The position numbers and the translations under genes are program-made. Below are positions 1 to 37,613 of a DNA stretch of 37,613 bases, piece by piece. Below the pieces are notes generated by a model. It did no database searches, was not told the DNA's origin, and worked only from the letters and a program-made list of their open reading frames with translations. Location of the stretch: positions 1 through 37,613 of the forward strand of contig DAOWID010000186.1 of NCBI GenBank assembly GCA_030641115.1, given 5' to 3'. Source of the stretch: Planctomycetota bacterium. Its GTDB lineage: Bacteria > Planctomycetota > Phycisphaerae > Sedimentisphaerales > Anaerobacaceae. Numbering within the stretch: the stretch's first letter is position 1; the number at the start of each line of letters is the position of its first letter.

Positions 1-1
1 A

Positions 2-3000
2 GCGGATTGCGCCAACTTCGTATCCCAGTGCCTCAGAGCAGGGGGATTAGACCTAAGCAACTGGGCGTCTGCTGAACATTGCTGGTGCATTATTAGTTGT
101 ACAGTTCTCAACAACTATCTGGTAACGGGCCTTGGCGTGAACCACGACTGCCGCCTTGTCAGTGAAGGAGAGCCTGAGTGGCTTAGAGCAGGAGATGTCA
201 TCATACTTGCTTGTTCTCCCGACCGCTACCAACATGCGATGATTGTTGCGAATGGCGAAGGTGCCAACGCCCTTTACTCAGGGCACTCACAGGATCAAGA
301 GGAAGGTGACTTCAGCGAGCTGCCAAAGCTTCTGTGGGATAAGTACGCCAATGACTACTGTGAAACTACAAACATCAAATACTACCAAATCGTCCAGGGT
401 CAGCTTGTCTATTTCGCAGATGCGAATTTGAAGGCCTGCGTGGAGGCCGGTCTGGGGATTACCGACCCCACACCAACGGATATGCTTGCCCTGACCGAGC
501 TGTACTGCTCCGACCGTGGCATAGCTGATCTTAACGGCCTTGAGTATGCGACGAATCTGACGAGCCTGGGCCTGAAATATAACCAAATCAGCAACATCTC
601 TGCGTTATCGGGACTGACCAATGTGGAGGAACTGTGGCTGGGGAACAATCAGATCGGCGACATCTCTGCCCTATCGGGACTGACGAATCTGGAAAGGCTG
701 TACATCAACAACAATCAGATCAACGACATTTCTTCACTATCCGGACTGATGAATCTGGAAATGTTGTACGCGCGCAACAATCAGGTCAGTGACATTTCTG
801 CACTATCGGGACTAACGAATCTGGCATGCGTCTACCTGTACCATAATCAGGTCAGCGACATCTCTGCACTATCGGGACTGACGAATCTAAACGGTCTGTA
901 CCTGGAGAGCAACCCATTAGATCAAGATGCTTACGATATCTATATCCCTTTGATTCGTGAAAACAATCCGGGCATATATCTTTATTATGACCCGCCAGTA
1001 GACCATGTGCTCACTGTGAGTAAGACGGGTTCAGGAACCATAATCAGTAGCCCTGCCGGAATCAATTGCGGCAGCGACTGCAGTGAATCCTACGAAGATG
1101 GTACTGAAGTTACTTTGACAGGAACGGCAGATGATGGTTGGGTTCTAACTGATTGGGATTTTGAGAACGCTGACATTACTGAATGCCAATTGTGCGAATT
1201 GGCTGTTCTTCGAGGTTTTGATTACAATATCTCGGTGTCCTGTACAGTAACCATGAACAGGTCAATTGATGCACATATAACCTTTGAACGAGGAGGGGTG
1301 ATCAAAGTTACAAAAACAGGTTCTGGAACTGTTGTTAGTTCGCCAGGCGGTATTAATTGTGGTTGCGACTGTAGTGAAGTTTTCATGGGCGACAGCCGCA
1401 TTGTTACATTAACCGCTATTCCTGCTATTGGTGCTACATTCTTAGGTTGGGAAGGAGATTGTTCTGGTACCGGACCGTGTGTCTTAGATACAAGCCGCCA
1501 TCGAAACGTTACTGCTAATTTTACACAGGGAGGACAGTTTATGCTCACTGTGAGTAAAACGGGTTCAGGAACCATAATCAGTAGCCCTGCTGGCATCAAT
1601 TGCGGCAGCGATTGCAGTGAAACCTACGAAGATGGAACTAAAGTTACTTTGACAATTGAAGCAGACAGTGGTTGGGCTATAACCGATGCAGATTTTAGTG
1701 GTTCTTGTAACATAATTGCTAAACAACTCTTCCAATTATGGCTTTTTAGACCACCTATACCAGCCTACTACTCATTGCCATTGGATATAGTGGAAGCCGA
1801 GACAATTGCAATAAACTTTAGTCCAGTCAGCACTTGTGACATCTATGTTCCGGATGATTATTTAACAATTCAGGAAGCTGTCGATGCAGCAAATTCTGGG
1901 GATACTATAATTATCAGGGATGGGACTTACACTGAAAATGTGGATGTAAATAAGGAGCATTTGACCATCAGATCAGAAAATGGGGCTGAGGTAACAACTG
2001 TTCAGGCGGCGAATTCAAATGATCATGTTTTTGAGGTAACTGCGGATTATGTAAATCTAAGTGGGATTACGGTGAGAGGTGCACATGCAATTTGGCCAGA
2101 CCCACTGACTCCTCCTCCTGCTGCCATGGCTGGGATAGCTCTTATTTCGTCAAAGTACTCAGATATCTCTAATAATAGAGTATTGGATAACGATGATGGA
2201 ATCATGTTACGATCCTCAAATCATAACAAATTAAGCAACAATATTGGGGACATCTTCTACTTACATTCTTCTAACAATAATACCTTAACGAATAATGATG
2301 TGGTTATCAGCCTAGAAAGTTCAAATTATAACAGCTTAAGCAACAATACTATTGAAATTTTTCTGTGGGATAGTAAGGGAAATATAATAGTTGATAATAC
2401 CATCAGTGATGTTATATTTTGGTTTTCCAATAATAATACTTTAATTTACAATAATGTCGGAGGAATTAGTTTCCTTGATTGTTCTATAACTGCTCCTGAT
2501 GGATATAAATATTGCTCAAATAACAATCTTATCTACCTAAACAACCTTAATGGAATTTCGTATCCATGTTCAACAAACATCTGGAGTTTAACCGAGGAAA
2601 TAACCTACACCTACGACGGCAAAACATACACAAGCCACCTCGGCAACTACTGGGATGATTACGCGGGAAGTGATGCTGATGGCGATGGAATCGGGGATAC
2701 GGCTTACGTCATAAATTCAGACCAAGACAACTATCCGCTGATGGAACTTTTTGAGAATTACGAAATTGCCGGGGAAGAGCCGCCGGAAATGTGGCTGAAA
2801 GTTGCCGATACCCCATTGGGGATCTGGAGATTAAGGGAAAAGGCGGGACTACAAGAAGAGGTCCTCATGATAGTACCTAATAACTGGGTTCTTAAACTGG
2901 TTACTGAAAATAGCCACACCATCGACAAAGATGGTTACATCTGGTGGGAAGTAGAAAATCCCGGTAATGAAATCACTGGCTGGATGGCAGCTCAAAAATC

Positions 3001-4804
3001 AGACGGATCTCAGAAATGCCTAGTCCCCGGCGATCTTGAGAAAGCGGAAGAGCTTGACAATCACGACGCCAGAGCTAACGAACTTCTTGAAGCAATAGAT
3101 CATTACTATTATAGTACCGATGTTCACTCGTCTGATTACAGCAGCACTTCGCTATACAAGAGCAACGACTGGGGCACTATCAACAGTGGTCGAGAGAGAA
3201 ACAACATCACCTATCTTAGAGACAACGGTTTTCCGATCGAGCTAATCTTCGCAATTGCAGATGTAGAATCCGGTGATTTCGAATACGACAACAAAGTTTA
3301 CGGAATGGATACTCCAGGTGATCTGGAGAATGGCGGCGTTGGCATTATGCAGGTTACATGGAGCGGCAACAGGGGCTGGGGAAGCAATTTGAAATACCCT
3401 CATCTTGTTCTGACTGCCGGCGAAGACTGGTATGAGTACCAAGGTGGATATCGCCATAGGCACGAGTACTACACGAACACAAGGCAGGGGATATATGCAA
3501 ACATCAAGGACGGGTTGAGGATTCTGCAGTGGGCTTATCAAGAGTCTCGGAACGCTAATCCTATTGCGCATGAAGATATTCAGTGGATAGGGGCTGTATG
3601 GAGATATAATCATGGGCCGGCCCCGGAAAAAGGTATTGCTGCAAATGACCTGTATTTGAACCGTGTGGCAAATAGAGTTGATCCAGGGGGTAGTCAGGAA
3701 ATAGAAGAACTATGTGCAAAAATGAGAAATTATGAAACAGGAGAAATTCTAAGTCCTGCTGAACTTAGAATCTATGATTCGGACGGCCGCGTTACTGGGC
3801 TGGTCAACGGAGAAATCAATAATGGGATTCCTGATTCTGACTACTATGAGGGAATGTTTTTAGTTGTTGCTCCGGCAAGTTCTTACAGCTATGAAGTAGT
3901 AGGCATGGAAAAAGGAAAGTATGGATTGCGGATAACCTCTATTGGGGATGGAAACGAAATTTCCTTTGCGGCCATTGATATACCGACTTCCCCTAACGCT
4001 GTTCATCAATATAGCATTAACTGGGATGCTCTTTCCGTAGGTGAAGGAGGAGCTACTCTTGAGATAGATGGTGATGGAGACGGTGTTTTCGAGAGAACCA
4101 TTATCTCAGATAATAAGCTTACTGCTTGCAAAGTAGCGATTGAATTAACAGGTTACGAACTTATTAGCCAAGAGCAGATCCGTGAAACGGAATTTGACTA
4201 CACTTTCCGAGTTCTTGCTAACAATTCAGCCAAGCAAGACGTAAAAAACATCACCTTTAAGCTTGTTGGAGAGCCGAATAACACGTCGCTCATTGATGGT
4301 ATAGTTTACTTTTCTATCATAAAAGCGGGAGAACAGATTTTAAGCGATGATACTTTTAAGCTTCGCAGCGACAAAAGCCCCGATGTATTGGTGCGCGACC
4401 TTGTATGGCAAATATGCAAGTGTATCCAGCAATCACAATCTGATTTTAATCGCGATTGGAATGTCGGCCTCCTTGATTTAGCTGAACTTACCGACCAGTG
4501 GCTACAATCTTGTTCAGAGCCGAACTGGTGCGGCGGAGCGGACGTTGACCACAGCAGCACGGTTGATTTCACCGACTTTGCCATTTTTGCTGACAATTGG
4601 CTCTGGAAAATAATAGCGGCTGATTTCGATATTGATGACGATGTAGCTTTTGATGACTATGCTGTTTTTGCCGAGCAATGGGCGGGGCAAAATTGTGCCC
4701 AGTCGGGCTGGTGTGATGGGGCCGACCTTAATAAGAACGGCGAGGTAGAAATCTTCGATCTTGCAATCTTCGTTGAGGATTGGCTTGAAGGCACAACACC
4801 TTAG
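2..4804 (+). CDS. Giant secreted multidomain protein: Amidase_6, LRR, InlB-like repeats, NosD-like beta-helix, SLT-like lysozyme, dockerin (5' partial)
   Basis: The frame is open from base 2, so the gene starts before the window; the GTG at 137 is internal. Bases 5-46 encode DCANFVSQCLRAGG, which matches the catalytic-Cys motif of Amidase_6 (putative cell-wall amidase); a likely partner His is encoded at 233-235 (YQHAMIV). Next come leucine-rich repeats (about 480-930), three Cys-containing InlB-like repeats (about 1009-1830), and an Asn-rich right-handed beta-helix of NosD/CASH type (about 1840-2760) ending in a typical NYWDDY...DADGDGIGD segment. An SH3-like stretch (about 2790-3000) precedes a lysozyme/SLT-like domain (about 3090-3700) with an ADVESGDF motif and GGVGIMQVT. 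The C-terminus (about 4440-4800) has dockerin-like calcium repeats ending in DWLEGTTP. Function is inferred: an extracellular peptidoglycan- or matrix-active enzyme. Having two putative wall-active domains in one chain is unusual. Confidence 0.85.
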   Translation, partial: ADCANFVSQCLRAGGLDLSNWASAEHCWCIISCTVLNNYLVTGLGVNHDCRLVSEGEPEWLRAGDVIILACSPDRYQHAMIVANGEGANALYSGHSQDQEEGDFSELPKLLWDKYANDYCETTNIKYYQIVQGQLVYFADANLKACVEAGLGITDPTPTDMLALTELYCSDRGIADLNGLEYATNLTSLGLKYNQISNISALSGLTNVEELWLGNNQIGDISALSGLTNLERLYINNNQINDISSLSGLMNLEMLYARNNQVSDISALSGLTNLACVYLYHNQVSDISALSGLTNLNGLYLESNPLDQDAYDIYIPLIRENNPGIYLYYDPPVDHVLTVSKTGSGTIISSPAGINCGSDCSESYEDGTEVTLTGTADDGWVLTDWDFENADITECQLCELAVLRGFDYNISVSCTVTMNRSIDAHITFERGGVIKVTKTGSGTVVSSPGGINCGCDCSEVFMGDSRIVTLTAIPAIGATFLGWEGDCSGTGPCVLDTSRHRNVTANFTQGGQFMLTVSKTGSGTIISSPAGINCGSDCSETYEDGTKVTLTIEADSGWAITDADFSGSCNIIAKQLFQLWLFRPPIPAYYSLPLDIVEAETIAINFSPVSTCDIYVPDDYLTIQEAVDAANSGDTIIIRDGTYTENVDVNKEHLTIRSENGAEVTTVQAANSNDHVFEVTADYVNLSGITVRGAHAIWPDPLTPPPAAMAGIALISSKYSDISNNRVLDNDDGIMLRSSNHNKLSNNIGDIFYLHSSNNNTLTNNDVVISLESSNYNSLSNNTIEIFLWDSKGNIIVDNTISDVIFWFSNNNTLIYNNVGGISFLDCSITAPDGYKYCSNNNLIYLNNLNGISYPCSTNIWSLTEEITYTYDGKTYTSHLGNYWDDYAGSDADGDGIGDTAYVINSDQDNYPLMELFENYEIAGEEPPEMWLKVADTPLGIWRLREKAGLQEEVLMIVPNNWVLKLVTENSHTIDKDGYIWWEVENPGNEITGWMAAQKSDGSQKCLVPGDLEKAEELDNHDARANELLEAIDHYYYSTDVHSSDYSSTSLYKSNDWGTINSGRERNNITYLRDNGFPIELIFAIADVESGDFEYDNKVYGMDTPGDLENGGVGIMQVTWSGNRGWGSNLKYPHLVLTAGEDWYEYQGGYRHRHEYYTNTRQGIYANIKDGLRILQWAYQESRNANPIAHEDIQWIGAVWRYNHGPAPEKGIAANDLYLNRVANRVDPGGSQEIEELCAKMRNYETGEILSPAELRIYDSDGRVTGLVNGEINNGIPDSDYYEGMFLVVAPASSYSYEVVGMEKGKYGLRITSIGDGNEISFAAIDIPTSPNAVHQYSINWDALSVGEGGATLEIDGDGDGVFERTIISDNKLTACKVAIELTGYELISQEQIRETEFDYTFRVLANNSAKQDVKNITFKLVGEPNNTSLIDGIVYFSIIKAGEQILSDDTFKLRSDKSPDVLVRDLVWQICKCIQQSQSDFNRDWNVGLLDLAELTDQWLQSCSEPNWCGGADVDHSSTVDFTDFAIFADNWLWKIIAADFDIDDDVAFDDYAVFAEQWAGQNCAQSGWCDGADLNKNGEVEIFDLAIFVEDWLEGTTP
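593..925 (+). repeat. 66-bp tandem repeat encoding leucine-rich repeats
   Basis: The coding unit for [ND]IS.LSGLTN recurs at 593, 659, 725, 791 and 857, an exact 66-bp (22-codon) period. The DNA is strongly conserved between units (for example TCTGCACTATCGGGACT), so the array expanded recently or is kept uniform by gene conversion. The encoded repeat is of the internalin-like LRR type. Confidence 0.9.
1009..1689 (+). repeat. Near-identical duplicated coding segment (InlB-like repeats 1 and 3)
   Basis: Bases about 1009-1158 and 1540-1689 are almost identical at the DNA level; both encode LTVSKTGSGTIISSPAGIN followed by CGSDCSE. A diverged third copy lies between them at about 1303-1530. The outer copies resemble each other far more than the middle one, which suggests a recent segmental duplication or conversion inside the gene. 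Confidence 0.85.
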
Positions 4805-4958
4805 ACCTGTACTAACGCGGCAGGCCGATGCGTCTTTCGCCCACAAACCCCGGTAAACTAGCGACAGCTTACCCCCAAGGCGTCACCCATTCTTCTTCTC
4901 CATTCTAACTCGTTCATCGATTTCAACCAGCTTTTATGGAAATATTAGTTTACCCCGT

Positions 4959-4980
4959 TAGAAAGACGCTTTCTATTTTC
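4959..4980 (+). terminator. Possible intrinsic terminator after the giant gene
   Basis: A 7-bp stem (TAGAAAG 4959-4965 with CTTTCTA 4969-4975) and 3-nt loop are followed by TTTTC. It lies about 155 bases after the stop codon. The stem is short and AT-rich, so the call is tentative. Confidence 0.3.
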
Positions 4981-5374
4981 TAATGGGGCCCGCCTAATCC
5001 CACCTGCTGCCATACCAACTCCCGTCCATTCATCTCACGGTCCGCCTCTCGCCGCAATCTCAAGGCAACAATCTTCAAGTTCGCCACCCAGATTACCCCA
5101 CATTCCCAACCCCGTCAAGCGAAATAATCGCTGGCCCCCCCCCAATCCACTAATTCTCTAATCCTCTCTATCCCCTCTGTGGCCCCAAAATCCGCGAAAA
5201 CCCGCGTAATCCCCGATTAGACTTCCTTCCCGCCCAACTTCTTTTGATCTAATCTCTGTGTCCTCTGCTTGCCCCGTGAGAGGCGCGTCTTTCGCTCTCT
5301 CACCGGGGTGCCCTCTGTGCCCCAATTTTTTTGTGCCTTTTCGTGGCTAATAAATTCCTCTAACGACATACCAT
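4981..5374. other. Gene-free tract of decayed interspersed-repeat-like sequence
   Basis: No credible gene is seen. On the minus strand short frames read as runs such as ATKRHKKIGAQRAPR, a style I associate with spurious ORFs from interspersed repeats in large bacterial genomes. A bulged hairpin joins 5272-5282 with 5297-5308 (CCCCGTGAGAG with CTCTCACCGGGG). Confidence 0.5.
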
Positions 5375-6033
5375 ATACGACATACGACATAGAAAATTAA
5401 CTTGACACATAACGTTTTATATTGTATAATACACATCAAACTAATACACGATAGTTGATAGTTCATGGTTCATAGTTCATAACCAATAATCATTTATCAA
5501 TAATCAATTAGAGAGGGGGGACCAACTCATAGCTACCGCTTTTCTACCAATGCCGTAAGGCATCCTGTGGATAACAACGAACAAATAACAATCAACCAAT
5601 AACAACTAATTATTCAAAACAAACCCAATTTCCAAATGGGCAATATAAACATAAGTACAGTAAGAACAAAGGCATATGCCAAAGAACAACAAACAATGAA
5701 CAACGAACCTTATCCAAAACAAACCCAATTCAAACCCAAACAAACCCAATTTCCGAAAAGCCAAAAATCAGCTTAAACTTCTATTCGACAAAGGATTATG
5801 ACAATAAACCCCGCCTCCGGCCTCCGGGAAAACAAACCCAATTCAAACCCAATAATCAATCATCAATCATCAATAATCACTTATCTACCTTCCCCCAAAC
5901 CCCCCATCCCTCCCAATTTCCCACCCCCGAAATACGCAATACGACATCCGACATACGCAATACGACATACGAGATACGACATACGAAATACGACATACGA
6001 AATACGACATACGCGATACGCGATACGAAATAC
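5375..6033. repeat. Composite of several different 7-bp (heptamer) tandem arrays
   Basis: At least five arrays share a 7-bp period but not a sequence. Two ATACGAC units lie at 5375-5388. GTTSATR units occupy 5454-5481, CAATAAT-like units 5484-5511, and AACAAYN-like units 5580-5614 and 5685-5705. CAATCAT/CAATAAT units fill 5850-5884. Fourteen ATACGNN units (mostly ATACGAC, ATACGAA, ATACGCA) run from 5932 to 6029, followed by a partial ATAC. The format recalls the heptanucleotide STRR repeats of cyanobacteria. Open frames across it (for example 5798-6241) are by-products of the repeat. Confidence 0.85.
5402..5430 (+). promoter_or_regulatory. Perfect sigma-70-type promoter with no gene downstream
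   Basis: TTGACA (5402-5407), a 17-bp spacer and TATAAT (5425-5430) give a full consensus match. No coding sequence follows for 600 bases. About 120 bases downstream lies a 5-bp hairpin with a GTAA (GNRA-type) tetraloop, ATGCC 5550-5554 with GGCAT 5559-5563. The promoter might drive a small RNA or belong to the repeat element itself. Confidence 0.6.
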
Positions 6034-6052
6034 AAACCCAATCAAACCCAAT
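5619..6052. repeat. Dispersed CAAACCCAAT repeat word
   Basis: ACAAACCCAAT or its core CAAACCCAA occurs at about 5619, 5719, 5731, 5740, 5832, 5844, 6032 and 6043, interleaved with the heptamer arrays. The last copy ends at 6052 exactly where the heparinase-like remnant begins; the repeat's final AT supplies two bases of the apparent ATG at 6051. Confidence 0.8.
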
Positions 6053-6647
6053 GCTGGCCTCCAAGTGGGCTGCCGGCGACTGCACGCGGTCCTATTCGCC
6101 GAGCAAGCTGGCCTACTTTACACGGCAGATTGTTTTTATCCGGCCCGGCACGTTTGTCATTTTCGATCGGGTGTGTTCCAAGGACGCCAAATTCAAGAAA
6201 ACCTGGCTCCTCCAGGCTATGAACGCTCCGACCCGATCTGATGAACACCTGGTAGTCACAAACGGCAAAGGTCGGCTGTTTGTCCAAACGTTGCTGCCAC
6301 AAGACCCGGCGGTGAAACTTGTAACCGGCCCCGACCTATACAGGTATGACGGTAGAAGCTATCCTCCTGACCGAGAGACGGGACCTGCGCCGCAGTGCCG
6401 GGTTGAAATTTCGCCTGCTCAACAACGCGCCACTGACTATTTTCTGCATATCCTAACAGCAACCGATGCCAACACCTCCTCTATCGAAGAAGCCATGATA
6501 GAAGCTCAGGACCCGGACATCAAGCTTGCTATCGGTAATGTGAGAATCATATTCACCAAAGCCCAAGTGGGAGGCAAGATCGAGATTTCCTCGCATCAGA
6601 AACGATTCACAAATAGGATCGAATCTTCGAGTTTGTTCTTGCCCTGA
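6053..6647 (+). pseudogene. C-terminal remnant of a heparinase II/III-like polysaccharide lyase
   Basis: An open frame of about 198 codons resembles the C-terminal beta-sandwich part of heparinase II/III-like lyases. Features include AYSP-like SYSPSKLAYFTRQ, the FIRPGTFVIFDRV segment, a KTWLLQA strand, the RLFVQTLLP strand and RVEISPAQ....DYFLHIL. The catalytic N-terminal part, normally several hundred residues, is absent, because repeat DNA begins immediately upstream. The ATG at 6051 is made partly from repeat sequence and has no ribosome binding site, so translation is doubtful. The most likely history is deletion or recombination that joined repeat DNA to the 3' end of a lyase gene. Family assignment is from general pattern, without alignment. 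Confidence 0.65.
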
Positions 6648-6841
6648 GCGAGGAATGATTGGCCATGTTAGAGAAGACTCCGTCATCCGGTCCGATCCGC
6701 ACCTTCAAGAGGGTTTTATCGAAAAGAAACCGGCAGTACGGAATTAGTCGCAATACTCTGAAAGCAGATCGAGCATGGTAGGCAGGAACTGCGGTCAGGA
6801 CATGCGGGTCAGAGCTTCATAGCCTTTTCATAAACAGCCGT

Positions 6842-6871
6842 CAAGCGCTTCTCATGCAAGCGCTTCTCATG
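6842..6871. repeat. Perfect tandem 15-bp duplication
   Basis: CAAGCGCTTCTCATG occurs twice head to tail (6842-6856 and 6857-6871). The surrounding 6648-7072 stretch holds no recognisable gene. It also contains an 11-bp perfect inverted repeat with a 6-nt loop (6956-6966 with 6973-6983, core CCACTTTTGG), not followed by a T-run. Confidence 0.8.
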
Positions 6872-7072
6872 ATTTTCCGTTTAACATTTCCAGCCACGTT
6901 GCAGTGTCCCTAATCCCCTCGTCCAAATTGTGAGGCCCCCTTCACAAGAGATTTCACCACTTTTGGCATAACCCAAAAGTGGTAGCTAAACTTACCTTTC
7001 TGGGGCAAAAAGCGGCGAAGATCCAAAAGAACGTATTTTTTTACGGAATTTCCCTTTTTTTTTATTTTTCTC

Positions 7073-7100
7073 TTGACTCACAGCGGAGAAGTCATATCAT
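7073..7100 (+). promoter_or_regulatory. Probable promoter of the PEP-CTERM-like gene
   Basis: TTGACT (7073-7078) and TATCAT (7095-7100) are separated by 16 bp, each one base from consensus. Transcription would begin near 7107, leaving an untranslated leader of about 350 nt before the ATG at 7461. Confidence 0.5.
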
Positions 7101-7106
7101 ATTGGT

Positions 7107-7460
7107 AATTGGTGAGGGCGGTCCTCGCCAGAGTAAATCAATAAATGCTGGTGATTGTAGGAATTGTAGTCAGAAACAGAAACACATTTGTCTTCTCCGA
7201 TGCCAAGGCCTGTTAGCCGAGGAGGAGAAGGGTGTTATTTCGAGCAAGCAAATAGGAGCAGTGTAGGAGTACCGCTACTATGGGTCGCAGGCACAATATG
7301 GTTTGCCCATGGCAATGACCGAGCGCACGGTCGTGCCTACCCGGCGACATGGACCCCGGATGCTCAAGGCATAATGACACCTAAACGAAGGAAGTTGACC
7401 GACCCATCGACTCTAATCTTGTCGATGTTGGGAGGTTGATTTATTACAGGAGGTAAAGTT
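7107..7460 (+). ncRNA. Long structured 5' leader, candidate cis-regulatory RNA
   Basis: Four separate foldable modules lie between the promoter and the start codon. They are 7111-7117 with 7123-7129, 7192-7198 with 7224-7230, a three-way-junction design, and a long irregular hairpin. In the three-way design, AGGCAC 7289-7294 pairs with GTGCCT 7333-7338 around two hairpins (7303-7307/7311-7315 and 7317-7321/7328-7332), optionally extended by GTCGC 7284-7288 with GCGAC 7344-7348. The last hairpin (CATCGAC 7405-7411 with GTCGATG 7421-7427) ends shortly before the Shine-Dalgarno AGGAGG at about 7449-7454. I could not match it to a known riboswitch class. Pairings were found by eye. Confidence 0.45.
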
Positions 7461-8186
7461 ATGAAAAAGAAGTTTTTAATAGTACTTGCAATGTTCTTTG
7501 CGCTGGTTGGAGTGGAAGGAACGAGTCGAGCTGGTCCAACGCAGATTAGTTTAAATACTCAAGGTCTTGCTACAGACGTCGCAAATGGTATACTCTCTCT
7601 GGATGAACTTGTCGTTCCTAAAGGCAGTTATGCCTCCCACACTTATGTCAATGTGGGGGGTGAGGGATTCGACGTTAAACTAACAGCCTCCATGAAGTAC
7701 AGCACCGGTGACTTGAACTACACGTGGCCCGAGAGTTCTTTTGGTGTTGAGTTTTTTGCCTCTGGCACAAGCAATCCTGTTGCCGTGTCAGGTCTGTCAA
7801 TGACTTGGCTCGATCTTGATACCCCCTGGACCGCTGGACCATTTACCATTGTGGATGCGAGTGGTGTCAGTCATACCCTCGATACAAGTGCCTCCTGCTT
7901 TACCCTCGGCGCTTCAATAATCACAACAGATTTAGATGCGGGAAATGGAGTCAGTCCTGACGGTCTCACGAGTTTAGAATCAGGCAATTGGGATAATAGC
8001 AGAATCAGCTTCGCTCTTACTCCTATCTCCATTCGTTCATTTAGTCTAACAGGCACAACCGATTGTATAGCCCCAACAGGGACAATGGATTTGACGGCAA
8101 CTCAGACACCGGCCCCGGGCGCTTTTCTGCTCGGCGGCATTGGTGTAGGTCTTGTCAATTGGCTGCGGAGACGAAGGATATTGTGA
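7461..8186 (+). CDS. Exported protein with a PAPGA-type PEP-CTERM-like C-terminal tail
   Basis: A 241-residue protein starts at an ATG preceded by AGGAGG with suitable spacing. Residues 1-25 form a signal peptide (KKKFLIVLAMFFALVGV, cleavage near SRA). The body is Ser/Thr/Gly-rich beta-type sequence with no enzyme motif that I recognise. The tail reads PAPGAFLLGGIGVGLVNW followed by LRRRR: a short Pro-containing motif, a hydrophobic span and an Arg cluster. This is the tripartite layout of PEP-CTERM sorting signals, but with PAPGA in place of the usual PEP. The likely fate is export, processing by an exosortase-like enzyme encoded elsewhere, and display at the surface or in the matrix. It stands alone between its own promoter and a strong terminator, convergent with the polysaccharide locus. 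Confidence 0.8.
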   Translation: MKKKFLIVLAMFFALVGVEGTSRAGPTQISLNTQGLATDVANGILSLDELVVPKGSYASHTYVNVGGEGFDVKLTASMKYSTGDLNYTWPESSFGVEFFASGTSNPVAVSGLSMTWLDLDTPWTAGPFTIVDASGVSHTLDTSASCFTLGASIITTDLDAGNGVSPDGLTSLESGNWDNSRISFALTPISIRSFSLTGTTDCIAPTGTMDLTATQTPAPGAFLLGGIGVGLVNWLRRRRIL

Positions 8187-8222
8187 AAAGATACGGCAAC
8201 TAATGCTAATCAAGCATGTATC

Positions 8223-8257
8223 AAAAAGGGCGAAGTCGTATGACTTCGCCCTTTTTC
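8223..8257 (+). terminator. Strong intrinsic terminator of the PEP-CTERM-like gene
   Basis: A perfect 15-bp stem (8223-8237 with 8242-8256; core GGGCGAAGTC) with a 4-nt loop ends in TTTTTC. The A-tract on the other side also gives a T-tract on the minus strand, so it could stop transcription from both directions. Confidence 0.9.
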
Positions 8258-8303
8258 ATTTCTTTGTTTGCTATCGTCAAGTAACTGCTGAATAAATGCC
8301 GAT

Positions 8304-8336
8304 ATAAAAGATGGGGGGGCCATTATTGGCCCCCCC
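8304..8336 (-). terminator. Probable terminator of the polysaccharide operon
   Basis: A perfect 9-bp GC stem (GGGGGGGCC 8313-8321 with GGCCCCCCC 8328-8336) has a 6-nt loop. Read on the minus strand it is followed by ATCTTTTATAT. It lies about 80 bases past the stop codon of the last glycosyltransferase. Confidence 0.6.
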
Positions 8337-8417
8337 ACTCCGGCATCGTTGAGGATAGGGCGAAATTCGGCGGAACTTCGTGAAAGAACCGAACCGCCCA
8401 ACGGTGCCGGTTATATC

Positions 8418-9200
8418 TTAGCTTTCAGCGGTTACTTGTTTTCTCCCGAAGAACTGCGGGAGTTTGCGGAAGTTTTTGGCGAGAAGGGTGTAAAAACCTC
8501 CAATCCGGTTTCTTCGTATAGCTCGGTAATCTTCACGGCTTTTCCAGAAAAGACTACTGATATTCCTGTTGCTTGCGCCTCCCACTCTCATCTTTACAAA
8601 GACTCTCGGAACGTATGCAGGATAAATCTTGAGCTTAACCAGAATACGCATCATAAAGTCATAATCGGATGCTATTCTAAAGGATGTGTCGAAATACTCG
8701 CCATTTGCAAGGCGGGCTTTCTCATAGACGTCTCTCCTAATGTAAAGAGCAGTATGGGGAGGCATCCACCCGAATTTAAGTCTGCCAGGGCTAAATGTAC
8801 CACTTTCCCAGTAGCGAATAATCGTATCGGTGTTGTCCCTCCTGACATAGACAAGATCGCCATAGACGGCATCTGCTCTTGAAGTTTCAAAAGTCTTTGC
8901 AATACACGAAAGGACTGAACTATCGGCATATAAATCATCGGCATGAACAAGGCCGACGACATCACCTGTGGCTAAGCCAATCCCCTTATTCAGCGCATCG
9001 AACAGACCATTATCCGGCTCGGAGATGAATTTGGAAATCCCGGCATGGTACGACTTTATCACATCCACCGTGCCATCAGTGGAACCGCCGTCAATGATGA
9101 TATATTCAATATTCCGATAGTCCTGGGAGAGAACTGAGCGAATACTATCTTCTATCAACGGTCCGGGGTTATAGGAAATCGTGATTATAGAAAATTTCAT
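8418..9200 (-). CDS. GT2 family glycosyltransferase
   Basis: A 260-residue GT-A enzyme that should add one sugar to the lipid-linked polysaccharide repeat unit at the cytoplasmic face of the membrane. The N-terminus has FSIITISYNPG, then YIIIDGGSTDGT, the EPDNGLFDALNKG segment and a metal/nucleotide-sugar site VHADD (the DxD equivalent, near residue 85). SDYDFMMRI (near residue 180) fits the acceptor side of this group. The length fits WcaA/WcaE-like members. Its ATG overlaps the stop of the upstream GT4 gene (ATGA), showing translational coupling. It is the last gene of the operon. Donor and linkage cannot be told from sequence. Base composition is higher in GC than the four genes upstream. 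Confidence 0.9.
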   Translation of the reverse strand: MKFSIITISYNPGPLIEDSIRSVLSQDYRNIEYIIIDGGSTDGTVDVIKSYHAGISKFISEPDNGLFDALNKGIGLATGDVVGLVHADDLYADSSVLSCIAKTFETSRADAVYGDLVYVRRDNTDTIIRYWESGTFSPGRLKFGWMPPHTALYIRRDVYEKARLANGEYFDTSFRIASDYDFMMRILVKLKIYPAYVPRVFVKMRVGGASNRNISSLFWKSREDYRAIRRNRIGGFYTLLAKNFRKLPQFFGRKQVTAES

Positions 9201-10408
9201 TCAATCTTTGACGTAGGCTGATATTTTTTTTCTATCTGTTTTAATTTAAAAGAAGGATCACCTTTTTGTATAATCGATTTACATATACACATAATTTCTT
9301 CGAGTAATCTTTCCCAAGAATATCTTGCTTGATTCCGAAGCCCTTTCTCAATTAATTTTTTTCTTAAATCTTGATTAGTTATAACTTCTAATAATTTTTC
9401 TGAAACGTCTTTTGGATCATTAGGATTAAAATACAAAGCACCTTCACCCGCAACCTCGGGAAGAGAGGCACAATTTGAACATACTACTGGACATTTTAAA
9501 TATTGTGCTTCAATTAAGGGCAAACCAAACCCTTCGTATATAGAAGGCATGCAATAGCAAGCTGCATATTTATATAAACTGCATAATTCTTTTCGAGAGA
9601 CATAACCTAAATGGACGATTTGTTGCTCAAGCCGGAATTCTTTAATCATATTTAATATGTCTGACCATCTACCAAAAGTATTTCCAGTAATAGCTAATTT
9701 TATATCTTTCCTTTTTTCAGCTATATAATGAAAACTTTTTATCAATGTTTTAACATTTTTAGCACTATGCATATGCCCAACAGCAAGAACATATTTATAT
9801 GGTTCGAGCTTAGTATTTATACCATCAATGCTTAGATTATAAACATCTACAGATACTTCTTCTAATTTGTAATCAACTCCTTCACTACAAATAAATATAT
9901 TCCTATTAAACCACGGAAAAACTCTTTTGATTTCTCCAGCAGAAAATTGAGAAACAGTTAATATCCCATCGGCTTTCTTCAAAGATTGAACGATCATTAT
10001 TTTATGCCAAAATCTCGTAAACAAACGGACCGTTTTAGGGAATACGAAAGAAACAATATCATGTATCACGACCACACAGGGAATAGGTAAAAAATATGGC
10101 ATTACATAATTGCATACCAATATATCTACAGATTTTTTTTTAATCAATTTATATATTAACATTTGATCCTGAATTTTTCTTAACATTTTATTATTTGAAG
10201 GCAAAGAAAGTGCACAAATCTCTAAATCCTTACATTTTTTATGATAGATTTTCTCATTTTCTTTATTTACATATAATACAAATTCACATTCGTACTTGTT
10301 TTGATATTTTTGACAAGCTAATGCTAAATTGTGAATAAAAACACCTGCCCCTCCTTCTGAGCCAGTAGTTGAATATGGAACTAAATTAAAACCAATTCTT
10401 AAATTCAT
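9197..10408 (-). CDS. GT4 family (group 1) glycosyltransferase
   Basis: A 403-residue GT-B enzyme. The N-terminal half has a Gly-rich acceptor-side loop (TTGSEGGAGVFIHNLA). The C-terminal half has the family signature YEGFGLPLIEAQYLKCPVV and SNCASLPEVAGEGALYFNP, which binds the nucleotide-sugar donor with a retaining E-x7-E type site. It probably extends the repeat unit in the cytoplasm. It overlaps its neighbours on both sides by 4 bases, so it is an integral member of the operon. The DNA is markedly AT-rich compared with the wza-wecA part of the locus, consistent with lateral exchange of the sugar-specific genes. Confidence 0.9.
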   Translation of the reverse strand: MNLRIGFNLVPYSTTGSEGGAGVFIHNLALACQKYQNKYECEFVLYVNKENEKIYHKKCKDLEICALSLPSNNKMLRKIQDQMLIYKLIKKKSVDILVCNYVMPYFLPIPCVVVIHDIVSFVFPKTVRLFTRFWHKIMIVQSLKKADGILTVSQFSAGEIKRVFPWFNRNIFICSEGVDYKLEEVSVDVYNLSIDGINTKLEPYKYVLAVGHMHSAKNVKTLIKSFHYIAEKRKDIKLAITGNTFGRWSDILNMIKEFRLEQQIVHLGYVSRKELCSLYKYAACYCMPSIYEGFGLPLIEAQYLKCPVVCSNCASLPEVAGEGALYFNPNDPKDVSEKLLEVITNQDLRKKLIEKGLRNQARYSWERLLEEIMCICKSIIQKGDPSFKLKQIEKKYQPTSKIE

Positions 10409-11874
10409 TTTTTCTTTGGCCTCATAAATTTAATACAGTTTGTTAATACAATAAATATTATGATGGGATAAGCATATTGTGTTGCAAAATTTCTAAATGA
10501 TATAAACATAAAACCCGCAGAGAGGTTGACAATATAAACAATATACATCCTATTAATTTTCTTACGCAAAATATCAAGAAAATAACATATAAGAGATATT
10601 GTAAATGATAAAGACACAAACCCCCAGATGCCTCCAGCCAATCCGAATTGCCCAATAATACCAGGCAAAACATTACCTAAATAATCATCTCCTTCAACCT
10701 CCATACGGATATGATTATAATAATCACCTACTTGACTTGCTGGTTTTTCGGGCCAGAGAAGACGCGGAATCGGGTTAATGATGAATAGTAAAAGTTGGCT
10801 TTCTCCTAAAGGTTTTTCTGTACGGAGATACTCAGAACATATTACCGTTTCACTAAACATATCATTAGCTATTCCGGTATCTAACTCGTTTTGCCATGTC
10901 TGTAAAAATTGATCAATTCTAAGTTTATAAAAAGGTATGCCTTGAGATCTTGTGACGAGCATTACATTTGATATTCCAGAAAAAACAACTATAATGCTTA
11001 TACACAAAACAACAATTCTTTTCTTATTAAGCATTGTAGAAGCCGGGGGAAATACTATCACTAGAGAAATTAGTCCAATTAACATCATTAAGAAAGGGGA
11101 GCGGGTACCCATTGTGAATGCTCGAAACATCGCGTTAAAAGAAAAAAGAAAGAAAGACAACGCTTTTCTCTTGCCATAAATAAGAAGAAATGCTGCTAAC
11201 ATCATGGCAAGAGTCTGAAAGTGAAATAAGAAAAAAGACAAACTTTGCTTGCCTCCAAGCCTTGATGTAGGAAGCCAAGTTGCGTCAGCAGCTCTTCTTC
11301 CAGCAAATATTGCATTAAAATCAAGAAAACTATTTGAAATAATATATGGCAATATCCCAATAACTGTAGAAAACAAAATAATTCTTAACAAATGAAATTC
11401 TTGACAAACATACATTCTCTGTCTTTTAATATTAATTAGGTTTTCAGGAAAACTATTTTTAAGAATCCAATAAATAAATGAAAATCCTCCCATTACAAAA
11501 ATCACTGATAAACTTGCCATAACAACGCTTGAAGTTTGAATATTTATATTATGCACATAGTTTGGTGATCTTTTAAACAAAAACAATGCAGCAGGAACTG
11601 CATACCAAAAAAGAAATGCCACACAAACAATAAAATAAGAAAGACAATTATAAAGACCATAAAAACGATATTTCAATGAAAATAATGGTAAAATAAAAAG
11701 CACGTTTAAGATTAATAATGAAATTATACCAGATCTCACAAGAATCATATCATTCTGAAATGTTGACATTTCACAAAAAAAATACAATAAGATCGAAACT
11801 ATTATAGAAATTATTGAAACGATCAAATAGTAGTAGTGGAAATTAAAAATATTAATGTGCGCAATATCTTTCAT
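10405..11874 (-). CDS. wzy: Wzy-like oligosaccharide repeat-unit polymerase
   Basis: A 489-residue integral membrane protein with about ten to twelve hydrophobic segments and long external loops, the typical profile of O-antigen/capsule polymerases. The SRLGGKQSLSFFLFH and NPIPRLLWPEKPA segments resemble the oligosaccharide repeat unit polymerase family. It should join repeat units on the periplasmic side after Wzx flipping. The gene overlaps the upstream GT4 by 23 bases and the downstream GT4 by 4, so the three are co-translated. The sequence is very AT-rich. The call rests on topology, length and position, since Wzy proteins share little sequence. The symbol is generic. Confidence 0.75.
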   Translation of the reverse strand: MKDIAHINIFNFHYYYLIVSIISIIVSILLYFFCEMSTFQNDMILVRSGIISLLILNVLFILPLFSLKYRFYGLYNCLSYFIVCVAFLFWYAVPAALFLFKRSPNYVHNINIQTSSVVMASLSVIFVMGGFSFIYWILKNSFPENLINIKRQRMYVCQEFHLLRIILFSTVIGILPYIISNSFLDFNAIFAGRRAADATWLPTSRLGGKQSLSFFLFHFQTLAMMLAAFLLIYGKRKALSFFLFSFNAMFRAFTMGTRSPFLMMLIGLISLVIVFPPASTMLNKKRIVVLCISIIVVFSGISNVMLVTRSQGIPFYKLRIDQFLQTWQNELDTGIANDMFSETVICSEYLRTEKPLGESQLLLFIINPIPRLLWPEKPASQVGDYYNHIRMEVEGDDYLGNVLPGIIGQFGLAGGIWGFVSLSFTISLICYFLDILRKKINRMYIVYIVNLSAGFMFISFRNFATQYAYPIIIFIVLTNCIKFMRPKKK

Positions 11875-13048
11875 ATATTGTTCTTATTGCATAAGCAACT
11901 TTTTCGTTAGCTTTTTCAGGAGAATAATCTTTTACCGCGTTTAAACCAGCTTTTACAATTTTATTTCTTTTTTCTTTTGATAACAAAAGTTCTTTTATCG
12001 CATCACATAGAACTTCTGGAGACTTTACTGGAATTACTAATCCCGTCTCATTGTTTTTTATAAGTGTCCCTACACAACCACATGCATCTGTCACAATTAC
12101 AGGCAGTTCTGCCAACATCGCTTCCATTATTGCTTTAGGCCAAGTTTCCCAGTGGCTGGGCAATACATATACATCACTTGCTGATAAATATTTTGCAACT
12201 TTATCTCGAGTGACCCATCCGGTTATAGTTGCATCAATTCTATTGAGCTTAATAAATTCTTTTATATACATATATTCATTACTTCCTCCCTCTTTATGTG
12301 GCCCTCCTATAATAAGTAAATGTGGCATTGGAAAGTTACTTGGCAGTTTATTTTTTAATAATAAAACTGCTTTCAGCAAATCTCTTATTCCCTTTAATGT
12401 ATACGTTGTCCCTGAGAAAGCTATGCATAAATTGTCTTTTATACCAATACTTTTCCTTGTTTGCTCTCGTTCTCTCCTTCCTATTTTAAGCCACTTTGCA
12501 AAATATTCTGTATCGACAAAGTGGTGATAGCTAAATATTTTAGAATCTGGCACTCCATAGTATTTAAGACATTTTTCTGCTAATAAACCACTTGCTAAAA
12601 TTCCATCACAGAACGAAAAACTCATTCTCTTTAATTGTTTAATAAAATAATTACGATTTTTCTCATGCTCCAAAGGTCTTATTGTCATTAAAGATAAAAT
12701 CGGACATTTTAATTTTTTGGCTGCCCATTTAGCAGCTTGTGCGCTTAATGGCATATCTCCTAAAATAAAAACCATATCAGGATGAGGCTTTTCAAACAGA
12801 TATTTTGCCATGCTCATATCAAAGCTAATAAAAATTTGCGTTCGAAATAAACGTGACTTCCATATTAACGGTTTCTTGCAGAGTGGTTCGACGTAAGTAA
12901 ATTTATATTCTGCAGGGCCAATATCATGTTTTTCCTGCAATGAGTAAACTATTGAATCTATATTATAGTTTTCTGCTAATGAATTAAATAATATACGTCT
13001 TTGATATTCCATCCGATAGCATAGAGCTTTAATTTGTATTCTTTTCAT
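11852..13048 (-). CDS. GT4 family (group 1) glycosyltransferase
   Basis: A 398-residue GT-B enzyme. The C-terminal donor domain shows IAFSGTTYTLKGIRDLLKA, a domain-linking LLIIGGP segment, VYVLPSHWETWPKAIMEAM (the E-x7-E region, here ETWPKAIMEA), and NNETGLVIPVKSPE. It is predicted to transfer a hexose or similar sugar in assembly of the repeat unit. It lies 29 bases after the flippase stop and overlaps the polymerase start. It is AT-rich like its neighbours. The substrate is not predictable. Confidence 0.9.
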   Translation of the reverse strand: MKRIQIKALCYRMEYQRRILFNSLAENYNIDSIVYSLQEKHDIGPAEYKFTYVEPLCKKPLIWKSRLFRTQIFISFDMSMAKYLFEKPHPDMVFILGDMPLSAQAAKWAAKKLKCPILSLMTIRPLEHEKNRNYFIKQLKRMSFSFCDGILASGLLAEKCLKYYGVPDSKIFSYHHFVDTEYFAKWLKIGRREREQTRKSIGIKDNLCIAFSGTTYTLKGIRDLLKAVLLLKNKLPSNFPMPHLLIIGGPHKEGGSNEYMYIKEFIKLNRIDATITGWVTRDKVAKYLSASDVYVLPSHWETWPKAIMEAMLAELPVIVTDACGCVGTLIKNNETGLVIPVKSPEVLCDAIKELLLSKEKRNKIVKAGLNAVKDYSPEKANEKVAYAIRTIYERYCAH

Positions 13049-13077
13049 AAAGTACCGAGGCGTTTTCCAGTTATTGT

Positions 13078-14406
13078 CTATTTTCCGATCGGCACCGAAC
13101 GACTTAAGATGACTCTACTGAAAATATCCGACAAGGTTTTGCTTATCTGCCGCACAACATCAATGCGAAAGCCCCAGAGTTCCTTGAGTGGGATTTGCAG
13201 CACGTAGCGCGAATAGCAGATAAAATAAGCCAGCATTGACGACGTAGCAATAAGCATGGCTAATGCCATCCCGAGACCTTTGTACTTGGGCACAAGAAGA
13301 ATCCCAAAGCCAACAGCTATCGCGGTTCCAAGAATATTCCCGATCGAACTGGAAATTGAATAACCCAGGCCTCTTAGAGAATTGTCAAATACTGATGCTA
13401 ACCCGAACAATGAAATTGCAATTATTAAGGGATATGAAATCTTGATAGAATCTATATATTCTGATCCAAAGGCAAATCTTATAAGATATGGACATGCGAT
13501 CAGAACCATTGTTGTCATTATTGAAATCATAAAATGTGCATACCGGATGTGCAAAGCCATCTCTTTTTTTGCCTTTGAAATATCCGTTTTGGACGCGAGT
13601 TTCACAAAGGTCACCTGCACAAAAGCAGAAGCCAGGCCAAACTGACCCATCGCCACTGCAAGGGCGACTGAATATATGCCTAATGATGTGCTATCCACAA
13701 ATCTCGTAAGAAGCAACCTATCAACATTTAAAAATAATATGGTGGCCAAAGTCGGCAAATGAAGCATCAAACCTCGGACTAATAGTTCTCTAATTAATTT
13801 AACATTTAGATATTTTGGTGAGATGTTTTTTCCAGCAACCCACACTCGAATCAGTGTAACAATAAATATGCCAATAAGATTACATGCAACAAAGCCTTTG
13901 AGGGACACCCTGTTCATAAACCATAAAACGCACATTCCCAAAGCATACAGGATTGGTGGTAATATTCTTAAGATGTTATACCGAACAAAAGCCTGTCGGC
14001 CATGATCAATACCTAATAAACTCATACTAATTAGAGACAGAGGAATTAATGCGATATACCATCTTAAAATTGGAATTGCTTCAATTTTATCCTCAGGTAT
14101 AAATTTCCGATAGAAGATACAGGCCAATATAATTAAGCCGGCAGACATAGTAACAGAAAGCCAGAAAGTCGAAGAAACTACTTCGTCAAGTTTATATTTA
14201 TTTTTACTAATCAAAAAAGCGGTTGAAAATGGGATAGATAGATTAAAAAAAGAAACAAGTAGGGTCGGAACCAAAAAGATTACAACCTGCAAACCCTTAT
14301 TTTCGGGGCCGAGCAAACGGGCAGACAATATTCCCGAAACAATACCAGCAACTTGAATAAGAAAGCTTGCTGTTATAGTGCTGATATAAGCTTTTTTGTT
14401 TGACAT
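13078..14406 (-). CDS. wzx: Wzx-like polysaccharide flippase (MOP/PST family)
   Basis: A membrane protein of 442 residues with about twelve to fourteen hydrophobic segments spread evenly over its length. The N-terminal STITASFLIQVAGIVSGI and SARLLGPENKG are typical of polysaccharide transporter/MATE-like flippases. It should move undecaprenyl-PP-linked repeat units across the inner membrane. I chose the ATG at 14406; the frame extends five codons to a TTG at 14421 that is less likely to be used. It lies between the methyltransferase (71-base gap) and the first GT4. AT content rises from here onward. Confidence 0.85.
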   Translation of the reverse strand: MSNKKAYISTITASFLIQVAGIVSGILSARLLGPENKGLQVVIFLVPTLLVSFFNLSIPFSTAFLISKNKYKLDEVVSSTFWLSVTMSAGLIILACIFYRKFIPEDKIEAIPILRWYIALIPLSLISMSLLGIDHGRQAFVRYNILRILPPILYALGMCVLWFMNRVSLKGFVACNLIGIFIVTLIRVWVAGKNISPKYLNVKLIRELLVRGLMLHLPTLATILFLNVDRLLLTRFVDSTSLGIYSVALAVAMGQFGLASAFVQVTFVKLASKTDISKAKKEMALHIRYAHFMISIMTTMVLIACPYLIRFAFGSEYIDSIKISYPLIIAISLFGLASVFDNSLRGLGYSISSSIGNILGTAIAVGFGILLVPKYKGLGMALAMLIATSSMLAYFICYSRYVLQIPLKELWGFRIDVVRQISKTLSDIFSRVILSRSVPIGK

Positions 14407-14477
14407 AAACTCTAATCCCAACGTAGTCGGATATTACGTTAGTGTGTTCTTGCTTGATCCTGTATGATGGATTTGTT

Positions 14478-15128
14478 TCACGCCAAACGCGCGCGAACGA
14501 TCAACTCACCGTTTCTCATAAGTAGGCCTACAGCTATGGCAGCAAAAAGGTAGACGCGTCTTCCAAACAGCCTTCGCACTGGCAGGAGTCTATGGTATCC
14601 CAGCACATATTTGTAATGGTTTACATACGGCGCAAAGCCAGCACGGAAAAGCAGGTTATTGATAGTCCGAAAATTCCAACAGTACAAGTGCCTATTTATG
14701 TCTAATTCAATCGGAGGCCTATAGTGTCCTTCCTTTGGCAAGATCAAGTACAATTCTCCGCCCAGGGCCAGCAGCTCACGCATTTTCCGGAGGGCTCCGA
14801 GCGGGTTGTCGATGTGCTCAAGAACGTGTCGGCAAAAGACAATATCCCAAGCTTCAGTCGGCACCTCATCTATAGTATCATAGACTGGGATGCTGCGACG
14901 TCTACAGCTCTCTCGAGCTTCACTGCTGATGTCCCAACCTTTCGCCTTGGGGAGCGCTGCTATACCTTGCCCAATGCCACACCCGTATTCGAAGATACGC
15001 TTGTGCCTCTCGTCATCGGCAAAGTAGAATCGAGCTGAACCCTCGGCTCGGGCCCAGAAGTACTCGTCGTCCGACATTATCACCCCATGCGTTTTGGTAT
15101 GGTACTGGTTGTCGTAGTAGTTACTCAT
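14478..15128 (-). CDS. Class I SAM-dependent methyltransferase
   Basis: A protein of about 216 residues beginning MSNYYDNQYHTKTHGVI. Motif I is FEYGCGIGQG (SAM-binding glycine loop), an acidic residue follows the next strand (WDIS), and IVFCRHVLEHIDNP is the motif typical of Methyltransf_11/23 proteins. It probably methylates a sugar of the repeat unit or its terminal residue. The frame can be extended to a TTG at 15194, but the ATG at 15128 matches the usual family start. It lies between wecA-like and wzx genes and is less AT-rich than the genes downstream. Confidence 0.85.
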   Translation of the reverse strand: MSNYYDNQYHTKTHGVIMSDDEYFWARAEGSARFYFADDERHKRIFEYGCGIGQGIAALPKAKGWDISSEARESCRRRSIPVYDTIDEVPTEAWDIVFCRHVLEHIDNPLGALRKMRELLALGGELYLILPKEGHYRPPIELDINRHLYCWNFRTINNLLFRAGFAPYVNHYKYVLGYHRLLPVRRLFGRRVYLFAAIAVGLLMRNGELIVRARLA

Positions 15129-15282
15129 TTTTGCCCGTTTTTGGGCATATTTTTCTTGCCTATCTTGCCCAAGCTCCGCAAGTTTACATACCAACCCACA
15201 TTTTCAGCCCAAAAACCAACATCCACGTGAAAATGAACCTAAAAAAACCAAATTTTCTCTGAAATTGCAATTTTACGCTGCT

Positions 15283-16743
15283 TTATTTTCCTGGCAGGCC
15301 GGCTACGTCGTGCTCCTCCATCAGGCGGGCAAAGAGTGCGACCCTTCTGCCGGCGGATTCCAGAGAGCCACTTCCACAAACTTCTATTTTCAAATTAAGG
15401 AACAGGCCAGCCCGACGATCCCGCACGGGAACATCTACCTTCAGCGATTTATCCTGAAGGTCAGGGACTTGGCCATCAGAACGCCAGCTCAACGTGCGAG
15501 CGCTACCATCACGGTTTGTAAGAGGCAGGCTGAGACTCAAAAAACCCATCCTGTCCGCCGCTGTAGAAACTGCCTGCCACCACTGGTTGAAGGTCATCGC
15601 GCGCCGAAAGTGCAGCTCCGCATCCTCAAAGCCCTTTATCTCATCCTGCACCTGGTGGCTTATGGCGTATTTTTGCTGAAGGCCTGCTATCGTTTCCCTC
15701 AGTCGAACCGACCCGACTACACGGAATACAAGAAGCAGCAGTAACAAGATGCAGAGGAATACTATCAGAGAACTAATATTACGTGTTACCATCATAAACA
15801 TCCCCAGCCCGGCAGCAAGAAGCGTTACTACATATATTGTAATAACCACCTGACGTTGCTTCAGGCCCAAATCGACCAATCGGTGGTGGAAATGCCTGCG
15901 GTCGGGTGCAAACATCGAACGGCGTTCAAGAAAACGCCGCAGCATAGAAAAGAGCGTATCGAAGATGGGTATTCCCAAAGCTAATACCGGCAGGGCCAAA
16001 CCAACCAATACGGGAGATTTCGTCGAGCATAGCACGCTGGAAGAGGCAATTGTAAAACCTAAGAATAAGCTGCCGCAGTCGCCCATAAAAATCTTTGCCG
16101 GACTGAAGTTAAAGAACAAAAATCCACTCAAACTTCCGAGCAGAGCGAGCATCAATACCGCCATCACAACCTGGCCGCTATAGATGGCGAAGGCGGCAAT
16201 GACTCCACAGGCCACTGCTGAAATCCCGGCGGCAAGGCCGTCCAGGCCATCACTGAGATTCACGGCGTTAGTAATGCCAACAATCCAAAGGAGTGTCAAT
16301 GGCCAGGAGAACCAGCCAAAGTCAAGGGTCAGCCAGTCGGCAACAGTAACAAATTTTATCCGGATTCCAACAGCACAAACTGCGATAGCAGCAACCAGTT
16401 GTGCAAGAAACTTTATGCGTGCTCGCAGCCCCTTAGTCCTAATATCGTCAATCAGTCCTACAAAGAATATAAAACCGGCGGCACAAAGCAGCACAGCTAT
16501 CTTAGGCACAATATCCCGGAATGCATCGCCGATGACATTTGACAGGAACAGCACACAAACAATAAGAGGTATTACAGAGAGAAATATTGCTACACCGCCG
16601 ATGTGCGATATGGGCTTTGTATGCGTATGCCTTGCACCTGGAACATCGACTATACTGAGTCTGCGAGCAAGCCAGATCACAATCGGCGTAATTACCAGCG
16701 CAAGCAAAGCAGAGCCAAGATAGACGGATAGATAGGTTTTCAT
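15283..16743 (-). CDS. wecA: WecA/MraY-family undecaprenyl-phosphate sugar-1-phosphate transferase with C-terminal extension
   Basis: A 486-residue protein whose first 350 residues carry about eleven membrane segments and the family motifs: HTHTKPISHIGG, GLIDDIRTKG (Asp pair), NAVNLSDGLDGLAAG, FMGDCGSLFLG and DRRHFHHRLVDLGL. It should attach GlcNAc-1-P or a related sugar-1-P to undecaprenyl phosphate, the committed first step of repeat-unit synthesis. The 120 or so C-terminal residues after the last membrane segment are soluble and not part of the minimal enzyme; their role is unknown. The gene starts at an ATG without an evident Shine-Dalgarno, 37 bases after the NusG-like gene. The symbol reflects the family, not a proven substrate. 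Confidence 0.85.
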   Translation of the reverse strand: MKTYLSVYLGSALLALVITPIVIWLARRLSIVDVPGARHTHTKPISHIGGVAIFLSVIPLIVCVLFLSNVIGDAFRDIVPKIAVLLCAAGFIFFVGLIDDIRTKGLRARIKFLAQLVAAIAVCAVGIRIKFVTVADWLTLDFGWFSWPLTLLWIVGITNAVNLSDGLDGLAAGISAVACGVIAAFAIYSGQVVMAVLMLALLGSLSGFLFFNFSPAKIFMGDCGSLFLGFTIASSSVLCSTKSPVLVGLALPVLALGIPIFDTLFSMLRRFLERRSMFAPDRRHFHHRLVDLGLKQRQVVITIYVVTLLAAGLGMFMMVTRNISSLIVFLCILLLLLLVFRVVGSVRLRETIAGLQQKYAISHQVQDEIKGFEDAELHFRRAMTFNQWWQAVSTAADRMGFLSLSLPLTNRDGSARTLSWRSDGQVPDLQDKSLKVDVPVRDRRAGLFLNLKIEVCGSGSLESAGRRVALFARLMEEHDVAGLPGK

Positions 16744-16780
16744 TTTTTAGGTGTTTGGTATGGGGTATTAGGTGCAGGTT

Positions 16781-17332
16781 TTAGTCGATGTGCTCCAGGA
16801 GGTCGGCGTCGATTTCAATTAGGGCGCCCCGGCCAAGGATAGTGACTTCAAGCACCATGCGGGCTTTTGTGTTGTTTCTTTCGATGACCACACCTTCGGC
16901 GCCCATCATAGGGCCGGAGGTAATTCTGCACCGGCTGCCAACGGGAAGGTGAGGGTAGTGATCGATAATGGCTTTGCCAACAAGGGCCTTTTCTATCCTC
17001 GTGAGTTCTTGCACTAATCGGTCCTGGTCAAATACTTCGATAGTCTGGCACAGGCGGTTGGTCGCCATCGCCCTATAGCGGTCCTCATCAGTGCCGCAAA
17101 AGAACACGTAAGATGTAAAAAGCGGCATCATTACGCGGCGTTTGCGGCCGCCTGAGAAGATAACCTTCTCCCACATCGGCAGGAAATAGCCGATGCCACG
17201 GCTCAACATATCCCAGGCAAAGACCTTTTCGAATCGCGCCTTTGTGTGGGCGATCCACCAGGTGCCCGTAAGTTCGGCCAACGATTCAACTTCTGACGTT
17301 AGAATGGCTGGATTTTCGGATAATTTCAGCAT
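16781..17332 (-). CDS. NusG-like (UpxY/RfaH-type) transcription antiterminator
   Basis: A 183-residue protein with an NGN domain beginning WWIAHTKARFEK and continuing through LPMWEKV...RRVMMPLFTSYVFF. A KOW domain follows (PVGSRCRITSGPMMGAEGVV). Specialised NusG paralogues inside polysaccharide loci bind paused RNA polymerase near the 5' end of the operon and let it read the long transcript, as known for RfaH, UpxY and LoaP. Its position between the polymerase/ligase gene and the wecA-like gene supports that role. The gene is flanked upstream by a 194-base gap, the largest inside the core operon, where an internal promoter or recruitment site could lie. Confidence 0.85.
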   Translation of the reverse strand: MLKLSENPAILTSEVESLAELTGTWWIAHTKARFEKVFAWDMLSRGIGYFLPMWEKVIFSGGRKRRVMMPLFTSYVFFCGTDEDRYRAMATNRLCQTIEVFDQDRLVQELTRIEKALVGKAIIDHYPHLPVGSRCRITSGPMMGAEGVVIERNNTKARMVLEVTILGRGALIEIDADLLEHID

Positions 17333-17526
17333 TTGTCAGCTCTTGGCCTTTAGCGATTAGCTATCAGCCAACCGCTGCCGTTTGCTGTGCGCAAACTCTG
17401 TCTCCGTTGGTGCACGCACAACCAATTGTCACTTCTGGTTTCAGTTACCAGGGTTCAGATTCTACTGTTCAGCAAAACCCGTCCTTTATCATTTTTCGAT
17501 TACGTCGGTTAAGGTATCGGGCTCTG

Positions 17527-20043
17527 TTATTCAAAGGTTTCCGGGCGGACGGAAAGATCCGCAATAAGCTTTTCTGCCGCCTTGAGCTGCGGACTAAGGC
17601 GCAGGCAAATCCTCGCCTCGTGAATCGCCTCGGGCACGGAACCCGTCTCCGCGAGTAATCTTGCCAGCGTCAGGCGCCAGGCGACGTGGCCATAGTCCAA
17701 GGCAAGCGCCCGGCGGTAATGTTCAATTGCCGCCTCGTTGTCGTTTTCTCTTCTGTAGATATTGCCCAAAGATGCAAATACCCAGGCTGGGGCATCGGTC
17801 TGCCGGCATTTCAACTCGAGCAGCTCGACGACCCGGGCCCGAGCCTGCTCGGCAAGGACCTGGTGCTCGGTGGTATCGGCGAGGATATTCGCGACATGGC
17901 TTAGCCAGCCGGTGTTCTCGCCGGCGAGCGCCACAGCCAAATCGGGACGGTTCAAATGGTTCATGCAGACAAGAACTGCCTCACTGAACAGCCTGCCGTC
18001 AAGCTCAACAGCCCTGCTGAGATTTTCAAAGGAGGCGTCGAACTGTTGTTCTTCAGCATCGAGAAGGGCAACTACGAAACAAACTGTTGGATCGCAGGGT
18101 GCAAGGCGATAGCCTTTTCGTATAAGTTCTGCGCCGCTGCCGGGGTCACCCAAGATAGAGTTTTCAAGCTGGCCAAGAACACAATAGGTCGCCCCATAAG
18201 TCGGACAGAGCAAGCGGGCCTTATGGAGCTCCTCAACAATTCTATTGACAAATTTGACAGACGGTCCAGGGATAATAATCGCGCCGGTGTTTGGGTCGGT
18301 TATTCGGCTTATAGACTTCCAGCGGTAAACATTGAGCCAATACCGGTACTTGACATTGTCCGGCTGATAATCAGCGGCGGCCGCTGCACTTGAGATTAAG
18401 TCGATGTATTCTTCATTGCTCCCCAACCAACCTTTTGCCATAACGCTTTGCTCAGCGGCAGCAGCTTTTTTCCAATGGGCCTCGGCAAGGCGCACGCTGT
18501 CTGCATCAAGCAAGACCCAGGCCCAAACTCCGGACATGCAAACCAAAGCAGCGATGCGCAAAACTCTGGACCGTTGAGATATTCCGGCAGCTTGTGGCGT
18601 ATGATAGCCTTTGCGGCCTATACGGGCCAAAACGACCAAAAGCGCGCAGCAGACCACGGAAGGGATTGCATTAGCCGGCAGATGCTGACCGAAATCGCCC
18701 AGACTGTGGAGCATTATCGCCAACAGGCCGAAGCCGAGACCGTATGCCGCTGAGCGAATCGGCACATAGGCGCTCCTCACATTGCGGGCATAGTTTATCC
18801 ATACTATGATTGCAAAGCCTGCCAGAGCCGCCAGGCCTATGAGGCCCGTTTCCTCAGCAGTCTGGGCATATTCGTTTTCCGCATGGGCCGCTAAAGCGGG
18901 TATTGTTGAACGGTCGAACATCGGGTAAACAACCTCGTGTGTGCCCAGCCCCGTTCCGAAAATAGGAAATTTGGTCCAGGCAAGCGATATGTCCTTGACT
19001 ATCTGCCAACGACCAGACTCAGCTTCGTGTAACTGTCGAAGGGTCGCAAGCCGGTCATAGACCGCATCAAAACCTATGTAGAGTACGCAGATAAATGCGC
19101 CCAACGCCATTAGAACCATCACCCAGCCGCGGCCCTTAACGGAGCGCCTTGCACTAAGAGCTAAAGTCGTGAAGGCGCCGGCAATCAGCATGCTCACCAT
19201 GCCGCCTCGCGTTAGAGATACGAAAACCGTAGCCATACCAATAATTATCACTCCAACAAGAAACCACATCATCTTGGCGGCAGGAGAGCTGATATATTCA
19301 AAGACGACCGCCGGCGTGACCTTTTTCCCGGTGAAGGCTTCGTGAACCTTCACCAGAACGAGGCCCAGAGCGGCACCAATAGATAAGTTCATAAATTGAC
19401 CGTAGTGACTGTGGTTAATGAAGGGGCCGGAGAAAGCCTGTCCCGACCTTGTTGGCACGCACCAGTATATCTGCCCATTGCCGAAAAGGTCCTGAGCAAG
19501 GGCCAGGCCGGCGATTGAGCCGGCGATTATGGCAATCGCCGCGAGCAGCCGCTTGATCTGTTCCGGACGGCGATAGATATTTACGACCACAAAGAAGACT
19601 GAAGCGACGGCAAACACCAGCCGCAAGCCGTCTCTTGTAGCATTAGGATAGAGACTTAACGTCATCGAAGAAAGCACCGAGTCGGCATTGGGCAAATCAC
19701 CCAAAAGCTCCCTTTTGACCGCCGCCGTTCCGGGTGAAATCGCACTTACCACGCCGCTCGGAAGGCGAATCAATTGAAATATCGCCACAAGGACAAATAA
19801 CGCCACCGGAACGTATGCCCAGGACCATACCGGATTTGCACCTTTTCTAAAGACGAGCTTCAGCAAAAAGCAAATGGAGATAGCCGCTGCAAAGACTACG
19901 ACGACCTCTTCGCTCCAGGCCTCTACCGCACCAAAGGCAAGCGGCATGAACGCCAAAAGGGATATTACCAGCCATTCGATTATCTTATCGAACCTGTCCG
20001 CCGGAGCGCCGTTAAGAGCCTCGATGTCGATAATCTGTCTCAT
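17527..20043 (-). CDS. O-antigen ligase/polymerase-like membrane protein with C-terminal TPR domain
   Basis: An 838-residue protein. Residues 20-490 contain about twelve membrane segments. The Wzy_C/WaaL signature region is SGRWQIVKDISLAWTKFP..GTGLGTHEVVYP, then AHAENEYAQTAEETG, with the conserved His/Glu pair in a periplasmic loop. After a last membrane span the C-terminal 330 residues form tetratricopeptide-like helices, clearest in ASLGNIYRRENDNEAAIEHY. This fusion is common in planctomycete and PEP-CTERM-associated EPS loci. It probably polymerises or ligates the polysaccharide, with the TPR part recruiting partners. Its start overlaps the CpsB-like stop (ATGA). A second Wzy-like gene lies at 10405-11874, so the two may have divided labour. 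Confidence 0.8.
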   Translation of the reverse strand: MRQIIDIEALNGAPADRFDKIIEWLVISLLAFMPLAFGAVEAWSEEVVVVFAAAISICFLLKLVFRKGANPVWSWAYVPVALFVLVAIFQLIRLPSGVVSAISPGTAAVKRELLGDLPNADSVLSSMTLSLYPNATRDGLRLVFAVASVFFVVVNIYRRPEQIKRLLAAIAIIAGSIAGLALAQDLFGNGQIYWCVPTRSGQAFSGPFINHSHYGQFMNLSIGAALGLVLVKVHEAFTGKKVTPAVVFEYISSPAAKMMWFLVGVIIIGMATVFVSLTRGGMVSMLIAGAFTTLALSARRSVKGRGWVMVLMALGAFICVLYIGFDAVYDRLATLRQLHEAESGRWQIVKDISLAWTKFPIFGTGLGTHEVVYPMFDRSTIPALAAHAENEYAQTAEETGLIGLAALAGFAIIVWINYARNVRSAYVPIRSAAYGLGFGLLAIMLHSLGDFGQHLPANAIPSVVCCALLVVLARIGRKGYHTPQAAGISQRSRVLRIAALVCMSGVWAWVLLDADSVRLAEAHWKKAAAAEQSVMAKGWLGSNEEYIDLISSAAAAADYQPDNVKYRYWLNVYRWKSISRITDPNTGAIIIPGPSVKFVNRIVEELHKARLLCPTYGATYCVLGQLENSILGDPGSGAELIRKGYRLAPCDPTVCFVVALLDAEEQQFDASFENLSRAVELDGRLFSEAVLVCMNHLNRPDLAVALAGENTGWLSHVANILADTTEHQVLAEQARARVVELLELKCRQTDAPAWVFASLGNIYRRENDNEAAIEHYRRALALDYGHVAWRLTLARLLAETGSVPEAIHEARICLRLSPQLKAAEKLIADLSVRPETFE

Positions 20044-20870
20044 TGGTCCACCTCCTGTCGGTTGTGGAGCCAGACGGACACCAAATCCCGGCCGTTTGCT
20101 ACTCTCGACGGGTTTTCGATGCAGACGAGGCGGGCAAGGTCTTCATCCAGTTTGGCGCTTATAAGCCCAAAGGCAGCTCGCATCAGAGGCCTGCGGCTGT
20201 TAAGGTCGTGCGAATCTGTCGCCACAAGACTCGCCCAGCCGGAGCTTAGAATGTGCCACGCAGCCATCTCGACTTCCGAGCCGAAACAGCCCAATAGACT
20301 GGCGGCTGTTATCTGTAGATGCGCAGAATGTGCCAGCCACTTCAAGATCGTTTTGGGCCGTCTGTTCAGCGTGTTGTGTCTTTCGGTGTGCGAGATAATA
20401 GGTGTAACGTTAAGAGCGACAAGTTCTTTGATAAGCGGCTCTATGTCCACGAATACGACATGAGGCAGCTCAAGAAGAATATGCTTGCCTGTGTCAGCCA
20501 GGGTGAGTATCCGGTCAGACTCAAGCAACTGTGGTATTCGCTCATCCACCCTCACCTCAGCGCCGGGTAAAACAGTTAAAGGCATCCGTTGCTCTGACAG
20601 CATCCGGTTCAAATCTGCAACGGCCTGTCTGATTTCAGCGGTACTGTAAGCACCGTCGAATCGGCCGAGCTGATGTGGCGTCGCTATGGCGGTGGATATG
20701 CCGTCGTCGACAAGTGCTTTGCACAATGCTTTGGCTTCGGGCATAGTTGAGGGGCCGTCGTCAAGCCCGGGCAGACAGTGACAGTGAACATCCACATATT
20801 GTGATGCCACAAACCGCCTCAAGCAACCATCTCGGTCGCCAGCCAATTCTTTATCCGTTGACCGTCCCAT
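20040..20870 (-). CDS. CpsB/CapC-like PHP-family protein-tyrosine phosphatase
   Basis: A 276-residue protein with the metal-binding motifs of the PHP fold: VDVHCHCLPGLDDGP near residue 26, AIATPH, PGAEVRVDERIP, ISHTERH and VATDSHD. Enzymes of this family dephosphorylate the tyrosine tail of the cognate BY-kinase and so control chain length and export. The kinase gene lies 19 bases upstream in the same operon, and the downstream polymerase start overlaps this stop. A GAGGT Shine-Dalgarno lies 4-5 bases before the ATG. The pairing with the Wzc-like kinase is inferred from position and family. Confidence 0.9.
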   Translation of the reverse strand: MGRSTDKELAGDRDGCLRRFVASQYVDVHCHCLPGLDDGPSTMPEAKALCKALVDDGISTAIATPHQLGRFDGAYSTAEIRQAVADLNRMLSEQRMPLTVLPGAEVRVDERIPQLLESDRILTLADTGKHILLELPHVVFVDIEPLIKELVALNVTPIISHTERHNTLNRRPKTILKWLAHSAHLQITAASLLGCFGSEVEMAAWHILSSGWASLVATDSHDLNSRRPLMRAAFGLISAKLDEDLARLVCIENPSRVANGRDLVSVWLHNRQEVDQ

Positions 20871-20889
20871 TTAGTACCTCATCTATCTC

Positions 20890-23127
20890 TTACGCCGTCC
20901 GTCGATCCGATGCGACAGATGTCAATTTTTCCTCTTGCCCCTCGCTTTTCTTCTTCTTATGCCCGTACCCATATCCGTAATATCCATAGCCATAATGGTA
21001 GTAACCGTACCGGCCTTTCCTGCGGGGGACGTCGTTGACAATCGCCCCAAGGATATGCGCACCAACGCTCAATAGTCCGTCACGGGCATGCTGAGTAGTC
21101 TTGCGTGTAGATTTTTCAGCGCGAAGAACCAAGAGCGTAACGTCGCAGATCGCCCCGAGAATGCACGCGTCAGTCACCGGCATCACCGGTGGCGAGTCGA
21201 TCACGACACGGTCGTACTTCGAAGATAACTCTGATATAAGCTCGACAAACATTTCGCTGTTAAGCATTTCGGAAGGGTTGGGCACATCTCGTCCGCAAGG
21301 CAGAATGTCAAGGCCGGCTATCGAGCTGGGCCGAATAGCCTTATCTAATGTCGTGGCGCCGGCTAAGACATTAGACAGTCCCGGTTCCTTTGTCATCTCA
21401 AATATCTCCTGCTGCATCGGTTTACGAAAGTCGGCGTCAAGTAGAATCACACGTTGTCCGGCCTGGGCCATTGCAATGCCCAAGTTGCTAACAAGCGTGG
21501 TCTTGCCGTCCCCTGCGCCCGGTGAGGTGACAAGCACCGTCTTGGCCTTGCCCTTTGGCACGCTAAAGAACACAGCCGTCCGAATCGTCCGGTAGGCCTC
21601 AGCAGCAACCGATGTCGGTTCCAGATGGACACTCTTTCCCCGAGCCGCTATCGTTTGCTTTTTCGGCATGGAGGGAACTACACCCAACATGGGTATGCCA
21701 AGAACCGCCGAGATTTCCTCTGCTGATCGCAGCCGCTGGTCGGTCCAGGTACGAAACAGACCAAGACCCCCGCCAAGCATCAGGCCCAGGACGAGAGCTA
21801 TTGCCATATATCTCGCTTTTTGTGGTTTTGATGGTTTGTCGGCAGGTCGAGCGACTTCAAGTATGCTTATGTTGAGGGCGCCAACATCTTCTGTTACATT
21901 TAAGTCTCTGATTCGCTCGTTAAGAATGTCGCAATCCTTCTTTGTCTGTTCCCAGTCGGACTGGAGTATTGTGTACTCAGCGAGCTGTTCATTGAGCAGA
22001 AGGGCTTGCCGGCGCTGGTCTTCAAAGTATTGGGCTATTTGACTTTCCCTTTCCCTGGTGGCAAGGTACTGTTGTTCTGCCACGGCAAGCTGGGCCTTTG
22101 CGAATTTTTTGTCGAGCTCGGCAAGCTGCTCGTTGACGTGAGCTATTTCGGTCTCAATCGCCGTAACTGCCGGATGACCGGCAGTCAGCTGCCTCAAGCG
22201 GTCTGCACGGCGCCGCTGCAATTGATCCAGCTTGGATTTGAGCTCCGCCTCTTCACGGTCCATGGGAATATAGATGCTCCTGGTCCTTTCAGCCTCGACA
22301 AACTGCTTAAACCCGACCGGGTCGCTGATCATTCTCTCGGTGGATTCGTAAAGAGATTTGCTCTCAACGGTTGCAAGCTGGGCCTCCGTCAAGACTATCG
22401 ACAATCTTTCGAGCTTTTGCAGTATGATATTGCCACGATTGCTTTCAAATGCCAGCGCCTCATTTTCCTTCTTGAAGTCCATCGTAGCCTTGAGCTGTTC
22501 GGTAAGTTCGCTGCTGCGTTTGGCCTTTTCGGTTTGAAGGATTTTCAACACCTCCGCCGAGGTGCTGCGTTTAGTCGTTGCGTGATAAGTTATGAAAGAG
22601 TCCACAACCGCGTTCACCAACTGAGCAGCTTCGGCCGGCTTGGGTGAATCTGACGAAACACTGATAATGTCGTCCTTTTTGCCGACCGACACCTCCAGGC
22701 CTCTTTTCTTCAGGAAGGCAATGCGGTTGTCAACGTCTTCAAAAACCTTCATTTGTTCCATGTTAGCGCCGGGTGTTTTCAGTGCGGCGGTAAGTATGGG
22801 AGTCGATTTCAACAGCTCAGCCTGGGTATAGAGATAATTCTTAGACTGGGTCATAACACCTTGTTCCGTCTCGCTCATGATCTTAGGGCCGCTCTGCTCA
22901 ACGTAGAGCCTGGAGGTGCTCGTATAAATAGGCGTAGCTTTGAAAATATATGCGAAAGCTCCTGCCAGAACCACAACCGTAGTCAGGAGCACAGTCCAGC
23001 GGCTTCGCCATATAATTTGGATCAAACTCTCAGGCATAATACCCGGAGCCGGCAGCGCCTCCCCGTATGAGCTACTCTCTGCAACCTCGTTGTGGTTTTC
23101 ATTATGGTTTATCATATCGGTTCTCAC
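20890..23127 (-). CDS. wzc: Wzc-like chain-length regulator and bacterial tyrosine kinase
   Basis: A 745-residue protein. A Wzz-type membrane domain begins after about residue 40 (TM about 44-62), followed by long periplasmic coiled coil and a second TM near residue 445 (ALVLGLMLGGGLGLF). The cytoplasmic BY-kinase has Walker A SPGAGDGKTT (about 535), Walker A' ILLDADFRKP (about 562) and Walker B VVIDSPP (about 644). The tail is a tyrosine cluster, YGYYHYGYGYYGYGYGH (about 705-720), then Lys-rich, the expected autophosphorylation site. It should couple polymerisation to export through the Wza-like lipoprotein. The frame starts at a GTG (23127); an ATG four codons inside (23115) is an equally plausible start. 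Confidence 0.92.
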   Translation of the reverse strand: MRTDMINHNENHNEVAESSSYGEALPAPGIMPESLIQIIWRSRWTVLLTTVVVLAGAFAYIFKATPIYTSTSRLYVEQSGPKIMSETEQGVMTQSKNYLYTQAELLKSTPILTAALKTPGANMEQMKVFEDVDNRIAFLKKRGLEVSVGKKDDIISVSSDSPKPAEAAQLVNAVVDSFITYHATTKRSTSAEVLKILQTEKAKRSSELTEQLKATMDFKKENEALAFESNRGNIILQKLERLSIVLTEAQLATVESKSLYESTERMISDPVGFKQFVEAERTRSIYIPMDREEAELKSKLDQLQRRRADRLRQLTAGHPAVTAIETEIAHVNEQLAELDKKFAKAQLAVAEQQYLATRERESQIAQYFEDQRRQALLLNEQLAEYTILQSDWEQTKKDCDILNERIRDLNVTEDVGALNISILEVARPADKPSKPQKARYMAIALVLGLMLGGGLGLFRTWTDQRLRSAEEISAVLGIPMLGVVPSMPKKQTIAARGKSVHLEPTSVAAEAYRTIRTAVFFSVPKGKAKTVLVTSPGAGDGKTTLVSNLGIAMAQAGQRVILLDADFRKPMQQEIFEMTKEPGLSNVLAGATTLDKAIRPSSIAGLDILPCGRDVPNPSEMLNSEMFVELISELSSKYDRVVIDSPPVMPVTDACILGAICDVTLLVLRAEKSTRKTTQHARDGLLSVGAHILGAIVNDVPRRKGRYGYYHYGYGYYGYGYGHKKKKSEGQEEKLTSVASDRRTA

Positions 23128-23160
23128 TTTATCTCTGTGTTACGTTCAATTTGCTAATCC

Positions 23161-24747
23161 CTAATCACCACCCCAGAGATCGCCTAAAGGTACGTACGCA
23201 CCAAAGTTGATCCTAAACACCTTATCCAGGAACACGTTCTTACGCGTTCTGGGCGTATGCTCCACGGCAACGATATCACCAGGCTTTATGAGGATGCCTA
23301 ACGCTTCGGTCATCCTTGAACCTTTCACCAGCGGGAAGATTGCGTGGACAATCGTACGATCCGGCTTCATTCGATAGACTGTGGCATAGCGAGGCTTGGC
23401 AGCCTGATTAAATCCGCCGGCAAAGCCCAATGCCTGCATAAGGTTGTACTGAGTATCGGGCGGGTATGGGAAGTTGCCCGGCTTGTTAACCAACCCCACA
23501 ACAGTAACAAGCGGCAGCTCCAGTCGTTCAACTACGACAGTATCACCATCCTGCAGCGCAACGTCAGCGAAGGGGATATTAAGCCCCTTGACCGGTAGAA
23601 CCAGCGACTCTGGTTTACAAGTGCGTCTTTTTAGGGCGTCCTGGTGTCCTGTGTTCGACCGGGAGTCGGGCGATTCGATAAACTGCTTGTAGGATTCAAG
23701 ACCAACAACGGTTTGGAGATCTTGGGCCAGCGCAACCAGTTCAGGTTCGAGACTGAGAGTCGAAAAACGTTGATCCTTCTCGCCCAGGTATCTAACCAAG
23801 GTATGCCTGTGCAGCTCACTTCTTATATCAACATTCTTTACTCTCAAAACTTTCCCATCATAACCTACCAGCAGCACACCCTTTGTGCTCTTGGAATTCA
23901 ACTGCCCAAGTGTCAATCGGACCTTTATCTGTTCGGAGCTAACAGAACGCGGCCCGAGCAGTATCCCCTTGCCGGCACCTGACTTGGGCAGCTCTTCCGC
24001 CGCTCGAACAGTTGCACCATTGCGGTCCTCGGCTCGAGAAGCGTTATTGATCGCATCCGACGGTACTGACTGACACGGTCTCTCCTCGTTCTCCGCTGCC
24101 TCGGGGGTGCGGATTATCCGTATAAGGGCTGCTCCCGCTCCCTCAGCGACTACTATACCTTCGGCTTCCATAAGAAGCGCCACAAGGGACATCTGGTCAC
24201 TGCGCAGCGAATATATCCCCGGTTTTTGAATGGCGCCGCCAATAGAAACCCTGGCAGTCTCGTACTCGAGTACCTGTGCAAACACAGAAGGCCGAGTTAC
24301 GGTATACTCGGGATGGTATGCGTCGATAACGGCCGATTCTATTTCGGCGAGGGATTTTCCTCCTGCCTCTATTTCGCCGACTACCGGTAGTGTGATCGCC
24401 CCTTTTCTGCCGACCCTGCATACGTACGGAGTGGTCTCCTCAGAAGCCTTTGATTCCTCGGCCGTGACAACCTGCAATATGGTGGGCATAGTCAGCTCCA
24501 GCACATCACCTGGTATAACACGGTAGGGCCCGCCTCCTATCTTCGCCCTCACAAGGCGATCGACATCTACGACGGGGCGGGCAGGACCGGCATTCTCGAA
24601 TTCAGCCAGCCGCTCTGAGGAAGGAAGACGGACCCGGTCACCACATCCGGCCACGCAGATTGATAGCAGGAAGGTCGCAAAAAGATTAGCGAAGACTTTG
24701 GTCTTCGATGTACGTACAACACCCAGAATATAAGTCACGAAGTTCAC
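23161..24747 (-). CDS. wza: Wza-like outer-membrane polysaccharide export lipoprotein
   Basis: A 528-residue protein if the GTG at 24747 is used; this start has a perfect GGAGG (24757-24761) nine bases upstream, whereas the frame's ATG at 24816 does not. The N-terminus is a signal peptide ending in a lipobox (LLSICVAGC, Cys35). A Poly_export domain follows (YRVIPGDVLELTMP ... GAITLPVVGEIEAGG), then SLBB-type repeats (VSIGGAIQKPGIYSL; VTVVGLVNKPGNFPYP). It should form the outer-membrane channel. It is longer than E. coli Wza, with an inserted region between the SLBB repeats. The wzc-like gene begins 33 bases downstream. Two inverted repeats lie in the 203-base gap upstream. Confidence 0.88.
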   Translation of the reverse strand: MNFVTYILGVVRTSKTKVFANLFATFLLSICVAGCGDRVRLPSSERLAEFENAGPARPVVDVDRLVRAKIGGGPYRVIPGDVLELTMPTILQVVTAEESKASEETTPYVCRVGRKGAITLPVVGEIEAGGKSLAEIESAVIDAYHPEYTVTRPSVFAQVLEYETARVSIGGAIQKPGIYSLRSDQMSLVALLMEAEGIVVAEGAGAALIRIIRTPEAAENEERPCQSVPSDAINNASRAEDRNGATVRAAEELPKSGAGKGILLGPRSVSSEQIKVRLTLGQLNSKSTKGVLLVGYDGKVLRVKNVDIRSELHRHTLVRYLGEKDQRFSTLSLEPELVALAQDLQTVVGLESYKQFIESPDSRSNTGHQDALKRRTCKPESLVLPVKGLNIPFADVALQDGDTVVVERLELPLVTVVGLVNKPGNFPYPPDTQYNLMQALGFAGGFNQAAKPRYATVYRMKPDRTIVHAIFPLVKGSRMTEALGILIKPGDIVAVEHTPRTRKNVFLDKVFRINFGAYVPLGDLWGGD

Positions 24748-24848
24748 TTTCAAACACCTCCATCCTTTTCGAGATAAGTACCACAATCCTCTTACGGTAC
24801 TACATCGTATTTTCAATCACCCAAAGCTTTTCATTTTTAAAAGCTGAC

Positions 24849-24864
24849 GCTAAACAGGTTTAGC
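24849..24864. promoter_or_regulatory. Palindromic operator-like site upstream of the export gene
   Basis: GCTAAACAGGTTTAGC is a perfect 7-bp dyad with a 2-bp centre, about 100 bases upstream of the export gene start. An adjacent inverted repeat (AGCTTTT 24825-24831 with AAAAGCT 24839-24845) lies closer to the gene. A dimeric regulator is plausible, possibly the FixJ-like protein at the head of the locus, but no evidence links them. Confidence 0.4.
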
Positions 24865-24950
24865 CAACTTCTTGGTCTCCAACTGAAATTTCCGGCATAT
24901 TTGTTCAAGTTGATTACGATTACATGACCTAATCCACGTTCCACTCGAGC

Positions 24951-25295
24951 TCAGCGCCGTAGTATAAGAGGCGGGCGGAAAGGACTACGCAACGGCGGTC
25001 TATACGGTATCCGTATTGGAGGCCGCGACATTGTGCCTAATAGCACCGCCAGGCCTAAATCAGCTTCAGCCCCACTTTCACTATCGACTGCTGATATACT
25101 TGTGCTTCGCAGTGTGAAGGGGTTAAACAAGCGCAACTCACCCAACAGTGCCTCGTTGGTTGTGCTGCTTGAAGCTGCGTCTGCGCGCGCCGCGGCACCA
25201 AGCCCTGCGATAACCGCCAAAGCCAATGCACCTAACAGTATTGCCGAGATAATGCTAAACTTTCCTTTGTTGCTTCTTACCAATACATCTTTCAT
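24951..25295 (-). CDS. Small exported protein with RPP octapeptide-repeat tail
   Basis: A 114-residue protein with a clear Shine-Dalgarno (AAGGAGACGAC before the ATG). After KFSIISAILLGALALAVIAG it has an Ala-rich cleavage region, so it is probably secreted or membrane-anchored. The middle is acidic and Ser-rich. The last 24 residues are three 8-residue units: RPPIRIPY, RPPLRSPF and RPPLILRR. I recognise no family. It stands directly before the export gene, so a role in the matrix or in the export apparatus is possible but unproven. Confidence 0.65.
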   Translation of the reverse strand: MKDVLVRSNKGKFSIISAILLGALALAVIAGLGAAARADAASSSTTNEALLGELRLFNPFTLRSTSISAVDSESGAEADLGLAVLLGTMSRPPIRIPYRPPLRSPFRPPLILRR

Positions 25296-25316
25296 GTCGT
25301 CTCCTTGTTTATTGTA

Positions 25317-25329
25317 GCGCTAGTAGCGC
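25317..25329. promoter_or_regulatory. Short palindrome GCGCTA-G-TAGCGC upstream of the small exported protein
   Basis: A perfect 6-bp dyad with a single central base lies 22 bases before the start of the small RPP protein, in the 57-base gap after the dockerin-type gene. It could be an operator or a short hairpin in the leader. No T-run follows, so it is not a clear terminator. Confidence 0.35.
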
Positions 25330-25352
25330 CAAGTACTAATTAGTCCATTTTA

Positions 25353-26561
25353 TTAGTGACTCGTGCCCTCGAGCCACTTATCAACTATGATTTTAAGGTC
25401 ACCGAAATTCACCTCTCCGTTGCGGTCACGGTCGGCGCCGTTGCACCAGGAACAGGCGGTACAGCCGGAATCACGCCAATTATCCGCTAAAAAAGCGAAG
25501 TCGGCAAAGTCCACACCTCCGTCGAGGTTCAGGTCTCCCGGACTAATCAGCTCACCAAGAACCGTGAGCATCTCCCCGGCGTATGCGTAGTACACTGAAC
25601 CTTCCTGGCAAAGGTGCTCCCAGACCTTGCCTTCCGAGCTTATGGAGTCAAGCAGGACCTGACGCCCGGCAAGGATGGCATCGTCCACCTCCAGCACCGG
25701 ATTTGCGCCGGATGCAGCAATAAGTCCAAGTGTGCCAAAAATCGTACCTTCCGTGTAGCCGCTCACCGCCTGACCCGAGCCGCCGTCACCATGGTCGAAT
25801 CGCCAATAGAAAGCCCCTTCGCCGGGGACCTGGTGGCCGGCAAGAAGACCCGGCAATGCGGCTAAGGTCACCAAATTCCAATATGGCCTGCCCGTTCCAG
25901 AGGGATCTACAAACGTGGCATCAAGGGGCCCGGTTCGCGCCAAGGCCCAGGTTGCAACACCGAGAGCCATCGTCGGCAAGCTCGAAGAGTCATCATCAAC
26001 CTGGGCGAGCCAATCGATCAGTCCTTCCCGCCAGATCTGCTTATCTTCGGCGCCAACGTAGAAGGCGGCAATCGTGTGATGTGCCATGTAGAACACCGCT
26101 GTGGATGGCTCCGTGCCTCCAAACAGAGAGATGTAACCGACAGTACCATCAACATCACGCTTCACATTATAATAGAAATCGCTCACCGCCGTCCGCCAGA
26201 CATTGCTGGCGGGGTCGCTCGAAATTTCGCTCAAACCGGTCAAGGCAAAGGCCTCGTCACCATAGAAGTTGCCACCAGCGGCCCAAAGAATGTAGTCCCC
26301 ACCCAATTCAGCGGAATCCTTGTAGAAACCGTCGCAGGTCAGCTCATAGGCACTGGCCATTCCAGCGACAATTGAGCCGGTAAAGTCGGCTTCCGTCGGC
26401 CAGCTTCCGGTACTAGCGCCGCTCTTTATCTGTTCGGCATCGAGTCTGTCTGCAACAGCCTCAATTGCCTCACCGATAGACGAAGCCAACAAGGGCGATG
26501 CGCTAAACATTAGCACCACTATGACAACTCCATTCCGAATAATTCGCCATCGTTGACGCAT
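25353..26561 (-). CDS. Exported alpha/alpha-toroid-like protein with dockerin-type C-terminus
   Basis: A 402-residue protein with GGAGG 8-10 bases before the ATG and a signal peptide (IIRNGVVIVVLMFSASPLLAS). Residues 28-340 are helical repeats with WPTEADFTGSIVAGMASAYE, GGDYILWAAGGNFYGDEAFAL and TMALGVATWALARTGPLD, reminiscent of the toroid fold of terpene-cyclase and polysaccharide-lyase families. No catalytic motif is certain. Residues about 345-402 form paired dockerin-like calcium repeats (DLNLDGGVDFADFAFLADNW and DRDRNGEVNFGDLKIIVDKW) ending WLEGTSH. It is closely similar to the upstream gene over the whole toroid domain, but that copy carries a PEP-CTERM tail. A matrix or polysaccharide-binding role is inferred from context. 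Confidence 0.75.
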   Translation of the reverse strand: MRQRWRIIRNGVVIVVLMFSASPLLASSIGEAIEAVADRLDAEQIKSGASTGSWPTEADFTGSIVAGMASAYELTCDGFYKDSAELGGDYILWAAGGNFYGDEAFALTGLSEISSDPASNVWRTAVSDFYYNVKRDVDGTVGYISLFGGTEPSTAVFYMAHHTIAAFYVGAEDKQIWREGLIDWLAQVDDDSSSLPTMALGVATWALARTGPLDATFVDPSGTGRPYWNLVTLAALPGLLAGHQVPGEGAFYWRFDHGDGGSGQAVSGYTEGTIFGTLGLIAASGANPVLEVDDAILAGRQVLLDSISSEGKVWEHLCQEGSVYYAYAGEMLTVLGELISPGDLNLDGGVDFADFAFLADNWRDSGCTACSWCNGADRDRNGEVNFGDLKIIVDKWLEGTSH

Positions 26562-26641
26562 TCTATGTTACCTCCTTGAGTGCATTTCCAGTTTTCAACG
26601 GAATGCAAATCTGAAACTGTGACAACTTAAGACTACAACTG

Positions 26642-27682
26642 TCACGCTAACTTGTTACGTTTTCGCCTGAGCAACAGCATTCCCGTTCCCAACAATAGCA
26701 GTGAGACGGGCTCAGGAATAACTTGAAGTACTTCGCCGCCATAGGTGTAGTACGAGGCCCCCCCTGACCATGTGTGTTCGTAAACAATGCCGGTTGAAGC
26801 TACACCCGAAGCCAGCGCTATTCTTCCTGCCAGGATGCCACCGGTAGAACCACTGCTCGCAATAAGACCCAGAATGCCAAAAACGGCATCTTCCGTGTAG
26901 CCACTCGCCTCATAACCCGGACCTGCCGCAGTATGGTCGAACCTGTGATAGAAAGAGCCTGCGTACGCGCCGGAATCGGCCTGGTGACTGCCAAGAAGCC
27001 CCGCCAAATCGCTGAGGGCGACACCCTCCCAGTAGGCTTCACCGACAAGGCCAAACGGATCTACCCTTGTCTCGTCCATCGGCCCTGTCTCTGCAAGTGC
27101 CCAGGTTGCGACGCCTAAGCTCATGACCGGATAGAGAGCTTCATCGTCAGCGATCTTGGAGAGATACTGAATGAGACCCTCACGCCAAATTCCTGCGTTC
27201 GCCGCCCCGACCATGTCCGCTCCAACCGTATGCTGCGCAACGCAAAACACCGCGTTCGAACGATCTGTACTCCGAAAACCGGCGATGTACGCAAATGTAT
27301 CGAGGCTGTCATAGAAGCTCTTCGCCGCATTAGCATAGCTCGAATCGCCCGTAATCGCAGAAACCCTGGCCAATCCATAGGCTTCGTCACCGTAGAAGTT
27401 GCCTCCTGCTGCACCAACAATGTAGTCTCCGCCGAGCTGCGCGGCGGTTCTGTATGCGGCTTTGCCGGTGATTTCATAGGCGTTCGCCAGCCCTGCTACA
27501 ATCGAGCCCGTGAAGTCCGCTTCACCCGGCCATGCCCCGTCAAGACTTTGCTCGTTTACCAACCGGTCCCCTATGGCTTCAATCGCCTCGCCAATCGGCA
27601 ACGCCATAGCAGTATTTGCGACGCTTGCCGCAAGCAGCATTCCAACGGTACAGATAGCTAATAGTAATCGCTTCATCATCAT
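26642..27682 (-). CDS. Exported alpha/alpha-toroid-like protein with PEP-CTERM sorting signal
   Basis: A protein of about 346 residues. Three ATG codons in a row (27682, 27679, 27676) follow GGAGG at 27686-27690. The frame runs open to an ATG at 27724 that lacks a ribosome site, so I place the start in the cluster. The signal peptide is KRLLLAICTVGMLLAASVANTAMA. The toroid-like body shares IGEAIEAI.DRL, WPGEADFTGSIVAGLANAYE and GGNFYGDEAYGL with the downstream gene. The C-terminus is a canonical PEP-CTERM signal: VIPEPVSLLLLGTGMLLL followed by RRKRNK. It should be exported and processed by an exosortase encoded elsewhere. It stands at the head of the matrix and EPS genes, with its own promoter. 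Confidence 0.85.
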   Translation of the reverse strand: MMMKRLLLAICTVGMLLAASVANTAMALPIGEAIEAIGDRLVNEQSLDGAWPGEADFTGSIVAGLANAYEITGKAAYRTAAQLGGDYIVGAAGGNFYGDEAYGLARVSAITGDSSYANAAKSFYDSLDTFAYIAGFRSTDRSNAVFCVAQHTVGADMVGAANAGIWREGLIQYLSKIADDEALYPVMSLGVATWALAETGPMDETRVDPFGLVGEAYWEGVALSDLAGLLGSHQADSGAYAGSFYHRFDHTAAGPGYEASGYTEDAVFGILGLIASSGSTGGILAGRIALASGVASTGIVYEHTWSGGASYYTYGGEVLQVIPEPVSLLLLGTGMLLLRRKRNKLA

Positions 27683-28044
27683 AATCCTCCATTGCCCTGT
27701 TTCTGTTTCTTTGGTTGAATACACTCCATCAAACCATATATATTGTTCTTCTGTATTTTCCCGATTACAGAAAGACGTTAGAAAGAAAACCCTACACTCC
27801 TACACCTCATCCGTTTGCAACCTTTCTGTTGCTGATAGTCAACAATAGTACTTTCCTATTATACCATAAATTCGAGAGTCGCAACTGTGGAAACTACGTA
27901 TTTTACGTCATTTGCCTATTTTCACGCCAAAATGGGCGATTTTTCCGCAAAAAATTTTTTAAAAAAGCCAGAAATATGGAAAAAACCACCGGAGAAAACA
28001 AAACATTGCCCCAAGAAAGCGATATTACTGTACTGTCCCGCCGG
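27683..28044 (-). promoter_or_regulatory. Promoter and leader region of the PEP-CTERM gene
   Basis: This 362-base gap has a perfect minus-strand -10 box TATAAT (27863-27858). A weak -35 (TTGCGA 27884-27879) gives a short 15-bp spacer. The transcript would have a leader of about 165 nt containing a hairpin GCAAC 27817-27821 with GTTGC 27828-27832. The stretch 27930-27965 is extremely AT-rich and may hold the end of the response-regulator transcript. No gene is seen. Confidence 0.45.
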
Positions 28045-28635
28045 CTAAGCCAGCTTCATCTCGATCGCTCGTTTGACCAGGTTGACCACACTGTTGACAC
28101 CAAACTTTCTCATGATACGGCTGCGGTGCACTTCAACGGTTCTTACGGAACGTTTGAGCAAGTACGCCATTTCCTTGTTGCTCTTGCTCTCTAAGATCAA
28201 ACGCAGAATTCTCATTTCCGCCCGGGTGAGCGATTTGTCCAAAAGCGAATCAGGCGGACTAATCCGCCTTAGTGTGGACTCAACAGCAGAGAGCAAGGCT
28301 TGTCTTTCCAGGGGCTTTTCCATGAAATCGTCCGCTCCTTTTTTGAAGGCCTTGACAGCTATCGGCACGTCGCCGTAGCCGGTCACAAGCAGAACCGGCA
28401 CCCATGGTGCGCGACGTTTGACCTCAGTCAACAATTCTATGCCGTCCATTTCGGGCATTTTCACATCAGTGATGAGTAAATCGCACTTCTGCAAATCGAA
28501 TTGTTTGAGGCAATCGGCTGCGCTGGCGAAACACCTAACTGCGAAGCCGTTTTGCTCGAGAGTCCCGCCGACGGCCTTACGTACACCTGGCTCATCATCA
28601 ACAAAAAAAATATGTTGTTTTGCGCTGCTTGTCAT
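28045..28635 (-). CDS. FixJ/NarL-type response regulator
   Basis: A 196-residue protein. The receiver domain has the acidic pair DD13-14, the phosphoacceptor Asp57 in LLITDVKMPEMDG, Thr85 in VTGYGD and Lys107 in MEKPL. The C-terminal LuxR-type helix-turn-helix begins near residue 135 (LTRAEMRILRLILES) with KRSVRTVEVHRSRIMRKFGV as the recognition part. Phosphorylation should promote dimerisation and DNA binding. No histidine kinase is adjacent, so it is an orphan in this window. Its position at the head of the EPS locus suggests it controls that locus. A short 57-codon frame ends by ATGA overlap with its start, but that frame arises from the disrupted gene upstream. Confidence 0.92.
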   Translation of the reverse strand: MTSSAKQHIFFVDDEPGVRKAVGGTLEQNGFAVRCFASAADCLKQFDLQKCDLLITDVKMPEMDGIELLTEVKRRAPWVPVLLVTGYGDVPIAVKAFKKGADDFMEKPLERQALLSAVESTLRRISPPDSLLDKSLTRAEMRILRLILESKSNKEMAYLLKRSVRTVEVHRSRIMRKFGVNSVVNLVKRAIEMKLA

Positions 28636-28725
28636 TTTCTGCCTGCTGAACTTAACCCGCCTTCGCCGGGGACTTTTAGCTGCCCGGCTTCGCTATATTG
28701 CCCAAAATAACAAATTCCTATACTA

Positions 28726-29078
28726 TCAAGTTCCGCACCACGATTGCGAAGATTGGCCATCCCCTTCGGTATTTCCGGTCTCCGTTTCCACTCCTCCATT
28801 ATCATGTTCTTTAAGCCTTCTGCAAAATTACAGGTTAGGCCTACTTAGAAAAGAAAAAATCGTTTTTTGATTTTTTCTTTTTAACAGCAATGTATTCTGC
28901 CGTAAGTGGTTAGCTGATTATTGAAGAAAATCATAAAAAAGATTTTCTTCAACAATATAGGCCTAACCTGCAATTTTGCAGAACTCATATGTTCTTTTGC
29001 CTGCTCAACCAACTGCCTCGCTCCATCGGCATCTAAAGCAAGACCCCTAAATGCCTTGGTGTACAGCGGATTACTCAT
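28726..29078 (-). pseudogene. 55-codon gene interrupted by a MITE-like element
   Basis: On the minus strand a frame begins MSNPLYTKAFRGLALDADGA at 29078 and reaches AKEH at 28989, where the inserted element starts. If 28804-28988 (the element plus one copy of the 9-bp duplication) is removed, the frame continues from 28803 as DNGGVETETGNTEGDGQSS and stops after SWCGT with TGA TAG (28728-28723). The 9-bp duplication is exactly three codons (K-E-H), so the join is in frame. With the insertion, translation runs into the element and ends after a junk tail near 28881. The family of the 55-residue product is unknown to me. Confidence 0.6.
28813..28988. mobile_element. 176-bp MITE-like element with 26-bp terminal inverted repeats and 9-bp target duplication
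   Basis: Inverted repeats 28818-28843 and 28958-28983 match over 26 bp with one mismatch; they begin TTCTGCAAAATT and end CAGGTTAGGCCTA. Flanking direct repeats ATGTTCTTT (28804-28812 and 28989-28997) look like a 9-bp target-site duplication, leaving 5 unpaired bases at each end. Inside are two strong hairpins: 28849-28861 with 28869-28881 (13 bp, A/T tracts) and 28921-28932 with 28941-28952 (12 bp). There is no transposase, so a non-autonomous element is inferred. Confidence 0.7.
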
Positions 29079-29193
29079 TATAACCAGCATTTAGGTACTT
29101 TAGGTAGAATAGCATAGTTAGGTGGAATAGTCAATATTACATTCTAAAGATTTTCGACAAATTCGGAGCGCCCTGTATTTACCAAAAGGCTGA

Positions 29194-29457
29194 CCTGACG
29201 GCCAGAATTGCTCTTCTGAAGTTGCCGAAGTCGGCTACCGAGTCTGTCTGTTAGCTTTTGCCGGCCTTACTACGATTCCCATAACATTAGAAAGGCCCGT
29301 ATTTGCACTATTTGATCAGAGGTCACAACTTCTGATTGGAGGATGCGCTCTGGTCCTCGCCTATCTCTTCGTCAGAACAAAGTCACTGCTGGCCCCGATC
29401 CTCTTCCACGGCATGGCAAATACCTGCTACGCCATCACGGCAGCAGCCCTCGCCTGA
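29194..29457 (+). pseudogene. C-terminal fragment of a CPBP-family intramembrane protease
   Basis: An open frame without a start codon reads VGYRVCLLAFAGLTTIPITL, then LLIGGCALVLAYLFVRTKSL immediately followed by LAPILFHGMANT, and stops at 29455-29457. The R-T-x-S-L-L-A-P-I-L-x-H-x-x-x-N pattern is the last conserved motif of CPBP (Abi/CAAX protease-like) membrane proteins. The Glu-Glu active-site motif and the N-terminal helices are absent, so this is a decayed remnant. It is too short for confident family assignment beyond this motif. Confidence 0.5.
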
Positions 29458-29620
29458 AGCTGCCGAAGCACAATTCTGTGCCCGCAAGTCTGAACTTGTC
29501 CTGACCCGCCGCTGTAAAGTTCGCCGGCCACTGCGCTAACTCCCACCTTTTCCCGCAACTTCCCGCCCTTTCCCACCAAACGCTCCTACGTCCCCGGCAC
29601 CGAGATTATCCAGGAGGACC

Positions 29621-32041
29621 TTATTTTTTCATCGTCCGACACTCATAAAGGCCGCCGGCGGTTCTCCAGGCGTGGGCCTTGAACTTGACGGTAACCCTGG
29701 TTTTGCCCTTAGTCAATTCCGCGGGAATGTCGTAAGTTTCAGTGAAGAACCTGCCGGGGTGATTTTGATTGAGGTCCTCGGTGGCGATTTTTTTGTCGTC
29801 GATGAGGATGTCGAAGTCTCGATCGGGCCCGTCGGAACCCCAATAGAGGCAGGCGAGCCTAACGGGGGTATCAGGCAGCACTTTCATCTCAAAGCTGAAC
29901 CAGCCGCCGGACCTGGCGTCGCGCCAGTGGCGGTTGCGAAAGAGGCCCTTGTGCGTATTCTCGCCTTTGAACTCGTGGTCGCGTTCGGGCTGCATCTGGC
30001 CGAGCACAATGTGGTCGATAGTGCGGGCCTCGAGCGCCTTGCCTTCGGCCCGCTCGGCCCCGAAGCGATCCTTCATTGCCTTCCAGTCCTCCTGACTGAA
30101 CCTATCCCAATACACCATATATCGCTGATAGTGCATCTTGTAGAATGGAATAAGTCTCATATCCTCGCTCTTGTCCACGCCGGGTGTTCTCAATACCGAG
30201 CCGGTCATAACAAATGTCCCCGGTTCACCGCGCGCCCTGAGATAATCCCCAATCCTTTTCTCGCCCGCTACCAGTACCGGTATAGGCGGCGAAGGGACCT
30301 GGTCAAATTTGCCGCGATTCTCGGCGTGGGGGTCAATATCCTCGATACCATCGATGCCCAGTGCTCCGGCAAGCAGAACCGGCCCATAGAAAAATGCGAC
30401 CTTGTTGGGATTGTCCGGCATAGCTTCGGTGCGGAGCTTCATCGCGAGGACGAGAGCGATTTGATCACCCTTCTTCCACGTTCGTTCGACGGTCATATAA
30501 TCGCCGGGCGACGTGGTGACGAGGTGCGGCTTGTCGTTGACTGAGAGCTTCACATCGTCCGTGGCCCAGTGCGGGCGGCGGATTTTCACGGTGAGCTTGA
30601 GCGCCTTATCAGTAACAAAGCTGAGTTGAACACGACCATCGAGGGGATAGCGGGTTTGCTGTGTAACAGTAAGGCCCTTGTCTCGATAGTTTAGCACCGA
30701 TGGGATAAAGAGGTTCACGTACAACGCGGCGGCGTCATAGAAGTAGATGCTGTCGCCGTACTTCACGTGGTTTTCCATACCTGTACCGGTGCAGCACCAG
30801 AAAGAATCGTAAGGTGTGTTGTACGTCTTGAAATGCCCGGACTTCAACGGGCAAAAATATATCATCATCCCCTGTTCCGGGTCCTGGGAAGCAAGAATGT
30901 GATTGTACAGGGCCCTTTCATAGTAGTCTGCATATCTTGCGTGAGGGGCCATTGCGAAGAGCTGGCGCGTGAGTTTTAGCATGTTGTGGGTATTGCAGGT
31001 CTCAGTGGTGTGCACGCTGAGGTGCTTGCTGAAATCTTTCGGCCCGAAGAAATACTCGCCGTCCGTATTGCCGCCGTTGACGTATGTGCGATTCCGGACA
31101 ATCGTCTCCCAGAAGAAGGACGAAGCTGTGTTGTAATGGTCTTTGCCGGTGAGTCTGTAGAGTCGGGCCAGCCCGATTAGCTTGGGAATCTGAGTGTTGC
31201 TGTGCAAACCGGTCAGTTTGTCTTCTTGGCGGGCAAGCGGATCGAGCACACGGTGATGATAGAACCTCTCCGCGAGCTTAAGGGCCTTTTCATAACCGGT
31301 AACGGCATAGATCTCGGCAAAGGCCTCGTTAATGCCGCCGTGCTCGCAGTGCAGCATTTTCTCGAGCTGCTCATCGGTCAGGCCTCCGACCATGTCCCAG
31401 GCCCAGTCGGTGGATTTAGTCAGAATATCTTTCGTTTTTTCATTGCCGCAGTACAAGTAGGCATCGACCAGACCCATATAGAGCTTGTGCAGGTTGTACC
31501 AGGGGACCCAGATTCCGTTGAGGTCGAAGCCTTTTGAGCGGATATCGCCGGCCTTTATCTCGGCGAATACTTCCCGGCAGCGTGGAAACCCGCCCACAAA
31601 GCCATTGCCCCAGGCCTTCTGGCATTCAGTTAGTTCATCGACGATGTAATTGACGCGATCGAGCAGGCGCTTATCGGCGGTGGAGGCGTAGAGCTTCGAT
31701 ACGGCGGTAAGATAGTGCCCCAGAGAGTGGCCTGAGATGGTGGCGGTTTCCCAGCCGCCGTAGGTCTCGGCTTTGGGCTTTAGGCCGGCAAACTCGCGAA
31801 AACGCGATAGGAACCGGTCCGGCTCTAACGACAGCAGGTATTTGGCGTCAAGCTCCATCGCGGCCTTGAAGGGACTATCCAGAAGACGAACGTCACGCAG
31901 GCCAAAGGCATAGGCCTTCTGCGGGGCTTTGTCTTTCACCTCCAGCGGCTGATTCGCCACCAGTGTATCGGCCCGGACATTCACGCATAGACTCGCCAAT
32001 AAAGAACCTATCACCGTTAAGAGGTATGCCTGTCTTGTCAT
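29621..32041 (-). CDS. GH127-family beta-L-arabinofuranosidase-like enzyme
   Basis: An 806-residue exported enzyme (signal peptide about 1-24, QAYLLTVIGSLLASLCVNVRA). It has the (alpha/alpha)6 barrel motifs of GH127/DUF1680: SGHSLGHYLTAVSKLYA, HSNTQIPKLIGLARLYRLTG, the ETCNTHNMLKL segment near residue 347, and FWCCTGTGMENHVKYGDSIY near 411-430. The Cys pair and the Cys/Glu of these segments correspond to the zinc-coordinated cysteine nucleophile site described for HypBA1. The C-terminal 200 residues form beta domains. It probably removes beta-L-arabinofuranose from plant glycoproteins or pectin. It is the second gene after the GH43 gene, with a 50-base gap, so the two are likely co-transcribed. 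Confidence 0.9.
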   Translation of the reverse strand: MTRQAYLLTVIGSLLASLCVNVRADTLVANQPLEVKDKAPQKAYAFGLRDVRLLDSPFKAAMELDAKYLLSLEPDRFLSRFREFAGLKPKAETYGGWETATISGHSLGHYLTAVSKLYASTADKRLLDRVNYIVDELTECQKAWGNGFVGGFPRCREVFAEIKAGDIRSKGFDLNGIWVPWYNLHKLYMGLVDAYLYCGNEKTKDILTKSTDWAWDMVGGLTDEQLEKMLHCEHGGINEAFAEIYAVTGYEKALKLAERFYHHRVLDPLARQEDKLTGLHSNTQIPKLIGLARLYRLTGKDHYNTASSFFWETIVRNRTYVNGGNTDGEYFFGPKDFSKHLSVHTTETCNTHNMLKLTRQLFAMAPHARYADYYERALYNHILASQDPEQGMMIYFCPLKSGHFKTYNTPYDSFWCCTGTGMENHVKYGDSIYFYDAAALYVNLFIPSVLNYRDKGLTVTQQTRYPLDGRVQLSFVTDKALKLTVKIRRPHWATDDVKLSVNDKPHLVTTSPGDYMTVERTWKKGDQIALVLAMKLRTEAMPDNPNKVAFFYGPVLLAGALGIDGIEDIDPHAENRGKFDQVPSPPIPVLVAGEKRIGDYLRARGEPGTFVMTGSVLRTPGVDKSEDMRLIPFYKMHYQRYMVYWDRFSQEDWKAMKDRFGAERAEGKALEARTIDHIVLGQMQPERDHEFKGENTHKGLFRNRHWRDARSGGWFSFEMKVLPDTPVRLACLYWGSDGPDRDFDILIDDKKIATEDLNQNHPGRFFTETYDIPAELTKGKTRVTVKFKAHAWRTAGGLYECRTMKK

Positions 32042-32091
32042 TTTTGCTCCATTCTAAGAAGGTTTTTCGTCAGTTCCTGCACAATAAGGGA

Positions 32092-33786
32092 TCAGATATC
32101 TGATAATCCCCTTCCGCTCTGCCCTTGTTCGCCTGCTGAACGGCCTTTTGGGCCATCATAGTCGTAACGAAAGTAATCGATGTCGATATGGCCCTCGGCC
32201 ATCCTGTCATTCCAGCAGTAGAAGCCGAGCCTGTCGCCACGCCAGCGGCCGAACTTCAATTGAAACTCTTCGCCAAACGGCTTATAGGTCTTCCCGTCCA
32301 GGCTGTATTCGTAAAAGGCCTTATCACCATCGTTTTTCGCGCGGTAGTAAATCACATCCTTGCGGATCACCGGCCCTTCCTTCACCTTGCCGTTGTTGTT
32401 GAAGACCAGCCTCTTGTTTCCATCATCGTCCACGCTAATTCCAAGCAGCACGTATTGACCGCTGTGACGGCAGAATCCTGCCTGCTGGCCCGGTTTCATC
32501 CCGCTGATATCTACTCTCGCTGTCACCACGCCTTTGCCTTTGCCCATCAATCGCTGGCTGATCGTGTTACCGGCATTCCAGAATCCTCCATTGTTCACCG
32601 GAACGTTCGCCTTCAAACGCAAGGACCCCGGACGCTCCGTCAAGCTCCAGCGGTCATCGCGTGGGTTGTGGTTCCACTCCCACTGCGGCCCGAGCTTCGC
32701 TGCTTCAAACTCGTCGTCGGTCTGCGGCGCATCGATGGGATATCCCTGAATCGGCTTTTTCCACTGGTGTACCGTGTTGCCGATTCCATTGCCGTCCGGA
32801 TCCTCGCCCAGCACCGGCCAGCCGTCCTGCCACTTCACCGGGATAAGCCACTGCGAACGGCCTTCATACGAGCTGCCCGTCGTTCTGCCGGCGAATGTCC
32901 CCTTTATCTTTTCGCGGTGCTGCACTAATTGGTGAGAATACCACCAGGAACCCTCAGCCGCCTGTACGAGTGCTCCCTGGCAGACACTACGGCTAACGCC
33001 CTTGCCTCGCTCCATAACGATTCTGCGCTCGAACGGGCCGTAGATGCTCTTTGAACGCAGAACGAGCTGTTTGCGGTCGCCCTCGATCCACTCGGCCATG
33101 AAAATGTAGTAATACCCATCGATCTTGTATATCTTGGCTGCTTCGGCGCCATGCCCGTGATAAATCACTTTGCCTTCGTCAAGAAGCGCCTTGCCGTCCC
33201 AGCTCATCCTGAACAATCGTGTCTGATTCATCTCATAAACAGGATCACGTCCGAAGTTACATACCAGGTAGGCCTGCTTTTCATCGTCATCCCAGAACAC
33301 TGCCGGATCCGTCCAACGTGTTTTCTTGAGCATGCAGATCGGCCTCGACCACGGGCCCGTGATTTTGCCGGCGGTGCTCATGTAGAGGCCTGATTGGGTA
33401 TCGATGAAATAGCAGTACCAGCGCCCGCCGTGATGGCCCAGGTCCCCGGCCCATACGCCAACGCGATAGCCCGACATCCGGTCGAAGTTGTATCGGGGCT
33501 CCCAGCTTAGCTTGTCAAAAACGTGACCGATTATTGTCCAATTCACCAGATCCTCCGACTCCAGCAGCGTCATGCCGGGGGCGTAATGGTTGGTCGATGT
33601 GATCATGTAGTAGGTGTCACCGGCCTGTTCGATGTCCACGTCGGGATAGTCGGCATTGAGAATCGGATTCTTGTATGTCCCATCTCCCTGATCACCCCAC
33701 GAACCAATCTGCGGTTCTCCCCGACCGTTGCAACTGAGCGCCGCAATAAACAGCAAGCTAATGAGTTGACATTGCCCCTTTGCCAT
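32092..33786 (-). CDS. GH43-family glycoside hydrolase (beta-xylosidase/alpha-arabinofuranosidase-like)
   Basis: A 564-residue exported enzyme (short signal peptide CQLISLLFIAALSCNGRG). The five-bladed beta-propeller motifs are YKNPILNADYPDVD (Asp catalytic base near residue 46), RWTDPAVFWDDDE (Asp modulating pKa, about 159) and GHGAEAAKIYKIDGYYYIF (Glu acid, about 212). The C-terminal 200 residues are a beta-sandwich of the GH43 C2/DUF1349 type (LGPQWEWNHNP, AGFCRHSGQY). It should release arabinose or xylose from arabinoxylan or arabinan. It is first in a two-gene unit with the GH127 enzyme, which fits joint removal of arabinose side chains. No transporter or regulator is adjacent. Confidence 0.9.
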   Translation of the reverse strand: MAKGQCQLISLLFIAALSCNGRGEPQIGSWGDQGDGTYKNPILNADYPDVDIEQAGDTYYMITSTNHYAPGMTLLESEDLVNWTIIGHVFDKLSWEPRYNFDRMSGYRVGVWAGDLGHHGGRWYCYFIDTQSGLYMSTAGKITGPWSRPICMLKKTRWTDPAVFWDDDEKQAYLVCNFGRDPVYEMNQTRLFRMSWDGKALLDEGKVIYHGHGAEAAKIYKIDGYYYIFMAEWIEGDRKQLVLRSKSIYGPFERRIVMERGKGVSRSVCQGALVQAAEGSWWYSHQLVQHREKIKGTFAGRTTGSSYEGRSQWLIPVKWQDGWPVLGEDPDGNGIGNTVHQWKKPIQGYPIDAPQTDDEFEAAKLGPQWEWNHNPRDDRWSLTERPGSLRLKANVPVNNGGFWNAGNTISQRLMGKGKGVVTARVDISGMKPGQQAGFCRHSGQYVLLGISVDDDGNKRLVFNNNGKVKEGPVIRKDVIYYRAKNDGDKAFYEYSLDGKTYKPFGEEFQLKFGRWRGDRLGFYCWNDRMAEGHIDIDYFRYDYDGPKGRSAGEQGQSGRGLSDI

Positions 33787-33839
33787 GAATGCACCTTTCG
33801 ATCCGTACTAATACTTTGTCAAGGTTGATTTTGGGGGTC

Positions 33840-33928
33840 GTCATTGCGAGACCCGAAAGGCCGTGGCAATCTCCGGCCCTCGAGCGGTTTGAGATTGCCG
33901 CATCGCTCTTCCGCCTCCTCGCAATGAC
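33840..33928. repeat. 89-bp nested extragenic palindrome (GTCATTGCGAG ... CTCGCAATGAC)
   Basis: Outer inverted repeats GTCATTGCGAG (33840-33850) and CTCGCAATGAC (33918-33928) enclose inner ones GGCAATCTC (33865-33873) and GAGATTGCC (33891-33899). Together they form a long nested hairpin. I recognise this word pattern as a widely scattered interspersed repeat in many bacteria. It lies just upstream of the GH43 gene start. Confidence 0.8.
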
Positions 33929-34198
33929 ACCTGCTCATTCCACCCTGACAGAACACTATGCTTCTGTCAAGAATACCGCATTATACATTCTCTGACCGAC
34001 ATTTCCCACACAGTTTCCCGCACAAAAACTTAGTATTGTCCCAAAGTTTGTGGGCAACCTGATTGTCCACTTTCCGAACAACCAATTGCGTTTATTGCTT
34101 TATCAGCTACCGGCAGAATCGCAAACCCATAGGCTCTCCTGTGCCGGACAAGAATTTACTATTGCTTTTGCCCGACAATAATTTTACTATCTCCTCGC

Positions 34199-34294
34199 CG
34201 GCACGCAGGATTGGGCAACGCAGGCGTGCGACCTGAGCGCCGTGTCGGTGCTATACAGAAGAACGGCTCTGGGAGACCCTCGGAGCCGTTTTCT
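34199..34294 (+). ncRNA. Candidate small RNA ending in an intrinsic terminator
   Basis: GCACGC (34201-34206) pairs with GCGTGC (34224-34229). Then comes a strong terminator-like hairpin, AACGGCTC 34262-34269 with GAGCCGTT 34283-34290, tipped by GGG/CCC and followed by TTCTTACC. No gene ends nearby on the plus strand to explain a terminator, so a short transcript is possible. The 5' end is not defined and no promoter is evident. The rest of the 33929-34544 gap shows no gene. Confidence 0.35.
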
Positions 34295-34544
34295 TACCTG
34301 CTGTTAGCCCTAATGCGATAAACGCTTTTTTACCCGATAGTCTTTTCCCCACAAATCTTGGGACGATACCAAAAACTTGCAAAGTCAAAAGTGCTCCGGT
34401 ACTCCCCAATCCATAGGCGATCTAATCGCCCCGGAATTAGAACTTTTCAATCAGGAAATATGCCGTGGTATCTATGGCTCGGAAAAAAACACGATGAAGA
34501 TGGACGGTATTGTCAATGGTTTTCAGGAAGCCGAATCGATCTCT

Positions 34545-34979
34545 TCATTCTGCTACGCTGGCCGTCGTGTGCGTTTCTCGGTCGAGCGCAACGCTTTGAC
34601 GCCCCCTCTGTACTATATTCTTGATGATGTCTCTTCGGCTGACAATACCAACCAGTACCCCCTTGGAAGTGACGGGAACCCTCCTGAAGTAGTTATTGAT
34701 CAAACACTCGCATACTTCCGACAAACTCTCCTGCTCCTCAAAGGAAACCGCCGGTTGCGTCATATAGTCGCCGGCCGTTTTGCTTGCCACATCTTCATTG
34801 GTCTCCCACAATCTCAGCACGTCTCTTTCAGAAACAATCGCGACAAGCGTCATATCGTCTTCAACAACCGGGATACCGCTAATGTTGTGCTTTATTAATA
34901 CTCCCAGCACTTCATATATCGGCGTATCTGTCTTCACGTAGATTACATCTTCGGTCATAACGTCTTTTGCGGTTATCAT
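34545..34979 (-). CDS. CBS-domain pair protein
   Basis: A soluble protein of 144 residues from the ATG at 34979, which has GGAG and a purine-rich stretch (GGAGTAAGGCGG) directly upstream; the frame also extends to a GTG at 35015. Two CBS motifs fill it: AKDVMTEDVIYVKTDTP...HNISGIPVVEDD..VAIVSERDVLR, and AGDYMTQPAVSFEEQESLSE...RRVPVTSKGVLVGIVSRRDI. Such stand-alone Bateman modules bind adenosine nucleotides and usually sense energy state. The partner is unknown. It is encoded alone. Confidence 0.88.
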   Translation of the reverse strand: MITAKDVMTEDVIYVKTDTPIYEVLGVLIKHNISGIPVVEDDMTLVAIVSERDVLRLWETNEDVASKTAGDYMTQPAVSFEEQESLSEVCECLINNYFRRVPVTSKGVLVGIVSRRDIIKNIVQRGRQSVALDRETHTTASVAE

Positions 34980-35297
34980 CCGCCTTACTCCGTTTTCAAA
35001 ATCCTCAATGCCCACTCAATTGTTGTTATCGAACGTAGAACGCTCAACCTAAGCGCTTTCCAACGAGATAATCCCTACTACGACCAAATATGTGCCGCTT
35101 CACCGCCCGCCGTGAAAAGCAGCCAAGGTCCCGGATTATCCGGATGTGCCGTTTGGCCTGTGCCGGCACGTCATTCTTGCGGTCGTCTTATCGGCCATTG
35201 ATACTCTCTGCTGCTGTATCAGGCTCCACACGGGCCGGTTCCTTTTTTCAGTCTGCGCAGCGGAATCTCGATGGTGACTTAGGGCGTCAGTTTTCGC

Positions 35298-35352
35298 TTG
35301 ATTCTTGATCTACTGCCGGTTTACAATCAGTTTACAGTCAGTCTGCAACTGG
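35298..35352 (+). promoter_or_regulatory. Probable promoter with tandem 11-bp direct repeats before the ABC chimera
   Basis: TTGATT (35298-35303), an 18-bp spacer and TACAAT (35322-35327) form a reasonable promoter. The -10 box lies in the first of two tandem 11-mers, TTTACAATCAG (35320-35330) and TTTACAGTCAG (35331-35341), followed by a weak third copy. The repeats could bind a regulator over the start site. Nothing else is seen in 34980-35297. Confidence 0.45.
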
Positions 35353-35397
35353 TTTCTGATGTCAGATAAAAAAACCGCGTTTGAAAAACGGTCAAAT

Positions 35398-35895
35398 ATG
35401 GACGCAGTTCTACTAAACAGCATAAGTAAATCCTTCGGCGATGTCCACGCCGTGCACAATCTCACCGTTACGGTTCCAACGGGCAGCATCTACGGCTTCC
35501 TCGGCCCAAACGGCGCCGGCAAGACAACCACCCTTCGGATGATTATGAATATTATCCGCCCGGACAGCGGCGATATTGAGCTGCTGGGCCATCGCTCAAT
35601 CGCCAAAGCCAGGGCCCGCATCGGCTATATGCCCGAGGAGCGGGGGTTGTATCGCAAGATGACGATCGCCAAGGTGCTCTCATTCGTGCCGCCTTTGACG
35701 CCAATGGTGATGATACTGCGCCTTTCGGCCGGTTCAAACGTTTGGGTAGGTGAGATCCTCGCGTCAATAGCTCTCTTGGTAGTAACCGTCCTCGTGGCGA
35801 TGTGGGCCGCCGCTAAAATCTTCCGGACCGGTATCCTTATGTACGGAAAACGTCCCGGACTTCGGGAAGTGTTCCGATGGCTGAAATACGGTTAG
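35398..35895 (+). pseudogene. In-frame chimera: N-terminus of an ABC-2 type ATPase joined to the C-terminus of its permease
   Basis: The first 97 or so residues from the ATG at 35398 are a normal NatA/CcmA-like ABC ATPase: SISKSFGDVHAVHNLTVTVP, Walker A GFLGPNGAGKTTTLRM, and the Q-loop region YMPEERGLYRKMTIAKVL. The frame then switches without stop to SFVPPLTPMVMILRLSAG followed by three or so membrane segments and GKRPGLREVFRWLKYG, which matches the C-terminal end of NatB-like ABC-2 permeases. The ABC signature, Walker B and most of the permease are missing. The simplest explanation is a deletion of about 1.5-2 kb that fused two adjacent genes in frame. It cannot work as a normal transporter. 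An assembly collapse is an alternative. Confidence 0.75.
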
Positions 35896-36022
35896 TATTT
35901 TGTTACCTATGATCGCTCAACTGCAAAAAAGTTCGTTGATTAACGCATGATTATAAGAGCTGTTGCCTTAAAGCGTTAAATCCAAAAGAATTACAGGTGT
36001 TATTTCTTATCACCCGAACAAC

Positions 36023-36760
36023 GTGAGCAAGCTCCTCTACAATCTGGGCAGAAAGATCGGGCCGAGGGTTCGCAAGGCCAAGTGGATATGGCAATCGATG
36101 ACCGGAACCGAAGCCGACGCTATCAAAGTCGAGAACGACGTCGGCCGAGACCTCGCCCACGAGATCAGACTACACTTGAAGCCCGATCCCGAACCTCAAA
36201 TCGAGCAATTACTCAGCAAAATCGGGCCCCGCCTGGCAGCCTCCGTCGCCAACAGGTTCCGAACCTTCAGCTTCGAGACCGTCAAGGGCAGCGAGCCCAA
36301 TGCCTTCGCCCTGCCGGGAGGCTTCATCTTTATCACCCGCTCACTCGTCGAGCTCTGCGGCGCCAACCCCGATGAGGTCGCCTTCATCCTCGCCCACGAA
36401 ATGGCCCACGTCATCCGCGGACACGCAATGGACCGCATCATCAGCAACACCGCCATCTCCACCGCCGCCAGAATCACGCCCGCGCGCGGCCTCCTGTCCG
36501 GCTGGCTCCAAAAAGTGGGCGTCCACTTCCTCGAAAGCGCCTATTCTCAGGACCTCGAATCAGAAGCCGACAAGCTCGGCACGCGCCTCGCCGCCGCCGC
36601 CAAATACGACCCAAACGCCGCCACAAGACTACTCTCCCGCCTCGCCAAACTCGCCGACGCCCCCAAAAAATTCTACCTCGGCCACTATTTCTCCTCACAC
36701 CCCCCCTACAACATCCGCATCCAGACCATCAACCGCCTCCTCCGCAAATTGAAACCCTGA
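36023..36760 (+). CDS. M48-family zinc metalloprotease
   Basis: A 245-residue protein with the zinc site HEMAH at 125-129 (ILAHEMAHVIRGH) and third ligand Glu181 in DLESEADKLG, the classic M48 arrangement. EPNAFALPGGFIFITRSLVE is the conserved substrate-side segment of BepA/LoiP/Oma1-like enzymes. No signal peptide or membrane segment is evident, unlike many M48 members, so it may be cytoplasmic or start further upstream. The start is a GTG at 36023 with no clear Shine-Dalgarno; the frame closes upstream at a TAA near 35980. It probably serves in protein quality control. It stands alone after the ABC chimera. Confidence 0.85.
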   Translation: MSKLLYNLGRKIGPRVRKAKWIWQSMTGTEADAIKVENDVGRDLAHEIRLHLKPDPEPQIEQLLSKIGPRLAASVANRFRTFSFETVKGSEPNAFALPGGFIFITRSLVELCGANPDEVAFILAHEMAHVIRGHAMDRIISNTAISTAARITPARGLLSGWLQKVGVHFLESAYSQDLESEADKLGTRLAAAAKYDPNAATRLLSRLAKLADAPKKFYLGHYFSSHPPYNIRIQTINRLLRKLKP

Positions 36761-36786
36761 TGTCACGGCAGCCCTCCACGCCCCCC

Positions 36787-36902
36787 GTTTAGCCGTCGTC
36801 GGAACAACGACGTTTGTTTAGCCCCGCCACCTGTGGGCGGGGCCGTTTACCCCTCGTCGCCACCACGACGAATGTTTAACCCCCACCCCATGATCTTACC
36901 TG
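36787..36902. repeat. 29-bp-period array of GTTTA plus different hairpins
   Basis: GTTTA starts at 36787, 36816, 36845 and 36874, exactly 29 bp apart. Each of the first three units contains a different dyad: CGTCGT 36794-36799 with ACGACG 36807-36812; GCCCCGCC 36821-36828 with GGCGGGGC 36836-36843; TCGTCG 36854-36859 with CGACGA 36866-36871. Only the GTTTA[GA]CC-like head is shared, and the hairpin sequences differ. Confidence 0.7.
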
Positions 36903-37613
36903 CCTATAAGGCAGCGTTGGGGGGTCACCCAACTTCGCCTGCCCTCGCAGGTGACATATTTAGCCCCCAGGCCCGCCCTGGGGGGCCCAAAAAAATCGCC
37001 GTACGACGGCGACCACATTATACCCCACCCCCTGCCGTCGGCGTTATCACATAAGAAAAGAAGGAAGTCGCCTTCGGCGACGCTGATTCTAATTTCATCA
37101 CCCCGCCTCCGAAGCCACATAGGGTGTGACGATAGCATAGTTCAGCAGCATAGGCTCGCAGTCCATGTGGTTTACTTGAATGTTAAGCATAAGGACGACA
37201 CCAAAAGGTGCAGGCACGACAGGAGCAATATGCGACGGGGCTATGCGACAAGTTCGTCTCTTGGCGAACAGGATTCGCGATTTTAGAAGGCACAATGCTC
37301 CCGACGGAGAATAACAATCTCGGCTCTGGCCCGCTAAAAACGCACTAATCCACGGATATCAGACTGATTCATCGTCGAAGAAGCCTGCACCTTCAAGTGT
37401 TCAAAAAAATGTAGTACAAAAAATCAAAACATAAACCATTGACAAAGGTCGTTCCATATCAGCCCCCCAACCCCCAAGGGCGTTGGGGGGTCCGTCCCGA
37501 AAGCGCCTCACGTCAACATATACCCAATCATTCTCGCCATAATCAAAACCAAAAAAAACCGCCCTGGCCCCGCCAGCGCCTCCCCCTCGATTAGCCCCGG
37601 GTTCCACCCGGGG
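36903..37613. other. Gene-free GC-rich tract with extragenic palindromes
   Basis: No credible gene is seen; open frames here derive from low-complexity DNA. Hairpins include CCCCCAGG 36964-36971 with CCTGGGGG 36977-36984, CCCCCCAAC 37463-37471 with GTTGGGGGG 37482-37490, and CCCCGGG 37595-37601 with CCCGGGG 37607-37613 at the window edge. Each is preceded by AGC, mostly as TTAGCCCC, suggesting one palindromic repeat family continuing from the 29-bp array. Confidence 0.6.

Follow-up and report, generated by a model that had tools for sequence, protein, structure and literature searches.

Among the described elements closest to the one characterized here is QMITE2 of Coxiella burnetii, which, in the part of its report drawn on here, has direct repeats of 7-9 bp, terminal inverted repeats (TIRs) of 23-29 bp, and a core of 113-145 bp with a strong predicted fold (PMC10969869). 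The Correia repeat enclosed element (CREE, or NEMIS) of Neisseria is reported to be a small element that has inverted repeats and a conserved core and can affect adjacent genes (PMC2649163). MITEAba12 of Acinetobacter is AT-rich and 113 bp long, with 16-bp TIRs and 9-bp target site duplications (TSDs); it folds weakly (-24 to -27 kcal/mol) and is moved by a co-resident IS, and its parent IS is known (PMC6382973). REPIN/RAYT systems are reported to consist of modular palindromes, which occur in single and double forms (PMC3116915).

The element studied here lies in a window of 37,613 nucleotides, the whole stretch that was analyzed (contig DAOWID010000186.1 of assembly GCA_030641115.1, order Sedimentisphaerales). 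It occupies 176 non-coding bp (28813-28988) and is flanked on both sides by a perfect copy of ATGTTCTTT (28804-28812 and 28989-28997). Read with hairpin A first, it runs along the minus strand. The 26-bp TIRs, which differ at a single position, are located at 28818-28843 (left, plus strand, TTCTGCAAAATTACAGGTTAGGCCTA) and 28958-28983 (right, minus strand). They enclose two perfect or near-perfect inner hairpins on the plus strand, both of which covary in relatives: hairpin B (28849-28881), with a 13-bp stem, and hairpin A (28917-28956), with a 16-bp stem. A preliminary description of this DNA had proposed a MITE-like element with these coordinates, inverted repeats, hairpins, and ATGTTCTTT flanks, and all of these were confirmed. 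The outermost 5 bp, however, are unlike between the two ends (AAGCC at 28813-28817, CTCAT at 28984-28988), which counts against a MITE. On balance, we put the probability at about 88% that this block is one copy of a family of non-autonomous DNA transposons (MITEs) of Sedimentisphaerales and Phycisphaerae, and that no small gene was disrupted by it.

Likened by description, the element has nearly the same plan and size as QMITE2. The host is unrelated, however, and the covarying, paired inner hairpins are a feature of the present element that is not reported for QMITE2 in the part of the source used (PMC10969869). MITEAba12 is similarly AT-rich with a 9-bp TSD, but it is shorter, has shorter TIRs, folds weakly, and has a known parent IS. 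Neisserial CREEs are present in many copies, have a 26-bp TIR, and duplicate TA upon insertion. The first two features are shared by the present family, as are the small inverted-repeat build and conserved core reported for CREE; the family has two inner hairpins, however, and a TSD of 9-10 bp instead of TA, and membership of the Correia elements was rejected on the latter point. REPINs carry a tetranucleotide tag and are not known to duplicate their target. The modularity of their palindromes, which can be single or double, resembles what is found here, but the clear 9-10-bp TSD led us to reject this membership as well. TIRs, a TSD of fixed length, and copies that are short, non-coding, numerous, and mostly intergenic are characteristics of prokaryotic MITEs, and these were found; mobilization by an autonomous IS with matching ends is a further one, discussed below. 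The Sedimentisphaerales family adds to this known kind, with inner hairpins that are unusually well conserved. MITEs are poorly described in Planctomycetota, and our literature search returned no report of one for Sedimentisphaerales.

Copies in the source genome and its relatives

Further copies, which the preliminary description had proposed looking for together with a full-length IS sharing the ends, proved abundant. The source genome (4.31 Mb, 490 contigs) gave 90 forward and 95 reverse matches to the TIR pattern and none to a reversed control pattern; the copy number of about 90 derives from such sequence and pattern searches. Full-element matches within this genome are 81-87% identical to the copy at 28813-28988. 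The element was matched in 21 of 148 related genomes, the source genome included, one of the 21 belonging to another family of the order, and a scan of named genomes detected it in MAGs of Sedimentisphaerales and Phycisphaerae. A Firmicutes MAG (L266) also gave a match, which was put down to chance, the element being absent there. The identification as a MITE was thus borne out by the copy number, the TIRs, the TSDs, and the presence in relatives.

Copies range from 173 to 201 bp in length, have no coding capacity, and keep the 26-bp TIRs wherever they are full. By a simple ORF criterion, 38 of the 39 copies tested are intergenic; many adjoin a start codon, and the copies occur in both orientations and next to differing genes. 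TSDs in the family measure 9-10 bp. Among the 52 copies with readable flanks, a 9-base TSD was perfect in 14 and agreed at 8 or more of the 9 positions in 25, compared with 0.2% for mismatched flank pairs. Some copies carry no recognizable TSD, which speaks against the MITE reading. The high copy number, the conserved termini, the 9-10-bp duplications, the intergenic placement, and the hairpins that keep their pairing nevertheless argue for a mobile MITE family. Twenty-seven copies of equal length from the source genome, picked by similarity, lie on average 2.5% from their consensus, and this low divergence of the closest-matching copies suggests that amplification there was recent.

Forms of ~55-60 bp that lack the interior (L249, L257, and L351-L353) and a form with one hairpin (L354) exist as well, so persistence of the element does not strictly require the inner hairpins. 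The forms without interior are mini-palindromes, in which the two TIRs alone are fused head to head (L249:3119-3162, L257:1685-1728, L351, L352, and L353). Together with solo ends, these are untypical products of a MITE and count against that reading. Eight loci (L033, L038, L048, L052, L121, L124, L130, and L133) belong to a subfamily whose hairpin A has TCCGCC-NNN-GGCGGA, with loops that vary, in place of its inner half. The copies at L132:1401-1738 and L121:3179-3520 harbor another inverted-repeat element, which has TGTAACCGTTCACAGGG as its ends. At L251 and L253, an IS-like sequence that begins with GGGCTTGCTGAACAAGTC interrupts a MITE arm near TAAGTA, and the junction at L255 is similar.

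Contig JAGMDR010000132.1 of MAG RS_18_13, which belongs to another genus, matches positions 25560-33559 of the window at 99.9% identity. The element and its flanks are also found, at 100% identity, in genome G012, which is assigned to a different genus. The other MITE copies of G012 are 93-97% identical to the copy at 28813-28988, versus 81-87% for most copies of the source genome. Given this closer match, one of these two MAGs may have received the contig through mis-binning.

Candidate agents of transposition

The 9-10-bp duplication and the long TIRs point to a DDE-type transposase acting in trans. Such an enzyme would recognize the ~26-31-bp ends, cut out or copy the element, and insert it through staggered cuts of 9-10 bp, mostly into intergenic leaders. 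The full-length IS sharing these ends did not turn up, which counts against the MITE reading: neither DDE_Tnp_1 loci nor unpaired ends yielded an autonomous IS with matching ends. Absence is weak evidence here, however, since fragmented MAGs such as these can easily lack an IS that is present in several copies. The transposase types covered, in 6-9 genomes, were DDE_Tnp_1, Transposase_mut, and DUF772, with the scripted end-scan confined to DDE_Tnp_1 loci; Transposase_mut and DUF772 proteins had no match in the source genome. Unpaired ends that were considered as parts of an autonomous IS proved to be solo TIRs, mini-palindromes, contig breaks, or copies with another repeat nested inside, and those of G056 were MITE copies into which another IS-like sequence had inserted.

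Covariation of the hairpins

On its own, the MITE strand folds with a z-score of -12.5 as RNA and -11.0 as DNA. Full copies, of which 26 from many genera were aligned (alignment A1), fold as an outer stem with two inner hairpins. Changes on both sides that preserve pairing were found at 23 of the 55 pairs, amounting to 120 cells across genera versus 34 ± 5 after shuffling; the share of cells that pair is 97.0%, compared with 88.7% in shuffles. As the relatedness of the rows inflates the comparison with shuffles, more weight is given to a second control, in which pairing fell to 37-55% once the partners were shifted by one to three columns. Recognition of both ends by one transposase may be enough to make the outer stem covary, an explanation that does not extend to the inner hairpins.

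The very stable fold, the compensatory changes in the stems, and the frequent placement beside start codons would be expected of a leader or terminator-like regulatory RNA that has been domesticated and is selected at each site, beyond being a mere transposon copy. The stems and TIRs also diverge less than the spacer, although the rate for the TIRs is biased by how the copies were picked. We consider such a role unlikely, as the copies lie beside differing genes, in both orientations, and with target duplications, and as no Rfam family exceeded its gathering threshold in the window. Moreover, a rough hand count from the pair table gave ~21 G-U cells against ~16 A-C cells, with double Watson-Crick changes (the 120 cells above) dominating. 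Typical RNA selection would leave a different pattern; with G-U hardly exceeding A-C, pairing at the DNA level or correction by template switching appears to fit better.

Template switching within quasi-palindromes is a documented mechanism (PMC8794818). By correcting the arms, it would uphold the pairing through mutation and produce covariation without function, which is compatible with the MITE reading; we give it slightly less than even odds. Besides the predominance of Watson-Crick double changes, it is favored by the exchange of whole inner stems for new palindromes, as seen in L175/L176 and in the TCCGCC..GGCGGA subfamily, and by a compensated change in hairpin A that is private to one copy of the source genome (L019). 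Lineage-specific master copies under selection, however, would leave the same trace. More tentatively, the three-way junction of outer stem and two hairpins, which has zero- and one-hairpin forms too, might be needed for movement or for survival in single-stranded DNA and be kept by Watson-Crick double changes across the order, or it might be a record of template-switch repair that upholds the hairpins in ~90 copies per genome. As the MITE family offers many parallel copies, of varied ages, of a single covarying hairpin structure, it enables a sharp test of selection versus template switching in the stem changes.

The regulator and the restored reading frame

On the minus strand, a gene just downstream of the element encodes a FixJ-like response regulator (28045-28635; Response_reg and GerE domains in Pfam). 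Directly upstream of this gene, between it and the MITE, stands a second interspersed repeat of 85 bp (28648-28732, plus strand; GAACTTAACCCGG...ATCAAGTT), which is unrelated to the MITE and has copies at 94-97% identity in G012 and G043. In the form GAACTTAACCCGGCTTCGCCGGGG...ATCAAGTT, this repeat occurs at 7 places in G012, the present site included, and at 4 in G043, with no evident target duplication. Upstream of the MITE, a sigma-70-like promoter candidate (TTGACT-17-TATTCT with TG before the -10; 29106-29134, minus strand) reads towards the regulator; as 3 such patterns were found where shuffling predicts 1.6, it is suggestive only. The MITE landed between this likely promoter and the regulator gene, so that a transcript from the candidate promoter would bear the very stable double hairpin in the leader RNA of the regulator. 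Judging from position, an effect of the MITE on expression of the regulator is plausible.

The preliminary description had also claimed that the insertion interrupts a 55-codon gene upstream of the regulator (28723-29078, minus strand), which becomes one continuous frame ending in a double stop once the element and one duplication are removed. That frame exists as described, with an ATG at 29078 and the stops TGA TAG at 28728-28723, and its ATG lies 28 bp downstream of the promoter candidate. Its codon score (0.128 bits per codon) is within the range of real genes, whose median is 0.108, and just above the off-frame 95th percentile of 0.120, which makes it a weak point in favor of a gene. The homology searches, the origin of its stops, and its ordinary length argue the other way, however. 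In 89 genomes of the family, the same contig in G012 aside, no homologue of the restored protein was found (next match E = 0.027), no Pfam family was matched, and the uninterrupted 55-residue protein that might have been expected upstream of FixJ-like genes in relatives has no related frame near 28 such regulators. The most revealing point is that the last codon and both stops fall within the second repeat. In dinucleotide-preserving shuffles, a spanning frame of at least 55 codons appeared in 56% of cases, and in 24% with ATG first. We conclude that the frame is probably not a gene, and that interruption of a genuine one by the MITE is very improbable.

Nor is the claimed frame singled out by the sequence, since the restored site is spanned by four start-to-stop frames, of 70, 59, 55, and 35 codons. 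The 59-codon frame is the claimed one with an earlier in-frame ATG, and the 55-codon frame in this list is a distinct one, on the plus strand with a TTG start. The 70-codon frame competes with the claimed one, and its end overlaps the regulator by ATGA; it was rejected as a gene, since its matches elsewhere are copies of the second repeat at the DNA level, most of them with stops. The correspondence of the 9-bp duplication to three codons (K-E-H) had been offered as evidence for both the insertion and the gene, but this reasoning is circular, because the pre-insertion sequence is recovered by excising any insert together with one duplication, however long the latter is. The locus serves as a warning that a small ORF restored around an insertion can turn out to be pieced together from several repeats. 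At 29200-29457, on the plus strand, lies the debris of another gene, a truncated C-terminal fragment of a CAAX protease (Rce1-like, PF02517, E = 2.3e-6).
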